From Algoriphagus resistens (GTDB lineage: Bacteria > Bacteroidota > Bacteroidia > Cytophagales > Cyclobacteriaceae): 64,000 nt of DNA. The notes beneath the pieces are model-generated. The model ran no database searches. It was not told the origin of the DNA and saw only the letters and a list, made by a program, of their open reading frames with translations. Position numbers and translations under genes: made by a program. Positions 1 through 64,000 of the stretch are shown piece after piece. The stretch spans positions 1 to 64,000 of the forward strand of contig NZ_LMXN01000003.1 in assembly GCF_001442615.1 (NCBI RefSeq), written 5' to 3'. Every line of letters begins with the position of its first letter. The first letter of the stretch is position 1.

Positions 1-22
1 ATGGTCCGTAGGTTAAAACAAG

Positions 23-112
23 GATCTACTTTTGTCTGATGGAAATTTCGTTTATTCAATAGGTGAAGCATCACCGGAAACGATCCGTCAGTACATTCTT
101 TCACCAGGCTAG
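23..112 (+). pseudogene. decayed IS200/IS605-type transposase (TnpA) C-terminal remnant
   Basis: Frame 2 encodes a peptide containing GNFVYSIG, then SPETIRQYI and a stop at 110-112. This resembles the C-terminal end of IS200/IS605 Y1 transposases, where a YFV-x-TVG segment is followed by an E-x-I-x-x-YI helix. Frame 1, from base 1, reads MVRRLKQGSTF before a stop at 37-39, which resembles the VRRLK segment that lies a little upstream in the same family. The two pieces are out of frame and the catalytic His and Tyr regions are absent or lie outside the window. This is a fragment, not a working gene. The family call rests on a short match read by eye. Confidence 0.4.
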
Positions 113-151
113 TGTTTGTCACTTACATCCCACACACGCTAAGGCGATGAG

Positions 152-181
152 TGGGTTTTACGTTCCTATATATAAAACCCA
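152..181. repeat. inverted repeat downstream of the transposase remnant
   Basis: Perfect 9-base arms (TGGGTTTTA at 152-160 and TAAAACCCA at 173-181) enclose a 12-base loop, 40 bases after the remnant's stop codon. IS200/IS605 elements carry a subterminal hairpin just downstream of tnpA, so this may be the right-end structure. A simple transcription terminator is the alternative, but no run of T follows. Confidence 0.45.
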
Positions 182-396
182 TCTTTTGACCGAAATTAAC
201 GCCGTTAAGTTTTTTGCAAAAATGAAGATGAAACCCTGACTGGAAAAGTCCTCAAAAAATAGCTTCATTTTTCCTTGAAGAGAGAACAGATACTAGATAT
301 AACAAAAAATTCAGCACAGACTAATCAAACTTCTTTTATCCTATGGATCTTTAGGGCTATTCACCTAATTTTATCCCGAATCTCATTTAGTACAAC
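182..396. other. non-coding stretch upstream of the fucosidase
   Basis: AT-rich sequence without an open frame of note. Together with the remnant and hairpin it fills the first 396 bases. No promoter with both boxes could be assigned to the following gene. Confidence 0.5.
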
Positions 397-1743
397 GTGA
401 ACATCAGTAACCCCCTCAAGCGCAATTCCCTAACATTCGTCATTTTTGCCCTACTATTCACACAAACTACCCTAGGATTGTCCCAAGAAAACCCTGAGAA
501 AATGGAATGGTTTCAGGAAGCAAAACTTGGGATCTTCATCCATTGGGGAATTTACTCAGTGAATGGCATAGACGAATCCTGGTCATTTTTCAATGATTAC
601 ATCAGCTATGACGACTACATGAAGCAGCTTTCCGGTTTTAACGCATCCAAATATGATCCTGAAAAGTGGGCGAAACTGATTAAATCCAGTGGGGCTAAGT
701 ATGCTGTACTCACTGCAAAGCATCACGATGGTGTTGCGCTTTGGGACACTAAAGCCAATGATCTCTCTGTCGTGAAAAAGTCTCCTGCCGGAAAAGATTT
801 AGTCTCTCCCTTTATAAAGGCTTTGGAAAAAGAGGGCTTAAAAAAAGGAGTTTATTTCTCTGTGTTGGACTGGTCCCACCCGGATTACGATAGAAATACG
901 AGAGAGATCTACCGTTACAAAAATGATCCAGAACGCTTTCAGCGATTTGTAGACTTCAACTTCCAACAACTTGAAGAACTTTCCACTCAATTCAATCCGG
1001 ATCTGTACTGGTTTGACGGAGATTGGGAACACTCACCTGAAGAATGGAGAAGTGCTGAGTTGAAGAAGAAATTGCAATCCTATAACCCTGATTTGATTAT
1101 CAATTCCCGATTGGGACCAGGCTACGGAGATTACGATACACCAGAGCAGGGAGTACCAGTCACACATCCCAACAGCGAGTACTGGGAACTTTGTATGACG
1201 ATGAACAACAGCTGGGGCTATCAGGATAACGATCATGCGTATAAATCACCAAGTGAGTTGCTCCGCATCTTTGTGGACTGCCTGCACATGGGAGGCAACC
1301 TTCTTCTAGACTTCGGGGCCAAACCAGACGGAAGTATTCCGGAAGAAGCCGAAAACATTCTAAATGAGTTTGGACGCTGGACATCCAAGCATGAATCTGC
1401 CATCTACACTACCCAAGCGGGAATTCCAGATGGCCACGTCTATGCCCCTACCACACTATCAAAGGATAAGACCATACTTTATATCTATTTGGATTATAAG
1501 GTAAATGAATCCCTTGCGATCAAAGGTCTGAAAAATAAAATCCAGCGTGTCTGGGTGGTCGGCAACGGTACTAAACTTCAAGCTAGAGAAGTAGGGAAAC
1601 AATACTGGAGTGCGGTGCCTGGTATGAAATACATAGACATTCCTGATAATGCCTACGACAAAGACATCACTGTCTTGGCTGTATTACTGGATGGACCAGT
1701 GGATCTCTATCGTGAAAAAGGGCAGGTAATTGAGAGTAATTAG
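397..1743 (+). CDS. secreted GH29 alpha-L-fucosidase
   Basis: A 448-residue glycoside hydrolase family 29 protein, expected to remove terminal L-fucose from glycans by a retaining mechanism. An N-terminal hydrophobic signal segment (about residues 11-28) predicts export to the periplasm. The GH29 barrel starts with EWFQEAKLGIFIHWG (about 37-51), followed by TAKHHDG (about 106-112). LYWFDGDW (about 203-210) carries the likely nucleophile Asp207. A short beta domain follows at the C terminus. Translation starts at a GTG codon, the first in-frame start that keeps the whole signal peptide. The gene stands alone; no sus-type receptor pair or other carbohydrate gene is adjacent. Catalytic acid and exact linkage cannot be read from sequence. 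Confidence 0.92.
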   Translation: MNISNPLKRNSLTFVIFALLFTQTTLGLSQENPEKMEWFQEAKLGIFIHWGIYSVNGIDESWSFFNDYISYDDYMKQLSGFNASKYDPEKWAKLIKSSGAKYAVLTAKHHDGVALWDTKANDLSVVKKSPAGKDLVSPFIKALEKEGLKKGVYFSVLDWSHPDYDRNTREIYRYKNDPERFQRFVDFNFQQLEELSTQFNPDLYWFDGDWEHSPEEWRSAELKKKLQSYNPDLIINSRLGPGYGDYDTPEQGVPVTHPNSEYWELCMTMNNSWGYQDNDHAYKSPSELLRIFVDCLHMGGNLLLDFGAKPDGSIPEEAENILNEFGRWTSKHESAIYTTQAGIPDGHVYAPTTLSKDKTILYIYLDYKVNESLAIKGLKNKIQRVWVVGNGTKLQAREVGKQYWSAVPGMKYIDIPDNAYDKDITVLAVLLDGPVDLYREKGQVIESN

Positions 1744-1892
1744 GAAAAATTCGCTCTTAGAAATGTGAGGACTTCCTTTATTCAACATTTAACGTTCGAT
1801 ATTCATAATTGAACAACCCCATCCAAAGAGGCTGAATTAAAAATTGTTCCAAATCACTACACCTCCTTTTTCCTTGATACCAATTAAAAGCC

Positions 1893-1926
1893 AAAAGGTC
1901 TCCCATTTACACAGGAGACCTTTTTC
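1893..1926. terminator. bidirectional rho-independent terminator
   Basis: GGTCTCC (1897-1903) pairs with GGAGACC (1914-1920), flanked by AAAA on the left and TTTTT on the right, so it works on both strands. It lies between the convergent fucosidase and atpC genes. Confidence 0.8.
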
Positions 1927-1946
1927 TATTACTTGGATGAAATTGC

Positions 1947-2192
1947 TTACGCTACCACTTTCTCAGCTAGCAATACTATCACATTATCTTTTACTTCCAC
2001 TACTCCACCATCCACGATCATGGATTGCTTACCCTCCGGAGTGGTAAAGGAAACAGTGCCCTTTGCCAAAGCCGAAACGATCGGAGCGTGATTGTTCAGC
2101 ACCTGAAATGATCCATTGGCACCAGGAAAACTGGCCTCGGATACTTCACCCTGAAATACTTTTTTGTCCGGTGTGACGATTTCTAAATGCAT
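1947..2192 (-). CDS. atpC: ATP synthase F1 subunit epsilon (short form)
   Basis: An 81-residue protein matching the N-terminal beta-sandwich of F1 epsilon, with MHLEIVTPDKKVFQGEV at the start and FQVLNNHAPIVSAL in the middle. It connects the rotor (gamma with the c-ring) to the catalytic head in the cytoplasm. The usual bacterial epsilon has about 130-140 residues and a C-terminal helical hairpin that inhibits ATP hydrolysis. That hairpin is absent here, as in many Bacteroidota. It follows atpD by 62 bases and is presumably co-transcribed with it. Confidence 0.93.
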   Translation of the reverse strand: MHLEIVTPDKKVFQGEVSEASFPGANGSFQVLNNHAPIVSALAKGTVSFTTPEGKQSMIVDGGVVEVKDNVIVLLAEKVVA

Positions 2193-2254
2193 CTGATTCG
2201 GAATATAAAAAGCAAGCGACTAAGGAAATCCTATGCCGCTGCTCTGCTGTTTAA

Positions 2255-3868
<1,614 letters not shown>

Positions 3869-3985
3869 TCAATTGCTTCTACGTATTCAGTCTTCCAATA
3901 GCATTGCCAACTGCTAAAGCAGGGACAGGAACATTCGCCATTCCTGTAAAAGCCAACTATTTTAAAGAATTTCAGCACTGTTTTT

Positions 3986-4004
3986 ATTTGGATTCAATCT
4001 AGTT
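3986..4004. promoter_or_regulatory. Fur-box-like palindrome 1 (over the -33 box)
   Basis: ATTTGGATTCAATCTAGTT is an imperfect 19-base inverted repeat centred on C3995, with 6 of 9 arm positions paired including the GATT/AATC core. It covers the -33 box and spacer of the heme operon promoter, so a bound repressor would block RNA polymerase. Confidence 0.5.
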
Positions 4005-4017
4005 AAGAGTACATTTG
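3987..4017 (+). promoter_or_regulatory. Bacteroidota-type promoter of the heme uptake operon
   Basis: TTTG at 3987-3990 and TACATTTG at 4010-4017 are separated by 19 bases and match the -33/-7 consensus of primary sigma factors in this phylum. Two Fur-box-like palindromes overlap and follow the promoter. Confidence 0.7.
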
Positions 4018-4023
4018 CAGTGT

Positions 4024-4042
4024 ATTTAAAATCAATCTAAAT
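4024..4042. promoter_or_regulatory. Fur-box-like palindrome 2 (just before hmuT)
   Basis: ATTTAAAATCAATCTAAAT is an imperfect 19-base inverted repeat centred on C4033, with 7 of 9 arm positions paired. It shares the right arm core AATCTA with palindrome 1 and ends one base before the hmuT start codon, near the expected transcript start. Confidence 0.5.
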
Positions 4043-4043
4043 A

Positions 4044-4895
4044 ATGATAAGAGGCTTTTTACCATTGATGCTTATAGTTTTTGCCGCATGCTCATCTTCT
4101 TCTAAGGAAGAAGAAACTATCCTCGCACGTAAAATCATCACTGCAGGAGGCACTATCACCGAGGTAGTAGACGCACTCGGCTACAGCGATCAGATCATCG
4201 CTACAGACATTACCTCCACCTATCCTGCCACTATGCAGAATCTCCCTTCCATTGGATACAGAAATCAAATCAAAGCGGAAGGAATTCTCGCACTAGGGCC
4301 AGACCTAGTTCTGATAGAAGAAGGTTATTTGAATCCCGCTGTAGTTGATCAGCTCCAAGCCGCTCAGGTGAGCATTGAGGTTTTCGCTAAACCTACTACA
4401 GTCGAAGGCACTAAAAAACTGGTCACAGAATTAGCTGGATTCTTTGAAGAGGAGGAAAAAGGCAAAGAAATAATCACAGCAATTGACAAGGATATTGCAA
4501 CATTGAACGACTATTTAGAATCTGAAGAAACTAAACCGAAAGCAATTTTTTTAATGGCACGTGGTCCAGAGACAGTATTTATCGCAGGCGACAAGACCTT
4601 CGCTTCAGAAATGTTCAAATTGGCAGAAATTGAAGGAAGCGCCACGGGCTTCGACGAATTCGCACCGATGACTCCGGAATCCCTTGTTTCTATGAATCCT
4701 GAATATTTGGTGTTTTTTGAATCAGGGATTCAAAGTGTAGGTGGAAGTGAGGGCTTGGCCTCTATCCAGGGAATCGATCAGACCACAGCTTATAAAGAAG
4801 GGAATATCGTGTCCCTAGATGGACAATATCTTTCAGGTTTTGGACCTAGAGTAGGAAAAGCAGCATTAGACCTGGCCAAAGCCGTCCGCCAATAA
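4044..4895 (+). CDS. hmuT: heme ABC transporter substrate-binding lipoprotein
   Basis: A 283-residue periplasmic heme-binding protein of the BtuF/HmuT type (cluster A-III, two lobes joined by a rigid helix). The signal peptide ends in the lipobox FAAC (Cys16), so it should be anchored in a membrane. The mature part opens with KIITAGGTITEVVDALG, typical of HmuT, and EFAPMTPESLVSMNPEYLVF follows near residue 210. It hands heme to HmuUV. It is the first gene of the operon, and the next start codon follows 6 bases after its stop. Ligand specificity is inferred from the neighbours hmuU, hmuV, hmuS, hmuR and hmuY. Confidence 0.88.
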   Translation: MIRGFLPLMLIVFAACSSSSKEEETILARKIITAGGTITEVVDALGYSDQIIATDITSTYPATMQNLPSIGYRNQIKAEGILALGPDLVLIEEGYLNPAVVDQLQAAQVSIEVFAKPTTVEGTKKLVTELAGFFEEEEKGKEIITAIDKDIATLNDYLESEETKPKAIFLMARGPETVFIAGDKTFASEMFKLAEIEGSATGFDEFAPMTPESLVSMNPEYLVFFESGIQSVGGSEGLASIQGIDQTTAYKEGNIVSLDGQYLSGFGPRVGKAALDLAKAVRQ

Positions 4896-4901
4896 TTAAG
4901 T

Positions 4902-5960
4902 ATGAATTTCGCCTTGAACCATACGAAGATCCAAAGTCAAAACCTCATCCTGATTGGGTTCGGTTTCGGCTTGGTATTGGTTCTGATCGCCTCCCTTTCT
5001 ATGGGGGCTTATCGTATCCCATTCCCCCAGACTCTTGCAATCTTACTTGATCAACTTGGTATAAGTTTAGGAAGTTACGAAATGCAACAGTCCAACGTGC
5101 TATTGCAGATCCGTACTCCTAGAGTTCTTATGGCTATGCTGGTGGGCGGAGGATTAGGCATAGCGGGGGCAGCACTGCAAGGCATGTTCAGAAATCCTTT
5201 AGTCGAGCCGGGGCTGATCGGAGTGAGTACTGGTTCCGCCTTGTTTGCCGTGATTTTTATGGTGCTCATACCTACAGTTTCTTCATTGGCCTGGATCAAA
5301 ATGCTTGGCTTGCCTCTATTTGCTTTTATCGGAGGGCTGATCTGTGTGACTTCGGTGTACCAACTTTCCAAATCACAGGGAAGAACGGATGCTGCCACCC
5401 TGATTTTGGCAGGAGTTGCCATCAATGCACTCGCAGCAGCTCTTATTGGACTTGTACTTTTTTTTGCAGACGATACGGCATTGCGAAGCTTTACTTTCTG
5501 GAGCTTAGGTGACCTGGGAGGGGCTATCTGGAGCAAAATCCCCGTAAGTCTGACGTTAATAGGAGTTCCTTCAATTTTATTACTGTTTAATTCCAGACAA
5601 CTCAATGCACTGGCACTTGGTGAACAGGAGGCTTTCCATATGGGGGTCAACGTGCAGCAGGTAAAAATACGCCTACTTATTTGCAGTGCCTTGATCGTAG
5701 GTGTCGGTGTTTCCATGGTAGGAATGATTGGCTTTGTAGGCCTGGTGGTCCCTCATTTGATCCGGATACTATTCGGAGCAGACCATAGATTGGTGCTTCC
5801 AGGTTCATTTCTTCTGGGAGCAATACTTATGAATTTCGCGGATCTGATTGCAAGAATAATTGTCATTCCTGCCGAAATGCCGATCGGTGTGATTACCGCG
5901 CTGATCGGTGCACCTTTCTTTATCTGGCTTATTTTCAATCTCAATAAATCCAAAAACTGA
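4902..5960 (+). CDS. hmuU: heme ABC transporter permease (FecCD family)
   Basis: A 352-residue inner-membrane permease of the BtuC/FecCD family with about ten hydrophobic segments. Family landmarks are RTPRVLMAMLVGGGLGIAGAALQG near residues 67-91, NPLVEPGLIGVSTGSALFAV, and GFVGLVVPHLIR with DHRLVLP in the last third. It forms the channel for heme import as a dimer with two HmuV subunits. Its TGA stop overlaps the hmuV ATG by one base, indicating translational coupling. Confidence 0.93.
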   Translation: MNFALNHTKIQSQNLILIGFGFGLVLVLIASLSMGAYRIPFPQTLAILLDQLGISLGSYEMQQSNVLLQIRTPRVLMAMLVGGGLGIAGAALQGMFRNPLVEPGLIGVSTGSALFAVIFMVLIPTVSSLAWIKMLGLPLFAFIGGLICVTSVYQLSKSQGRTDAATLILAGVAINALAAALIGLVLFFADDTALRSFTFWSLGDLGGAIWSKIPVSLTLIGVPSILLLFNSRQLNALALGEQEAFHMGVNVQQVKIRLLICSALIVGVGVSMVGMIGFVGLVVPHLIRILFGADHRLVLPGSFLLGAILMNFADLIARIIVIPAEMPIGVITALIGAPFFIWLIFNLNKSKN

Positions 5961-6763
5961 TGCTAAAAGCTTCACAAGTACATTTTTGCATCCGCCAAAG
6001 ACCTATCCTAGATGAGGTGAGTATGGAATTGAGCCCTGGAGAAATCTTGGCAGTTTTGGGGCCAAATGGAGCCGGTAAGTCAACTTTTTTCAAAATCCTT
6101 TCAGGAGAAATCAAATGCAACCATGGTTCAGTAGGCTATAATGGACACGACATCCATAAACTCAAAGCCCGCGATCTCGCTGTTGTCCGGGCAGTAATGC
6201 CGCAACATACACAGGTCAATTTCGCCTTTACAGTTCAGGAAGTAGTGGAACTAGGCTTGATCAGCACCAAAGTAAAGCAGCCAGCCAAGCTGATCGAAGA
6301 AGTGTTGGAGGCGACAAATACATTCCATCTGAAAGAGCAGGTGTTCAACAATCTTTCCGGAGGAGAAAAACAACGTGTGCAGCTTGCCAGAGTACTGGTG
6401 CAAATCTGGGAAACCAAACCTTTTCCAAGGTATTTACTTCTGGACGAACCAACCTCCAGCCTGGACATTGCGCAGCAACATGCCGTGCTAAAGATCCTTC
6501 AAACGCTGAAAGCAAGAAACATCGGTATTCTGGTGATTCTACATGAGCTGAATCTTGCTGCCCAATACGCAGATAAAATTGCCTTGCTCAAGGATGGTCT
6601 GATCGCAAAAACCGGGACTGTGGAAGAAGTTCTGGAAGAAAAAATCCTGGAATATGTCTTTGATCACCCCATTCAATTAATTAAAAATCCTGTCACCGGC
6701 GGAGTGCTCATATCCGCGGCTGCACAGACACATACACCAATACCAACATTTAAACAAGCCTAA
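5960..6763 (+). CDS. hmuV: heme ABC transporter ATP-binding protein
   Basis: A 267-residue ATPase that powers HmuU. It has Walker A GPNGAGKST (about 35-43), the ABC signature LSGGEKQRVQLARVL (about 132-146), Walker B YLLLDEPTSSLD and the switch His in ILHELNLA. The insertion between the signature and Walker B (QIWETKPFPR) is typical of HmuV proteins. The next gene, hmuS, follows with one base between. Confidence 0.93.
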   Translation: MLKASQVHFCIRQRPILDEVSMELSPGEILAVLGPNGAGKSTFFKILSGEIKCNHGSVGYNGHDIHKLKARDLAVVRAVMPQHTQVNFAFTVQEVVELGLISTKVKQPAKLIEEVLEATNTFHLKEQVFNNLSGGEKQRVQLARVLVQIWETKPFPRYLLLDEPTSSLDIAQQHAVLKILQTLKARNIGILVILHELNLAAQYADKIALLKDGLIAKTGTVEEVLEEKILEYVFDHPIQLIKNPVTGGVLISAAAQTHTPIPTFKQA

Positions 6764-6764
6764 A

Positions 6765-7811
6765 ATGGAAACTATCCAAGAATCCGCACAATCCCTGAAG
6801 CAAGCATGGGATAACCTAAAAGAAACCGAGCCGCAACTGAGAATACGTGATGCAGCTGCCAAACTTGGTGCGTCTGAAGCCCAACTTTTAGCTACAGGCA
6901 TCGGGGCCAACGTGATCCGCTTGACCGATAACTTTACTGAGCAACTGGAAGAATTCCCCAAGCTGGGTCGGGTGATGTCCCTGACCAGAAGCGAGGGCTG
7001 TGTATTGGAGCATAAAGGCCCATTTCAGAAAATAGAAATGCACCAGGCAGGACCGCATAAGATTGCTACCGTGATTGGACCTATAGAGCAGCGGGTATTT
7101 TTCGCAGGCTGGAAATTTGGTTTTGCGGTGGTCACCGAAACTCCTCGCGGCACCATGAAAAGCTTGCAGTACTTTGATAAAGCCGGCGAAGCGATCATGA
7201 AAGTCTACTTGCAGGAAAAATCTAACCCGGAAGCTTATGAGGAATTGGTGAGAAACAATACCGCTCCGGATCAGTCGATGGAACTGGAACTGGAGACTTT
7301 CCCAGCCCCTGAATACGTAAGCAAAGAAGAATTGGACTTCGAGGGGTTTTCCAAAGACTGGGAAACGATGAAAGATACGCACGACTTCTTCGGAATGCTC
7401 CGCAAATACAAACTGAACAGGCAAGATGCAGTAAAGTGGATTGATGATAAATGGGCGTATGAAGTGGACAGACTTTCCGCACGTAAAATCGTAGAAACTG
7501 CCGCTGAGACCAAGCTTCCGATTATGATTTTCGCAGGAAACAAAGGCAATATCCAAATCCACCAAGGTAAGGTGCAGACTATCCGTCAGATGGGTGATTG
7601 GCTGAATGTACTTGATCCGGATTTCTATATGCACCTGAATGAAAATGTAGTGGACAAAGCCTACGTAGTCCATAAGAACACAGAAGACGGCTTGGTGTCT
7701 GCCGTGGAGCTTTTCGACAAAGAAGGTGAAATGGTCGCTCAATTCTTCGGATTGAGAAAACCGGGACTTCCCCAAAAACCTGAGTGGAAAGCATTGGTGG
7801 ATAGTCTTTAA
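6765..7811 (+). CDS. hmuS: hemin-degrading factor of the HmuS/HemS family
   Basis: A 348-residue cytoplasmic heme-handling protein made of two ChuX/HemS-like halves. Each half ends in a GPIEQRVFFAGW or DWLNVLDPDFYMHL type strand set. The second half has FAGNKGNIQIHQGKV, whose His is the usual heme-iron ligand of HemS. Homologues receive heme from the importer and either traffic it or release iron from it. Which activity applies here is not readable from sequence. Its place directly after hmuV fits a role on the cytoplasmic side. A stem-loop follows before hmuR. Confidence 0.9.
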   Translation: METIQESAQSLKQAWDNLKETEPQLRIRDAAAKLGASEAQLLATGIGANVIRLTDNFTEQLEEFPKLGRVMSLTRSEGCVLEHKGPFQKIEMHQAGPHKIATVIGPIEQRVFFAGWKFGFAVVTETPRGTMKSLQYFDKAGEAIMKVYLQEKSNPEAYEELVRNNTAPDQSMELELETFPAPEYVSKEELDFEGFSKDWETMKDTHDFFGMLRKYKLNRQDAVKWIDDKWAYEVDRLSARKIVETAAETKLPIMIFAGNKGNIQIHQGKVQTIRQMGDWLNVLDPDFYMHLNENVVDKAYVVHKNTEDGLVSAVELFDKEGEMVAQFFGLRKPGLPQKPEWKALVDSL

Positions 7812-7821
7812 CTAATTATCG

Positions 7822-7843
7822 GACGGGAGTTTCGGCTCCCGTC
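7822..7843 (+). promoter_or_regulatory. intercistronic stem-loop between hmuS and hmuR
   Basis: Perfect 8-base arms, GACGGGAG (7822-7829) and CTCCCGTC (7836-7843), enclose a TTTCGG loop. No T run follows, so this is more likely an RNA-stability or attenuation element than a full terminator. It could set a different level for the transporter genes and the receptor. Confidence 0.55.
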
Positions 7844-7858
7844 ATTTCAAAAAATTTT

Positions 7859-10129
7859 ATGCACATGCATAGATTTGATCTAAATAAACACTCCTCCCTT
7901 CTGCTACTCCTGATGTTGGCAATGCCAATTAGCGTATACGCCCAATCGGTATGGAAAGGCAAAGTGGTGGATACTAATGGAGCTGGGGTTCCACATGCCA
8001 CGATTTGGCTACAAGATTCCAAAGGAGAAGTGGCTGATGAGCAGGGTAATTTTACACTAACAGAACCCCCTAAAGATGGTAGAATCAAAATCTCTGCCGT
8101 AGGATTTGAAACCATCGTAGCAAACTGGCCAGCAGGAGTAACCGCGGCAACCTTTCCACTTGTAGCGGCAACCTCTGATCTGGAGACCGTGGTTGTAACG
8201 GGAAGTTTTGAACCACAATCTGCCAGACAGTCGGTCTATCAGGTACGGGCAATTAGCTCGGAAGTCATCCAAAACCGTGCTCCAAGCACTATTCAGGAGG
8301 TACTCAACACAGAATTAGGCATTCGCTTTTCACAGGACAATGCGCTAGGATCAAGCAATCTTGAGCTACTTGGTATGTCTGGTCAAAACGTGAAAATCCT
8401 GATTGACGGCATTCCGATGGTCGGACGTCAGGGAACTTCCAACGAAATCAACATCAACCAGATAGACATCAACCGCATCGACCGAGTGGAGATCGTGGAA
8501 GGTCCGATGTCAGTGGTCTATGGCGCAGATGCGTTAGCTGGTGTCATTAACATTATCACCAAGTCAGACGCATCAAAAACATTCGATCTAAAAGCCCGAA
8601 TTCAGGAAGAAACCGTCGGTAATGAGTACAACCCATTTGATGGGAAAGGCACTCATATCAGAAGTGTGACAGGAAGCTATAGCTTAAAAAACTGGGACTT
8701 TGGGGCTTCATTTTCACAGAACAATTTCGGAGGATGGAAAGGCGAAAAAACCGGAAGAGATTACGAATGGCTACCAAAAGATCAGAACTTCCTAAACCTA
8801 AAAGCTGGCTGGGGAAATGAATCTCTAAATCTGGAATATCAACTGGACTTTCTGGATGAAACAGTTTTCGCTTATGGGCCTGATGCACGATTGGAGGTAC
8901 TGGATCAGGAATTTATCACTAGTCGATGGATGCATAGACTGAGCGGAAGATGGGATTCCCATTCCAACTTTGGACTGACCTGGCAAGGGGCATTCACTGA
9001 GTATACCCGAGACACTGAGACCTGGGTAAGCAATGTGCGAACCGGAGAACACTACCAGTCCCAGGCACCCGGAGCGAATACAACCTTAGACTACGCTGGA
9101 TTTAGCTGGAGAGTGATCGGGGATTGGAAGCTTTCACAAAAATTCAAACTACAGCCCGGGATCGATTTGAACACCGAAACCGGGTCCGGTGAAAGAATTG
9201 TTGAAAATGAAGGTATTCAGGACTATGCGATATTCCTCTCTGGAGAATGGTCTCCTTTTGCATCGGTAAAAATCAAGCCAGGTCTTCGCAAAAGCTGGAA
9301 TTCTGCCTACGATGCACCGGCACTGATCCCGTCGTTGAACACCAAATTTGCGCTGAATGAATACCTGGATTTCAGATTGGCTTATGCGAATGGATTTAGA
9401 GCCCCTTCTATCCGCGAGTTGTATTTCAACTTCTTTGATGCAAGTCACAGCATCACGGGCAATCCAGATCTGAAAGCAGAAACTTCCAATAGCTTTAATG
9501 GCTCCCTGGACTGGAAAACCCAGCTAAATCCGGAATGGAAGATTTCCACAGTTTTAGGAGCTTTCTACAACGATGTAAAAGACCGAATCGCCTATGGTCA
9601 GGATCCCAACAATATTCAAGTCACTACGCTTTTCAATGTAGAAAGGTATAAGACCGCAGGTTTTACGCTCAACCATACGGAGTCCTTCAAAAATCTCTCT
9701 GTCAATGTGGGATTCTCATACATCGGCAGATACAATCTCCTTTCTGAACAACAGGTTATCGTACCTCAAATGAGCTGGACTCCAGAAGTAAATACAAACC
9801 TGACTTATCAGTTCTTGCCATGGAAAACCACAGCGACCCTTTACTATAAATGGACAGGTGAGCTTCCCGGATACGAGACCGTCACCGATTCAGACGGCAA
9901 TCCCTCAGCCAGAGAAATCATGTTGGACGGATACCATTGGATGGATATTTCTCTCAAAAAAGACATAGGCAAACATCTCTCGGTCAATGCCGGAGCAAGA
10001 AACATTCTCGATGTGAAGCAAATAAGCAGCACTTCCACCGGAAGTGACGCTCATGGAACAGGCACACAAAGACCGGTAGGCTATGGAAGATCATATTTCC
10101 TCGGCCTCACCTATAATTTAAATAAATAA
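7859..10129 (+). CDS. hmuR: TonB-dependent outer-membrane heme receptor
   Basis: A 756-residue receptor with a signal peptide (cleavage after about VYAQ), an N-terminal carboxypeptidase-regulatory-like beta domain (VDTNGAGVPHATIWL), a plug (about 120-240, with VEGPMSVVYGADALAGVINI) and a long beta-barrel ending in YFLGLTYNLNK. The hallmark of heme receptors is present: FRAP at 513-516 and NPDL at 535-538 (a variant of NPNL) with His530 between them, which is the position of the heme-coordinating His. It imports heme using TonB energy and feeds HmuT. Confidence 0.93.
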   Translation: MHMHRFDLNKHSSLLLLLMLAMPISVYAQSVWKGKVVDTNGAGVPHATIWLQDSKGEVADEQGNFTLTEPPKDGRIKISAVGFETIVANWPAGVTAATFPLVAATSDLETVVVTGSFEPQSARQSVYQVRAISSEVIQNRAPSTIQEVLNTELGIRFSQDNALGSSNLELLGMSGQNVKILIDGIPMVGRQGTSNEININQIDINRIDRVEIVEGPMSVVYGADALAGVINIITKSDASKTFDLKARIQEETVGNEYNPFDGKGTHIRSVTGSYSLKNWDFGASFSQNNFGGWKGEKTGRDYEWLPKDQNFLNLKAGWGNESLNLEYQLDFLDETVFAYGPDARLEVLDQEFITSRWMHRLSGRWDSHSNFGLTWQGAFTEYTRDTETWVSNVRTGEHYQSQAPGANTTLDYAGFSWRVIGDWKLSQKFKLQPGIDLNTETGSGERIVENEGIQDYAIFLSGEWSPFASVKIKPGLRKSWNSAYDAPALIPSLNTKFALNEYLDFRLAYANGFRAPSIRELYFNFFDASHSITGNPDLKAETSNSFNGSLDWKTQLNPEWKISTVLGAFYNDVKDRIAYGQDPNNIQVTTLFNVERYKTAGFTLNHTESFKNLSVNVGFSYIGRYNLLSEQQVIVPQMSWTPEVNTNLTYQFLPWKTTATLYYKWTGELPGYETVTDSDGNPSAREIMLDGYHWMDISLKKDIGKHLSVNAGARNILDVKQISSTSTGSDAHGTGTQRPVGYGRSYFLGLTYNLNK

Positions 10130-10152
10130 CTAATTCTCCAAACTTAAACACA

Positions 10153-11208
10153 ATGCAACAGTATCGTTTTCTAACTCTTACAGCCCTGCTGGCTGGCGTA
10201 ACACTCCTTTCTTCCTGCGGTGAAGATGATCCAGCCCCGATAGTAGTGCCTCCTACAGAATCCGGAATAATCGAAGTTGACGGTGGCGGAGCCACTTATC
10301 CAAACACAGCTTATATACAGTTCCGTACCGGAACCCAAACTGCAGTAGCCAGAGAATCATGGGATCTTGCCTTCGCTACCGGATCTGACTTCAAAGTGTT
10401 GATCAACGGCACTACAGGGGCAATGGCTTCTGCCACCGGAGAAACTGATATCAATGCGGTATCTGCTGCGGATATGAGTGCAGCTGACTCCGCAGCTATT
10501 ACTTTTTCTGTTCCTAATAGCGTTGGGATTGTACATGTGGATGATGTTTCTAATCCACTCGCCGCCCCTGTCATCTCAGCAATCAGCTCTACCGAAGCGA
10601 GCAATGAAGTTTATATCCTAAATAGGGGTTCTAGTGCGGCAACAGAAAGACCCTGGAAAAAAATCAGAATTATCAGAAACGGTGAGGGCTATACGCTTCA
10701 GCATGCCAACGCGGACGGAACTGACGTTATATCTGTGGACATCACAAAAGACAGTGATCTCAACTTTGTCTACTTCAGTTTTGAAGATGGAATCGTAAAT
10801 GTAGAACCGGGTAAGAATTCTTGGGATATTGCTTGGACTGCGGGAACCTCATCCACGAACTTTGGCGGAGGACCTATACCCTATTTCTATCAGGATTTAG
10901 TTTATCATAATATCTATGGAGGATCAGCTGCTGCAGAAGTACTTGAAGAGGATATCGCCTACGAAAACTTTACAGAACAAGATGCTGAAACTTTGACTTT
11001 TAGTACCGCTGATAGATTGACGATCGGTTCGAGCTGGAGGACAACACAGCCTTCAGAAACTACTCCTCCGCAAGCTTTTGATACAATATATTATATAGTA
11101 AAAGACGCAGAAGGCAACATCTACAAAGTAAGATTCCTTTCACTCACCAAAGACGGAGAAAGAGGCAGGCCAAGCTTGGAATTTGAGCTTGTATCAGATG
11201 CCAAATAA
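10153..11208 (+). CDS. hmuY: HmuY-family heme-binding lipoprotein
   Basis: A 351-residue lipoprotein with lipobox LLSSC (Cys22). The mature part contains ESWDLAFATGSDFKVLINGT and NSWDIAWT segments, the strand pattern of HmuY proteins, which take heme from host or environmental carriers and pass it to HmuR. It is longer than the classical HmuY of Porphyromonas (about 216 residues). The heme-ligating His pair cannot be assigned without alignment. It is the last gene of the operon, 23 bases after hmuR, and a terminator follows. Confidence 0.82.
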   Translation: MQQYRFLTLTALLAGVTLLSSCGEDDPAPIVVPPTESGIIEVDGGGATYPNTAYIQFRTGTQTAVARESWDLAFATGSDFKVLINGTTGAMASATGETDINAVSAADMSAADSAAITFSVPNSVGIVHVDDVSNPLAAPVISAISSTEASNEVYILNRGSSAATERPWKKIRIIRNGEGYTLQHANADGTDVISVDITKDSDLNFVYFSFEDGIVNVEPGKNSWDIAWTAGTSSTNFGGGPIPYFYQDLVYHNIYGGSAAAEVLEEDIAYENFTEQDAETLTFSTADRLTIGSSWRTTQPSETTPPQAFDTIYYIVKDAEGNIYKVRFLSLTKDGERGRPSLEFELVSDAK

Positions 11209-11237
11209 TAATTATTAGGTTCAATATTTCGGAAAGG

Positions 11238-11270
11238 CCAAGGATAGCGAAAGCTGTTCTTGGTTTTTTT
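11238..11270 (+). terminator. rho-independent terminator of the heme operon
   Basis: CCAAG (11238-11242) pairs with CTTGG, with an inner AGC-GAAA-GCT hairpin, followed by seven T. It closes the operon after hmuY. Confidence 0.75.
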
Positions 11271-11467
11271 ATGCCATTTTTTTACCGCAGGGGTCGCGGA
11301 GTTTGGCGCAGGGGAATGCCAATTTACAGTTATCCTGCTTTTCCAGAAGCTGGACTTTCACTAGCATCTCCTTGTTAAATACCAAATCAAGATGGTTGTC
11401 TTTGCAATTAGACCATTTAGTGAATTTGCTCTCTGCGGAAAACTTTGTCCCCTTAGTGGTTAAACCA

Positions 11468-11947
11468 TCAATCCAACACTCTTCTCGCAAATAAAAATGC
11501 CTTTGCCCAGTAATTATTGCTCAAATAATCCTCGGATACACCCAGAGAAGTAGAAGAATGGATAAAACGTACATCTCCACGCGAGGTCTCTGTCACAATT
11601 CCTGAGTGAGTGACCTGTTTCCTTCTTTTACCAGTCGCAAAAAACAGGACATCCCCTGGCCTGATCTCATTGCTACGAATGCTTTTGCCCATTTTGCTTT
11701 GGTCTGCCGAAATTCTAGGCATTGTAACCCCTACGGAATAGAAAGAATGATATACTAAAGCGGAGCAATCCATCCCCGAGCGAGTAGTTCCGCCATACCT
11801 ATAAGGAGTTCCTGTATAGCTTCTAGCAGTCTGGATCACAGTATTAAAAGGCTCATTCGCTGCTTTCTTTTTGGATGCGCAAGATGCTGCAAGCATCAAT
11901 CCCAAAACAAGAAAAAAGGCGGTAAACCGGAATTGTTTGCGCAGCAT
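11468..11947 (-). CDS. NlpC/P60-family cell-wall peptidase, lipoprotein
   Basis: A 159-residue protein from the start used here. It has a signal peptide with lipobox LAASC and an NlpC/P60 domain. The catalytic Cys lies in MDCSALV, the His in THSGIV, and a third polar residue is probably the His of FIHSS. Such enzymes cut the D-gamma-Glu to diamino acid bond in peptidoglycan stem peptides. The open frame runs 25 codons further upstream, but only the ATG at 11947 places a short basic N terminus before the hydrophobic core. Confidence 0.88.
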   Translation of the reverse strand: MLRKQFRFTAFFLVLGLMLAASCASKKKAANEPFNTVIQTARSYTGTPYRYGGTTRSGMDCSALVYHSFYSVGVTMPRISADQSKMGKSIRSNEIRPGDVLFFATGKRRKQVTHSGIVTETSRGDVRFIHSSTSLGVSEDYLSNNYWAKAFLFARRVLD

Positions 11948-12053
11948 AGTGGTTTTTGTTCTTTCAAGTATAAGCCGAAGCCGAACAGGAATCAATCTTT
12001 TTTGACAAAAAAAGCGTTTCATTTCCTTACCTTAACGAAAGCAATTGAAGATT

Positions 12054-12293
12054 ATGAGCAAAGAAGAATTCGCCAACCTTCCTTTCCACAAAAAAATAAC
12101 CACCCTCTACTCAGAAGGCACCTTCGTAGTGGGCATTCGTTATTACAAACACAAGGTGAATTTGTATTTGTTGGAAAATGAATATGTGGAAGTCTTCTAC
12201 AACCATAAGCAGGACAAAATCGATAAAATTGACTTTTTGCCACGTGATCATACCCGAATGAAATTCTATTTGGATCAAATTAAGCTGGCGTGA
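12054..12293 (+). CDS. conserved small hypothetical protein
   Basis: A 79-residue soluble, charged protein starting MSKEEFANLP. It contains the segments VVGIRYYKHKVNLYLL and YVEVFYNHKQDKIDKIDFL, suggesting a small beta-rich fold. It has no signal peptide or known motif. The ATG at 12054 is preferred over an upstream TTG at 12045. It is divergent from the NlpC/P60 gene. I do not recognise a function; codon use looks genuine. Confidence 0.7.
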   Translation: MSKEEFANLPFHKKITTLYSEGTFVVGIRYYKHKVNLYLLENEYVEVFYNHKQDKIDKIDFLPRDHTRMKFYLDQIKLA

Positions 12294-12445
12294 TATTTTC
12301 CTCAGATGTATGAAGAATAATACGCTGATGATAGCAGATTCTTTTCAAGCTATCCCTAATCTGCGCTGATCTATGTTAGTTATCCGTGACAATTTGCGGG
12401 AAATCACAGAAAATTCTAGTAATTCGTATAGTAAATTTTATACCC

Positions 12446-13429
12446 ATGAAGAAAAAAATTGCCCTCGTGACAGGCGGATATACCGGAGAGTCTGTGATCT
12501 CATTGAAAAGTGCCGCTGTAGTGGAAAAAACCATCGATAAAGGTCTTTATGATGTATATAAAATCCTGATCTATCCCGGCGATTGGCATTTCCTAAGTGC
12601 GGCAGGAGAAAAAATCCCCGTGGATTTGAATGATTTCAGTATTAGGATTGGCGATGACAAAATCACATTTGACGGAGTCTTCAATATCCTGCATGGTTCA
12701 CCTGGAGAAGACGGGAAACTTGCAGGTTATTTCGACATGATCGGTATCCCATACACTACCTGTGACCAACTGAGCTCTGCCATTACGATGAATAAGGGCT
12801 ACACTAAAGCTATCGTGGATGACATTGAGGAACTGCATATTGCCAAATCACTTCAGCTTTTTGAAAACTCAGTTGAAAATCTCAAGCGAGTGGAGGATGA
12901 GTTGACTTTACCTCTCTTCATCAAACCGAATAATGGCGGCAGTTCTATTGGAATGTCTAAGGTAAAAATCTGGGAAGAATTGCCGGAAGCCTTGGAAAAA
13001 GCCTTTACAGAAGATAAGCAGGTGTTGGTGGAAGAATTCGTGTCCGGTCGTGAATTCTCTATTGGTTGCTACAAAGGTAAAGGGGAGATCACCGTTCTTC
13101 CCGCAACTGAGATAGTAAGCAGTAAGGAGTTCTTTGATTTCGAAGCCAAATACGTTGCAGGAGTAACAGAGGAAATTACTCCAGGCCGAATGAATGAAGA
13201 AGAGATCGCACGGGTAAATCGTATCATCCCGAAGATATATGCTAAACTTAACTGCAAAGGAGCAATCCGTGTAGATTACTTCCTCCAAAATGGAACAGGG
13301 AAATTTTACTTTATAGAAGTAAACACCGTGCCTGGCCAAACTGAAACCAGTCTTATTTCCCAACAAGTTAGGGCTGTTGGAATGGAAGTGAGGGACTTTT
13401 ATACAGAGTTGATAGAGGAGATGTTTTGA
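12446..13429 (+). CDS. ddl: D-alanine--D-alanine ligase
   Basis: A 327-residue ATP-grasp ligase that joins two D-Ala for peptidoglycan precursors. It starts with KIALVTGGYTGESVISLKSA and has NILHGSPGEDGKL, PLFIKPNNGGSSIGMSKV for ATP binding, and FIEVNTVPGQTETSLISQQ at the C terminus, where Glu and Asn bind Mg. The open frame begins 20 codons earlier, but the ATG at 12446 matches the family N terminus. It is a single gene facing metK, with a shared terminator between them. Confidence 0.95.
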   Translation: MKKKIALVTGGYTGESVISLKSAAVVEKTIDKGLYDVYKILIYPGDWHFLSAAGEKIPVDLNDFSIRIGDDKITFDGVFNILHGSPGEDGKLAGYFDMIGIPYTTCDQLSSAITMNKGYTKAIVDDIEELHIAKSLQLFENSVENLKRVEDELTLPLFIKPNNGGSSIGMSKVKIWEELPEALEKAFTEDKQVLVEEFVSGREFSIGCYKGKGEITVLPATEIVSSKEFFDFEAKYVAGVTEEITPGRMNEEEIARVNRIIPKIYAKLNCKGAIRVDYFLQNGTGKFYFIEVNTVPGQTETSLISQQVRAVGMEVRDFYTELIEEMF

Positions 13430-13582
13430 TTTTTTGATTAATTCTCAAAAAATACATACGTAATAAGTTAAACAATTGATATTTTCTTTGGTAATAAACT
13501 TTAGAAGCGAAATACTATTCTTTCATGGTGGTTTAGATCTATATCCCAACTAACTTAAGGGTAGAACCGAAAAATAAAGCTC

Positions 13583-13625
13583 AAAAAAATAGCAGTTGGG
13601 GTTTTCCAACTGCCATTTTTTTTGG
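13583..13625. terminator. bidirectional terminator between ddl and metK
   Basis: GCAGTTGG (13592-13599) pairs with CCAACTGC (13606-13613), flanked by A-rich sequence on the left and T-rich sequence on the right. It serves both convergent genes. Confidence 0.8.
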
Positions 13626-13641
13626 TTTGATATTTTTCAAA

Positions 13642-14895
<1,254 letters not shown>

Positions 14896-14931
14896 AAATA
14901 AATGTTGGTAATGCGTATAATAAAGGAAGCC

Positions 14932-14939
14932 CAAAAATA
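14932..14939 (-). promoter_or_regulatory. -7 box upstream of metK
   Basis: The minus strand reads TATTTTTG, a full match to TAnnTTTG, 37 bases before the metK start. No clear TTG box lies at the expected distance and no riboswitch fold was recognised in the leader. Confidence 0.4.
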
Positions 14940-15070
14940 CGTGAACTGGGTGAAATAAAAAATTGAAAACTTAAAACTGGGGGAGTTTTAAAGTGTGCAT
15001 AATTTAATATCCCAACTGAAATTCTGTAACTGTTCATATCTGAAAAGGAACTTTTAATCTTCTGGGTTGT

Positions 15071-15673
15071 ACGAGAAATCTACTTTTAACAATTTTGATC
15101 CTTCTGTTGTTTGGTTGTTCGAAAGAAACTGAAGAGCAAGAGCCACTTCCCGTCGGTTCAACGTGTAATCCTAAAGACATTTGCCACTATGATCTGAGTG
15201 ACAAGTCCGGAGCCAATGATTTATTTAGCAGCTGGGAGTTTAAAGGATTTCAGGACATCACCACCGATCAAAGGACATTGGACAATCTGACTTACCTGGC
15301 AAAAACAGCTGTATTTGCAGGTGGAGGTGAAGATTACGCGAATCTTTTTAAAGTAACTTTTCAGCTTTCTAAAGAGGCCTCCGACTTGTCAGAATGCCAG
15401 AATTTGGCTGCTTTCAACCTCAGAACATTAATAAATAAAATCACGGGGTGGTATTCCAGCAATGAGCCAGGACAACTCTCAATTGTTGCTCCCGAAAAAG
15501 GAATAGAATTTATACCAAATCATGCTTCTAGCACTTTCCCTGTATTGCAATTTGAAGCTGCCTTTTTAAAAGCGAGCGAGTCGGTAGAATCCTATGAAAT
15601 AAAAAGCAACAAACTCTATTTGACATCAAAAGAGATAAACGAAAAACTCCTTTTTATCGCTATTGAAGATTGA
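15071..15673 (+). CDS. putative lipoprotein of unknown function, unusual start
   Basis: About 200 residues with a clear lipoprotein signal: an RNLLLTILILLL core followed by the lipobox FGC. The mature part begins SKETEEQEPLPVG and has paired cysteines (STCNPKDICHY), then a mixed alpha/beta region. The frame has no ATG or GTG before the lipobox. The signal peptide fits best if translation begins at ACG 15071 or CTG 15062; the TTG at 15095 would leave no basic N terminus. I do not recognise the family. It could be a gene losing its start codon. Confidence 0.65.
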   Translation, partial: TRNLLLTILILLLFGCSKETEEQEPLPVGSTCNPKDICHYDLSDKSGANDLFSSWEFKGFQDITTDQRTLDNLTYLAKTAVFAGGGEDYANLFKVTFQLSKEASDLSECQNLAAFNLRTLINKITGWYSSNEPGQLSIVAPEKGIEFIPNHASSTFPVLQFEAAFLKASESVESYEIKSNKLYLTSKEINEKLLFIAIED

Positions 15674-15720
15674 CTGGATCTAGTGAGCCTCATATTTTTT
15701 TAAAATTTCCTTCCTAATGC

Positions 15721-16413
15721 TTACGGCTCATAAAAATAAACCGAAGGTATAATGAGAATTGCATTATATGCACCATGAAACCATACCGAGAACCAGATCC
15801 CATGCTTTAAACGGATATAGCTAAGAATCAGCCCTATGAAAAACTGAGCTGCTACCAGGACAGGAATCCAGTAAAAGTGGTCTGCTAATTCAAAATTAGA
15901 AAAGTTTCCCAAATGGATTAGAGCGAAGAAAATTGAGGACGTATAGATTACAAATTTGAGATTGGGCGGTCGATCGCGAAATACTTTTACAAGTAGAAAA
16001 ACTAGATAAATAATAAATAAAGCTGATACATACCATTGCTGACTAATCAATAGAATAGACATACCTAGTCCCCACCAAATAGATGTTATTTTTAAGTCAA
16101 GGTGAAGTCTAAAAATCTGTTCCTCTAGTAAAGGTGCCATAAAAATAGCTGCAATAACTACCAGCCATTTGTTTTCTGCAAGCATCTCCTCCATTATCGA
16201 ATCAAATTGGTCCACACCCAACCATTTCAGCAAAACTGAAAAGGGAATTACCAAAGCCAATGCAACCACTAGCAAAACAAAAAAACTTTTTGCCGACATT
16301 TTAGTGTAGGACTCAGACTTAATTGGATTTTTTAAGAATGCTAGAAAATCTTGAAAAATAGGGTGAATCATTTGAAAGAGTTCTGTGTCAACGAAAAACA
16401 AGTAAACATCCAC
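15721..16413 (-). CDS. CPBP-family intramembrane metalloprotease
   Basis: A 230-residue multi-pass membrane protein with the three motifs of the CPBP (CAAX protease and bacteriocin-processing) family: EEQIFR (EExxxR), FFALIHLGN (FxxxH) and HGAYNAI (HxxxN). These residues bind metal inside the membrane. About six to seven hydrophobic segments are visible. Natural substrates of bacterial members are mostly unknown. The start is uncertain: ATG codons for residue 1 and residue 15 (16371) are both possible. Confidence 0.85.
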   Translation of the reverse strand: MDVYLFFVDTELFQMIHPIFQDFLAFLKNPIKSESYTKMSAKSFFVLLVVALALVIPFSVLLKWLGVDQFDSIMEEMLAENKWLVVIAAIFMAPLLEEQIFRLHLDLKITSIWWGLGMSILLISQQWYVSALFIIYLVFLLVKVFRDRPPNLKFVIYTSSIFFALIHLGNFSNFELADHFYWIPVLVAAQFFIGLILSYIRLKHGIWFSVWFHGAYNAILIIPSVYFYEP

Positions 16414-16471
16414 TATTTACTAAAGAATACTTAGTCACCCAACCTAAATTCAATTTTTAAACTTCTTATTC

Positions 16472-16682
16472 TCAACTCTTAAGTATAGATAAAATCGCAG
16501 CTATTCCTAAATATAAAAATCCTGCTGCCCATTTGGTTACCTTAAAAAGCCCTAATACAAGGAAATCATCCTTGGCAGATGTATAGAACAACATACACCG
16601 AGTTCCAATGCAAAACAAGCATTAGAATCCAGGTAAACCCATTAGTGATTATGCCTATATCCTGTTTCTTGAGATGGCTCAT
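16472..16682 (-). pseudogene. frameshifted remnant of a small membrane protein
   Basis: On the minus strand an ATG at 16682 opens a frame reading KKQDIGIITNGFTWILM and continuing to HWNSV. After a frame change near 16580 the reading continues LFYTSAKDDFLVL, KVTKWAAGFLYLGIAAI and ends at 16472. The two parts look like consecutive membrane segments of one protein. It lies in an otherwise gene-free stretch beside a REP-like repeat. The family is not identified. Confidence 0.5.
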
Positions 16683-16732
16683 TTCTTACTCCTCTTTTGA
16701 ATTCGCCCCAGTTAGTAAAAAAGTAAGATGAA

Positions 16733-16800
16733 ATCGAGCATGTCGCAAACGACACACACTGGGATGATTATAATCCATGCGAGATTCCATCTGACCATTT
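16733..16800 (-). repeat. REP-like repeat, copy B
   Basis: About 68 bases that match the sequence at 45340-45407 in inverted orientation, with about 11 differences. On the minus strand it has GGAATC near one end and GATTTC near the other, with GCA and TGC further in, forming an imperfect hairpin. Both copies are intergenic. Confidence 0.7.
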
Positions 16801-16864
16801 AAAACAATTATAAACAGATGAAAAGCCCTTCTAAATTAAAGAAGTAGTCAAAAACTCTAAAAAA

Positions 16865-17443
16865 TCAACTTGACTTTTTCACCAACCCCTCCGTAATCTC
16901 ATTCATCGCTTTGACTTTGTATTCGAAATCTCCTTTGAGCGTTTCGCGGTAAGCATTTAGATTATCCAGCAGATCATCCAATTCTTCAGGTAACACATCT
17001 TCCAATAATTGACGAAGTCGCTTGGCAGCTGTAGGGGATTTCCCATTGGTACTGATAGCCACTTTCAGGTTGCCTTTTGTTACAATTCCACCTAGATAAA
17101 AGTCACAAAGCGAAGGAGTATCAGCCACATTTACCAATAAAAACCGCTCTTTGGCTTCGTCACGGATCTGTCTGTTTACTGCCTTATCATCAGTGGCAGC
17201 AATAACAATATGCTTGCCTCCAAGATATTTCTCATGGTAGAGATCTTCGATAATTGTCACAGAATCAGTAGTCGATGCCAGATCCAAAAAGGATTGGGAG
17301 AATTCTTTCGACACTGCCGTAACCTGAGCCTTGGGGCTGGATTTCAGTAAAAACTGCAGCTTCTCCGTGCCCACATTTCCTCCACCGATCAGGAGCACGT
17401 TAAGTTCATGAACTTTCAGAAATATGGGATAGAGGTGATTCAT
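16865..17443 (-). CDS. precorrin-2 dehydrogenase/sirohydrochlorin ferrochelatase-type protein
   Basis: A 192-residue protein matching the N-terminal half of CysG (Met8p/SirC type). It has a Rossmann NAD site, VLLIGGGNVGTEKLQFLL, at the start, ATDDKAVNRQIRDEAK, and NVADTPSLCDFYLGGIVTKGNLKVAISTNGKSPT, the region carrying the catalytic Asp of Met8p. It oxidises precorrin-2 to sirohydrochlorin and may also insert iron to make siroheme for the sulfite reductase encoded upstream. It is last in the sulfate assimilation cluster, 232 bases after cobA. Confidence 0.9.
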   Translation of the reverse strand: MNHLYPIFLKVHELNVLLIGGGNVGTEKLQFLLKSSPKAQVTAVSKEFSQSFLDLASTTDSVTIIEDLYHEKYLGGKHIVIAATDDKAVNRQIRDEAKERFLLVNVADTPSLCDFYLGGIVTKGNLKVAISTNGKSPTAAKRLRQLLEDVLPEELDDLLDNLNAYRETLKGDFEYKVKAMNEITEGLVKKSS

Positions 17444-17631
17444 TTTTAACGTATCAAGATGTTAGCGACAAGATAATAGACAAATTGAATTTCGAATGGC
17501 GAAATCCAGCATTCTTCATTCGATATTAAGACAGAATGAAAGTACGAAGTAGATTTTTATACCTCTAGATGTCATTTCACGCGAAGAACGAGAGAGATTT
17601 CCCGTCTGGCTTTAAAATAACGATCTAATAA

Positions 17632-17662
17632 AACCTTCGAGGTTTTTTAAACCTCGAAGGTT
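17632..17662. repeat. perfect 31-base palindrome with AACCTTCGAGG arms
   Basis: Arms of 14 bases (17632-17645 and 17649-17662) flank a TTT loop. From memory, similar CTTCGAGG-containing palindromes recur between genes in Bacteroidota genomes. It lies 14 bases beyond the cobA stop, so it may also serve as a transcript end, though no long T run follows on the minus strand. Confidence 0.7.
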
Positions 17663-17675
17663 AAGCAATTATGCC

Positions 17676-18446
17676 TCAAAGGGTATATTTCACTGCCTCC
17701 CGATAGACCTCAGCTAATTTAGTGCTTTCGCGGACAACTTCCCCGATAATGATAATTGCCGGAGCTTCTACGTTGTTTTCAAAAGCCTTTTCCTCAATGT
17801 CATGTATATAACCTGCGGTAATCTTTTCATCTCTTGTGGTTCCACTCTGGATGATCGCTATCGGCAAATCCTGCTGCTCATAATTTCGGTAAACTGAAAC
17901 GATTTCAGCTAATTTCTTAGTCCCCATCAATATCACTACCGTAGCCGTAGATTGGGCTGCCAATGCCAAATCACGGGAAAGACCACCAGATGAAGTAGTA
18001 CCGGTAACTACCCAGAAGCTCTCCGAAACGCCACGTTTCGTCACCGGTACGCCAGCTACTGCCGGTACGGCTATAGCTGAGGTAATGCCTGGAATTACTT
18101 CAGTGGAGATACCGCAAGTTTCTATATAATCAAGTTCCTCCGCACCGCGCCCAAAGACAAAAGGATCTCCTCCTTTCAGACGGACGACATGCCCGTGTTT
18201 TCGGGCCAGGCTTACGCAAAGTTGATTGGTGTCTTCCTGGGGGAGGGAATGTTTTCCTACACGCTTGCCAACAAATAATTTGATAGCAGAAGCAGGTGCA
18301 TGATCAAGCAAAACCGGATCGATGAGGGCATCATATAAGACCACATCGGCTTTGTTCAGAGCCAAAACACCCTTGAGTGTGATTAAATCAGGATCACCCG
18401 GCCCCGCTCCGACCAGCGTTACTTTCGGTTGAATAATAGGGTTCAT
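17676..18446 (-). CDS. cobA: uroporphyrinogen-III C-methyltransferase
   Basis: A 256-residue SAM-dependent enzyme that methylates uroporphyrinogen III twice to give precorrin-2, the first step to siroheme. It has VTLVGAGPGDPDLITLKG at the N terminus, VVRLKGGDPFVFGRGAEE, and VPGITSAIAVPAVAGVPVTKRG. Its start overlaps the end of the sulfite reductase gene by four bases (ATGA), so the cofactor gene and its apoenzyme gene are translationally coupled. Confidence 0.95.
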   Translation of the reverse strand: MNPIIQPKVTLVGAGPGDPDLITLKGVLALNKADVVLYDALIDPVLLDHAPASAIKLFVGKRVGKHSLPQEDTNQLCVSLARKHGHVVRLKGGDPFVFGRGAEELDYIETCGISTEVIPGITSAIAVPAVAGVPVTKRGVSESFWVVTGTTSSGGLSRDLALAAQSTATVVILMGTKKLAEIVSVYRNYEQQDLPIAIIQSGTTRDEKITAGYIHDIEEKAFENNVEAPAIIIIGEVVRESTKLAEVYREAVKYTL

Positions 18447-20542
18447 GCAGTCACCTCTTCCTCACGATAGCTTTTCAGCAATCCATAAATCTCCAATGCC
18501 TGAGCAGCATACGCATTTGCAAATTCTTCAGTAGGCTCGTTTTGATTGATCTGGTAGATCTTTTCTGCAAAAGTCCCCCCTAAATCAATTTTGCCACTTG
18601 CAATGAATGCTTCATCAAACTGGGCTATTATGTTTGCGTAGGAATTAGCGCTTAAGTTTTCGCTTAGCAATATCGCCTTGGCAGCATTGATCAAGCCCGC
18701 ATAGTGATGGTAGATGCTATCTGACCAACGCCCTTCCTCCAAGCATTTCTGCGCGATGTCAATTTTCTCTTTGGCTTCCAGCAAGAGCGTAGCCACCAGG
18801 TCAAGAACGACTCCGGCACATTCACCCACACCCACTGCGATTTTATATTCCTCGGTGTTACCCCAATCTACATAATCGGCCGGAGTCACCGTAGAAGCAT
18901 CTCCAAGTTCCTTGAGCAATTCATAGAAATAGATCTGTCCCTTTTCATCGTAGTAACCCAAGAAGTCCTGTCCATTTGCATTGGCTTCAAAATCATCCAG
19001 TAAAATCCTCAATGCCTGAGGGCCTCTTTTACTTGGGATTTTAGTCACTTTATCAGCAAATCGGCCATTCCCATCCCCCATGTTACCACCACCAAGCAGC
19101 ACCTGAAGTGCTGGGATTACTACTTTCCCGGCTTTCATGGACATGCCCTGAAAGCCTATGTGAGCCATGTTATGCTGACCACAGGCATTCATACAGCCGG
19201 AAATTTTAATGACCAAGTCTTGATTTTTCAGGTATTGTGGATACTCTGCCAAGATTACTTTTTCCAACTCCGCTGCTATACCCGTAGAACTGGCAATTCC
19301 CAGATTACAGGTGTCTGTACCGGGGCAGGCAGTGATATCTCCAAGGGTATTGTAGCCAGCAGCAGCAAGTCCTATTTCCTTTAGTTCTTTGTAGAAATAT
19401 GGCACCAAATCCTCGCGAACGTCACGGATCAGGAAATTCTGACGAAGGGTAAAGCGTACTTCTGCACTGGCATACTTCTCTACCAAATCAGCTAATTTCC
19501 TTGCTTGATCTGTATAGAAATCCCCAAGTGGCACACGCACCCCTACAGAGACAAATCCCTTTTGCTTTTGGGGCAAAACATTAGTTAGTTTGAAGTGCTC
19601 AAAATCTAATCCAAGCTCTTCTTCCACAGTGGCAGCAGGAGCATCTGGAAGCTTTTGCGCAGCATCATAAGATTCGAATTCAATAGGATAAGACTTGAAA
19701 GGGAGTGCTTTTTTCTCCTTTTCTACTAATTCCAAGAATGCCTCTAATCCTATATCCTTGATCAGGAACTTCATTCTGGCTTTCATTCGCTTCGCCCGCT
19801 CCCCATGGCGGTCAAAGATTCTGATCACGGCTTCTGCAAACGGAATAATCTGATCAGCCTCCACAAACTCAGAGAACACATCTGCATGTCTAGGTTGGGA
19901 GCCCAATCCTCCGCCTAGCATCACCTTGAATCCGCGAACTTCGGTGCCGTCGATCATTTTCACTTTTGGGATAAAGCCCAAATCGTGAAGGTAACTTAAG
20001 CCGGTGTCCTGGTCAGAAGAGGAAAAGGAAATTTTGAACTTACGCCCCATTTCCTGCGAAATAGGATTTCTCAAAAAGTATTTGAAAGTGGCATCCGCAT
20101 AAGGTGTCACGTCAAATGGCTCATTGGCATCAATCCCAGCAGTCTCAGAAGCTGTCACATTTCTCACGGTGTTTCCACAAGCTTCACGGATGGTAACATC
20201 ATCACGTTCCAGTTCGGCCCATAGCTCGGGAGTCCTGTCCAAACTTACATAGTGAATCTGGATATCCTGGCGCGTTGTGATGTGCAATCTTCCGGTAGAA
20301 TATTCATCGGAAACCTTGCAGATCCTGCGAAGCTGATCAGAAGAGACCCGGCCATAAGGCAATTTGATACGGATCATCTGCACACCTGGCTGACGCTGGC
20401 CATAAATACCGCGCGCCAGACGAAGGCTACGGAATTTTTCCTCGTCGATATTACCACCGTTGAAAAGAGCAATTTTCTTCTCTAAATCGATGATATCTTG
20501 TTCTACTATTGGATTTTCTAGTTCGGTTCTAAAGCTCTGCAT
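18443..20542 (-). CDS. ferredoxin-type sulfite (or nitrite) reductase with C-terminal HEPN-like domain
   Basis: A 699-residue siroheme and [4Fe-4S] hemoprotein reductase. Two ferredoxin-like halves are visible (VQMIRIKLPYGRVS and GFVSVGVRVPLGDF). The cluster ligands are C-x5-C in TACPGTDTC (about residues 405-411) and C-x3-C in SGCMNAC (about 448-452). Genes for APS reductase and ATP sulfurylase alongside indicate sulfite as substrate. From about residue 585 an all-helical extension follows the reductase fold (KIDIAQKCLEEGRWSDSIYHHY), which resembles a HEPN domain. Similar fusions are known to me from other Bacteroidota; its job is unknown. Confidence 0.88.
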   Translation of the reverse strand: MQSFRTELENPIVEQDIIDLEKKIALFNGGNIDEEKFRSLRLARGIYGQRQPGVQMIRIKLPYGRVSSDQLRRICKVSDEYSTGRLHITTRQDIQIHYVSLDRTPELWAELERDDVTIREACGNTVRNVTASETAGIDANEPFDVTPYADATFKYFLRNPISQEMGRKFKISFSSSDQDTGLSYLHDLGFIPKVKMIDGTEVRGFKVMLGGGLGSQPRHADVFSEFVEADQIIPFAEAVIRIFDRHGERAKRMKARMKFLIKDIGLEAFLELVEKEKKALPFKSYPIEFESYDAAQKLPDAPAATVEEELGLDFEHFKLTNVLPQKQKGFVSVGVRVPLGDFYTDQARKLADLVEKYASAEVRFTLRQNFLIRDVREDLVPYFYKELKEIGLAAAGYNTLGDITACPGTDTCNLGIASSTGIAAELEKVILAEYPQYLKNQDLVIKISGCMNACGQHNMAHIGFQGMSMKAGKVVIPALQVLLGGGNMGDGNGRFADKVTKIPSKRGPQALRILLDDFEANANGQDFLGYYDEKGQIYFYELLKELGDASTVTPADYVDWGNTEEYKIAVGVGECAGVVLDLVATLLLEAKEKIDIAQKCLEEGRWSDSIYHHYAGLINAAKAILLSENLSANSYANIIAQFDEAFIASGKIDLGGTFAEKIYQINQNEPTEEFANAYAAQALEIYGLLKSYREEEVTA

Positions 20543-20619
20543 GGCTGTAATAGGTTTAATGGTAAGGGCTGGAAATTGGAGGTTGGAAACAGGAAGAATA
20601 CCCCTGAACCAAAATCCGG

Positions 20620-21876
20620 CTATTCTATAAATCCAACCGAAACTGTATCATATTCCGCTTCATCTATTAGAATGAAGCTTCCATTTGATTTATTTGAATG
20701 ATAGGAATCAAAATGGATGGGCTTGCTCAGGCGAAAATGAACTCTTCCGATATCATTCAACTTGAGTTGTACCGCTTCTTCCATACCTGTGAAATCTGTG
20801 TGAATTCTGGATTCGATCTGGTCTACTTTTGCCATCACACGGTTGACACCATGTTGCAATATATATTTACCACCTATTCTGAGTGGTTTGTTATTTACTT
20901 GGCAGATGGTAGCTGTCAAGCGCTTATCGCTTCTCGGCAATTCTCCGCTTTTCACCAGCATATCCCCACGGCTTAAATCCACTTCTGTAGCTAAGGTGAC
21001 CGCTATGGAACTGCCGGGAGCAGCTTCTTGAATTTCTTGGTCGAAATAGTGAATGCTTTTGATCGTCGAGGTATTAAGTGAAGGCAAAAGTGTTACTTCA
21101 TCCCCAACTTTCAGATTTCCGCCATAGAGCATTCCGGAGAAACCCCTGAAGTCATGCCAAGCTTCCGTTTTGGGACGAATGACATATTGCACAGGAAATC
21201 TTGCTACAGAGCTCGGCTCCAAATCTGCCGGCTCCAGTACTTCCAGGTGGTCCAAAAGTGTATTTCCCACATACCAAGGCATCTTTTCTGACTTCCGGGC
21301 GATGTTTTCGCCTTTCAAAGCAGATACAGGAATAAAGGTAATCTGATCTTCAGTAAAATCTGATTTAGCCACCAACGCGTCAAAATCCGCTTTGATTTTC
21401 AGATATACTTCCTCATCATAATCCACCAGATCCATCTTGTTGATCGCTACGACCACATGGCTGATCCGAAGTAAATTGGCAATGAAGAAATGGCGATATG
21501 TCTGCTCGATCACACCTTTTCTTGCATCTATCAGGATAATTGCTACCTGCGAGGTAGAGGCACCAGTCACCATGTTTCGGGTGTATTCCACATGACCGGG
21601 GGTATCGGCTACGATGAAATTGGTTTTCTCCGTATTGAAATAAATATGGGCAACATCAATTGTGATTCCCTGCTCGCGCTCTGCTACCAGTCCATCTGTG
21701 GCCAGGGAAAAATCCAGGTAATCATACCCGCGTTGCTTGGAGCTACGCTCAATCGCCTCGATCTTATCCGTAGTTAATGACTTCGTATCGTATAGTAATC
21801 GCCCAATCAGCGTGCTCTTTCCATCGTCAACAGAACCAGCAGTGGCAATTTTTATAAGTTTTCTATTTTCAGACAT
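20620..21876 (-). CDS. cysN: sulfate adenylyltransferase subunit 1 (GTPase)
   Basis: A 418-residue EF-Tu-like GTPase that stimulates ATP sulfurylase CysD to make adenosine phosphosulfate. G motifs are AGSVDDGKSTLIGRLL (G1), DTPGHVEYTRNM (G3) and NKMD (G4), with beta-barrel domains behind. It has no fused APS kinase (CysC) domain, which fits direct APS reduction by the CysH in this cluster. The start at 21876 gives MSENRKLIKIATAGS; the frame is open 17 codons further. Confidence 0.95.
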   Translation of the reverse strand: MSENRKLIKIATAGSVDDGKSTLIGRLLYDTKSLTTDKIEAIERSSKQRGYDYLDFSLATDGLVAEREQGITIDVAHIYFNTEKTNFIVADTPGHVEYTRNMVTGASTSQVAIILIDARKGVIEQTYRHFFIANLLRISHVVVAINKMDLVDYDEEVYLKIKADFDALVAKSDFTEDQITFIPVSALKGENIARKSEKMPWYVGNTLLDHLEVLEPADLEPSSVARFPVQYVIRPKTEAWHDFRGFSGMLYGGNLKVGDEVTLLPSLNTSTIKSIHYFDQEIQEAAPGSSIAVTLATEVDLSRGDMLVKSGELPRSDKRLTATICQVNNKPLRIGGKYILQHGVNRVMAKVDQIESRIHTDFTGMEEAVQLKLNDIGRVHFRLSKPIHFDSYHSNKSNGSFILIDEAEYDTVSVGFIE

Positions 21877-21996
21877 GTTGTTTCTTATTAAAGGGTAATC
21901 TAGAGTTTGTGATTCATACTGCTTCACCAGAAGCAGTAGAGTGAAAGCTGTTTGCTACGAATACTCGGTACGCTCTTCAGGATACCTTGTACTTTT

Positions 21997-22896
21997 CTAG
22001 AAGTATCCGACCTTTTTCCTTGTCTCCATCGCTGCTTCAGAACGCTTATCATCGATTCGGGCTCCCCGTTCAGAAATAGTGGATTCTCTGATCTCACCCA
22101 CCACATCATCCAGAGAAACAGCTTCTGAAAGCACAGCGGCAGTACAGGTCATATCACCCACTGTTCTAAAGCGTACCATCTTTACCATCACCTCTTCATG
22201 CTCCTCTCTATAGACATGTTCATTGGCAGTCCAGATCATTCCGTCACGGAAAAACACTTCTCGCTCATGCGCAAAGTAGATCGATGGGATCTCGATATTT
22301 TCAGTTTTGATATACTCCCAAACGTCCAATTCAGTCCAGTTGGAAATAGGGAAACATCGAACATTCTGACCTACATGGATTTTTCCATTTAGCATGTCAA
22401 AAAGCTCAGGACGCTGGTTTTTCTCGTCCCACTGGCCAAAGTCATCTCTAACAGAGAAAACTCTTTCTTTGGCCCTGGCTTTTTCTTCATCCCTTCTGGC
22501 ACCACCTATACAAGCATCAAATTTAAATTCTTCGATCGCGTCCAAAAGAGTCGTAGTCTGAAGTGAATTTCTGCTGGAATATCTACCACGCTCCTCACGC
22601 ACTTTTCCCTGGTCTATGGAATCCTGCACATTGCGTACGATAAGTTCCAATCCCAGTTCTTCCACTAGCTTATCTCTAAACTCGATGGTCTCCGGAAAAT
22701 TATGCCCTGTATCCACATGTAATAAAGGGAAAGGGATTTTCGCCGGGTAAAATGCCTTTTGAGCCAATCTAACCAGTGTAATTGAGTCTTTTCCTCCAGA
22801 AAAAAGCAAAACCGGACGCTCAAACTGCGCCGCCACTTCTCTGATGATGTGGATGGATTCTGCTTCTTTTGGATTAGGTATTAATAGGTTGTTCAT
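21997..22896 (-). CDS. cysD: sulfate adenylyltransferase subunit 2
   Basis: A 299-residue PP-loop enzyme, the catalytic half of ATP sulfurylase. The PP-loop is LLFSGGKDSITLVRLA (about 30-45). LLHVDTGHNFPETIEFRD, GGARRDEEKARAKERVFS and FPISNWTELDVWEYI follow, all typical of CysD. It sits 120 bases upstream of cysN on the same strand. Confidence 0.96.
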   Translation of the reverse strand: MNNLLIPNPKEAESIHIIREVAAQFERPVLLFSGGKDSITLVRLAQKAFYPAKIPFPLLHVDTGHNFPETIEFRDKLVEELGLELIVRNVQDSIDQGKVREERGRYSSRNSLQTTTLLDAIEEFKFDACIGGARRDEEKARAKERVFSVRDDFGQWDEKNQRPELFDMLNGKIHVGQNVRCFPISNWTELDVWEYIKTENIEIPSIYFAHEREVFFRDGMIWTANEHVYREEHEEVMVKMVRFRTVGDMTCTAAVLSEAVSLDDVVGEIRESTISERGARIDDKRSEAAMETRKKVGYF

Positions 22897-23047
22897 TTCC
22901 TTTCTGTTTATTTCTTCTGATTGACTTCAATAATCGCAATCATCTTTGTGGATTTTTTAGTACCAAAGCCAACTATTGAATAATGAAGTTCTTATGTCCT
23001 GAATCTTGAATCTTTTCTACTACCGAAGTGGGCATCTCCCATCCAAG

Positions 23048-23752
23048 TTATTTAGCATGTAATCCACACTCTTTTTTGGAGTCTTCCCACCACCAGCGCC
23101 CTGCCCTGGCGTCTTCACCTTCCATAATCGCACGGGTACATGGAGCACAGCCAATGCTGATAAATCCCTTATCGTGAAGTGGGTTATATGGAATATTCTT
23201 TTCGTTGATGTACGTGATCAGCTGATCAAAAGTCCAGTCCAGCAAAGGATTGTACTTAATGATCTGATTGGCTTCATCCCATTCTACGCGTTTCATATCA
23301 CTCCGATTTGCAGACTGTTCTGCACGAAGACCAGTAATCCACACCACATTTCCTGCCAAAGCTCTCCTTAGAGGCTCCACTTTGCGGACAAAACAGCAGG
23401 ATTTTCTATTAGCTACTGATTCATAGAACCCGTTGATTCCAATATCGGTAACCAGCTTCTCTACAGAATCGGTAGTGGGATAATATACTTTGATATGCTG
23501 CTTGTATTTGGCTTCTGTCCTGGAAAGCAGGTCCAACGTCTCCGGAAAAAGCCGTCCTGTATCCAGAGAAAAGATCTGAACTGGAATATTTCCGCTCGCG
23601 ATTAGCTGTGTGATCACCTGGTCTTCCTGACCCAGGGAAGTAGAAAAAGTGACTTTTCCCGGAAATAAATCCGCAATCAATGCCAATCCTTCTTGTGCCC
23701 CCAGTTGCTCCAACTGAGCTTCTAACTCATGCAAATTCTTTATCTGTGTCAT
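23048..23752 (-). CDS. cysH: assimilatory APS/PAPS reductase (iron-sulfur type)
   Basis: A 234-residue thioredoxin-dependent reductase that turns adenylyl sulfate into sulfite. It has the PP-loop variant FSTSLGQEDQ and the cluster-binding set Cys119-Cys120 and Cys202-x2-Cys205 that marks the [4Fe-4S] APS-reducing branch. The catalytic Cys229 is in the C-terminal ECGLH motif. The lack of an APS kinase domain in CysN agrees with APS as the substrate. Its start overlaps the end of the DUF2061 gene by 26 bases. Confidence 0.95.
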   Translation of the reverse strand: MTQIKNLHELEAQLEQLGAQEGLALIADLFPGKVTFSTSLGQEDQVITQLIASGNIPVQIFSLDTGRLFPETLDLLSRTEAKYKQHIKVYYPTTDSVEKLVTDIGINGFYESVANRKSCCFVRKVEPLRRALAGNVVWITGLRAEQSANRSDMKRVEWDEANQIIKYNPLLDWTFDQLITYINEKNIPYNPLHDKGFISIGCAPCTRAIMEGEDARAGRWWWEDSKKECGLHAK

Positions 23753-23999
23753 TGGATTCTACTTTTGAGACGCTTTCCCACGCTCGCTCGTGGAAATAAT
23801 ACAGAATGATTTTAGAGAAGACTTCAACCGAACCGATAGAGATTGCCATCACAAACTGTCCGGTAATAAAATACGAGATAATGATCGTATCAATCGTACC
23901 GACGATTCTCCAAGAGATCGATTTCAGCAAGCTCTTGATATTGCTATCCTTTCCTGGCTTGCCGGCAAATAGCTTCTTAAGGGGTTGGTCTAAAATCAT
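23727..23999 (-). CDS. DUF2061 small membrane protein
   Basis: A 90-residue protein with two hydrophobic segments. SLLKSISWRIVGTIDTIIISYFITG and SVEVFSKIILYYFHERAWE match the DUF2061 family. Members are often encoded beside sulfate assimilation genes; a role in sulfate or sulfite movement has been suggested but is not established. Here it is the first gene of the cys cluster, directly after the operator and promoter, and overlaps cysH. Confidence 0.9.
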   Translation of the reverse strand: MILDQPLKKLFAGKPGKDSNIKSLLKSISWRIVGTIDTIIISYFITGQFVMAISIGSVEVFSKIILYYFHERAWESVSKVESNDTDKEFA

Positions 24000-24024
24000 A
24001 CTAGGTTATTACGAGAGTAAAGCA

Positions 24025-24032
24025 CAAAAGTA
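24025..24032 (-). promoter_or_regulatory. -7 box of the cys cluster
   Basis: The minus strand reads TACTTTTG, a full TAnnTTTG match, 26 bases before the DUF2061 start. The -33 region is occupied by the palindrome at 24037-24059 and lacks a TTG, so this promoter may depend on an activator or be very tightly controlled. Confidence 0.55.
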
Positions 24033-24036
24033 TATA

Positions 24037-24059
24037 AACCCTATAAAATATATAGGGTT
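24037..24059. promoter_or_regulatory. palindromic operator at the cys promoter, probable Rrf2 site
   Basis: AACCCTATA (24037-24045) and TATAGGGTT (24051-24059) are perfect inverted arms around AAATA. It lies four bases upstream of the -7 box and between the cys cluster and the adjacent Rrf2 regulator gene. The A-CCC-N-GGG-T layout resembles sites of IscR-type Rrf2 proteins. Confidence 0.65.
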
Positions 24060-24074
24060 AATTATAAAAAAATT

Positions 24075-24491
24075 TTACTCTTCTTTTAAAATATCTTCTA
24101 ACGTCTTGTTTTCCAGTATTTTAAGAGTCTCGTCCCGAACTTGAATCATGACGCGATTTATCCCGCAAACCGCTTCATTTTTACATTCATCGCAGGGTTC
24201 GTAGTAGTTTAAGCTCACACAGGGAAGCAAAGCAATCGGTCCGTCCAGCAATCTGATTACCTTGGAAAGTGGAATGTCTTTAGGTTCTTTGATCAGATAA
24301 TAACCTCCTCCTTTACCCTTTTTGCTTCCCAGCATTCCGGCTTTTTTGAGTTCTAAAAGTATATTCTCCAAAAACTTGTGAGAAATACCATGCTCTTCGG
24401 CGATCTCCTGAATCAGCACTGTCTTCTCATCTTTGTGCTTGCCCAAGTAAGTCAGGGCATGAAGGGCGTATTTGGTCTTTTTAGAAAGCAT
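24075..24491 (-). CDS. Rrf2-family transcriptional regulator
   Basis: A 138-residue winged-helix regulator (KKTKYALHALTYLGKH, ISHKFLENILLELKKAGML, GKGGGYYL). Four cysteines near the C terminus (Cys91, Cys100, Cys103, Cys109) resemble the cluster-binding set of IscR, so it may sense an Fe-S cluster or sulfur status. Its place upstream of the cys genes, with a perfect palindrome at their promoter, makes it the likely regulator of sulfate assimilation, similar in role to CymR. ATG at 24491 is preferred to an upstream TTG. Confidence 0.88.
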   Translation of the reverse strand: MLSKKTKYALHALTYLGKHKDEKTVLIQEIAEEHGISHKFLENILLELKKAGMLGSKKGKGGGYYLIKEPKDIPLSKVIRLLDGPIALLPCVSLNYYEPCDECKNEAVCGINRVMIQVRDETLKILENKTLEDILKEE

Positions 24492-24494
24492 GGA

Positions 24495-24502
24495 CAAAAA
24501 TA
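24495..24502 (-). promoter_or_regulatory. -7 box abutting the Rrf2 gene start
   Basis: TATTTTTG on the minus strand lies three bases before the ATG, predicting a leaderless transcript. A TACCCTA half-site resembling the operator at 24037-24059 lies about 15 bases further upstream, which hints at autoregulation. Confidence 0.45.
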
Positions 24503-24553
24503 AGCTTTTTCGGTTAATACCCTAGTACAGAAGTAGGCTTTAATGGATTTGGC

Positions 24554-24586
24554 AAAAAAAATGGGCATGTCGCCATACCCATTTTA
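24554..24586 (-). terminator. rho-independent terminator of htpG
   Basis: ATGGGCATG (24561-24569) pairs with CATACCCAT (24574-24582) with one G-U pair. On the minus strand it is followed by a run of T (complement of 24554-24560). Confidence 0.75.
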
Positions 24587-24610
24587 ATATTTGCAATGAA
24601 TGGATGCTAT

Positions 24611-26497
24611 TTACAGCAATTCCACACTTCTCTTTACGAAAGCCGTTAAGTCTTTCCCGGTAAGCAAGCCCTGGGAAAGAAGTGCCAGATCAAATGCCTG
24701 CTTGGCAAGTTTGGTCTTCTCTTCTTCCGTTTCTGCTTTCAAGACTTTATCCACTACCGGGTGATTTCCGTTAATCGCTACTTTGTAAGCGTCAGGAAGT
24801 GAACCGTAGAAGCCCATTCCCCCTCCGCCTGTGGCAGCCATTTCCTTCATTCGACGCATGAATTCCTCCATGGTGATCGTCACGGGAAGTTCCTCTGGGC
24901 TTAAGCCTTCCACTTCCACTGTGTACGTCTTGTTGTTGATCGCCTTATCAAAGATTTCTTTCACTTTCTTGCTTTGATCTTCGGTCAGCAAGTTGGCGTA
25001 TGTTTCCTCTTTTTGGATCAACTTCTCTGCCACATCTGCATCCACCCGCTTCAGCTGGGTTTTCTCCAGTTTTGATTCCAAATTCTGGATGAAGTGACTA
25101 TCAATCGGCGAGTCCATCACCAGCACGTCGTAATCTTTCTTATTGGCTGACTGGATAAAACTGTCCTGCTTATTTACATCCGTTGCATACAGGATAACAG
25201 TCTGCTCATTTTTATCTGTCTGAACAGGCTTTACTTTAGACTGATATTCCTCAATCGTGTAAAATTCACCTTTGGTGTTCTTCAGCAAGGCAAAGTCTTT
25301 TCCTTTTTCGTAGAATTTCTCTTCTGAAATCATTCCATATTTTACGAATAGCCCAATGTCATCCCACTTATCCTCATAGGCTTTCCGGTCTTTCTTGTAA
25401 AGTTCAGCCAGCTTATCCGCTACTTTCTTGGTGATGTAGGAATTGATTTTCTTCACATTACCATCTGCCTGCAAGAAGCTTCTGGATACGTTCAGAGGAA
25501 TATCCGGAGAATCAATCACTCCATGAAGCAACATCAAAAACTCAGGCACGATGTCTTTCACCTCGTCGGTGATAAATACCTGACGGCTGAATAATTTGAT
25601 CTTGTTGCGCTGCAGCTCGAACTCATTTTTCACTTTCGGGAAGTACAATACTCCCGTCAGATTAAACGGATAGTCCACATTCAGGTGAATCCAGAAAAGC
25701 GGATCCTCAGACATAGGATATAGCTCTTTGTAGAACTTCAGGTAGTCTTCGTCTGTCAGGTCGCTTGGGGATTTGGTCCAGATTGGAGCAGTGGTATTGA
25801 TGAGGTTATCCACTTCCACAGACTTCCATTTCTTCTCCCCTTTGTCATCAACACCATCTTCTACAGATTCGGTTTTTGTACCAAATTTAATCGGAACAGG
25901 AAGGAATTTAGCGTATTTGTCCAGGATTCCCTGAAGCTTCCATTTGTCCAGAAATTCTTCGGAATCCTTATTGATATGAAGGATAATTTCCGTTCCGCGT
26001 TCTTTTCTCTTTCCTTTGGAAATCTCAAACGAAGTAGATCCGTCACAGGTCCATTTAGCGGCTTCTGCTCCTTCTTGGTAGGAAAGCGTATTGATTTCTA
26101 CCTTGTCGGCGACCATGAAAGCCGAATAGAAACCTAAACCAAACTTACCGATGATCTCATTGGCATCTTTGGCGTCTTTAAATTTCTCCACAAATTCCTC
26201 TGCACCGGAGAAAGCCACCTGGTTGATATACTTTTTAATCTCCTCAGCAGTCATCCCCAGTCCTCGGTCAGAGATAGTGATGGTTTTCTTTTTCTCATCA
26301 AAACTCACTTCCACCGTAGTGTCACCAAGATCACCGGAATACTGACCTAATGTCGCAAGTCGCTTGATTTTCTGCGTCGCATCAACTGCATTTGATACAA
26401 GTTCTCTTAGAAAAATCTCGTTATCAGAATAGAGAAACTTCTTGATAATCGGGAAAATGTTCTCGGTATGGATCGAGATCGTGCCTTTTTCCTGCAT
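24611..26497 (-). CDS. htpG: HSP90-family molecular chaperone
   Basis: A 628-residue chaperone with the GHKL ATPase domain at the N terminus (FLRELVSNAVDATQKI, DRGLGMT, GKFGLGFYSAFMVADKV), a middle domain (PLFWIHLNVDYPFNLTGVLYFPK, SRQVFITDEV, NVSRSFLQAD) and a C-terminal dimerisation domain. It assists folding of client proteins in the cytoplasm. It is a single gene with its own terminator. Confidence 0.96.
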   Translation of the reverse strand: MQEKGTISIHTENIFPIIKKFLYSDNEIFLRELVSNAVDATQKIKRLATLGQYSGDLGDTTVEVSFDEKKKTITISDRGLGMTAEEIKKYINQVAFSGAEEFVEKFKDAKDANEIIGKFGLGFYSAFMVADKVEINTLSYQEGAEAAKWTCDGSTSFEISKGKRKERGTEIILHINKDSEEFLDKWKLQGILDKYAKFLPVPIKFGTKTESVEDGVDDKGEKKWKSVEVDNLINTTAPIWTKSPSDLTDEDYLKFYKELYPMSEDPLFWIHLNVDYPFNLTGVLYFPKVKNEFELQRNKIKLFSRQVFITDEVKDIVPEFLMLLHGVIDSPDIPLNVSRSFLQADGNVKKINSYITKKVADKLAELYKKDRKAYEDKWDDIGLFVKYGMISEEKFYEKGKDFALLKNTKGEFYTIEEYQSKVKPVQTDKNEQTVILYATDVNKQDSFIQSANKKDYDVLVMDSPIDSHFIQNLESKLEKTQLKRVDADVAEKLIQKEETYANLLTEDQSKKVKEIFDKAINNKTYTVEVEGLSPEELPVTITMEEFMRRMKEMAATGGGGMGFYGSLPDAYKVAINGNHPVVDKVLKAETEEEKTKLAKQAFDLALLSQGLLTGKDLTAFVKRSVELL

Positions 26498-26767
26498 GGC
26501 TATAAATTAGTTTAGTTAAACACATGGTTTGTCGGGCACAGGATTACAACTGTTGTTCCAAAGGAGAATTGGTGCCATTTTGGCAGCTTCGATTTCGGAA
26601 TTCTGATAGACGTTTTCGGGTTTTTCCAAATTGACCATGTACTTAAAAAATATAGCTAAGGATTTACCAGACTTTACAACTTCGCCTCCTTACAACGCTT
26701 CTACTATAAAAGACTGTCATCTTTAAGAATACCTGAATTTTTCAACCTTCCAATTTTACAATCCTCT

Positions 26768-26775
26768 TATCTTTG
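26768..26775 (+). promoter_or_regulatory. -7 box abutting ccmB
   Basis: TATCTTTG matches TAnnTTTG and ends four bases before the ccmB ATG, predicting a leaderless or near-leaderless transcript. No clear -33 box was found. Confidence 0.5.
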
Positions 26776-26779
26776 AGGC

Positions 26780-27445
26780 ATGTGGAAAGAAATCTCAGTT
26801 CTGATCAGTAAGGAAGTTACGCTGGAGTGGCGTCAGAAATTCGCGCTGAATGGGATTTTACTGTATGTGGTTTCGGCAGTTTTCATCACCTACTTGAGTG
26901 TAGGGGCTAAGCAGGGGAACATTTCCCCTCCCACCTGGAATGCATTATACTGGATTATTATTCTTTTCTCGGCGGTAAATGCCGTGGCAAAAAGCTTCGT
27001 CCAGGAGCATCAAGGACGTCAACTCTATTATTACATGATCGCTTCACCCGAGGCGATTATTCTTTCGAAAATAATTTATAACACTGGCCTCACCCTCATT
27101 CTGGCATTGTTGGGTTATGGAGTGTTTTCAGTTATCCTTGGCAACCCAATCCAGGACCAGGGCTTATTCCTGCTCAATTTGGTTCTGGGAGCAATGGGCT
27201 TTTCTGCAAGTTTGACCATGGTTAGCGGCATCGCTTCCAAAGCAGGCAATAATGCCACACTGATGGCTATTCTGAGCTTTCCTGTAATTATCCCGATCCT
27301 GCTGATGGCTATCCGCATTTCCAAAAACGCCATGGACGGATTGGATTGGAGTGTAAGTATAGACAAGCTTTTGACGCTTTTAGCAATCAATGCGATTGTG
27401 GCCGTGACGGGATATATTTTGTTCCCTTATTTATGGAGATCCTAG
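26780..27445 (+). CDS. ccmB: heme exporter membrane subunit CcmB
   Basis: A 221-residue inner-membrane protein with six hydrophobic segments. It starts MWKEISVLISKEVTLEWRQ and has the SFVQEHQGRQLYYYMIASPEAIILSK loop typical of CcmB. With the ATPase CcmA it releases heme-loaded CcmE from CcmC in c-type cytochrome maturation. ccmA is not in this window. The gene is cut off from ccmC-F by a serpin gene on the other strand. Confidence 0.92.
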   Translation: MWKEISVLISKEVTLEWRQKFALNGILLYVVSAVFITYLSVGAKQGNISPPTWNALYWIIILFSAVNAVAKSFVQEHQGRQLYYYMIASPEAIILSKIIYNTGLTLILALLGYGVFSVILGNPIQDQGLFLLNLVLGAMGFSASLTMVSGIASKAGNNATLMAILSFPVIIPILLMAIRISKNAMDGLDWSVSIDKLLTLLAINAIVAVTGYILFPYLWRS

Positions 27446-27482
27446 TCTTCTTTCCTGCCGGCCGGGTAGTCGGGTTACAAAA

Positions 27483-28784
27483 TCAATCATCTTCTAAAGG
27501 ATTCTCCAATTTCCCCATAAACAAAATTGCTCCACTGTGTTTCTCCTGGATAAAAAAGATAAAAGGTCTGTCCAAGGTGAAGATTGTTGGTGTTGAATCG
27601 GGAGGTAAACTGACTGTTTCAACCACTTCAACAATAGTTGCAGCGGCAGCTTCCGTACCCTTTTCATCTACTTCTATAAGCGCTTGGTGGATTACTCTGC
27701 TGATTTTCAAATCATCAGTTGGATTGGAGAATAATTGTGTGAAATTGTCTTTATGAAAACTAAATGGTCTCACCAAGCCCATGGCTTGTAAGTCATTCGA
27801 AAGGTTATCGATTCTATAGTCAATTTTAAATTTTGGCATTTTCAATATCAAATTCACATCCCTGGGATTACTTCTCCATTCAGTCAAATTTTCCAAGGTG
27901 AAATGAGGGTACAGTTCCGAAAGATTACCGCTTTCATTGATTAGTATCCCCATTGAATACTGTTCTGAACTATAGGGTATTTCCAAATAAGTGTATTCAG
28001 AAGTACCATAAGCTTTGAATCCCGCAGATTCGCCCAAATTCATCATATCTACTAGGATTTCTTGACCATTGCCGAGGGTGAACTTTTCTTTGCGGGTATT
28101 CTCTTTGGGAAAATTATAGGTCCAGTCCCCTTTGAAGTAAATCGCATTGACTAAATACATCACAGCATCTTCAGGAATAATGTCCAGCATATCTTTGATG
28201 AGGTTGTCTGTCTGTTTTTCTATCCAGTGATTGATGATGTCCACAGAATTTGGGTCATACACATCTAGTGGAGCAATTTCAGCACTGAAGTAGTGCTTGG
28301 CAGCATCCTTGAAAGGGATTCTTACTTCATAGCCCTCTTTATACCAAATGCCATTGGCTATGCTTAATTGTACTTTTGGATCTACCTCAAGTAAGAATGA
28401 AGTTAGGTCTTTGACTGCCTGATTTGCTTCTTCCAGGCTCATGCCCTCCATTTGCAAAACCTGGATAAATTCTTCTAAAACCTCCCCATCATTGCCGTTC
28501 ATCGCCATAGCCAGCGCCTGGTGTATCGAATATGGGCTGAAAAATAGATTTTTGGAGTCCCCATTGGAGACCAGCTGTTGGAAAAGGTTTGTTGCAAACC
28601 GGGTATTTGATTCAGAGAGTCTGTTTTCATCCAAAGACAACTCCCTCAAATTTGCTTCTACTTTTCCCGAAGGGGAATTCTCCTCACCGGAAATGCAGCT
28701 AAAGCAGAAGATAAATACTGAAAGAACAAATAGGTTCTCGACAGTTTTTGCATTCCTGTTAGTTTTTAAAAAGAATGGTTTCAT
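27483..28784 (-). CDS. serpin (serine protease inhibitor), lipoprotein
   Basis: A 433-residue serpin starting MKPFFLKTNRN. It has a hydrophobic segment and the lipobox FSC near residue 30, so it is probably anchored in the envelope. The serpin core is clear: NLFFSPYSIHQALAMAMNG, VNAIYFKGDWTYNF, and the C-terminal TLDRPFIFFIQEKHSGAILFMGKLENP. The reactive loop hinge EKGTEAAAAT has the small residues needed for loop insertion, so it should be inhibitory. The P1 residue is Thr or Val by counting, suggesting elastase- or subtilisin-like targets. Its position between ccmB and ccmC is unexpected. Confidence 0.93.
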   Translation of the reverse strand: MKPFFLKTNRNAKTVENLFVLSVFIFCFSCISGEENSPSGKVEANLRELSLDENRLSESNTRFATNLFQQLVSNGDSKNLFFSPYSIHQALAMAMNGNDGEVLEEFIQVLQMEGMSLEEANQAVKDLTSFLLEVDPKVQLSIANGIWYKEGYEVRIPFKDAAKHYFSAEIAPLDVYDPNSVDIINHWIEKQTDNLIKDMLDIIPEDAVMYLVNAIYFKGDWTYNFPKENTRKEKFTLGNGQEILVDMMNLGESAGFKAYGTSEYTYLEIPYSSEQYSMGILINESGNLSELYPHFTLENLTEWRSNPRDVNLILKMPKFKIDYRIDNLSNDLQAMGLVRPFSFHKDNFTQLFSNPTDDLKISRVIHQALIEVDEKGTEAAAATIVEVVETVSLPPDSTPTIFTLDRPFIFFIQEKHSGAILFMGKLENPLEDD

Positions 28785-28915
28785 GGCTAACATTTTGCAT
28801 CAAGACGTTAGAGATCTGCAAAATGCTACATCCTGAGTGAACTCTGCGCTTACCTCCTTGAATCTTTATGGTTAAAAGACTTCACAAAAAGAAGCGTTTT
28901 CAGGAACTTATGACT

Positions 28916-28923
28916 TATTTTTG
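28916..28923 (+). promoter_or_regulatory. -7 box upstream of ccmC
   Basis: TATTTTTG, a full TAnnTTTG match, lies 24 bases before the ccmC start. It would drive ccmC-ccmD-ccmE-ccmF separately from ccmB. The -33 element is weak. Confidence 0.5.
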
Positions 28924-28947
28924 CACTTGAATTAGCAAAAATACCCT

Positions 28948-29622
28948 ATGCGCCAATCCTGGTGGAAAATTCTTGCAATAGCCCTGCTGCTGTACACATT
29001 AATCGCAGGCTTGCTGATGGAAGCACCGCGACTTCCGATCCTCAACGAAACTATCCGGGCCCTTCACTTCCATGTCACGATGTGGTTTGGGATGATCCTC
29101 ATGCTGGTAATTGCTGTGTACTACAGCATCAAATACCTTCGAACCAACGACATCAAAAATGATGATATGGCGATAGAATTCACCAATGCAGCTATTCTTT
29201 TTGGGGTATTGGGAATAGTTACAGGTATGCTTTGGGCAAAATTCACCTGGGGAGATTACTGGAGTGGTGATCCCAAACAGAATGCATCAGCCATTGGGAT
29301 TTTGATGTATTTCGCTTATTTGATCCTAAGAAACTCGCTTACCGATTCTCAACAAAGAGCCCGAATCGGAGCTATTTATAACATATTCGCATTTGCGGCT
29401 TTCATACCACTTATCTTTGTATTACCAAGATTAACAGACAGTTTGCATCCCGGAAACGGTGGGAATCCCGGCTTTAATGCCTATGATCTGGACTCCAAAC
29501 TACGGGCAGTATTCTATCCCGCGATTATTGCCTGGACATTATTTGGCAGCTGGATCGCAACCGTACGCGTTAGAATGCGTAGGGTGGAGAGGACAATTGA
29601 AGATAGAATGATTAATTCCTGA
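28948..29622 (+). CDS. ccmC: heme-handling membrane protein CcmC
   Basis: A 224-residue inner-membrane protein with six hydrophobic segments and the tryptophan-rich periplasmic motif WGDYWSGDPKQNASAIG (about 106-122) of the heme-handling protein superfamily. His residues in LHFHVTMWFG and SLHPGNGG are candidate axial ligands. CcmC transfers heme to CcmE. The downstream ccmD start follows four bases after its stop. Confidence 0.94.
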   Translation: MRQSWWKILAIALLLYTLIAGLLMEAPRLPILNETIRALHFHVTMWFGMILMLVIAVYYSIKYLRTNDIKNDDMAIEFTNAAILFGVLGIVTGMLWAKFTWGDYWSGDPKQNASAIGILMYFAYLILRNSLTDSQQRARIGAIYNIFAFAAFIPLIFVLPRLTDSLHPGNGGNPGFNAYDLDSKLRAVFYPAIIAWTLFGSWIATVRVRMRRVERTIEDRMINS

Positions 29623-29626
29623 ATCG

Positions 29627-29869
29627 ATGAAAAAATTACTTACCATAGCACTCCTGGTTTTTAGTCTATCTGCACTGGCGCAGGATAAAATCCCGGTAAC
29701 TGAAGCTGACTATTCCAACAATTCAATTGAAATGGCCGACACGATGAGGGCAAACGGAAAAATTTATGTTTTGGTAGGAGTGATTGTACTCATCTTCGCC
29801 GGTATTACCGTTTACCTCATCAATACAGATCGCAAGATCAGTAAACTTGAAAAAAATCTCCTCTCCTAA
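29627..29869 (+). CDS. CcmD-like small membrane protein
   Basis: An 80-residue protein with an N-terminal signal-like segment ending around ALAQ, a short extracytoplasmic stretch, one membrane helix (YVLVGVIVLIFAGITVYLI) and a basic tail (RKISKLEKNL). Size, topology and place between ccmC and ccmE fit CcmD, which stabilises the CcmABC-CcmE complex. The sequence itself is too short for a certain family match. Confidence 0.75.
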   Translation: MKKLLTIALLVFSLSALAQDKIPVTEADYSNNSIEMADTMRANGKIYVLVGVIVLIFAGITVYLINTDRKISKLEKNLLS

Positions 29870-29881
29870 CACTTCGCTGAA

Positions 29882-30298
29882 ATGAAAAAAGGACATCTTA
29901 TCGGATTAGGTATAATTGCAGTAGCGATAGTAATCATAATGACTTCTATCGGTGATGCCAGTAGCTACGAAAGCTTTACCACTGCTAAAGAAATGAAGCA
30001 AAATGGGGAGGATAAAGCCATCCACGTAGTAGGTCAGCTAAAAAAAGATGCAAGCGGTGAAGTGACCGGCTTAAATGTAAGGGAGGACAAAGTCTCCTTC
30101 ACCTTTATGCTTGTGGATAATGAAGGGGTAGAGCAGGAGGTTTTTTACAATGAGCCAGTACCTGCAGATTTCACCCGCTCAGAATCCGTAGTAGTAATCG
30201 GATCATATAAGAATGACGAAATATTTATTGCCGATAAAATCCTGATGAAATGCCCTTCAAAATATCAGGAAACTGAAGTGCAGACAGCAGGAATGTGA
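29882..30298 (+). CDS. ccmE: cytochrome c maturation heme chaperone CcmE, CxxxY type
   Basis: A 138-residue periplasmic heme carrier anchored by one N-terminal helix (about 5-22), with an OB-fold (AIHVVGQLKKDASGEV, VVVIGSYKNDEIFIADKILMKC). In classical CcmE heme is bound covalently by the His of an HxxxY motif. Here the motif is C-PSK-Y, with Cys124 in place of His and Tyr128 kept. This is the CxxxY variant known from some other bacteria and archaea. It lies 12 bases after the ccmD-like gene. Confidence 0.92.
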   Translation: MKKGHLIGLGIIAVAIVIIMTSIGDASSYESFTTAKEMKQNGEDKAIHVVGQLKKDASGEVTGLNVREDKVSFTFMLVDNEGVEQEVFYNEPVPADFTRSESVVVIGSYKNDEIFIADKILMKCPSKYQETEVQTAGM

Positions 30299-30324
30299 GT
30301 TAGGGCAGTTAGAATAAAAAATCC

Positions 30325-32847
30325 ATGATCAATACCTTTATCGGTAATCTTGGCCACTTCATGACCATAGTGGCCTTTGTCAGCGCACTGACTACCGCAT
30401 ACGCTTACATCCAGTATTTCAGGGCTAACGAACTTGAAAAAGCCAGTTGGAGAAAATTCAGCAGAATCAGCTTCGCTATTCACGGCATTTCGGCAGTGAT
30501 GATTGCCTTTTCACTTTTTGAAATTATCTACAACCACCGTTTTGAGTATTTTTACGCTTATTCCCACAGTTCGGAAGCGCTTCCTGTACACTATATGATT
30601 TCCAGTTTCTGGGAAGGTCAAGAAGGCGCTTTTATTCTTTGGATTTTCTGGAATGTGGTACTGGGAACCATCCTTATTTTCACCAATAAGTATTGGGAAG
30701 CACCTGTAATGATCGTTTTTGCTCTGGTGCAGGCATTCTTGGTGTCTATGATATTGGGAGTTGTGATAGTCGACCTGAAAATCGGCAGTTCTCCATTTAT
30801 ATTACTGAGAGATGCAACTCAGGCACCTATCTTCCAAATGAACCCTGATTTTATACCAGAAGATGGAACGGGTTTAAATCCCCTCTTGCAAAACATCTGG
30901 ATGGTAATACATCCTCCTACCCTGTTCTTGGGCTATGCATCTACATTGGTTCCCTTCGCCTTCTTGATGGGCGGATTGGTGACCAAAAAATATTCTGAAT
31001 GGATACGACCGGCTTTGCCCTGGGCAATTTTCTCGGCTATGATCCTGGGAATGGGAATTATCATGGGTGCCTATTGGGCATATGTGACATTGAACTTCGG
31101 GGGCTATTGGAACTGGGACCCCGTAGAAAATGCGGTGTATGTTCCGTGGCTGATTCTTGTCGCGTCCATCCATACCATGATTACCTATAAGAAAAGCGCC
31201 ACAGCGCTGAAGACCTCCATTGTATTGGTTATAATGACCTTTATACTGGTTCTTTATGCCACTTTCTTAGTGAGATCAGGTGTATTGGGAGATGCTTCAG
31301 TGCACTCCTTCACTGACCTTGGACTTTCTGGTCAGTTGCTGCTCTACATGCTTTTCTTCCTTGTGGTGGCCATAGTCCTGTGTGTGATAAATTGGAAACA
31401 TATTCCGACTTCAGAGAAAGAAGCTTCTGTTTATTCCCGGGAGTTCTGGGTGTTTATAGGTGCTACTACAATGGCTCTGATGGCTTTCCAGGTAATACTT
31501 CCTACTTCTATTCCTGCATGGAATGCGATGATAGAAAGCTTTGGAGGCATATCCAATATGGCGCCTCCTGCGGATCAGATTGAGTTTTATACCAAATTCC
31601 AGCTATGGTTTGCAGTAGCTTTAGCTATGCTTACTGCTATCGGGCAATTTTTCTGGTGGCAAAAAATGGACAAGAAGGCACTGAAAGATGCGCTTTTAAC
31701 ACCTTATATCATCTCTGTTTTACTGTCTGCGGGGATTATTGTCCTGGCCAAAGTTTATGATTGGCAATACATAATTTTAGTCCTGGCAGGTACTTTTACC
31801 ATTACTGCCAACTCGGTGATTCTATTTAAGATCCTAAGAAAATCCACTTTCAAATTGGCAGGTGGCTCTTTGGCACATATAGGCTTGGGTATGATTCTGA
31901 TTGGGATCATGTTCAGCTCTGGTTATTCTGACACTATTTCTATCAATATGTCAGGATTGACCTACAGCAATAGCTGGGAGGATGAACTGAACAAAGAGCA
32001 TGTGCTGCTCTGGATCAATAAGCCTACCCAGATGAAAGATTATACGGTGATCTACCGTGGCCGTCAGAAGAAGGTCAAAGGCATCTCAGAATATGTGCCT
32101 GCCAAAATTCTAGAACCTACAGGAAAAGTAAATGAAGCCCTCGCGCTGGAGGACTATAAGGATCACTTCAAAAAGGGCGATAAAGTGGATATAGTACTTG
32201 AGGAGAATGACTACTTCCAGATTGAGTATTATCAAAATGAGGTGCTGAAATTCTCACTCAGCCCTATGTCTCAGTTCAATGAGGGAATGGGCGGATTAAT
32301 CTCCTCCCCCGCTTCCAGAATTTTCATCGACAAAGATCTTTATACTTATGTAGCCGCCATGAATGACCCTGAGGATCCGGATTGGAAAGAAGACGAAATC
32401 TATGAGGTAGCTCCAGGAGAGCAATTCCATGTGGCGGATTATGTGACTTATTTTGACGGAGCAGACGTACTGGAAGAGCTTGACGGCTACGTGCTTCAGG
32501 AAGGTGACGTAGCGGTACGAGCTAATCTTAGAATCCTGGATTACGACGTTGAGAAATTACTTCAGCCAACTTTCATTATCCGCAACAATCAGGTCGGAAA
32601 ATTGCCAGTGATAGATAATGAGTTGGGAATTAAAGTTAGCCTTGAAAATATCTTACCGGAAGAGAACAAATTTGTCTTTAAGGTCAATCAATACCAAAAA
32701 GACTACGTGGTAATGAAGGCAATAGTGAAGCCTTATATCAACATCCTTTGGATCGGAACACTCATTATGCTTGCCGGATTTACCGTGGCAATTTTTAGAC
32801 GTTTTGATGAGTTCAAAAAAATGAGAGATAAAGGACTGGAAGTGTAA
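30325..32847 (+). CDS. ccmF: cytochrome c heme lyase subunit CcmF
   Basis: An 840-residue inner-membrane protein with about 14-15 hydrophobic segments. The WWD-type motif is GGYWNWDPVENAVYVPW (about 256-272), preceded by NIWMVIHPPTLFLGYAS, where a heme-ligand His is expected. A soluble loop of about 200 residues near the C terminus precedes a last helix (ILWIGTLIMLAGFTVAIF). CcmF attaches heme to apocytochrome CxxCH motifs. The partner genes ccmG and ccmH are not visible nearby. Confidence 0.95.
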   Translation: MINTFIGNLGHFMTIVAFVSALTTAYAYIQYFRANELEKASWRKFSRISFAIHGISAVMIAFSLFEIIYNHRFEYFYAYSHSSEALPVHYMISSFWEGQEGAFILWIFWNVVLGTILIFTNKYWEAPVMIVFALVQAFLVSMILGVVIVDLKIGSSPFILLRDATQAPIFQMNPDFIPEDGTGLNPLLQNIWMVIHPPTLFLGYASTLVPFAFLMGGLVTKKYSEWIRPALPWAIFSAMILGMGIIMGAYWAYVTLNFGGYWNWDPVENAVYVPWLILVASIHTMITYKKSATALKTSIVLVIMTFILVLYATFLVRSGVLGDASVHSFTDLGLSGQLLLYMLFFLVVAIVLCVINWKHIPTSEKEASVYSREFWVFIGATTMALMAFQVILPTSIPAWNAMIESFGGISNMAPPADQIEFYTKFQLWFAVALAMLTAIGQFFWWQKMDKKALKDALLTPYIISVLLSAGIIVLAKVYDWQYIILVLAGTFTITANSVILFKILRKSTFKLAGGSLAHIGLGMILIGIMFSSGYSDTISINMSGLTYSNSWEDELNKEHVLLWINKPTQMKDYTVIYRGRQKKVKGISEYVPAKILEPTGKVNEALALEDYKDHFKKGDKVDIVLEENDYFQIEYYQNEVLKFSLSPMSQFNEGMGGLISSPASRIFIDKDLYTYVAAMNDPEDPDWKEDEIYEVAPGEQFHVADYVTYFDGADVLEELDGYVLQEGDVAVRANLRILDYDVEKLLQPTFIIRNNQVGKLPVIDNELGIKVSLENILPEENKFVFKVNQYQKDYVVMKAIVKPYINILWIGTLIMLAGFTVAIFRRFDEFKKMRDKGLEV

Positions 32848-32867
32848 ATTCAGAAAATTGAAGTTTA

Positions 32868-32909
32868 TAGAAATGCCAAAGCCCGTTTAGGCGGGCTTTA
32901 GCATTTCTA
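32868..32909. terminator. bidirectional terminator between ccmF and the GH3 gene
   Basis: AAAGCCCG (32878-32885) pairs with CGGGCTTT (32892-32899), with outer arms AAATGC and GCATTT. It overlaps the last codon of the GH3 gene. Confidence 0.75.
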
Positions 32910-34451
32910 TACAAGGTCTGAGGGCTCTGACTTTTGCAACAAACCCAATATCTCATCCAGATACTCTCTGGAATTAGAAAGCCTGGGTACTTTATGCTGG
33001 CCACCTAATTTCCCCCTTTTACGCATCCAATTTTCGAATATTCCATGTGGAGCATGATGAATAATGGGTTCTACCAAAGCCAACCCCTTGTGGCGCTTCG
33101 CATCGTAATCCGAATTGATTTCTCGCAAGTGCTGGTCCAAAAGCTGATCAAACTTCTTTGGGTCGGATGGTCTTTTTTGAAATTCTATAATCCATTCATG
33201 GGCCCCTTTAGATCCCGATCCATCAAAATAAACAGGAGCCGCAGTAAAGTTTGCAATAGTTGCATTCGTTTGCTCAGCGGCAAATTGAATTGCTTTTTCG
33301 GCATTTTCCACAATCACTTCCTCTCCAAACGCATTGATAAAATGCTTTGTACGCCCCGAAATTCTGAACCGATAAGGTGAGGTGGAGGTGAACCTGACGG
33401 TGTCTCCAATCTTATACCTCCATAGTCCTCCATTGGTAGTAATCACCAATGCATAATTCTTATCCACTTCCACTTGAGCTAAGGGTATCACTTCCGGATT
33501 TTCAGACTCCCACTCCTCCATAGAAATAAACTCATAGAAAATCCCATAATCCAACAGTAGTAACAACTCATCCGAATCTTTCTGATCCTGAATTCCAAAA
33601 AAACCTTCAGATGCGTTATATGTTTCCATATATCGCATTTTTTCAGAAGGAATAAGTTCTTTGAAAAGACTTCTGTATGGTCCAAAAGCAACTGCTCCAT
33701 GGAAAAAAATCTCTAGATTTGGCCATACTTCCAGGATATTCTTAGCATTCTTCAATTCTAAGACTTTTTGCAGCAGCACGATTGTCCAGGTAGGAACTCC
33801 AGCCATACAAGTCACATCTTCATCCATGGTCTCCCGGGCCATTTTTTCAATCTTGGCTTCCCACTCTCCCATTAGCGCAGTTTCCTTCGATGGAGTACGG
33901 ACGAAATACGCCCAAAAAGGCAGATTTTCCATGATTACCGCAGAGATATCTCCCGCTCTGGCAGTTCCTAGAGGATTGAGTGGATTATTTTCCAATGTCC
34001 CCCCAATCGTAAGGGTTTTCCCAGCAAAAAGCCTAGAATCCGGATAATTGGCCATATAAAGTGCGACCATGTCCTTTCCTCCTTTATAATGGCATTCCTC
34101 CAGACTCTCATTCGTCACCGGAATGTATTTACTGCGGGTTGAGGTAGTACCAGATGATTTGGCAAACCATTCTATTTCCCGGTTCCATATCACATTATCA
34201 CTCCCTTCCATCGCTTTGTCAATGAAGGGCTTGAACTTATCATAATTCCGTATTGGTACCTTACTTGCATAATCAGCATAGCTTCTTATATCTGCAAACC
34301 CATGGGCAATACCAAATTCTGTATTTTTTCCCGCTTCTATCAGCTCTTTAAAAATAGTCTCCTGGACAGAAATAGGATTTTGCTTAAAATTTTCAATTTG
34401 ACCCAAACGGCTCTTAAAGATCCAAGTCATAAAGGAATTCAGAACGGCCAT
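32907..34451 (-). CDS. GH3-family acyl-adenylate/amidosynthetase-like protein
   Basis: A 514-residue protein of the GH3 family, the ANL-superfamily group first known from plant auxin-amino acid synthetases. It has the ATP site FAKSSGTTSTRSKYIPVT (about 89-106), the NASEGFFG motif and GGLWRYKIGDTVRF. In Bacteroidota this gene is widespread but its substrate is unknown. The start overlaps the lptB stop by one base (TAATG), so it is coupled to lptB and recJ. Confidence 0.9.
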   Translation of the reverse strand: MAVLNSFMTWIFKSRLGQIENFKQNPISVQETIFKELIEAGKNTEFGIAHGFADIRSYADYASKVPIRNYDKFKPFIDKAMEGSDNVIWNREIEWFAKSSGTTSTRSKYIPVTNESLEECHYKGGKDMVALYMANYPDSRLFAGKTLTIGGTLENNPLNPLGTARAGDISAVIMENLPFWAYFVRTPSKETALMGEWEAKIEKMARETMDEDVTCMAGVPTWTIVLLQKVLELKNAKNILEVWPNLEIFFHGAVAFGPYRSLFKELIPSEKMRYMETYNASEGFFGIQDQKDSDELLLLLDYGIFYEFISMEEWESENPEVIPLAQVEVDKNYALVITTNGGLWRYKIGDTVRFTSTSPYRFRISGRTKHFINAFGEEVIVENAEKAIQFAAEQTNATIANFTAAPVYFDGSGSKGAHEWIIEFQKRPSDPKKFDQLLDQHLREINSDYDAKRHKGLALVEPIIHHAPHGIFENWMRKRGKLGGQHKVPRLSNSREYLDEILGLLQKSEPSDLV

Positions 34452-35188
34452 TAATTAAAAACTTTTCGTTTCAACTCAAAATTAGAACCCAAATACACTT
34501 TTCGTACTTGTTCATCAGCCGCCAGCTCCTCAGCTGTACCTGCTTTCAAAAGCTTCCCTTCAAACATCAGGTAAGCTCTATCGGTAATGGAAAGTGTCTC
34601 GTTTACATTGTGATCAGTGATTAATATACCAATATTCTTGGTTTTCAGCTTGGCGACTATGGTCTGAATTTCTTCCACAGCTATGGGATCCACTCCTGCA
34701 AATGGCTCATCTAACAAGACGAATTTAGGGTCAACGGCCAGAGCTCTGGCGATTTCAGTTCTTCTTCGCTCTCCACCGGAAAGAACCATCCCCAGGTTTT
34801 TACGCACGTGGGTCAAACTGAATTCTTCCAGCAGACTTTCTACTTTTTCCTTACGCTCTTGTTTTGGCATTTTAGTCATTTCCAGCACTGCCATGATATT
34901 TTCTTCTACAGATAGCTTCCTGAAAACCGACGCTTCCTGAGCCAAATATCCAATTCCTTGCTTTGCCCTACGATACATTGGAAGGCTGGTGATATCATTA
35001 TCTTCAAGAAAAATTTTGCCCTCATTTGGTTGGATCAATCCAACTATCATATAGAATGATGTGGTTTTACCAGCTCCATTAGGACCTAAGAGCCCCACTA
35101 TCTCTCCTTGACTCACCTCCACTGAGATGTCATTTACCACCCGGCGGCTTTTGTAGATTTTTACTAAATTTTCGGCACGAAGAATCAT
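34451..35188 (-). CDS. lptB: lipopolysaccharide export ATPase LptB
   Basis: A 245-residue ABC ATPase starting [20 protein letters not shown]. Walker A is [17 protein letters not shown], the signature [15 protein letters not shown], Walker [17 protein letters not shown], and the switch His is in [10 protein letters not shown]. These are the typical LptB forms. With LptF and LptG it pulls lipopolysaccharide from the inner membrane. An upstream TTG start is possible; the ATG at 35188 lies one base after the recJ stop. Confidence 0.95.
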
Positions 35189-35189
35189 A

Positions 35190-36914
35190 TCAATCAAATT
35201 TGATGTCTTTCACGTAGAGTTGCAAGCTGCTCTTGTCGCGAAATACATTTTCCCTCATTTCTGCAACTATATCAAATCGCATTTTCCCACGAAGCATATT
35301 CACGGTCGTCAAATCAGGGTCTTTCGCCCGATCTGCCATCCCAAAACCCAAGCAGACAGGTGTAGTAACCTGACCATCCTGGACGATTTTAAATCTCAAA
35401 TGTTTGTCCTTAAGCACGGTCACATCCTCAGCATATACATTGGCAATCCGGAAGACAGGTTCGGTATTGCCCGGTCCAAATGGCGCCATTTGCTTCAAGA
35501 TATTATAAAACTTGTAATTTATCTGATCTAAAAGCAATTCATCGTCAACTTCTATCACTGGCTTGCGATGAACCTCCTCAATTCTGCTCTTCACCACTGC
35601 CTCAAATTTCTCCTGAAAGGCAGGAACATTTTCCACCGATAACGTTAATCCAGCCGCATACATATGGCCGCCAAACTGGTCAAGTAGATCGGCACATTCC
35701 TCTATTGCTTCGTAGATATTGAAATTCACGACCGATCTCGCGCTACCTGTGGCTTTCCCATTGGACTCCGTCAAAATGATGGTAGGTCTATAGTATTTCT
35801 CAATACAACGACTGGCTACGATGCCTATTACTCCTTTGTGCCAGTCTTCCTTGAAAAGCACAGTGGAATTCCACATGGTCAATTCCTCTCGGGAAGCGAT
35901 CATTTCAAAAGCTTCCTTGGTGATGTTCTCATCAAAGTTCCTTCGGGTTGCATTCACTTCATCCACGACCTTCGCCCGCTCCATCGCACCTTCCAAATCT
36001 GAAGAAATCAGCAATTCTACCGAAGCTTTAGCGTGCTCCAATCTTCCAGAAGCATTGATTCTCGGCCCGATTTTGAATACCACATCAGATATCCCAATGT
36101 CCTTTTCAAGATTGCTGCTAAGCATCAAAGCTTTTAACCCCGGCCGAGGTGTGTTATTAATCCGGTCAAGTCCGTAATAAGCCAAAATCCTGTTTTCTCC
36201 TGTGATAGGTACTATATCTGCCGCGATACTTACTGCTACCAGATCCAAATAGGTATCCAAATGGGAACTATCAATTCCGCGTTTTGAAGCTATTGCCTGT
36301 ATCAGTTTAAATCCAACTCCTGCACCGCTAAGTTCTTTGTAGGGATAGTTGCAATCACTGCGTTTGGCATCCAATACTGCTACTGCTGCGGGAAGTTTAT
36401 CGCCAGGTGTATGGTGATCACAAATAATAAAATCAATTCCAAGCTCTGAGGCCAATGCAACTTTCTCGATCGCTTTTATTCCGCAATCGAGCGCGATAAT
36501 CAGCTTAATATCATTCTCAGCAGCGATATGCACGCCCTTTTCGGAAATCCCATACCCTTCTTTGTACCGGTCTGGGATATAAAAAACCACATCAGGATAA
36601 AAAGTTTTCAGGAAACCATACATCAAAGCTACTGCGGTAGTACCGTCCACATCGTAGTCTCCATAGACCATAATTTTTTCCCCATTCGACACGGCAGACT
36701 GGATCCTATCCACAGCCTCCGCCATATCCTTCATCAGAAAAGGATCGTGAAGCATCACCAAAGACGGGCGGAAGTAACTCTTTGCCTGCTCGAAACTCTC
36801 CACCCCTCGATTAATCAGCATATTGGCCAATGTCGGATTGACGTTGATCTCCTTGCTCAGTTGATCTATTGCCGATTGAGAGGTTTTGGGTTTTTGTTTC
36901 CAGAGGTACTCCAT
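35190..36914 (-). CDS. recJ: single-stranded-DNA exonuclease RecJ
   Basis: A 574-residue DHH-family 5'-3' exonuclease for recombination and mismatch repair. Motifs are [16 protein letters not shown] (about 82-97), [15 protein letters not shown] (DHH) and [11 protein letters not shown] (the GGH of the DHHA1 domain). A C-terminal OB-fold is present. It is the first gene of a run recJ-lptB-GH3. Confidence 0.95.
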
Positions 36915-37018
36915 GAAGCTAATATAGTAAACTAAGTTTCTTGTGGTTTTATTAATTAAAAGTACTGGTTCTATAATCGGCTCCCGAAGCCTAAAAGTTT
37001 ACTTGAAAGGAAAAAAAG

Positions 37019-37207
37019 CTAACCTTTTCCCTTCTTATATTTTCCCCAAAAATAGATCGGGAAAATAAGCGCTTTGAGTTTCCAATCGTTCTTCTGCGTC
37101 AATGTCAGGCTGGAATCAGCATGCACCGCCCGATACATCTTCCCTGCAAAAAGACAATGGCCGATCAGCAATACAAAAACAACGGCGTAAATAATCAATT
37201 CAGTCAT
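37019..37207 (-). CDS. small membrane protein of unknown function
   Basis: A 62-residue protein with an N-terminal helix (LIIYAVVFVLLIGHCLFAG), a polar middle (TLTQKNDWKLKALIFPIYFWGKY) and a Lys/Gly-rich tail. Its pattern resembles short membrane proteins related to PLDc_N domains, but the match is weak. It lies between recJ and prmA on the same strand. Confidence 0.6.
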   Translation of the reverse strand: MTELIIYAVVFVLLIGHCLFAGKMYRAVHADSSLTLTQKNDWKLKALIFPIYFWGKYKKGKG

Positions 37208-37307
37208 TAAAGTTGTAACGTGTTAAAGTTGCAAGGTTGTCCTATCGCTGACTGGAAGAACCATAACTTTGATTTCCAATACCTTACTTCCTAAGTCTGA
37301 TGTCTTA

Positions 37308-38135
37308 TTAAACTTTCTGCAATATCAGCGCCGCCCAATTATCCTTGCTTTGCCGGGAAATTAGCTCCAATCCTAATGGCTTGGCACATTCAGTTAGATC
37401 CTCTATATCTTCTGTATAAAAGCCGCTTAACAATAAAACCCCATTTGCCTTCAGCAAATGGGCATAAATGCTCATTTCATCAAGCAAGACATTTTTGTTG
37501 ATATTGGCCAATACTATGTCAAACTCTCCTTGAGGATTTACTTCTCGGATCGTCCCCAAATCCATTCGGGTAGTCAAACCGTTCAAATCAAAATTCTCGT
37601 TGCCATTATTCACACACCAATCATCAATATCAAAAGCCTCCACTTCGCGGGCTCCAAGCAAATGTGCCATTACTGCAAGAATCCCTGTTCCTGATCCAAC
37701 ATCCAAAACCCTTTTTCCAAAGTGGTCTATCTGTCCCTGATGACGGAGCATTTGGAAAGTAGTTGCATGATGGCCGGTGCCAAAGGACATTTTGGGATTG
37801 ATTACTATCTCGTGCTTGAATTCAGGCTTACTTGGGTGAAAAGATGCACGAACGTACACCAAATTGTCCACAGCAATAGGATCGTAATTCTTCTCCCATT
37901 CCTCATTCCAGTTGACTTTCGGCATTACACCCTCTTCCAAAATGATCTTTGCATCATCCTGATACTTGGTGATCACTTCATCGAAAGCAGCGCGATCGAA
38001 ATCTGACTCCAGCGTATAAGCATCGATTCCCTCCTCAGTTTCGAGGAAGGAATCAAAGCCTGTCATGGCTAATTCAGCTATAAGGATTTCCCTGAATTGC
38101 TCCAGGCAGGTGATTTTAAACTCCAGGTAATCCAT
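37308..38135 (-). CDS. prmA: ribosomal protein L11 methyltransferase
   Basis: A 275-residue SAM-dependent methyltransferase that trimethylates ribosomal protein L11. It has MSFGTGHHATTFQML, the SAM motif VLDVGSGTGILAVMAHLLGA, and NINKNVLLDEM. The N-terminal ferredoxin-like domain is shorter than usual but present. Five bases separate it from tpiA upstream, so the two are co-transcribed. Confidence 0.94.
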   Translation of the reverse strand: MDYLEFKITCLEQFREILIAELAMTGFDSFLETEEGIDAYTLESDFDRAAFDEVITKYQDDAKIILEEGVMPKVNWNEEWEKNYDPIAVDNLVYVRASFHPSKPEFKHEIVINPKMSFGTGHHATTFQMLRHQGQIDHFGKRVLDVGSGTGILAVMAHLLGAREVEAFDIDDWCVNNGNENFDLNGLTTRMDLGTIREVNPQGEFDIVLANINKNVLLDEMSIYAHLLKANGVLLLSGFYTEDIEDLTECAKPLGLELISRQSKDNWAALILQKV

Positions 38136-38140
38136 TTTTC

Positions 38141-38902
38141 TTAGAAAGATTTGATAATATCTACGAAGTCACGTGACTTCAGCGACGCTCCACCGATCAA
38201 TCCGCCATCCACATCAGGTTTTGCGAAAAGCTCCTGAGCATTCTTTGGATTACAGCTTCCTCCATACAGGATTGAAGTATTGTCTGCGACGTCCTTGCCA
38301 TACTTGGAAGCAATGTGTCTTCTCAAGGCAGCATGCATATCCTGGGCTTCCTCAGAGCTGGCGGTTTTGCCGGTCCCTATCGCCCAAATCGGCTCATAGG
38401 CAATCACGATTTTAGAGAAATCCTCCGGACTCAAATCGAAAAGACCTTCTGTCAATTGAAATTTCACATTTGGTTCATGAGTTCCTGCAGTTCTGATCTC
38501 AAGAGATTCTCCGCAGCAGAATATTGGTGTCAGGCCATTTGCCAAAGCGATTTTAACTTTAGCGGAAAGCATCTCATTGCTTTCTTTGAAATATTCACGA
38601 CGCTCACTGTGACCGATAATCACATATTGTACGCCGAAGGAAGCAAGAATCTTTGCAGAAACTTCTCCCGTGAATGCACCAGCTTCCTTGTCGGAACAGT
38701 TTTGGGCTCCAATAAAAACGCCTTTTGCCTCTCCGATAAGCTTCTTAACCGGGAAAATATGTGGGAAAGGAGGATTAAGCACAGCGATAGCATTACCAGA
38801 ATGCTCGTCTTTGATCATGTTCAATATTTCGGAAGTAAGCGTCTGACCTTCTTCGAAAGTCATGTTCATTTTCCAGTTTCCGGCTACGATTTTCTTACGC
38901 AT
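38141..38902 (-). CDS. tpiA: triosephosphate isomerase
   Basis: A 253-residue glycolytic enzyme that interconverts dihydroxyacetone phosphate and glyceraldehyde 3-phosphate. AGNWKMN carries the catalytic Lys, VIIGHSERR the catalytic His, AYEPIWAIGTGKTAS the catalytic Glu and loop 6, and YGGSCNPKN the phosphate site. It is divergent from recX. Confidence 0.97.
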   Translation of the reverse strand: MRKKIVAGNWKMNMTFEEGQTLTSEILNMIKDEHSGNAIAVLNPPFPHIFPVKKLIGEAKGVFIGAQNCSDKEAGAFTGEVSAKILASFGVQYVIIGHSERREYFKESNEMLSAKVKIALANGLTPIFCCGESLEIRTAGTHEPNVKFQLTEGLFDLSPEDFSKIVIAYEPIWAIGTGKTASSEEAQDMHAALRRHIASKYGKDVADNTSILYGGSCNPKNAQELFAKPDVDGGLIGGASLKSRDFVDIIKSF

Positions 38903-38974
38903 AATCTGTTTTGAAAATTTAATAAGGTTTGATAAAAAAGAATCTAGGGATAATTTGGTCTAAAATTACGGAAA

Positions 38975-39484
38975 ATGTCCAGTTGGGGAAAATATAAGCC
39001 AAATGAGTCGCGAAAAAACTCCTGGTCGCAGGAAGAAGCTTTTGAAAAGCTCACAACCTTCTGCGCCTACCAGGATCGCTGTTCCTGGGAAATCCGGCGC
39101 AAGCTCCACGAAAAAGGCATTAAAGACGAACCCGCGGAAAAGTTGATTGCAGAGCTGATTGAAGAGGAATTTGTAAATGAAGAGCGATATGCCAGGTCTT
39201 TCGCCAGAGGTAAATTCAGGCTAAAAAACTGGGGCAAAACCCGTATACGTATGGAGCTAAAAATGCGGGAAATCTCCGAGGATCTCATCCGAAAAGGACT
39301 ATCAGAAATCGATCCTGGTGAATACTATGACACTCTTTTAACTCAGACTGAGAAAAAGTGGGAAAGCACGCACGAGTCTGATACCTACAAAAAGAAATTC
39401 AAAGTCACGCAGTATTTGATGAACAAAGGGTTTGAGATGGATCTGGTGAAGGAAGCTGTGGAGAGTTTAATTAGTGATCAGTAG
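38975..39484 (+). CDS. recX: RecX regulatory protein
   Basis: A 169-residue helical protein with the three-helix RecX repeats (FCAYQDRCSWEIRRKLHEKG, LIEEEFVNEERYARSFARGKFRLKNWGKTRIRMEL). RecX modulates RecA filament growth. recA is not adjacent. The gene faces tpiA across a 72-base gap. Confidence 0.9.
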   Translation: MSSWGKYKPNESRKNSWSQEEAFEKLTTFCAYQDRCSWEIRRKLHEKGIKDEPAEKLIAELIEEEFVNEERYARSFARGKFRLKNWGKTRIRMELKMREISEDLIRKGLSEIDPGEYYDTLLTQTEKKWESTHESDTYKKKFKVTQYLMNKGFEMDLVKEAVESLISDQ

Positions 39485-39633
39485 TCAGTCGAAATTGTGA
39501 GTCCATGAGTGCAGGTCCAGATTTGGCGCAAGCCAGACTTATGCCTTTATCCATGCAGACTTCAATTATTTTAGTCCCAAGTCAAGATACCTTGAGCCTA
39601 CTATGTTTTAGACCTTCGACTATAGTCTTCTGA

Positions 39634-41100
39634 TCAGTTTTTAATCATTTCACTCATAATTTTTGCCGAAAGCAGGCAAAGCGGAATTCCTCCTCCCGGA
39701 TGTACAGAACCTCCGCAGAAATACAGATTTTTTATTGAGGAAGAATAATTCGCATGGCGTAGAAAAGCTGAAAACTTATTATTTGAGCTATTGCCATAAA
39801 GCGCTCCCTGAGCGCTGGAAGTTTTGGATTCAATGGTTCTCGGATCTAAAATCTCCTCTACTTCAATCAAAGATTCAACATCAGTTTTGAGTATTCTATT
39901 CAGCTTGTGGAGTATATTTCTTTTGGCCTCAGCTATCATTTCATCCCAATTCTGTCCCTGATTATTAGGGACATTGATCATCGTAAACCAATTCATACAG
40001 CCCGGCGGAGCATCCTCATTTTTGTGGGTAGAAGTAATATTGAGATAGATCGTGGGATCGTTGAAAATCCTCCCGCGCTTGAAAATGTGCTCAAATTCCA
40101 TTGGATAATTATCTGTAAAGAAAATAGTATGAAGATCCAGTTCAGGAAAATCCCGCTTGATTCCCCAATAAAAAATCAGTGCAGAACTTGACTTAGGCTG
40201 GTTGAGCAATAGTTTAGGTTGCTTTTGATCTTTTAGAATAGTCTTATAGGCATTGACCATATCCATATTATTGACCACGATCTCTGCAAAGTGATCAATT
40301 TCTCTTACCCGTATTCCGATAGCTTTCCCATTCTCGACAAGCACCTGATCTACTTTTTCCCCAAAATGATAGTTCACTCCAAGTTCTTCAGATAATTTAT
40401 AGAGACTTTGAGTAATGTCAACCATTCCTCTCTTAGGAAAAAATGCACCTATATTGAATTCGAGATGAGGAATGATATTAAGAGTAGCAGGAGTTTCAAA
40501 AGGATTTGAACCGTTGTATGTCGCATAGCGGTTAAATAGCTGCACCAATTTAGGATGGGAAAAATGCTTTCTGTTTGCCTCATTCATAGTGGAGAAAATT
40601 CCCAATTTCCCCATTCTCATGTAAGACTTAAGTGCCTGTGGATTTGTCCAGGTATCTAGCTTGTGAAGGGAGCGATTCATAAATAGCGGTGACAAGCTAT
40701 TGTAAATAAATGCTGATTGTTTTAGCGCATCCTCAATATTGGATGCAGGTTCTCCCAATTTTGCCTCTACTTCTTCTGCAAAGCGATTTAGATCTGAATA
40801 TGCTTTCAATCTCGTACCATCTTCCCAAAAGTATTGACTGATCACATCGAGTCTTTCATAGTCAAAATGATCTTTCGGTTTTTTGCCAGCCAACTGAAAC
40901 AACTCATCCACTTGCTCAGGTAGCGTAAAGAGTGAAGGGCCGGCATCAAAGCGATAGCTCCCTAAACGGATTTCGTTCAGCTTCCCACCAGGGTAAGAAT
41001 TAGCCTCAAAAACCTCCACCGAATAGCCTTTGACAGCTAACCGGATTGCCGCGGCAATTCCCGCGATTCCCGAACCGATGATAATTGCTTTTCCAGTCAT
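39634..41100 (-). CDS. crtD: carotenoid desaturase of the CrtD/CrtI family
   Basis: A 488-residue FAD-dependent desaturase. The dinucleotide-binding site is AIIIGSGIAGIAAAIRLAVKG, followed by PGGKLNEIRLGSYRFDAGPSLFT (about 36-60). The C-terminal FAD motif is CGGSVHPGGGIPLCLLSAKIM. The AGPSLFT sequence and overall form match the CrtD branch (1-hydroxycarotenoid 3,4-desaturase) better than phytoene desaturase, in line with flexixanthin or saproxanthin-like pigments of this group. No other carotenoid genes are nearby, so the exact substrate is inferred. Confidence 0.82.
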   Translation of the reverse strand: MTGKAIIIGSGIAGIAAAIRLAVKGYSVEVFEANSYPGGKLNEIRLGSYRFDAGPSLFTLPEQVDELFQLAGKKPKDHFDYERLDVISQYFWEDGTRLKAYSDLNRFAEEVEAKLGEPASNIEDALKQSAFIYNSLSPLFMNRSLHKLDTWTNPQALKSYMRMGKLGIFSTMNEANRKHFSHPKLVQLFNRYATYNGSNPFETPATLNIIPHLEFNIGAFFPKRGMVDITQSLYKLSEELGVNYHFGEKVDQVLVENGKAIGIRVREIDHFAEIVVNNMDMVNAYKTILKDQKQPKLLLNQPKSSSALIFYWGIKRDFPELDLHTIFFTDNYPMEFEHIFKRGRIFNDPTIYLNITSTHKNEDAPPGCMNWFTMINVPNNQGQNWDEMIAEAKRNILHKLNRILKTDVESLIEVEEILDPRTIESKTSSAQGALYGNSSNNKFSAFLRHANYSSSIKNLYFCGGSVHPGGGIPLCLLSAKIMSEMIKN

Positions 41101-41205
41101 GGGTTTTTGTTCTAACCTCTAAACTAGCAAATTTTATAAAAGTTAAAGTTCCTGTAGCAGACCCATGATTTTCTTCGTAAGGGTAAAGTGCCTAACTGCT
41201 TTTTT

Positions 41206-41559
41206 ATGAAAAACTTACTACTCCTTTCTCTCTTTGCTCTTCTATTTATTTCTTGTGAAAAACTTGATGAACCCGATATTTTGGGCAACTACATTAATAC
41301 TCCCGAAGGGTGCAATCCCGGAGAAAATCCTGAGTTTAACTGTAGCCGATTAATTATACTCTCTGCCGGGGGAGTTGCTGAAGTTTTGTATGGCGGTGAT
41401 ATTTTTTCGCGGACTTCCTACAAGATTAAAGGGGATAAAATCAAAATTGAGAAAAATGATCAGTTCGGTTTGAATCTGACCTTCAAAAAGCTAGAGGATG
41501 GGTCGCTTAGAGAGGAAGGGGATAACACTATTTGGGTGAAGCAAGAGGATATCCCCTAA
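41206..41559 (+). CDS. small lipoprotein, paralogue 1
   Basis: A 117-residue lipoprotein from ATG 41206 (MKNLLLLSLFALLFISC). The mature part starts EKLDEPDILGNY and has TPEGCNPGENPEFNCSRLI, a lipocalin-like short beta protein with two further cysteines. It is clearly related to the protein at 42134-42472 (same signal peptide, EKLDEPDILG, PEGC, NPE, TTYKI-type strands). Function unknown. It ends five residues past the paralogue's WVK terminus, just before an orphan frame. Confidence 0.75.
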   Translation: MKNLLLLSLFALLFISCEKLDEPDILGNYINTPEGCNPGENPEFNCSRLIILSAGGVAEVLYGGDIFSRTSYKIKGDKIKIEKNDQFGLNLTFKKLEDGSLREEGDNTIWVKQEDIP

Positions 41560-42100
41560 GGCCGGAAATGTGGAACCTGTCATTATTCCTGGAGAAAACG
41601 CTGGCGGCAATAGGACATGCGATGAGGTGGCAGCATATTTTGGTTCTCCTGGATTTGACTTTACAACTGGTAAATTCGATTACAATGGGGGATTTTCGGG
41701 AGCCTTCCCTGAAGGTTTTACAATTGAGACGGATGGCACAAATGTGAGTTGGAGCTTTATACCTCCTCCTGGCTTTTGCCTTAAATCTATCGCTTTTATA
41801 GTTAAAGGCAGCATTGGCGCAAATGTTTACAACTATGGTCCTGGTATTTATGAGGATTATGGGTTTACTTCACCCGAAAATGCCAGTGGAGATGCTGCTT
41901 GCCTTCGCAATCTTAGAGTATGCTACACACTCAGAGAATGTGTTGTAGAGGAAGAGAAATGCTATCAGGAAGAGACTGCCTGGGCATCTGGAAGTCGATA
42001 TGTGGCAAGAGGGAATTGGGCTACCTATGCTTCTTTCCCATGGCTTCAAAGGCAACCTTATGAATTCAGGAATAACATCATTGTAGCGAAATTGTTTTAG
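41540..42100 (+). pseudogene. orphan extracellular-type domain lacking signal peptide and ATG
   Basis: An open frame of about 186 codons that begins right after a stop at 41537-41539 and has no ATG; the first usual start codon is GTG 41570. It reads NRTCDEVAAYFG, SIAFIVKGSIGANVYNYGPG, FTSPENASGDAACLRNLRVCYT and CYQEETAWASGSRYV. This pattern is typical of secreted Bacteroidota proteins, yet no signal peptide precedes it. It is in the +1 frame relative to the lipoprotein before it. It may be a truncated gene left by rearrangement, or the second half of a frameshifted fusion. Confidence 0.5.
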
Positions 42101-42133
42101 TAATCGTACTTATAGTACACTTAATTCTTTTTT

Positions 42134-42472
42134 ATGAAAAACCTACTCCTACTTTCTGCACTGGGATTTATATTCTTTTCCTGCGAAAAACTAGATGAAC
42201 CGGATATATTAGGCACCTATTCTTATATCCCCGAAGGTTGCATCCCAGGTGACAATCCTGAACTAAACTGCGGCAGTTTTATCACTTTATCTGCTGATGG
42301 CGTAGCCGATATCTTGCCCAGTGGTGATATAGTCTATAGAACTACCTACAAAATCAGAGGTGAGAAAATAATCGTAGCAAAGGCTGATGAAGTTATCGAT
42401 CAGATAATATTTCGCTATATGGATAATTCTACTCTTCGAAATGAACGGGATGGAGCCTTATGGGTCAAATAA
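42134..42472 (+). CDS. small lipoprotein, paralogue 2
   Basis: A 112-residue lipoprotein (MKNLLLLSALGFIFFSC, Cys17) related to the protein at 41206-41559. It shares EKLDEPDILG, PEGC and a DNPELNC segment, and ends ALWVK. The pair arose by tandem duplication around the orphan frame at 41540-42100. Function unknown. Confidence 0.75.
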   Translation: MKNLLLLSALGFIFFSCEKLDEPDILGTYSYIPEGCIPGDNPELNCGSFITLSADGVADILPSGDIVYRTTYKIRGEKIIVAKADEVIDQIIFRYMDNSTLRNERDGALWVK

Positions 42473-42660
42473 AGGATGCTCCTCTGGACTTGGAATCCAG
42501 AGGTTTTAATAGTAGCATTTCCAATCATTCCTAAACCAACCCGAGAAGTCGTTGCTGAAGTTAAAATTGTGGAATTAAAATCTTAAGCTTTTGCTTCGGG
42601 ATTGCAAACCTGAGAAGCCAAAATGACTATTGTGGATAGTTCAATAAGGCTGTATAACTC

Positions 42661-44127
42661 TTACAGCTTCTCGAAAATCCTTCTAAAACTCGTGGCTTCA
42701 GCGATCCTTCCATGAAGTTCGTCGATAGGTACTCGCTCCTGCTCGGTAGTATCTCGATGGCGGATAGTCACGGTATTGTCTTCCAAAGTCTGGTGATCGA
42801 CAGCGATACAGAATGGCGTTCCGATCAGATCCTGACGTGCGTAGCGCTTACCGATAGATGCCGCATCTTCGTAGATAATATTGAAATCATACTTTAATAG
42901 TTCAACGATCTCTTGTCCTTTCTCAGGCAAGCCGTCTTTCTTCGTGATAGGAAGGATAGCCGCCTTCACCGGTGCAATTGATGGATGAAGCTTCAAGTAA
43001 GTTCTGCTTTTCTCCCCTGTATTCTCTTCTGTATAAGCATTGCAAAGTGTCAACAAGAACAAGCGGTCTGCTCCGATGGACGTCTCGATCACATAAGGGA
43101 TGTAATTCTGATTCACTTCCGGATCGAAATACTGCTGCTTCTTTCTGGAGAATTCCTGATGGGATTTCAGGTCAAAATCCGTTCTGGAGTGGATTCCTTC
43201 CACTTCTTTAAAACCAAAAGGGAAGTCAAATTCGATATCCATTGCCGCATTGGCGTAGTGGGCAAGCTTCTCATGGTCATGCTTTCTCAGTTTTTCTTGA
43301 GGAATTCCCAGTGCCAAATGCCATTTCATTCTGGTCTCTGCCCACTTCTGATACCACTCCAGCTCGGTGCCGGGGCGCACGAAGAATTGCATCTCCATCT
43401 GCTCAAATTCTCGCATACGGAAGATAAACTGACGGGCTACAATCTCATTTCTGAACGCTTTACCGATCTGTGCAATTCCGAAAGGAACCTTCATTCTTGC
43501 AGTTTTCTGCACATTCAGGAAGTTGACAAAAATCCCCTGGGCCGTCTCAGGTCTCAGGTAAATCGTCGTAGAATCCTCAGCTACAGAACCCACTTGAGTG
43601 GAAAACATCAAATTGAACTGACGGACTTCGGTCCAGTTAGTAGTACCACTGATCGGACATTTGATACCTTCATTCACGATCAAATCCCTCACGCCGGCAA
43701 GATCTTCTGCTTCCAGCAATCTCGCCAAAGCACCTGTCAGTGCATTCGCTTTTTCTATATCTCCAGCTCTTTCGAAAACTGCAGCATGCTCTTCAACGAG
43801 TACATCAGCACGGTAACGCTTCTTCGAGTCCTTGTTGTCAATCATTGGGTCATTGAAGCTATCCACGTGACCGGAAGCCTTCCAGGTAGTAGGATGCATA
43901 AAAATAGCCGCATCGATCCCCACTATATTGTCTTGTACCCGCGTCATTGTTTCCCACCAAAGACGTTTCAGGTTGTTTTTCAATTCGACACCATAAGCCC
44001 CATAATCATACACCGCCTGTAAGCCATCGTAGATCTCGGAACTTGGGTAAACAAATCCATACTCTTTGGCATGGGAAATAATATCTTTCAATTGCGCGTT
44101 TTCCGCAGGAGTTTCAGTTTTTGCCAT
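42661..44127 (-). CDS. glyS: glycine--tRNA ligase (alpha-2 type)
   Basis: A 488-residue class II aminoacyl-tRNA synthetase of the single-chain dimeric type. Motif 2 is visible in FGIAQIGKAFRNEIVARQFIFRMREFEQMEMQFF and motif 3 in IETSIGADRLFLLTL. The C-terminal anticodon-binding domain starts near PVKAAILPITKKDGL. It charges tRNA-Gly in the cytoplasm. A -7 box lies five bases before the start. Confidence 0.96.
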   Translation of the reverse strand: MAKTETPAENAQLKDIISHAKEYGFVYPSSEIYDGLQAVYDYGAYGVELKNNLKRLWWETMTRVQDNIVGIDAAIFMHPTTWKASGHVDSFNDPMIDNKDSKKRYRADVLVEEHAAVFERAGDIEKANALTGALARLLEAEDLAGVRDLIVNEGIKCPISGTTNWTEVRQFNLMFSTQVGSVAEDSTTIYLRPETAQGIFVNFLNVQKTARMKVPFGIAQIGKAFRNEIVARQFIFRMREFEQMEMQFFVRPGTELEWYQKWAETRMKWHLALGIPQEKLRKHDHEKLAHYANAAMDIEFDFPFGFKEVEGIHSRTDFDLKSHQEFSRKKQQYFDPEVNQNYIPYVIETSIGADRLFLLTLCNAYTEENTGEKSRTYLKLHPSIAPVKAAILPITKKDGLPEKGQEIVELLKYDFNIIYEDAASIGKRYARQDLIGTPFCIAVDHQTLEDNTVTIRHRDTTEQERVPIDELHGRIAEATSFRRIFEKL

Positions 44128-44132
44128 AGGCG

Positions 44133-44140
44133 CAAAAATA
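44133..44140 (-). promoter_or_regulatory. -7 box abutting glyS
   Basis: TATTTTTG on the minus strand ends five bases before the ATG, predicting a leaderless transcript. No TTG at the normal -33 distance was seen. Confidence 0.45.
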
Positions 44141-44244
44141 GGGAAAATGAATGAATCCTCGCAGAAAAATCAAAGTCTTAGAGTTTATCAAAACACCATG
44201 CAACTAGCATAATGCGGAAAAATCATTTATAATAAGAGTAACTT

Positions 44245-44807
44245 AAATTCTGATGCCAGTTATGAAGATTTTTCAACTTTTTCAGATGGAAAGATGAACC
44301 AGTTTACCTTCATCCCCCAAATAGGATTTACACTCAACAACAACCGGATTTTGGGGTATATGGAAATGTGTCTGCCTCGAAACCATCTCTGAAAAAATCA
44401 CTAGACTGGGGAGGCGCTACTTCTGTATACTATTCCCAAGGAAACGAAACTGATGGGGGAGAAGTATTTACAAGAAAATAGATACCCTTCAGCGAGCACT
44501 TTTCGGCTTTCGGGGAGGTGAGTATTGCGCAGGCCGCATAAAAACCTTAACTCTAACAAAAAGTGTTTCTGGAAAAACCGCAACTACTGACGAGTCAGAA
44601 GGGAAGTATACTGTATTTCAAGGCTTCTTCCTTGCAGGTCTTACTTACTTTTCTAAAAATTGGCCGGCTACGGAACTTTCAACCAACCTGGTCACTTTAA
44701 CGCACTCAGATAATATAATTGCAGACTCAAATTCAAATTCCTTCGATTTTGGTCTGAATGCATCCGCCATCAATCTCGGCGTCTCCTTCTTTTTAAACAA
44801 TATGTAA
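44245..44807 (+). pseudogene. broken outer-membrane beta-barrel protein gene
   Basis: The stretch between glyS and the next gene holds pieces of one barrel protein in different frames: NQFTFIPQIGFTLNNNRILGY near the start, then SLDWGGATSVYYSQGNE, then FSAFGEVSIAQAA, and last a frame of about 80 codons with YFSKNWPATELSTN and INLGVSFFLNN before the stop at 44805-44807. The order and alternating aromatic strands match porin-family (OMP_b-brl) proteins of about 200 residues. Several stops and at least two frame changes show it is decayed. Confidence 0.7.
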
Positions 44808-44824
44808 AAATCCCTGAAAACATT

Positions 44825-44856
44825 AAAAGGCCAACCCGTCGCTGGGCTGACCTTTT
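44825..44856 (-). terminator. rho-independent terminator of the His-rich barrel gene
   Basis: On the minus strand AAAGGTCAGCCC pairs with GGGTTGGCCTTT through all twelve positions if G-U pairs are allowed, followed by TTTT-type sequence. It lies 23 bases after the stop of the gene at 44879-45316. Confidence 0.7.
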
Positions 44857-44878
44857 GGTTGTTGGTGGTTCTATTGTT

Positions 44879-45316
44879 TTACTTAAAGGTATATTTCACT
44901 CCAATCCCCCCTCTGAGGTAGGAATGGGAATGATTTGCTATTACTGGTGCGGCTTCTATCAAAAAACCCAGATTTTTGGTATTAAAAGGCTTGATCAGTA
45001 CGCCCACCGGGATAGCCACATAAATATCATTATGGTCGTCATGATGCTTGTGATGATGATCCCCCAGTAGGCCCAATCCTGCTCCCACATAAGCATTGAC
45101 CTCACTTTTCCTTACGAAATTATAGCCTCCCATCAGCTCCAGACCCAAGTCATGACCGATACCAAGTCTGGCTTCTCCGAAAAATTCTTTATCAGTATCC
45201 GTGCCTACGGTAATAAAAGTATCAGAAGTCTGGAAATTGATCCCTACTGATACTTGCGCCTTAGAAATGGATATAAAAGCAACTAGAGTAAATGCTAATA
45301 AGAAAACTTTTTTCAT
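44879..45316 (-). CDS. small outer-membrane beta-barrel protein with His-rich loop
   Basis: A 145-residue protein with a signal peptide (cleavage near SKAQ). It has alternating strand patterns (GLELMGGYNFVRK, VNAYVGAGLGLL, LRGGIGVKYTFK) and a C-terminal aromatic-rich end, typical of a small eight-strand barrel. A loop reading GDHHHKHHDDHND (about residues 85-97) is very rich in His and Asp and could bind divalent metals. Function unknown. Confidence 0.7.
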   Translation of the reverse strand: MKKVFLLAFTLVAFISISKAQVSVGINFQTSDTFITVGTDTDKEFFGEARLGIGHDLGLELMGGYNFVRKSEVNAYVGAGLGLLGDHHHKHHDDHNDIYVAIPVGVLIKPFNTKNLGFLIEAAPVIANHSHSYLRGGIGVKYTFK

Positions 45317-45339
45317 GTGTTTATATTTTGATTTTTATA

Positions 45340-45407
45340 GGTCACATGGAATCTCGCACGATGAATAATCATCCCGGTGTGTGTCGCTTACGGCATGCTC
45401 GATTCCA
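45340..45407 (+). repeat. REP-like repeat, copy A
   Basis: About 68 bases matching the complement of 16733-16800 with about 11 differences. GGAATC (45349-45354) and GATTCC (45401-45406) form the outer stem, with GCA and TGC inside and a conserved GTGTGTGTCG centre. It lies just upstream of the His-rich barrel gene. Confidence 0.7.
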
Positions 45408-45435
45408 TAGTTATTAGAAATATTTCTAATACTAT
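45407..45435. repeat. 29-base near-perfect palindrome
   Basis: ATAGTTATTAGAAAT faces ATTTCTAATACTAT; the arms pair fully apart from one extra T. It touches the REP-like repeat and lies 28 bases after the stop of the oxidoreductase gene on the minus strand. It may be a transcript end or part of the repeat. Confidence 0.55.
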
Positions 45436-45463
45436 ATCCCAAGAAAGAGCCAAACTTATATTA

Positions 45464-46510
45464 TTACCAACCTCCCTCTTCTTTAGAAATTCTCCGACCT
45501 TCTTCAGCACTTATAAAAGAGGCTTCAATAATCTTCAAAACGCTGATGGCCTGAGCTATGGTGATGTCCAGAGTAGTTCCTTTCAAGATCGCATCGGCGA
45601 CGTTCTGATACAGGACTCTGTAATTGCCGGGAATGGTTTCATAGGGCTTTGTTTCCTCATTGAGGAAAATTTCTCCCCACTTCTCCTCAGTTTCCACACC
45701 CCACGATGATCCTTCAGGCTTTTTGCCCGCCTTGAAAGCTGCTTCTTGAACATCCAGCCCAAACTTCTGATACGCCCCTTTTTTTCCCAATAACAAAAAC
45801 TTTGGAGTAGGTGCATTCACCAAGGCGCCCGCTGTCACTCTGGCTTTGAGCGAACCGTAATCCAGAATAATATCAAAATAATCATCTGCTATAGCTCCTC
45901 CCCGCTGTTTACGGATATCCGCCTGAATCCAATTTGGTAAACCAAAAAGCAATACTACCTGATCGATCAAATGTGACCCGAGATCAAATGTGATTCCATT
46001 TCCAGGCACTTCCATTTCCCGCCAGTTCTCCGAAACATCCGGACGGAAACGGTCAAAATGAGATTCCAGATAAACCAGATCTCCCAAGTCCCCTTCACGC
46101 ACTAATTTCTGCAAGGTCATAAAATCCCCATCGTAACGGCGGTTATGAAAAATAGAACAAATCAAACCCTTCTTTTCAGCTAGCTTATTTAGCTCTGCCG
46201 CCTCATGAGAAAATATTGTAACAGGCTTATCTACCACCACATGCTTTCCTGCTTCCAGACACTGCATCGCCATAGGAAAATGAAATTCATTTGGAGTAGT
46301 AATCACAAGTAGGTCAGCAGCGTCTGCAGCCAGCAATTCTTGCAAACTTCTATACGTAGTCACGCCAGCATACAATTCTTCACATCGATTGGTACGGCGC
46401 TCCACAGAAGCTACAAGCTCAAGGTCAGGACAAACATCAATAAGTGGTGCATGCATTTTTTCAGCTACTGAGCCAAAGCCAATAATGGCAGTTTTAATAG
46501 TATTCCCCAT
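45464..46510 (-). CDS. Gfo/Idh/MocA-family oxidoreductase
   Basis: A 348-residue NAD(P)-dependent oxidoreductase. The Rossmann start is TAIIGFGSVAEKMHAPLID, and VVDKPVTIFSHEA is the family's EKP-type motif with Asp in place of Glu. FDLGSHLIDQVVLLFG is the substrate-domain motif with catalytic His. Members act on sugars, inositols or biliverdin; the substrate here is not readable. Its start lies two bases from the response regulator stop, so it may belong to the same transcript. Confidence 0.88.
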   Translation of the reverse strand: MGNTIKTAIIGFGSVAEKMHAPLIDVCPDLELVASVERRTNRCEELYAGVTTYRSLQELLAADAADLLVITTPNEFHFPMAMQCLEAGKHVVVDKPVTIFSHEAAELNKLAEKKGLICSIFHNRRYDGDFMTLQKLVREGDLGDLVYLESHFDRFRPDVSENWREMEVPGNGITFDLGSHLIDQVVLLFGLPNWIQADIRKQRGGAIADDYFDIILDYGSLKARVTAGALVNAPTPKFLLLGKKGAYQKFGLDVQEAAFKAGKKPEGSSWGVETEEKWGEIFLNEETKPYETIPGNYRVLYQNVADAILKGTTLDITIAQAISVLKIIEASFISAEEGRRISKEEGGW

Positions 46511-46512
46511 AA

Positions 46513-47139
46513 TTAGAGATTCATTTCGTGTGCCTTATTTACCAGCTCAATGCGCGAACTGACCCGAAGTTTTTGATGGATATTCTTGCGATGTGTTTCT
46601 ATAGTTTGCCTGCTTAAGTTTAGTCTTTCCGCAATATTTTTATTTTGAATCCCATCTCTGATCAATTGGATGATTTCGGTTTCCCTGCGTGAAAGTTTAT
46701 ATTTCAGCCTAAAAGCATCATAGTAGGCTCCCTGGATAGCTTGTTTTTTTACCCGGTCAAAATTCAGGACATGGCGCCCTTCAAAAACTTCACGGATTGT
46801 AAAAATCAATTCGTCAGGGTCGGCATCTTTGAGGATAAATGCATCGGCTTTCTGATTGATACATTTTTTGTAAATCTTCTCCTCATCATACATGGAAAGA
46901 ACTACAACCTTCAGATCCGGATGTTCATTTTTGCAATGGGTTAAAACCCCAAAGCCGTCCATTATCGGCATATTCAGGTCGGTAAGAACCACATCCACTT
47001 GATTTTCGGCTATATAATTACAAAGCTCACTGCCGTTTGGGAAGACACCGACGACTATCAAGTCGTGCTCTTCCTCAAGGAGGCCTTCTATTCCTTTTGC
47101 AAATAATTTATGGTCATCAGCCAGGGCAATCCTGATCAT
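46513..47139 (-). CDS. LuxR/NarL-type response regulator
   Basis: A 208-residue regulator with a receiver domain (IALADDHKLFAKGIEGLL, phospho-acceptor Asp54 in LTDLNMP, Lys in ILKDADPDE) and a C-terminal LuxR helix-turn-helix (LSRRETEIIQLIRDGIQNKNIAERLNLS). It starts at ATG 47139; the frame runs 13 codons further up. The adjacent kinase is 54 bases upstream, so they form a two-component pair. Confidence 0.94.
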   Translation of the reverse strand: MIRIALADDHKLFAKGIEGLLEEEHDLIVVGVFPNGSELCNYIAENQVDVVLTDLNMPIMDGFGVLTHCKNEHPDLKVVVLSMYDEEKIYKKCINQKADAFILKDADPDELIFTIREVFEGRHVLNFDRVKKQAIQGAYYDAFRLKYKLSRRETEIIQLIRDGIQNKNIAERLNLSRQTIETHRKNIHQKLRVSSRIELVNKAHEMNL

Positions 47140-47193
47140 GAGTAGGGAGATTAGTATTTTGGGGAGATTAAGCTCCAAATTATACCCTTAAAT

Positions 47194-47949
47194 CTAATTT
47201 GGCAAGATTAAAGTTATTTCTGTTCCTTTTCCGACAGCAGAAGTCAGTTCAAACTCGCCACCGATCGTATTCATTCTCTTCTTGAGATTGTGCATTCCGC
47301 TGCCGTTGGTCTGTTGGGAAGGGTCAAATCCTTTACCATCATCCAGTATCTGGATTTGTTTTCCCTTTCCGTTCTCACAGATTCTTATCAGAATTTTATC
47401 CGGCAACGCATGCTTGATTGAATTGTTTAGAGACTCCTGGATTACCCGGATCAGCACCAGTTTTTGCTCCTTCGGCAAATCAACAAGTTCAAAGTCTGCT
47501 TCCAACATGGTTTCACAAAAACCCGTAGCCTTGATCCGTTCAAGCTGCTGCTCGATAAATTCATTGATGCTAATTGACTCCACCCAGTCGAGGTTAAGCA
47601 TTTTGGACAAGCTACGAACCTCCTGAATCGTCTGGTTTAGGATCATTTTCCCCTCCTCATGCTTCTCCGGCTTGATGGAGCCAAAATTAAGCTTGGCCAA
47701 AGAAAGCAGCTGCCCGATATTGTCGTGCAATTCCCTTCCAATCCGGGTAAGGGTATCTTGCTGGATTTCATTTTCTATATTCAGCAAGGTCTTCTCATGC
47801 TCCGATTTGATCTGATCCACCTTCTGCCGGTTTTGAGCCTGTCTCTGTCTGTGGATAAATACCATAGCTATTACAAAAGTTGACATAATCCCTCCCAGGA
47901 ACAAGGTAGAGAAGATAATTATGTAAACTTGGCTTTCAAGAAAACTCAT
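47194..47949 (-). CDS. sensor histidine kinase (HisKA_3 type)
   Basis: A 251-residue kinase with one N-terminal membrane helix (about 8-32), a short coiled coil and a HisKA_3 dimerisation region with RIGRELHDNIGQLLSLAKL (phospho-acceptor His75). The HATPase domain has ESLNNSIKHA (N box) and ILDDGKGFD and GSGMHNLKKRM (G boxes). It has no sensory domain of its own. Its start overlaps the end of the multi-pass protein gene by 14 bases, so that protein may be its sensor. Confidence 0.93.
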   Translation of the reverse strand: MSFLESQVYIIIFSTLFLGGIMSTFVIAMVFIHRQRQAQNRQKVDQIKSEHEKTLLNIENEIQQDTLTRIGRELHDNIGQLLSLAKLNFGSIKPEKHEEGKMILNQTIQEVRSLSKMLNLDWVESISINEFIEQQLERIKATGFCETMLEADFELVDLPKEQKLVLIRVIQESLNNSIKHALPDKILIRICENGKGKQIQILDDGKGFDPSQQTNGSGMHNLKKRMNTIGGEFELTSAVGKGTEITLILPN

Positions 47950-48694
47950 AGGATGGTTCTTTTTCAAATATTGTTGGCAAAAGAGGAGATGCTATCGTAA
48001 GGGTAAAAACTCCTAAATTGAAGAGTTGTACCGCCATACCTAATTCTTGTAAAGTATTACCTAAAACAGGGTTTACCTGATAAAGATACAATAAGGCCAC
48101 TGAACTGATATATGACAAAGTGAAAGCGAACATAATAAAAGTCATTTGCCAAAATGATAGTAACCTCAATGGGTTGCGTATCAAATATTGTTCAACAGTG
48201 ATCAACCCAATGAAGTACAACCCACTTCCGATCAAAATCATATTAGCCCCAATAGTAAAGATAATAGGCTGATTCAAATAAAGAGGCTCAATACCTGATA
48301 ATTGAATTACACCTGTCACAGCTATGAAAATGTAAATCATCCAGGTCATGTATTTCCTTTCAGAAGGCTCAAGCCAGGATTTGATCAGTACTAAATAGAG
48401 GATTACACCTATTTGTCTCTTTGTAAGATTAAAGAGCCAAAGGTTAAACTTGGGATATTCCGTATTCCCCAAATAGGCATTTACTGTTTTTTTGAATTCA
48501 AAATTATAATTGGTGTATGCTCCTAGATTCTCATAAAAGACAGTAAACACCACTATCAAAAAAGGGAGACAATAGTGAATATCCGTTCTTCTTTCCTTTG
48601 ATAACCTGATAAAACTAAATATTCCGATAATTAAAAGTAGATTAGAAATAATGGTGAACCAGTGCGAATAAGCCTGTATCAATTTACTGTCCAT
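47936..48694 (-). CDS. multi-pass membrane protein, paralogue 2 of a tandem pair
   Basis: A 252-residue protein with seven or so hydrophobic segments and no known domain that I recognise. It is clearly homologous to the protein encoded just upstream: shared pieces include NAYLGNTE(Y/F)P, NLWLFN(L/V)T, LIKSWLEPS, IFTIGANMIL and the C-terminal FEKEPSYE. The conserved soluble-looking segments between helices may bind a ligand or contact the kinase. Start at ATG 48694, three bases after the preceding stop. Confidence 0.8.
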   Translation of the reverse strand: MDSKLIQAYSHWFTIISNLLLIIGIFSFIRLSKERRTDIHYCLPFLIVVFTVFYENLGAYTNYNFEFKKTVNAYLGNTEYPKFNLWLFNLTKRQIGVILYLVLIKSWLEPSERKYMTWMIYIFIAVTGVIQLSGIEPLYLNQPIIFTIGANMILIGSGLYFIGLITVEQYLIRNPLRLLSFWQMTFIMFAFTLSYISSVALLYLYQVNPVLGNTLQELGMAVQLFNLGVFTLTIASPLLPTIFEKEPSYEFS

Positions 48695-48697
48695 CAA

Positions 48698-49471
48698 TTA
48701 AGCGCTCTTTCGTCCCTGAAGTTCATAGGATGGTTCTTTTTCAAATATTCCCGGCAATAGTGGCGAGGCAATAGTGAGCATTAGTATTGCTAAATTAAAA
48801 ACATCCATTACTATTTCTGTATAAGAAAGTGATTTGCCAAGCTCATAATTGTAAGTTACCAAGTAAAGCTTAGTGACGTCATTGATGTAGGTTAAAGAGT
48901 AGGTAAAAAGAATAAACGTCATTTGCCAAAAGGAGGTTAGTCTCAGGGGATTCGAATTGAGGTATCTATCGTTTGTCATCAACCCGACAAAATAGAGACC
49001 ACTACCCACCAGAATCATATTAGCCCCTATGGTGAATATTAAGGGCTGAAACCAATAAATAGGCTCAAGTCCGGAAAATTGTATGACCTGACTGCTTACC
49101 ACAAACCCTGTCAGCATCCAGTTTATATATTTCTTTTTCGAGGGTTCAAGCCAGGATTTTATTAGGAAAAGATAGAGTATGGTCAATACTTGCTTGTTGG
49201 TAACATTAAATAGCCATAGATTATATCTAGGAAATTCCGTATTCCCAAGGTAGGCGTTAACCGACCTGTTAAACTCGTGATCATACAGGGTATAGGCTCC
49301 CATGTTTGAATAGAACACCGTAAACATTAAGATCAAAAAGGGAAGCCAAAAGTACAATTGAACTCTTTGCTCCTTTGAAAGTCGGAAAAAGAAGAATATA
49401 CCTAATAATGCGAGTATGTCTATTATTATCATATACTCCTTTAAGAACACCTGAACAAACCTACTTCCCAT
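48698..49471 (-). CDS. multi-pass membrane protein, paralogue 1 of a tandem pair
   Basis: A 257-residue protein with about seven hydrophobic segments and a short basic C terminus (QGRKSA). It is the tandem paralogue of the next gene. A 26-base stretch at the 3' ends (48724-48749 and 47947-47972) is identical, showing a fairly recent duplication or gene conversion. The preceding gene's stop lies two bases upstream of its start. Function unknown. Confidence 0.8.
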   Translation of the reverse strand: MGSRFVQVFLKEYMIIIDILALLGIFFFFRLSKEQRVQLYFWLPFLILMFTVFYSNMGAYTLYDHEFNRSVNAYLGNTEFPRYNLWLFNVTNKQVLTILYLFLIKSWLEPSKKKYINWMLTGFVVSSQVIQFSGLEPIYWFQPLIFTIGANMILVGSGLYFVGLMTNDRYLNSNPLRLTSFWQMTFILFTYSLTYINDVTKLYLVTYNYELGKSLSYTEIVMDVFNLAILMLTIASPLLPGIFEKEPSYELQGRKSA

Positions 49472-49473
49472 TC

Positions 49474-49878
49474 TTATGAACCGGTAGGCTCATCTTCACA
49501 GTGAAAAGGACATGTGACTCCTCCATTTTCATATTCATCTCCCATGCCACCCCGCTCGACTGAAAAAGGCATTTTCCCTTTTAGGTTAGCTGCCCGCATC
49601 ACTAAAGTTAACTGCCCGCAATAGGCCGCTCCCTCTTTTGGATGGGTTTTTTCAGCAGTTTCCTCGGTGTATTCGGTGAAGTAAAACTGTATTCCCCCCA
49701 CCTTTGGGTCTTTATCAGCTTTAGCCAATAGCCCCTCTAGTGTTTCTCTATCTAAGAATATCCAGTCGGTTTGATTATTTTTGTCTTTCTTTCTAGTTCC
49801 TGTTGCCGGTTTGCCTTTTTTGACTTCGGTATCATACTTACCTTTCATTGCTTCGAAGTCTTTTTTGTCAATTTTCAT
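49474..49878 (-). CDS. small soluble protein ending in CPxxC, unknown function
   Basis: A 134-residue protein without signal peptide. It starts MKIDKKDFEAMKGKYDTEV, has GGIQFYFTEYTEETA, YCGQLTLVMRAANL and ends with GGVTCPFHCEDEPTGS. The GIxFYF...TLVM layout with a final CPxxC recurs, as far as I recall, in several uncharacterised Bacteroidota proteins. The two closing cysteines could bind metal or be redox active. It is the first gene of the five-gene set leading to the kinase and regulator. Confidence 0.75.
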   Translation of the reverse strand: MKIDKKDFEAMKGKYDTEVKKGKPATGTRKKDKNNQTDWIFLDRETLEGLLAKADKDPKVGGIQFYFTEYTEETAEKTHPKEGAAYCGQLTLVMRAANLKGKMPFSVERGGMGDEYENGGVTCPFHCEDEPTGS

Positions 49879-49964
49879 GTATTGGGTTGCTGATAAGATT
49901 AAGAAATAGAATAAAGCATAAATTTCATCCCAAAAGATACGGATTTTCTCTGCTAGAAGGCAAT

Positions 49965-49998
49965 AAAAAAGGAGCGAGATCGTATCCCGCTCCTTTTA
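49965..49998 (-). terminator. rho-independent terminator of secDF
   Basis: AAAAGGAGCG and CGCTCCTTTT form a ten-base stem extended by GAT/ATC with one mismatch. On the minus strand it is followed by TTTTTTATT. Confidence 0.8.
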
Positions 49999-50017
49999 AA
50001 ATTTATCAAAATGCTTG

Positions 50018-52990
50018 TTATGCAAGTTTTTTGGCCTCCTTAGCAGCATTTTCCTGGTCGATCTCCCGCTTCATCAAATCCACTACAATCGGAGTAGCGA
50101 TGTAGATGGAAGAATAAGTACCTACCAGAATTCCAATGAATAATGCAAAGGAGAATCCTCTCAAGACCTCGCCACCGAATACCAGCAGTACAATCACCAC
50201 AATCAAAGTGGTAAATGAAGTAATCAGGGTACGTCCCAGTGTCTGATTGATGGAGTCATTGAAGACTTTCACCAGTTTATTAGTCCCCCTGCTTTCGATA
50301 TTCTCACGGATACGGTCAAATACGATCACAGTATCGTTAATAGAGTAACCGATCACAGTCAGCACCGCAGCTATAAATACCTGGTCAATTTCAAATGTAG
50401 CTCCAAATGCACTTGCAATAGCAAAAGCTGCAATCACAAACAAGGTATCGTGAATCAAGGCAATAATAGACGCCAAAGAGAATTGCCACTTACGGAATCT
50501 CAGCAAGATATATAAGAAGATGGCGATCAATGCCACTATCATTGCCTCAACTGAAGATGCTTTAATGTCATCTGCCACAGTTGCTCCCACTTTGGAAGAA
50601 CCTGTAATCGCGAATTGTCCGGATGTCAATGATTCTGCATCTTCGGTAAATGCCAATCCGGTAACTGCGGCAATTCCTTCTTTTACTTTGCTTTCTACTT
50701 CAAGATTGGATTCAGCATCATCTTCATTTACCAAATAGGAAGTAGTCACTTTCAATGTATTGTTAGAACCGTAAGTTTTTACTTCCACAGATCCGTCAAA
50801 CTCTCTATCCAGACCGGACTTCAAATCTGATGCAGCCATAGGCTCATCGAAAGCTACCACATAAGAACGACCACCTGTGAAGTCAACACCGAATTTCAAT
50901 CCATTGACAGCAGCGATGCCCAGACCAATTACTATAATTGCGGAAGAGATCAGGTAAGCCACTTTTCTTTTGCCCAGAAAATCAAAATTCAAGGCACTCA
51001 ATGCATTTTTGGCAAAAGGAGTAGCAAAGCTGATGGAGCTTTTATCTCCTTTTTTGCTCATCCAAGACACAATCACCCGGGTAATAAATACAGCAGAGAA
51101 GAAAGAAGACGCGATACCGATCATCAATACAATTGCAAAGCCTTTTACAGGCCCTTGTCCCAAAGCAAACAAGATAGCCCCAGTAAGGAAAGTTGTCACG
51201 TTTGAATCGAGAATTGCGGAGAATGCTTTATTATAACCTGCATTGATTGCAGCCAACAGACCGACTCCGCTCCGAAGTTCTTCCTTAATACGCTCAAAAA
51301 TCAGAACATTCGCATCGATGGACATACCTATCGTCAATACTATACCTGCAATACCTGGCAGGGTCAAGGCCGTACCAAGCTGAGCTAAAATTCCAAGGAT
51401 AAAGAAGATATTGAATACTAAAGCAGCTATGGCTACCAAGCCACCTTTGGAATAGTAAGCGACCATGAAAAGTACAACAATCGCAAGACCTGCTACCATG
51501 GATATCAATCCTTGGTTCAACGCTTCTTTACCCAAAGTTGGGCCAATGATGCTTTCTTCCACGATTTGTGTAGGCGCAGGAAGAGAACCTGATTTGAGGA
51601 TATTTGCCAAATCCTGTGCCTCCTGAAGAGTGAAGTTACCCGAGATTTCAGACTGACCAGATGGGATTTCACCGTTTACCACCGGTGCTGTATACACATA
51701 GTCATCCAATACTACAGCGATTCTTCTGCCGATATTTTCAGCAGTTAGTTTCCTCCACTTTCTAGCTCCTTCCGCGTTCATTTGCATGGACACAGCAGGT
51801 CTTGAAGATTGGTCCAATGCCTGACGGGCATCTGTCACCACATCACCTTCCAAGGGTGCTTCGTCTGTTCCTCTTTCAGTTTTAATTGCATAAAGCTCCA
51901 ACGTTTCAGTGCCATCTTCTGCTTTGAACGGCTTCACGCCCCAAAGCAATTTTATATCTCTAGGCAACAGGGATTTGTAATCCTCATTCTTCAGGATACG
52001 ATTGATCGCCATGGTATCGCGAAGCTCATAGGCCAAGCCATAATTTGGCTTAAGCAAGCTGAATAAGGGTGAAACTCCAGTATTGCCTGAATTGGAAGGG
52101 TCTATCTCTGCCAATTGCTTTTCCAACGCGTTCTTCAATGAATCCTCTTCAGAAAGATCCTCTGTAGCAAGTGTGTCAGCAGTAGCAGGCTCTGCTGATC
52201 GATTGGCAGCTACCCAAGCGCTGTTCACAGCCTCTAAAGCAGCACCGATTTCATTTGTTTCTGCCACTTCCCAGAACTGTAGTTTGGCCACGCCCTGTAG
52301 CAGGTTTCTTACCCTTTCCTGATTGTCCACACCCGGCAATTCGATCTGGATACGGCCAGAACCTTGAATTCTTTGGATGTTTGGCTGAGAAGTACCAAAT
52401 CTATCGATACGCGTTCTTAAAATATTGAATGAACGTTCAATGGCATTCTCAACTTCGTTGTCGATGATCTCAAGGATTTCAGCATCTGAAGACTCCAGGG
52501 AAATACGTCCTCTATTTGCTGCCGTAGCGAAAATCGAACTGAGCTTCTTGCCGGGATTATTTTTCTGGTAAGCAGCATAGAATAGATCAACATACTTGGT
52601 AGTAGATGTTTTCGCTTCCTCGCGAGCCTCCTCTACAGCTTTATTGAATGCAGCATCTTTTGGGTTACCGGCAAGCCCTTTTACAATTTCCACAGGGGAA
52701 ACTGCCAACGTAACGTGCATACCCCCTTGAAGATCAAGACCCAATCCCAGTTCAGTTTCCTTTACTTCCTGAAAAGTGTAATCAGCGCCAAGGAAATTAT
52801 ACACCGGAGCTCTCCAGATAGAATCAAGATAGCTTTGTCTTTTTGAAAAATCCACATTTCCGGACTCGTCGGTGGCGTATGCCTGGGCTTTCTGCTGGAT
52901 ATTGTTTGATACAAATGTGAATGACAGATAGTACAGGCATAGCACCGTAACAATCACTGTCAGAAACACAATGACACCTTTGTTTTGCAT
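50018..52990 (-). CDS. secDF: fused protein translocase subunit SecDF
   Basis: A 990-residue inner-membrane protein joining SecD and SecF, the usual form in Bacteroidota. The SecD part has GLDLQGGMHVTL near the N terminus, a long periplasmic domain (about 80-490) and GIVLTIGMSIDANVLIFERIKEE in its membrane domain. The SecF part begins near residue 680 with GLKFGVDFTGGRSYVV and ends with GYSINDTVIVFDRIREN. It uses the proton gradient to help proteins leave the Sec channel. The SecD periplasmic domain carries an extra Ala/Glu-rich insert around residues 245-285. Confidence 0.96.
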   Translation of the reverse strand: MQNKGVIVFLTVIVTVLCLYYLSFTFVSNNIQQKAQAYATDESGNVDFSKRQSYLDSIWRAPVYNFLGADYTFQEVKETELGLGLDLQGGMHVTLAVSPVEIVKGLAGNPKDAAFNKAVEEAREEAKTSTTKYVDLFYAAYQKNNPGKKLSSIFATAANRGRISLESSDAEILEIIDNEVENAIERSFNILRTRIDRFGTSQPNIQRIQGSGRIQIELPGVDNQERVRNLLQGVAKLQFWEVAETNEIGAALEAVNSAWVAANRSAEPATADTLATEDLSEEDSLKNALEKQLAEIDPSNSGNTGVSPLFSLLKPNYGLAYELRDTMAINRILKNEDYKSLLPRDIKLLWGVKPFKAEDGTETLELYAIKTERGTDEAPLEGDVVTDARQALDQSSRPAVSMQMNAEGARKWRKLTAENIGRRIAVVLDDYVYTAPVVNGEIPSGQSEISGNFTLQEAQDLANILKSGSLPAPTQIVEESIIGPTLGKEALNQGLISMVAGLAIVVLFMVAYYSKGGLVAIAALVFNIFFILGILAQLGTALTLPGIAGIVLTIGMSIDANVLIFERIKEELRSGVGLLAAINAGYNKAFSAILDSNVTTFLTGAILFALGQGPVKGFAIVLMIGIASSFFSAVFITRVIVSWMSKKGDKSSISFATPFAKNALSALNFDFLGKRKVAYLISSAIIVIGLGIAAVNGLKFGVDFTGGRSYVVAFDEPMAASDLKSGLDREFDGSVEVKTYGSNNTLKVTTSYLVNEDDAESNLEVESKVKEGIAAVTGLAFTEDAESLTSGQFAITGSSKVGATVADDIKASSVEAMIVALIAIFLYILLRFRKWQFSLASIIALIHDTLFVIAAFAIASAFGATFEIDQVFIAAVLTVIGYSINDTVIVFDRIRENIESRGTNKLVKVFNDSINQTLGRTLITSFTTLIVVIVLLVFGGEVLRGFSFALFIGILVGTYSSIYIATPIVVDLMKREIDQENAAKEAKKLA

Positions 52991-53082
52991 GAGAAATTGA
53001 AATTATTAATTGATAGTAAATACAGATTTGTAGCTTAACTGCATATCAGAAAAGCACTTGGAGAATAGGGAATACCTCAGGC

Positions 53083-53439
53083 TCAGGGTCCTTTGGTGGA
53101 GATTATCCGCTCAAAAAGTATTTCAACGAGCTGATTTGGCTGAAAAACCGTAGTGGATTCAGTAATGAAACCAGATTCCTCAAAATGTACTAATTCATAA
53201 ATTAGGTGAAGGGCATTTTGTGATACATGCACCAAAAATGGAACTACCGCATCCACTGCCACATTCAAAAAAGTCTGATCCTGATCACCTGAAGGAGTCT
53301 TGTCATGCTTCTCGACTTTATCTGCTCCCCCTGCCTCAGGAATATACTCCACACTGGAAATAAACAAACATAGCAGCAATGCCAGCATCACCGTCAGGCG
53401 CTGTTGGAATAAGTTACTATTTCTGTTTCTTTCTTTCAT
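53083..53439 (-). CDS. small membrane-anchored protein of unknown function
   Basis: A 118-residue protein starting MKERNRNSNLFQ. It has one hydrophobic stretch (LTVMLALLLCLFISSV), an acidic/basic linker (GADKVEKHDKTPSGD) and a second part with VAVDAVVPFLVHVSQNALHLIYEL. No family recognised. It lies between secDF and udk on the same strand, and a TATATTTG box (minus strand, 53446-53453) is found just before the start. Confidence 0.6.
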   Translation of the reverse strand: MKERNRNSNLFQQRLTVMLALLLCLFISSVEYIPEAGGADKVEKHDKTPSGDQDQTFLNVAVDAVVPFLVHVSQNALHLIYELVHFEESGFITESTTVFQPNQLVEILFERIISTKGP

Positions 53440-53563
53440 GCGGCGCAAATATAGCCAATTATTTAAAATGAGTGATTCTCTTCCTTAAATTTCTGATAGC
53501 TGACAATAAAATCAAAATATATTATTAAAAATCAATCAGTTACCAAAATATACCCTTGGTAAA

Positions 53564-54181
53564 TTATACTGTTCTCGCCCTCAAATAGGTACGGATGACC
53601 TCCAGTGCTTTATCGAAATTCTGATTGTTCGGTACGATCAAATCTGCATCATTCATAAATGGCTTGATGTATTTCTCGTAAGTAGGCATCACATGCTGCT
53701 CATAGCGGTAAAGCACATCATCCAAATCATATCCACGCTCTACCTTGTCTCTGATGATTCTCCGTTTTAGCTTGATATGATCTTTGGCATCAATAAAAAC
53801 TTTCAAATCGAGTAGATTAGCCAATTCTGGATAATAAAGTACAAAAATCCCTTCTACCACCACTACGGGCGCAGAAGCAAAGGTCAGCATCTTCGGTGTT
53901 TTTGCAGCGTTATTAAATGTGTATTCCTCACGCTGAATGGTCTCTCCTGCCTGGATTTTACGGATATCAGCCGCGTATTCTTCAAAATCTATACTCTCAG
54001 GCCGGTCAAAATTATACACCCCATGATCATCAACTGGCTGCAATTCTCTGGGTTTATAATAGTTATCCTGTGAAATCAGGCAAACTTCACCGTCTTCGAA
54101 AGAACTAAGCAACCGCTCTAAAAAGAGTGTTTTTCCTGAAGCAGAACCACCAGTAATGCCAACGATGAATGGTTTTTTCAT
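53564..54181 (-). CDS. udk: uridine kinase
   Basis: A 205-residue P-loop kinase that phosphorylates uridine and cytidine in pyrimidine salvage. It has VGITGGSASGKTLFLERLL at the N terminus, LISQDNYYKP, NFDRPESIDFE and VVVEGIFVLYYPEL, all standard for the family. A -7 box lies four bases before its start. Confidence 0.94.
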   Translation of the reverse strand: MKKPFIVGITGGSASGKTLFLERLLSSFEDGEVCLISQDNYYKPRELQPVDDHGVYNFDRPESIDFEEYAADIRKIQAGETIQREEYTFNNAAKTPKMLTFASAPVVVVEGIFVLYYPELANLLDLKVFIDAKDHIKLKRRIIRDKVERGYDLDDVLYRYEQHVMPTYEKYIKPFMNDADLIVPNNQNFDKALEVIRTYLRARTV

Positions 54182-54185
54182 GAGG

Positions 54186-54193
54186 CAAAGTTA
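54186..54193 (-). promoter_or_regulatory. -7 box abutting udk
   Basis: TAACTTTG on the minus strand matches TAnnTTTG and ends four bases before the ATG, another predicted leaderless start. Confidence 0.4.
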
Positions 54194-54218
54194 TAGTGAT
54201 TTTCGGCTTTTCACAGAA

Positions 54219-54794
54219 TTATATATGGCTTAGAAAGGCAACAAGCTCGCTGACGGCTTTTCCCCTGTGAGAGATTGCATTCTTTTCTATGAGATTTAGC
54301 TCCGCGAAAGACCTCGTGTAGCCTTTTGGAAGAAAAATGGGATCGTAGCCAAATCCAGCGCTTCCGGTTCGTTCATAAAGGATTTCCCCTTCTGCCACGC
54401 CCTCAAATTTGTATTCCTCACCGCTTAACAATAACGCAATGACGGTTTTAAATCTGGCGGTCCGGATAGAGGAGTCTCCAAGGTTTTTGAGCAAGAGATC
54501 AATATTTCGCTCATCACTTCGGGGCTCTCCTGCATATCTTCCGGAAAACACACCCGGCTCTCCCTCCAGCGCATCTACTTCCAGACCTGTATCATCCGCA
54601 AAGCAATCCACTCCAAAATTTTCTTTTACATACTTCGCTTTTTGAAAAGCATTATGCTCAAGCGTATCACCGGTTTCCGGAAGCTCATCCAGGCAACCAA
54701 TATCCTGAAGGGAGACAATTTCAAACCGCTCCCCAAGAGCAGCCTTTACTTCCATGATTTTATTTGGGTTGTTGGTTGCAAAGCAGATTTTCAT
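54219..54794 (-). CDS. rdgB: XTP/dITP diphosphatase (Ham1/RdgB family)
   Basis: A 191-residue enzyme that removes non-canonical purine triphosphates from the nucleotide pool. It has ICFATNNPNKIMEVKAALG at the N terminus, CFADDTGLEVDALEGEPGVFSGRYAG in the middle, FGYDPIFLPKGY, and ISHRGKAVSEL at the end. A -7 box lies four bases before the start. Confidence 0.95.
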   Translation of the reverse strand: MKICFATNNPNKIMEVKAALGERFEIVSLQDIGCLDELPETGDTLEHNAFQKAKYVKENFGVDCFADDTGLEVDALEGEPGVFSGRYAGEPRSDERNIDLLLKNLGDSSIRTARFKTVIALLLSGEEYKFEGVAEGEILYERTGSAGFGYDPIFLPKGYTRSFAELNLIEKNAISHRGKAVSELVAFLSHI

Positions 54795-54798
54795 GTTT

Positions 54799-54806
54799 CA
54801 AAAATA
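54799..54806 (-). promoter_or_regulatory. -7 box abutting rdgB
   Basis: TATTTTTG on the minus strand ends four bases before the ATG. Confidence 0.4.
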
Positions 54807-54953
54807 CGGTTTAATGCTCACCTGAGCTATTCCTTTTTCCAAAATTCCGGGCTTCTTCACACTTGTCCAAGTAAGCTTCTGTAAAACCTAAGGCTTCTCT
54901 GTGCATTAAAACCGGAATCCCTTAATTTCGGTTTTCACTTTGAATTCAGTCCT

Positions 54954-55517
54954 ATGAAGAAAATCACTATTTATTGTGGTTCCCGAAAGGGAGACAGTAC
55001 CGTCTATGAAACAGCCGCGAAAGCATTGACACAAGAGATGATCAAACGCGATCATTCTTTGATCTACGGGGCAGGAAGAGTGGGTTTGATGGGAGTGATT
55101 GCAGATGAAATGTTAAGAGCGGGCAAGGAAGTATTAGGGATAATTCCCCAGAAACTGGTAGATCGGGAAGTAGCCCACCGCGGTTGTACAGAACTAATTA
55201 TTGTCGAGACTATGCGTGATCGGAAGTGGCTGATGGCTGAACGTGGAGATGCATTTATTGCGATGCCTGGCGGAATCGGGACATTGGAAGAGCTTTTTGA
55301 GATCATGACGCTAAATCAACTTCATTATATCCAAAAACCGCTGGCGCTTTATAATGCGAATGGCTACTTTGATAAACTGCTTGCTTTTTTGAATCACGCC
55401 ATGGAAGAGGGATTTATGTATCCAGAACAGGAGGAGCTATTGATTGTTTCCGATGATCCCTCGGATTTGCTGGATCAAATTGAAGCCTATGAGGCAAGGA
55501 GACCGGCAGATTGGTGA
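54954..55517 (+). CDS. LOG-family protein (TIGR00730 type)
   Basis: A 187-residue Rossmann-like protein with ITIYCGSRKGDSTVYETAA at the N terminus and the LOG motif MPGGIGTLEELFE (about 101-113), with MRDRKWLMAERGDAFI before it. Family members with this motif hydrolyse nucleoside 5'-monophosphates to the base and ribose phosphate, including cytokinin ribotides. The role in this organism is not known. Confidence 0.9.
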   Translation: MKKITIYCGSRKGDSTVYETAAKALTQEMIKRDHSLIYGAGRVGLMGVIADEMLRAGKEVLGIIPQKLVDREVAHRGCTELIIVETMRDRKWLMAERGDAFIAMPGGIGTLEELFEIMTLNQLHYIQKPLALYNANGYFDKLLAFLNHAMEEGFMYPEQEELLIVSDDPSDLLDQIEAYEARRPADW

Positions 55518-55973
55518 AATATGGGATGGCTCGGTACCGGAAGTAGGGTGTCCGATTTGATAAAAGCTGAATATAGCGGTGAATAGTAGGCTGTTAGTGG
55601 TTAAAGTCAGCAGCAAAAGGCACAGCATTGATGATTGAGAACGGACACTGGTTACTTTTCACTTATCACCACATTATTGCCTTTTTACCTGATTCTTGGC
55701 TCTTCCTACACCCCTGTGATTTTTCTTGTATGCAGGGTGCCAGATGCTGGATATCAGTTGATCAGTTGGCAGGCTGAGTAGTTTCCCTTAGTGGGAAATC
55801 TAGGGCAACAAACTAGCATGCTGTAGGAAGGTAGCATAATGATGGAAAGTAAATCCAACTTCCGGGGAAGCAGGACATCTGCGTTCTCCTGCGATACCCT
55901 CCTGAACACCGCGGATATTAAATCCATAATTTAAAATCATCCTAAAAAGATAATTTCTTATTTTTGCACAGTT
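55518..55973. other. 456-base intergenic stretch without recognised gene
   Basis: No convincing open frame or RNA fold was found. Short repeats and palindromic fragments are present, such as TTTCCC-TTAGT-GGGAAA near 55782 and GCAGGA/TCCTGC near 55870-55895. A minus-strand frame ending at 55800 reads GIAGERRCPASPEVGFTFHHY but matches nothing I know. A promoter for the next gene ends it. Confidence 0.4.
55959..55966 (+). promoter_or_regulatory. -7 box before the gene at 55974
   Basis: TATTTTTG ends seven bases before the ATG. No TTG was found at the usual -33 distance. Confidence 0.45.
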
Positions 55974-56477
55974 ATGATCCAGAAACTCTTCCCACTCGAC
56001 AAAAATTACATTTTGCGCCAAGCGCAATCTGTGCTTGAAGAGGAGTTGATTGATCGGATGATTTTTGAACTGAAGCGCTCTTACACTTCCCTGTATAATC
56101 CGCTTCAGCTAATGGATACCACTTACGCCCAGATTCTTGATACGTTTGAGTTTCCCCGTGAGCGTGTAAGGATGATCTATCGGCAACTTTGCGGCATTTA
56201 TCGCTACAAACATGGTGATAATCAGCTGGAAATGCTTTTTGATGGACGCACGCATTTGGAAAAATTCCAAGACGATTGGTCCGTCGCTTTTATTTCATAT
56301 GTGCGTGAATTAGGCATTCATGGACAATACGTGAAAACGATGCTGAGAATGACATTGCTTTTTGACACTGAGTCTCGCGCCGAATGGGCAGAAAACCACT
56401 GCAAAGCCTTCATCAACCAGCACTTCGAATGCAAAGTGGTGAAGCGTCAAGGTGAGCTCCGAATGAAGGTCGGGTAA
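55974..56477 (+). CDS. conserved hypothetical protein
   Basis: A 167-residue soluble protein without signal peptide or membrane helix. It is rich in aromatic and basic residues: KLFPLDKNYILRQAQSVLEEELIDRMIFELKRSY near the N terminus, then FEFPRERVRMIYRQLCGIYRYKHG and HFECKVVKRQGELRMKVG at the end. I do not recognise a family. It precedes a MacB-type permease gene by 189 bases on the same strand, but co-transcription is not clear. Confidence 0.7.
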   Translation: MIQKLFPLDKNYILRQAQSVLEEELIDRMIFELKRSYTSLYNPLQLMDTTYAQILDTFEFPRERVRMIYRQLCGIYRYKHGDNQLEMLFDGRTHLEKFQDDWSVAFISYVRELGIHGQYVKTMLRMTLLFDTESRAEWAENHCKAFINQHFECKVVKRQGELRMKVG

Positions 56478-56666
56478 GGTTCAATTTCTTAATTCACTCT
56501 TTTTACAACAAACCTGCTTTTCCCTAAATAATTTTGTCCGTTAGAGGACGATGGGCTCCGCTTTCGAACAAGCTAAATTCAACTATCCTTCATTTCAGTC
56601 CTTCAAACAATTTTTTTACTTGGCGTTCACTTTGCAGTTGTTCAAGAAATAAAAGCTGGACAGCCT

Positions 56667-59072
56667 ATGTTACGCAATTACCTCATTACTGCTTTCAGAA
56701 ATCTTTTCCGAGAAAGCACTAATTCTATCTTAAATATCGCAGGACTTACACTTGGCATCACCGGTAGTCTAATTCTATTCCTGATGGTCCACCAGGGAAA
56801 CCAATTTGATAAACACCATGAAAACAAGGATAGAATTTTTCGGATGGTTTCCACATCCAAAGCAAATGGAGGAGAATCATTCACTCAGGCCGTGCCCCCA
56901 GTACTACCGGCATCTCTCAAATCGGATTTTCAGGAAATTGAAGAAGTTGTCTTTACCTCCTATCACAGGAATAATCTGATCGGCATCACAAAGCCAGATG
57001 GGACTGTAAACAGGCAGAAGGAAGCCAAAGGGGTGGCTTTCACCCAAAATTCTTTCTTCAAAATTTTTGACAGAAAGCTGCTAAGCGGAGATGACAAAAA
57101 AGTCCTTACTGAACCCAATACAGCATTGATCTCTGAAGCTTGGGCAGAAAAATTTTTTAAGTCGAAAGATGTACTGGGCAAAGAAATTCAATATGACAAT
57201 GTGACTTACGAGATAGAGGGATTGGTCGAAAATTATCCGATTACTACCGATCTACCTTTCGACTTGATGCTTTCTTATGCTACGATCCAGGATGAAATGG
57301 AGGAAAGGGGATGGGGAAGCCTATCGGATTCGGATAACTGCTATTTCCTACTCAAGGAAGAAAGCGATATCTCCGCAGTAAAATCAGCACTTCCAACATT
57401 TGTGGCAAAACACTATGGAAACGGCGATGAGAACAAAGAAGGCAAAAGCTTCGTGATTCAGCCACTTGCAGATCTTCATTCTGACATGCGGTTTGGCAAT
57501 TATAATACAAAGATGCCATTTATGGCTCAGGTAGCCTTTTCTGTGATTGGAACCTTCTTATTGCTTACGTGCAGCATCAATTTCATCAACCTGACCACAG
57601 CTTCTGCAGTGAAGCGCAACAAGGAAATCGGAATTCGAAAAGTCTTGGGAAGTTCTAGATTCCAATTAATTGCACAACTTCTGGGGGAGACTTTTCTGGT
57701 AACTCTGATGGCATGTGTGACATCAGTTTTTGTGGGAAAAGCACTGCTCCCCTTAGTAAACAATTATTTAGATCTCAACCTTTCCCTAGATTTCGGTTCA
57801 AACATATTCCTTTGGATTTATTTGGTAGTGCTGGTAATAGCAGTCACCGTGCTGTCAGGCTTGTACCCGGCTTGGGTTATCTCCGGAGGTCGAACTGGCC
57901 ATATTATATCAGGCCCTTCCAAGCAATTAAATTCAGGTTTTACCCTAAGAAGAAGCTTAATAGTAGCTCAATTTTTCATCTCACAGTTTTTCATCATTGC
58001 GACACTGGTAATATACAATCAGTTCCAATACATGCAGCGAAGAGACATGGGATTTGTCAAAGATGCTATTGTCAATATACCTATTCCAGTACAGGAAAAC
58101 AATGACTCCATACAAAGTCAAAGTACTATGCGTACGTTAAAATCTGAAATACTTCGGATCCCAGGCGTGGAACAAGTAAGTCTAAATAATACTCCACCGG
58201 CAGCGAATAGTGTTTTGGGAACCAGTTTCACCCTAGCAGGAAGTGATGAACCGATCAACACACAGGTTAAAGAAGTGGATGGTGATTACCTGGAACTATT
58301 TGGAATAGAATTGCTGGCAGGCACTGGCCTGTCTGATCTTGATACGATGTCTGGGTACGTAGTAAACGAAGCTTTGGCCAGGGCCTCTGGATTTACGGAG
58401 TATAATGCGCTGGTGGGGAATGAAATTGAACTCTGGGGAAATAAACTGCCTATAATAGGAGTTGTGAAGGATTTTAACTCCACCTCTCCAAGTGATGCTA
58501 TAAAACCGCTGATGATGATTAATAATCTCAATGGATTCAAAAATCTATCTTTGAAACTTGCCAATGCAGACATTCATCAGGACATACAAACTATTCAGGA
58601 CCTGTGGGAGGAAGCATATCCAGAGTACATTTTCGAATATAGTTTCTTTGATGACGACGTGGAAAACCTTTATAGAGGGGAGCGCAAATCCTCAATTGTT
58701 TTAGCCTTCTTCTCTGGAATGGCCATATTTATCGGATGCCTTGGGCTCTTTGGACTTGTAACTTTTATGGCAAATAATAAAACCAAAGAAATTGGAGTGC
58801 GCAAAGTAATGGGAGCTTCTGTACCAAGTATTGTTTGGCTTTTTACCAAAGAGTTTATCAAACTCATTCTTATAGGATTTGCTCTGGCCGCTCCCTTGGC
58901 GGGTTTTGTGATGACTATGGTTTTGGAAGAATTTGCTTACAAGATCAGCTTGGGACCCTTGTTATTTCTCAGTGGATTATTGGGTACATTCCTGATAGCA
59001 TTTCTTACTGTGGGGTTCAGGTCAGTCAGCGCAGCAATGGCAAATCCTGTTGATTCCCTGAGGTCAGAGTAA
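56667..59072 (+). CDS. MacB/FtsX-type ABC transporter permease
   Basis: An 801-residue inner-membrane permease in the arrangement common in Bacteroidota: an N-terminal helix (ILNIAGLTLGITGSLILFLMV), a MacB periplasmic core domain, three helices (from about 288), a second periplasmic domain, and three C-terminal helices. The repeated cytoplasmic motif KEIGIRKVLGSS (about 313) and KEIGVRKVMGAS (about 710) marks the two FtsX domains. No ATPase gene is adjacent; such permeases often work with a distant one in drug, peptide or lipoprotein-type transport across the envelope. Confidence 0.9.
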   Translation: MLRNYLITAFRNLFRESTNSILNIAGLTLGITGSLILFLMVHQGNQFDKHHENKDRIFRMVSTSKANGGESFTQAVPPVLPASLKSDFQEIEEVVFTSYHRNNLIGITKPDGTVNRQKEAKGVAFTQNSFFKIFDRKLLSGDDKKVLTEPNTALISEAWAEKFFKSKDVLGKEIQYDNVTYEIEGLVENYPITTDLPFDLMLSYATIQDEMEERGWGSLSDSDNCYFLLKEESDISAVKSALPTFVAKHYGNGDENKEGKSFVIQPLADLHSDMRFGNYNTKMPFMAQVAFSVIGTFLLLTCSINFINLTTASAVKRNKEIGIRKVLGSSRFQLIAQLLGETFLVTLMACVTSVFVGKALLPLVNNYLDLNLSLDFGSNIFLWIYLVVLVIAVTVLSGLYPAWVISGGRTGHIISGPSKQLNSGFTLRRSLIVAQFFISQFFIIATLVIYNQFQYMQRRDMGFVKDAIVNIPIPVQENNDSIQSQSTMRTLKSEILRIPGVEQVSLNNTPPAANSVLGTSFTLAGSDEPINTQVKEVDGDYLELFGIELLAGTGLSDLDTMSGYVVNEALARASGFTEYNALVGNEIELWGNKLPIIGVVKDFNSTSPSDAIKPLMMINNLNGFKNLSLKLANADIHQDIQTIQDLWEEAYPEYIFEYSFFDDDVENLYRGERKSSIVLAFFSGMAIFIGCLGLFGLVTFMANNKTKEIGVRKVMGASVPSIVWLFTKEFIKLILIGFALAAPLAGFVMTMVLEEFAYKISLGPLLFLSGLLGTFLIAFLTVGFRSVSAAMANPVDSLRSE

Positions 59073-59077
59073 TGCAT

Positions 59078-60007
59078 TCATTTCCAATTAACCATCCTAT
59101 ACTGATCTTCTTTCTGGAAGCGGTCAGGTATAGAAAGCAAGATTGATTTTCGGAGCGCTTGGATAAGCACGTTTTTGGTGAAGTTCTTGGCTACCGCCAG
59201 ACTGATTTCCCGTACGGGTTCCGGAGCATCAAACCTTCTCAGTAAATCTGCATTCTTTTTCTCCAACACTGACATCTCTGGCACCAGCGTATAGCCAACA
59301 CCTTTATCCACCAATCTCATCAGAGATTCGATAGAACCGCTTTGGAATTCAAACCCAAAGTTGTTTTTAGAGGCTTTGCTGTTGCAAATCGAAAGAATCT
59401 GGTCTCGAAAACAATGCCCTTCATCAAGCACCAAAATCTGGTTCGGATCCAGCATAGCTGGGATAAAATGCTTTCTTTTTAGAAAAGGGTGCCCTTCGGG
59501 GAGATATAGGAGAAAAGGCTCGTAGAAAAGCGGGATTTCCCGAATCGTTTTTTCTTCCAATGGCGTGGCAAGCAGGCCAACATCCAGCGTGCCACGCTGC
59601 AATTCCTGGATTATCTCTACGGTTTGCATCTCCCGGATTTTCAGTTTTGTCTGAGGGTTTGCCTTTACAAATTCCGGAAGAAACAAGGGCAGCAGGTAGG
59701 GTGAAACTGTGGGGATCACCCCGAGCGTAAATTCCCCCTGAAGAGATTCTTTCTCCGTGAGCACAAATTCCCTTAATTCTGAAACTTCTTTAAGAATTTT
59801 TCTGGCTTTCATAAGCACCAAATTCCCTGCTACCGTCGGCTGGAGTGGCTTCGAATCACGATCAAAAATTTTGACACCGATCTCTTCTTCCAACTTTTTC
59901 ACCTGTGTAGTCAGATTTGGCTGCGATACATTGCAGCTTTCGGCAGCTGTTACAAAATGCCTGAAATTATCAAGGGCAACGATATAATCCAATTGTGTTA
60001 TTGTCAT
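59078..60007 (-). CDS. oxyR: hydrogen peroxide-sensing LysR-type regulator OxyR
   Basis: A 309-residue regulator with an N-terminal helix-turn-helix (ALDNFRHFVTAAESCNVSQPNLTTQVKKLEEE) and a substrate-like sensor domain. DEGHCFRDQILSIC places Cys199 and Cys208 at the same numbers as the redox pair of E. coli OxyR, so it should form a disulfide with peroxide and activate transcription. It starts at ATG 60007; the frame is open 25 codons further into the control region. It is divergent from ahpC, its likely target. Confidence 0.94.
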   Translation of the reverse strand: MTITQLDYIVALDNFRHFVTAAESCNVSQPNLTTQVKKLEEEIGVKIFDRDSKPLQPTVAGNLVLMKARKILKEVSELREFVLTEKESLQGEFTLGVIPTVSPYLLPLFLPEFVKANPQTKLKIREMQTVEIIQELQRGTLDVGLLATPLEEKTIREIPLFYEPFLLYLPEGHPFLKRKHFIPAMLDPNQILVLDEGHCFRDQILSICNSKASKNNFGFEFQSGSIESLMRLVDKGVGYTLVPEMSVLEKKNADLLRRFDAPEPVREISLAVAKNFTKNVLIQALRKSILLSIPDRFQKEDQYRMVNWK

Positions 60008-60022
60008 ATAACTTAAAGTTAT
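60008..60022. promoter_or_regulatory. palindromic LysR-type site between oxyR and ahpC
   Basis: ATAACTTAAAGTTAT is a perfect 15-base palindrome with the T-N11-A layout of LysR-type operators. It directly abuts the oxyR start codon, where binding would repress oxyR and could activate ahpC. Confidence 0.55.
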
Positions 60023-60042
60023 GTATAGATAAGTAATATTAA

Positions 60043-60074
60043 TTTGATTTATGAAAAAATGTGAGACAACTTTG
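60043..60074 (+). promoter_or_regulatory. promoter-like boxes of ahpC
   Basis: TTTG (60043-60046) and CAACTTTG (60067-60074, one mismatch to TAnnTTTG) are 20 bases apart, 34 bases before the ahpC start. Confidence 0.45.
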
Positions 60075-60108
60075 TTTAACAAATTTGAAAACTAAACCTT
60101 AAAATAGT

Positions 60109-60666
60109 ATGAACAGCAGAATGCTTGGCCTGGGAGCTGAATTCCCGGCTTTCGAAAAAACCGCAGTTGTATCCAGAGAAAAAGGACAAGAGTTCAAGAC
60201 GATCAGCAACGATATCCATACTGCTGATGGCAAATGGATGGTGATGTTCTGGTGGCCAAAGGATTTTACTTTTGTTTGTCCAACAGAAATCGCTGAATTC
60301 AATAAGAATGCAGGTGAATTTGCTGACAGAGATGCAGTTTTGGTAGGTGCTTCTACTGACTCTGAATTCGTTCACTTGGCCTGGAGAAACAACCACGAAG
60401 ATCTTCGTGACCTTAAATTCCCTATGCTAGCCGATACATCTAAGTCTCTTGCAGAAGAACTTGGTATCCTTGAAGCAAACGAGAAAATTGCTTACAGAGC
60501 TACTTTCATCATCGATCCTCAAGGAATCGTCCGTTGGGTATCTGCCTACGATCTTTCGGTAGGTAGAAATGTAGAAGAAGTATTGAGAGTGCTTGACGCG
60601 CTTCAGACAGACGAGCTTTGCCCATGCAACTGGGAAAAAGGAGAAGCTACGCTAAACCTGAACTAA
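60109..60666 (+). CDS. ahpC: peroxiredoxin AhpC (mycobacterial/AhpD-linked type)
   Basis: A 185-residue peroxiredoxin that reduces peroxides. FTFVCPTEI carries the peroxidatic Cys57, and ELCPCNW carries Cys171 and Cys173. This second pair of cysteines, two apart, is the three-cysteine layout of mycobacterial AhpC, which is recycled by AhpD instead of AhpF. The next gene encodes AhpD, which supports this. The gene is divergent from oxyR. Confidence 0.95.
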   Translation: MNSRMLGLGAEFPAFEKTAVVSREKGQEFKTISNDIHTADGKWMVMFWWPKDFTFVCPTEIAEFNKNAGEFADRDAVLVGASTDSEFVHLAWRNNHEDLRDLKFPMLADTSKSLAEELGILEANEKIAYRATFIIDPQGIVRWVSAYDLSVGRNVEEVLRVLDALQTDELCPCNWEKGEATLNLN

Positions 60667-60687
60667 TTCAGATCCCAAATCTATTAC

Positions 60688-60717
60688 AGCAAAGGAGATC
60701 TCAGGATCTCCTTTGCT
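60688..60717 (+). promoter_or_regulatory. stem-loop between ahpC and ahpD
   Basis: Perfect 13-base arms (60688-60700 and 60705-60717) around a TCAG loop. No T run follows, so it probably reduces read-through or protects the ahpC transcript instead of ending all transcription. Confidence 0.65.
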
Positions 60718-60741
60718 CGTTTCAAACCTAAATCTAACATC

Positions 60742-61332
60742 ATGGAAGTATTAAATATCAATCAGTCAGTCGCCGAGCTTTTCGAAGTAGTGGGGCTGAA
60801 TGAAGAATTTACCAATGAATCTTTGAGAAATCTGGGTGATGCTGATTCCAGATATGTGAAAGATTTAAAACTTAATTTCAAGACCATCCTGAAAGGAGAA
60901 AAGCTTTCTCAAAAGGAAGTGGCTTTGATGGGTCTGGCACTGGCAGCAAATGCGGCAAACAACCCGCTTCAGCGATTTTTTAGAAAATTGGCTGAGGAAA
61001 ACGAAGCAACTGTAGCTGAAATCGGAGAGGCTGTAGCCTGTGCTTCCTTGCTCAGCAGCAATAACGTGCTCTATAGGTTCCGTCACTTCGTGGAAAAGGA
61101 AAAGTACGGTCAAATCCCTGCAAGACTTCGTATGAACATCATGATGAATCCTGTGCTGGGAAAAGAATTTTTTGAGCTGATCTCCACAGCAGTTTCTGCC
61201 GTGAATGGCTGCCAGATGTGTGTGGCCTCGCACGAGAATCATCTGATCGAATTGGGAACCAGCGAAGAAAGAATCTTCGAATCCATCCGTATGGCTTCTG
61301 TAATCACAAGCATGGTAAAAGTGATCTATTAG
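60742..61332 (+). CDS. ahpD: AhpD-type alkylhydroperoxidase
   Basis: A 196-residue helical protein of the carboxymuconolactone decarboxylase fold. The active site NGCQMCVASHENHL has Cys157-x2-Cys160 and His164, matching the C-x2-C-x3-H set of AhpD. It acts as the disulfide reductant of AhpC and receives electrons from a dihydrolipoamide-linked protein. It follows ahpC by 75 bases with a stem-loop between. Confidence 0.93.
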   Translation: MEVLNINQSVAELFEVVGLNEEFTNESLRNLGDADSRYVKDLKLNFKTILKGEKLSQKEVALMGLALAANAANNPLQRFFRKLAEENEATVAEIGEAVACASLLSSNNVLYRFRHFVEKEKYGQIPARLRMNIMMNPVLGKEFFELISTAVSAVNGCQMCVASHENHLIELGTSEERIFESIRMASVITSMVKVIY

Positions 61333-61484
61333 CATCTGGGCGTCTAAAAGATGCCAGGTATGGCTATTTATTTACTTCGAAGGCCTAAGAAGCCTAAAGA
61401 GGTAGTAATTGGTCAAATCCTAGGTAGCCTTTATCCAGGAAAAGTAAAATTGCCTAAATTATTGTAGTCCGGTATATAAACGCA

Positions 61485-61518
61485 AAAACCTCCTGAGTGA
61501 TCGGGAGGTTTTATTTTA
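61485..61518. terminator. terminator after ahpD
   Basis: AAAACCTCC (61486-61494) pairs with GGAGGTTTT (61505-61513), followed by ATTTT. It is symmetrical enough to work on both strands. Confidence 0.8.
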
Positions 61519-61590
61519 ACCGCTGAGTTCATCGAGGATTTCGCGGAAAACGCAATTGATTAATTTTATCTTCCAGGACTCATAACTCCT

Positions 61591-61633
61591 TAATACAAAA
61601 GCTTGTCAAGTTTCCTTAGGAGCTTTTGTATTA
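61591..61633. terminator. 13-base-arm stem-loop after gnd
   Basis: TAATACAAAAGCT (61591-61603) and AGCTTTTGTATTA (61621-61633) are perfect inverted arms around a 17-base loop. It lies 38 bases beyond the gnd stop on the minus strand. There is no T run, so a role as transcript end or as stability element is open. Confidence 0.5.
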
Positions 61634-61671
61634 CTACATCTCTGAAAACAGAGACTGATCCCAGAAAAATA

Positions 61672-63084
61672 TTACTTTCCCCATTTGGTATGGAAAATCC
61701 CCTCGCGATCAGTTCGCTCATAGGTATGGGAGCCAAAGTGGTCCCGCTGAGCCTGGATAAGATTTAGTGGGAGTTTACTGGAAGTATACGCGTCAAAGTA
61801 ACTCAAAGCGCTGGACAGGCCTGGGACGGGAATACCACTTTTTGCCGCAAAAGCCACTACCTCACGAACTGCATATAAGGTTCCCTGGACTTTTGGTACA
61901 AAGGAAGAGGAAAGTAACAAATTAGGAATGGAATTATCGGTAGAATAAGCTTCTGCGATATCTGCTAGGAGCCCTGCACGAATGATACAGCCTGCTCTCC
62001 AGATTTTGGCGATAGTGGACATGTCCAACTCGTAACCATACTCTTTGGAAGCGTACATCAGCTGATGCAGCCCCTGCGCATAAGCGATGATGAAAGAGAA
62101 ATACAAGGCCTGCTCCGCCTGAGCGATCAACTCCTCTTTTGCTATAGTAGCTACTTCCGGTCTAGCGTATAATCTGTCGGCCTGAACCCGCTCATCTTTC
62201 AGCGCAGAAATTTCCCGCATACTTACCGCCATATCTATGGTAGGAACAGGAATTCCCAAATCCATCGCGTTCTGGGATGTCCATTTTCCGGTTCCTTTTT
62301 GCTTGGCTTTGTCCAATATCATATCCACCAGTTCCGCTGAAGTCAACTCGTCTTTTTGGGTGAAAATTTCAGCAGTAATCTCTACTAAGAAAGACTGTAG
62401 CCGTCCTTTATTCCAAGAATCATAAACCTGATGAAGTTCTTCATTGGTAAGATCACAGGATTTCTTAAGCAAATCATAAATCTCTGAAGTCAGCTGCATC
62501 ATCGCGTATTCGATGCCGTTGTGCACCATCTTTACATAGTTTCCGGCCGATTTTGGCCCCAAATAAGCAACACATGGCTCACCTTTATACTTTGCAGAAA
62601 CTGCCTCAAAAATCGGCTTTACATATTCATAAGCTTCTTTGTCTCCTCCAGGCATGATGCTGGGGCCTTTTCTTGCGCCTTCAGCACCTCCTGATACACC
62701 AGAACCAAAGAAGTGGATACCTTTTTCTTTCAGATAAGCCTCTCTTCTATCTGTATCCGTGAAAAACGAATTTCCTCCATCTATGATAATATCCCCTTTA
62801 TCTAAAAGTGGCAAAAGACTCTCAATTGCCTGATCCACTATTTTCCCTGCGGGTACAAGAAGCATGATTTTCCGAGGAGAAGTCAACGCTTTTACAAAAA
62901 CCCCAATATCCGTAGATGCACTCACCTTCTTTAGATCCCCGCCTTCTTCTTTCAGCGCATCGACTTTCTCAGGATCCAGATCGTAGCCAAAAGCCTTAAA
63001 ATTATTGTCAGCAACGTTCAAAATAAAATTGCGCCCCATCACACCAAGGCCAACTAATCCAAAATCATAATTCGTGTACTCCAT
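61672..63084 (-). CDS. gnd: 6-phosphogluconate dehydrogenase (decarboxylating)
   Basis: A 470-residue enzyme of the oxidative pentose phosphate pathway, making ribulose 5-phosphate, CO2 and NADPH. It has the Rossmann start FGLVGLGVMGRNFILNVAD, GSGVSGGAEGARKGPSIMPGG, and YVKMVHNGIEYAMMQL with catalytic Lys. The C-terminal segment FGSHTYERTDREG binds substrate. It is divergent from zwf, encoding the first enzyme of the same pathway. Confidence 0.96.
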   Translation of the reverse strand: MEYTNYDFGLVGLGVMGRNFILNVADNNFKAFGYDLDPEKVDALKEEGGDLKKVSASTDIGVFVKALTSPRKIMLLVPAGKIVDQAIESLLPLLDKGDIIIDGGNSFFTDTDRREAYLKEKGIHFFGSGVSGGAEGARKGPSIMPGGDKEAYEYVKPIFEAVSAKYKGEPCVAYLGPKSAGNYVKMVHNGIEYAMMQLTSEIYDLLKKSCDLTNEELHQVYDSWNKGRLQSFLVEITAEIFTQKDELTSAELVDMILDKAKQKGTGKWTSQNAMDLGIPVPTIDMAVSMREISALKDERVQADRLYARPEVATIAKEELIAQAEQALYFSFIIAYAQGLHQLMYASKEYGYELDMSTIAKIWRAGCIIRAGLLADIAEAYSTDNSIPNLLLSSSFVPKVQGTLYAVREVVAFAAKSGIPVPGLSSALSYFDAYTSSKLPLNLIQAQRDHFGSHTYERTDREGIFHTKWGK

Positions 63085-63129
63085 CGTTTCTTATTGTTGT
63101 TTTTCAAATTTCCTTCTCCCTCTTCTCGC

Positions 63130-63163
63130 TTGCAAGGTTAGAAATAAATATGGGTTATTTTTG
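63130..63163 (+). promoter_or_regulatory. upstream promoter candidate of zwf
   Basis: TTG (63130-63132) and TATTTTTG (63156-63163) are 23 bases apart, at the long end of the spacing range. It lies 117 bases before the zwf start. Confidence 0.4.
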
Positions 63164-63196
63164 CATCTCTTGCGTTCAAAATTAATGGATTGCAGG

Positions 63197-63225
63197 TTGG
63201 CTTTCTAGTAAGATTGATAAATTTG
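63197..63225 (+). promoter_or_regulatory. proximal promoter of zwf
   Basis: TTG (63197-63199) and TAAATTTG (63218-63225) are 18 bases apart and fit the phylum consensus. The zwf start is 55 bases downstream. Confidence 0.6.
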
Positions 63226-63279
63226 TGATCCCTCAAAACAGGGTTTTGATACAAAAAACATAAAAATACGCCCAAACCG

Positions 63280-64000
63280 ATGAAAAAAACACAAAACCAG
63301 ATGCTAATAATTTTTGGTGCGTCAGGAGATTTGACCGCACGTAAACTGGTTCCGGCAATCTATAATTTGTATAAAGGAAAGCATCTTCCCGAAAATTTTG
63401 TGGTTCTGGGAGCCAGCCGAAGTGCCATGAGCGATGAGGAATTTCGGCTTAAAATAATCCAGGAAAGTGAGTTTTTAAAGGACAGAATCAGTAAAGAAGA
63501 AATAGACTTTATCACTGCTTTTGCTGACAAGATGTTTTATGAGGATTTAGGAGACAATTACGACAGCAAATATGATGGCTTAGCAAAGAGAATTCATCAG
63601 CTGAACATAGAAAAAGGGTGTGATGATAATTATATTTTCTACCTGTCCACCCCGCCAAGTTTATATGAAGTAATCGCTAAAAATCTTAGTGAGGTGAACC
63701 TTACACAAGAGGTTCTTGGCTGGAAACGCATCATTGTAGAAAAACCGTTTGGCTATAGTCTGGAGTCTGCAAAAGAGCTGAACGAAGGTTTGCACAAGTA
63801 TTTCAATGAACAGCAAGTCTATAGAATTGATCATTATTTGGGTAAAGAAACCGTCCAGAACCTACTTGTAACGCGTTTTTCAAATTCCATTTTCGAACCC
63901 ACCTGGAACCGCCGATACATCCACCATGTGGAAATCACCAATGCTGAGACAGTAGGCGTGGAAAAGCGTGGCGGTTATTATGACAAATCCGGTGCACTGC
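63280..64000 (+). CDS. zwf: glucose-6-phosphate 1-dehydrogenase (partial, cut by window end)
   Basis: The first 240 residues of the NADP-dependent enzyme that starts the oxidative pentose phosphate pathway. It begins MKKTQNQMLIIFGASGDLTARKLVPAIYNL, with the GASGDL nucleotide motif. It contains VEKPFGYSLESAKEL and the substrate-binding, catalytic-site motif RIDHYLGKETVQNLL. The frame stays open to base 64000, about half the usual length of 490-510 residues. Confidence 0.95.
   Translation, partial: MKKTQNQMLIIFGASGDLTARKLVPAIYNLYKGKHLPENFVVLGASRSAMSDEEFRLKIIQESEFLKDRISKEEIDFITAFADKMFYEDLGDNYDSKYDGLAKRIHQLNIEKGCDDNYIFYLSTPPSLYEVIAKNLSEVNLTQEVLGWKRIIVEKPFGYSLESAKELNEGLHKYFNEQQVYRIDHYLGKETVQNLLVTRFSNSIFEPTWNRRYIHHVEITNAETVGVEKRGGYYDKSGAL

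Follow-up and report, generated by a model that had tools for sequence, protein, structure and literature searches.

A four-gene cassette, CP-M-HK-RR, was found in the window (64,000 nucleotides of contig NZ_LMXN01000003.1 of Algoriphagus resistens) and recurs across Bacteroidota. It encodes a small protein (CP), a seven-helix membrane protein (M), a histidine kinase (HK) and a response regulator (RR). It is probable, at roughly 0.6, that CP-M-HK-RR is a putative split-receptor two-component system of Bacteroidota in which CP acts through its tail. M would be the membrane receptor of a split sensor kinase. The short HK, with one transmembrane helix (TM) and few residues outside the membrane, would be switched through contact with M and would then phosphorylate the LuxR-type RR. 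CP would be the cognate input-side partner of M, its C-terminal tail serving for docking or as a tethered ligand. In Algoriphagus, at least one CP-M unit would feed a single HK-RR pair.

In the window, the minus strand carries all five ORFs of the locus. CP (49474..49878) is a protein of 134 aa with a "GGIQFYF" core and a C-terminal tail containing CPFHC. M1 (48698..49471, 257 aa) is a seven-helix membrane protein, and M2 (47936..48697) is its tandem paralogue, 58% identical to it. HK (47194..47949) is a one-TM HisKA_3 histidine kinase without a sensor domain, and RR (46513..47139) is a response regulator of the LuxR/NarL type with receiver and GerE domains. Read from the sequence, the gaps are 2 bp between CP and M1, 3 bp between M1 and M2, and 54 bp between HK and RR, while the M2 and HK genes share 14 bp. 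Both the tight packing of five genes on one strand and the overlap of the kinase start with the second membrane protein gene, claimed in the preliminary description, are thus borne out. The true starts of RR, HK and M2 are likely to lie slightly inside their ORFs, at ATG 47139 (208 aa), ATG 47949 (251 aa) and ATG 48694, respectively. The HK ORF reaches a TTG at 47967, and 251 aa is the commonest length among the homologues in the genus.

All four genes, CP, M, HK and RR, are present in 23 of 25 regions of the genus; the remaining two are truncated by contig ends. In the genus maps, CP is upstream of M. The number of M copies varies from one to four, and three of the 23 regions contain an extra M-HK unit. 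A match to M in G050 (E 4.9e-4, in a frame of 1532 aa) was taken as spurious, and its region (L072) was excluded from the genus counts. The locus had been described as a five-gene set with duplicated membrane proteins. M1 and M2 are indeed paralogous here, but the tandem pair is a local duplication outside the core, which has four genes.

Outside the genus, 76 regions contain 92 M genes, 45 of them within CP-M-HK-RR. Together with 20 further regions, 56 full runs were observed in other genera and families of Bacteroidota. Among 55 regions selected by M, a subset of the M matches from the broad search, HK is directly downstream of 46 of the 62 M genes and a profile-recognised CP is directly upstream of 38, leaving 24 M genes without one. 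The 16 M genes without a profile-recognised HK directly downstream include four followed by another M, two followed by PAS kinases and two artefacts of ORF picking (L218); eight remain. These maps come from a greedy ORF picker, and some genes are masked by antisense ORFs, as in L218. Since the cassette recurs across the genus and the phylum, it is not a chance arrangement, and the co-occurrence and order of its genes are conserved in Bacteroidota well outside the nearest relatives. The eight neighbours scanned were varied (PheT, two ProS, two competence proteins, one TonB/M56 protein, one PKD protein and one without a match), and no constant output gene stood out among them.

The Pfam scan identified HisKA_3 (2.3e-06) and HATPase_c (1.3e-11) in HK, and Response_reg (2.6e-24) and GerE (7.8e-18) in RR. 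The phospho-acceptor H81 is invariant in 19 aligned kinases of the genus. With HisKA_3/HATPase_c and this His on one side, and receiver and GerE on the other, HK and RR are a two-component pair of the NarL/LuxR type. HK is the sole short stand-alone kinase among the seven kinase matches in its own genome. In 14 genomes bearing M, 34 of 101 HK matches are in frames of 320 aa or less. M is directly upstream of 32 of these 34 short HisKA_3 kinases (31 found by script and one by coordinates); the genomes were chosen for carrying M, so this count is M-selected. Fourteen long-frame kinase loci, out of 73 such matches, show neither M nor CP. The near-constant pairing in M-bearing genomes makes M a candidate receptor for this kinase class, whose input in Bacteroidota is apparently undescribed as far as the searches show. 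The preliminary description had proposed the multi-pass proteins as the sensory input, and this is still the best reading of M.

CP and M behave as a unit. The order CP-M-CP-M-HK-RR is seen in L051 and L055, and M-CP-M-CP-M-HK-RR in L133. CP-M is kept where the kinase is PAS-HisKA_3 (L238, L242 and L257) or of a larger PAS type (L222 and L230). Because CP-M precedes PAS-containing kinases in some lineages, it appears to be an exchangeable input module. Across 50 cassettes, CP distances follow those of M and HK at constant RR (partial r 0.48 and 0.52), while the partial r between CP and RR at constant HK is 0.01; the CP-M correlation drops to 0.27 at constant HK. The paired duplication, the survival of CP-M through kinase change and the divergence tracking M and HK argue for CP as an input partner. 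The CPxxC protein had been regarded as an accessory or output part; an input role fits it better than an output role.

No Pfam or NCBIfam family matches M1 or M2 above the cut-off. The same is true of the further M members against Pfam, distant ones and 28 from the broad search included, and of seven M proteins against NCBIfam. The profile search against solved structures found only KCNQ1 matches (best E 0.04), taken as chance. The expectation that M belongs to no known enzyme or transporter family has thus held for Pfam, NCBIfam and, by sequence, PDB. Distant M proteins are homologous to M1 by profile comparison (probability 98.0), in which unrelated profiles used as controls gave probabilities below 1. 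A Ceramidase/Per1 (CREST) hydrolase was considered and rejected: Per1 scored 10.5 bits against a cut-off of 25.3, Ceramidase matched only one of the 28 members (E 0.0048), and M has no conserved column in which His is commonest. A defence system was also rejected, as PADLOC matched RR and HK only weakly and in part, and CP, M1 and M2 not at all.

The AlphaFold2 model of M1 (pLDDT 89.0, pTM 0.86) contains seven long helices. This agrees with the "about seven hydrophobic segments" reported earlier, but a plain hydropathy scan gives merely four segments in M1 and six in M2. Loops 1, 3 and 5 and the C-tail of M are richer in K+R than loops 4 and 6, which fits a topology with the N-terminus outside and the C-terminus inside. 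Loop 2, outside in this topology, has as much K/R in the genus as some inside loops, with an equal number of acidic residues. M1 of the window lacks a TM2 glutamate present in most relatives.

In the order and arrangement of its seven helices, the M1 model most resembles GPCRs and microbial rhodopsins. Every one of the 50 matches listed in the fold comparison is to a GPCR, a channelrhodopsin or a designed fold of GPCR type, with rmsd 3.7-5.2 over 188-230 residues and Z 11.4-12.4; Z around 12 falls in the range that the tool flags with caution for helical bundles. The best Foldseek E (0.12) is not significant. There is no 7tm or rhodopsin family among the Pfam matches of M members, and in 131 aligned M proteins, a retinal-type lysine is commonest in no conserved column of the last helix. 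The likeness may reflect a common arrangement only.

CP of the window matches no Pfam or NCBIfam model above the cut-off, and no signal peptide is visible by eye. CP and M are two unnamed protein families, with no Pfam or NCBIfam model covering the members scanned. A match to DUF4374 (E 0.00035) was observed in one of the 15 CP members scanned and in none of the others. The structure predicted for CP (pLDDT 51.3) is too poor for interpretation and gave no fold match in the structure search; the single match of the profile search against solved structures (E 0.46) was taken as chance. Distant CPs are homologous to the window CP by profile comparison (probability 98.2 and 94.9).

C123, P124 and C127 are invariant across 20 aligned CPs of the genus. 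CPxxC, given in the preliminary description as the mark of this protein, is not general: many CPs that keep the cassette order lack it and end in a Gly/Pro tail. What recurs in the family is a tail pattern, [N/D]-x-G-x(2,3)-P or CPP/CPxxC. The pattern, defined only once the tails had been inspected, is present in 32 of the 38 CPs recognised by profile. Among 15 unrecognised genes upstream of M, 10 have it and five lack it, and it occurs in 8 of 243 background ORFs. This tail is a concrete site to mutate. If it is a ligand of M, the cassette would represent a bacterial seven-helix receptor system gated by a peptide. A bolder form, with a GPCR-like M switched by the CP tail as a peptide agonist, whether tethered or released, and feeding exchangeable histidine kinases in a widespread, paralogue-rich Bacteroidota class, is speculative and unlikely as a whole.

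By a heuristic, 24 of 70 CPs are lipoprotein-like and 43 of 70 have no export signal. By the same heuristic, 34 of 43 CPs with the tail Cys motif are without an export signal, and 18 of 27 CPs without the motif have one. Lineage confounds this association, and at least one of the CPs counted as lacking the motif (L213) carries a more internal Cys motif.

Peptide signalling is one alternative, in which CP would be a precursor whose tail is released or displayed outside, M a receptor or exporter, and HK-RR the reader of the signal. The cassette resembles the ComQXPA and Agr systems in that one gene run encodes a membrane protein, a kinase, a regulator and a small protein whose C-terminus is conserved. 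ComP-ComA, too, pairs a HisKA_3 kinase with a LuxR-type regulator. Peptide signalling is consistent with the lipoprotein-like CPs, with the duplication of CP and M as pairs, and with a tail that lies at the C-terminus or close to it and recurs even when no CP body is recognised. However, CP is larger than those small proteins and its body of ~100 aa is conserved, most CPs show no export signal, none of the constant parts seen is a known kind of processing enzyme or transporter, and no AgrB- or ComQ-like Pfam match was found in M1, M2 and CP of the window, 28 M members and 15 CP members. This alternative is considered improbable.

ComP, UhpB and DesK are fused multi-TM HisKA_3 kinases. Like them, the cassette combines a multi-helix membrane input and a HisKA_3 core with a LuxR-type regulator; unlike them, it encodes the multi-helix part separately and adds a dedicated partner, CP. 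No M-HK fusion is seen among the ORFs of the 76 regions, none of which matches both profiles. LiaFSR is a three-component system, and VraTSR is of the same type. The layout of the cassette is formally that of LiaF-LiaS-LiaR, with a separate accessory membrane protein beside a sensor-poor kinase and a regulator. According to the available part of PMC3543457, LiaF is an inhibitor that accompanies all LiaRS-like systems. M might likewise hold an intramembrane-sensing kinase off until envelope stress, with CP as an accessory. This is also rather unlikely, since M has seven helices and no LiaF-type match (M1 and M2 against Pfam and NCBIfam, 28 broad members against Pfam), CP has no counterpart in the LiaFSR core as given in that part of PMC3543457, and CP-M is also upstream of PAS kinases. 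The host phylum, the added CP gene and the exchanged kinase type differ as well, and HK scored 59.7 bits against NF052531 (streptococcal LiaS; cut-off 450), below the equivalog score.

A cytoplasmic redox or metal sensor, with CP acting on the kinase through CPxxC and M merely anchoring or modulating, would agree with the invariant cysteines of the genus and the scarcity of export signals among Cys-motif CPs, but is very unlikely, because the motif is missing in many members with the same gene order and cysteine chemistry is thus not the general function of CP.

The cassette looks like an unnamed sensing system. Its composition was found neither among the full-text matches listed, in a search mostly of literature outside subscription, nor in the available parts of PMC8895600 and PMC3543457; the earlier statement that no described system of this composition is known agrees with this result.

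Downstream of the cassette, an ORF of the Gfo/Idh oxidoreductase type by eye (45464..46510, minus strand) begins 2 bp past the end of RR. It is 3' of RR in all 24 genus regions showing RR and absent after RR in L129, L133, L136 and L142-L144; it is probably a passenger on the cassette transcript. Upstream of CP, a candidate promoter (49930..49963, minus strand; TTG-N21-TATCTTTTGG) was assigned by the Bacteroidota promoter consensus. Of the 28 regions upstream of CP in the genus, 18 have TATCTT aligned at this site, as counted by eye. Between secDF and the cassette, there is a terminator-like hairpin (49967..49999), seen by eye as an inverted repeat flanked by A/T runs, and many of the same 28 regions show similar hairpins, also by eye.

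The cassette in the window consists of five ORFs on the minus strand, encoding the small protein CP (49474-49878), the seven-helix membrane proteins M1 (48698-49471) and M2 (47936-48697), the short one-TM HisKA_3 kinase HK (47194-47949, with the ORF extending to 47967), and the LuxR/NarL-type response regulator RR (46513-47139). With likely starts read from the sequence, the spacing from CP to RR is 2 bp, 3 bp, a 14 bp overlap, and 54 bp. The Pfam and NCBIfam scan indicated HisKA_3 and HATPase_c domains in HK and receiver and GerE domains in RR, and no above-cut-off match for CP, M1, or M2. By eye, a terminator-like hairpin lies between secDF and the cassette, and a TATCTT element resembling a promoter can be aligned upstream of CP in 18 of 28 Algoriphagus regions. 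An oxidoreductase ORF, of the Gfo/Idh type by eye (45464-46510), begins 2 bp past RR. It is the next ORF in 24/24 Algoriphagus regions showing RR, and is not found after RR in the other-genus regions L129, L133, L136, and L142-L144. It is probably co-transcribed with the cassette, and may be a further cassette gene or a passenger. At 44879-45316, a protein judged by eye to be small and outer-membrane-like carries a His-rich stretch; 20 of 25 Algoriphagus regions have a homologue close to the cassette. The genome contains a single cassette of the CP-M-HK-RR kind. Among its seven kinase matches, only the cassette HK is short, and the other six are in frames over 600 aa.

It is nearly certain that the cassette is real. 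The grouping of these genes as one set, put forward in the preliminary description, is borne out by conserved co-occurrence and order: CP, M, HK, and RR are all present in 23 of the 25 Algoriphagus regions sampled from 24 genomes, the other two (L053 and L056) being cut by contig ends, and full CP-M-HK-RR runs outside the genus number 56 after the addition of 20 regions. An extra M-HK unit is observed in 3 of the 23 (L054, L057, and L069). In six of the 25 regions (L060, L065, L067, L068, L070, and L071), an 839 aa gene replaces secDF before the cassette; thus, the order is kept through a change of flank. The scan of eight flanking genes revealed no constant output gene. The membrane proteins had been described as duplicated. 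M1 and M2 are indeed in tandem in the window, but duplication is a local trait, since the number of M genes per Algoriphagus locus varies from one to four (pooled from two locus sets, several loci of one set coming from genomes that are also in the other).

Relatives of M1 were found in 26 of the 58 genomes searched. The match in one genome, G050, was taken as spurious, leaving 25 of the 36 Algoriphagus genomes with M. None of the other 11 exceeds 2.8 Mb, and their completeness is only 67-91%, which makes a genuine loss of M uncertain; one guess is that such a loss is tied to genome reduction. The 25 genomes with M are all 3.3 Mb or larger.

In Bacteroidota, Algoriphagus included, broader profiles detected CP in at least 29 of 395 genomes and M in at least 46 of 296. 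These are lower bounds, because scoring stopped at 10 candidates for each genome and another five M-HK-RR sets (L302-L306) were recovered only via their kinases. In 76 regions outside the genus, pooled from 16 and 60 and partly picked through CP matches, CP is directly upstream of 62 and HK directly downstream of 65 of the 92 M genes, 45 of which belong to CP-M-HK-RR. In 55 regions originating from part of the phylum M matches, HK is downstream of 46 of 62 M genes, and a profile-recognised CP is upstream of 38. Homology to the distant proteins is supported by profile comparison, with probabilities of 98.2 and 94.9 for Algoriphagus CP against two distant CP sets, 98.0 for M, and below 1 for unrelated control profiles. 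In two genomes of one family, a PF03772 competence-protein gene lies upstream of the cassette on the opposite strand (L205:952-2964 and L206:1476-3566).

The pairing of M with HK was followed in 14 genomes selected for carrying M, and therefore not as a census. These contain 101 HK-profile matches, 34 of them in frames of 320 aa or less. M is directly upstream of 31 of the 34 by script, and of one more (G065:C1:2386173) by coordinates, where an antisense ORF had masked it. The two short kinases without M upstream are second kinases of tandem arrays (L208 and L213). At the 14 long-frame kinase loci inspected, drawn from 73 such matches, neither M nor CP was found, a weak control because the kinase's own sensor part takes up most of the upstream sequence compared. 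It is likely that M and HK form one sensor. The cassette is formally similar to fused multi-TM HisKA_3 kinases.

CP-M is the constant part while the kinase type changes. In L222 and L230 it is followed by larger kinases (667 and 684 aa, respectively) that contain PAS and HATPase_c domains, with additional HisKA and receiver domains in L230; in L238, L242, and L257 a PAS domain is ahead of HisKA_3. CP and M are duplicated jointly in L051 and L055 of Algoriphagus (CP-M-CP-M-HK-RR) and in L133 outside it. Across a non-redundant set of 50 cassettes, CP distances show partial correlations of 0.48 with M distances and 0.52 with HK distances when RR is fixed, neither value being reached in 2000 permutations; with HK held constant, the correlation with RR is absent (0.01) and that with M falls to 0.27. 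On these grounds, CP is placed as a putative input-side component, which may physically contact its partners.

The model of M1 shows seven long helices and has high confidence (pLDDT 89.0, pTM 0.86). The 50 structural matches listed all belong to GPCRs, to a channelrhodopsin, or to a designed fold resembling GPCRs, at Z scores of 11.4-12.4, in the range below about 13 where, according to the tool's warning, similarity of helical bundles may reflect a common arrangement; the best Foldseek E-value is 0.12. Most charge counts favour an N-out, C-in topology, loop 2 in Algoriphagus being the exception. Helix 6 opens with two of the best-conserved columns among 131 sequences, F181 and W182; others are N84 and glutamate 55 in helix 2, the glutamate being Ser in M1 of the window and kept in M2. 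None of the columns has His as the commonest residue and no catalytic set was seen; thus, M appears less likely to be an enzyme.

We propose, with a probability of roughly 0.6 for the model as a whole, a split sensor kinase in which M would serve as the receptor half and CP, the cognate partner of M, would act on the input side via its C-terminal tail. What the tail does is the least secure element of the model; a bolder view would make it a tethered ligand. The first rival is peptide signalling. By a hydropathy and lipobox heuristic, 43 of the 70 CPs from outside Algoriphagus lack an export signal, 24 are lipoprotein-like, and the remaining 3 carry a different hydrophobic stretch at the N-terminus. 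The second is LiaF-like inhibition. The layout formally resembles LiaFSR, but M has no LiaF-family match and the core given in PMC3543457 includes nothing that corresponds to CP. The third, cysteine-based sensing, meets a CPxxC that is invariant in 20 aligned Algoriphagus CPs but not family-wide, being near the end in 36 of the 70 outside, variant in 7, replaced by a PP tail in 19, and with neither in 8. The CP-M-HK-RR set is not described among the full-text literature matches listed, as judged from titles and abstract openings.

The tail pattern, [N/D]-x-G-x(2,3)-P or CPP/CPxxC, is present in 32 of 38 recognised CPs. Of 15 unrecognised genes lying upstream of M, 10 carry it, versus 8 of 243 background ORFs. 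The comparison is exploratory because the pattern was defined after tails had been viewed. The predicted CP model is poor (pLDDT 51.3). The CP at L242:3381-4133 is 250 aa long and, by eye, contains two tandem copies of the core domain.
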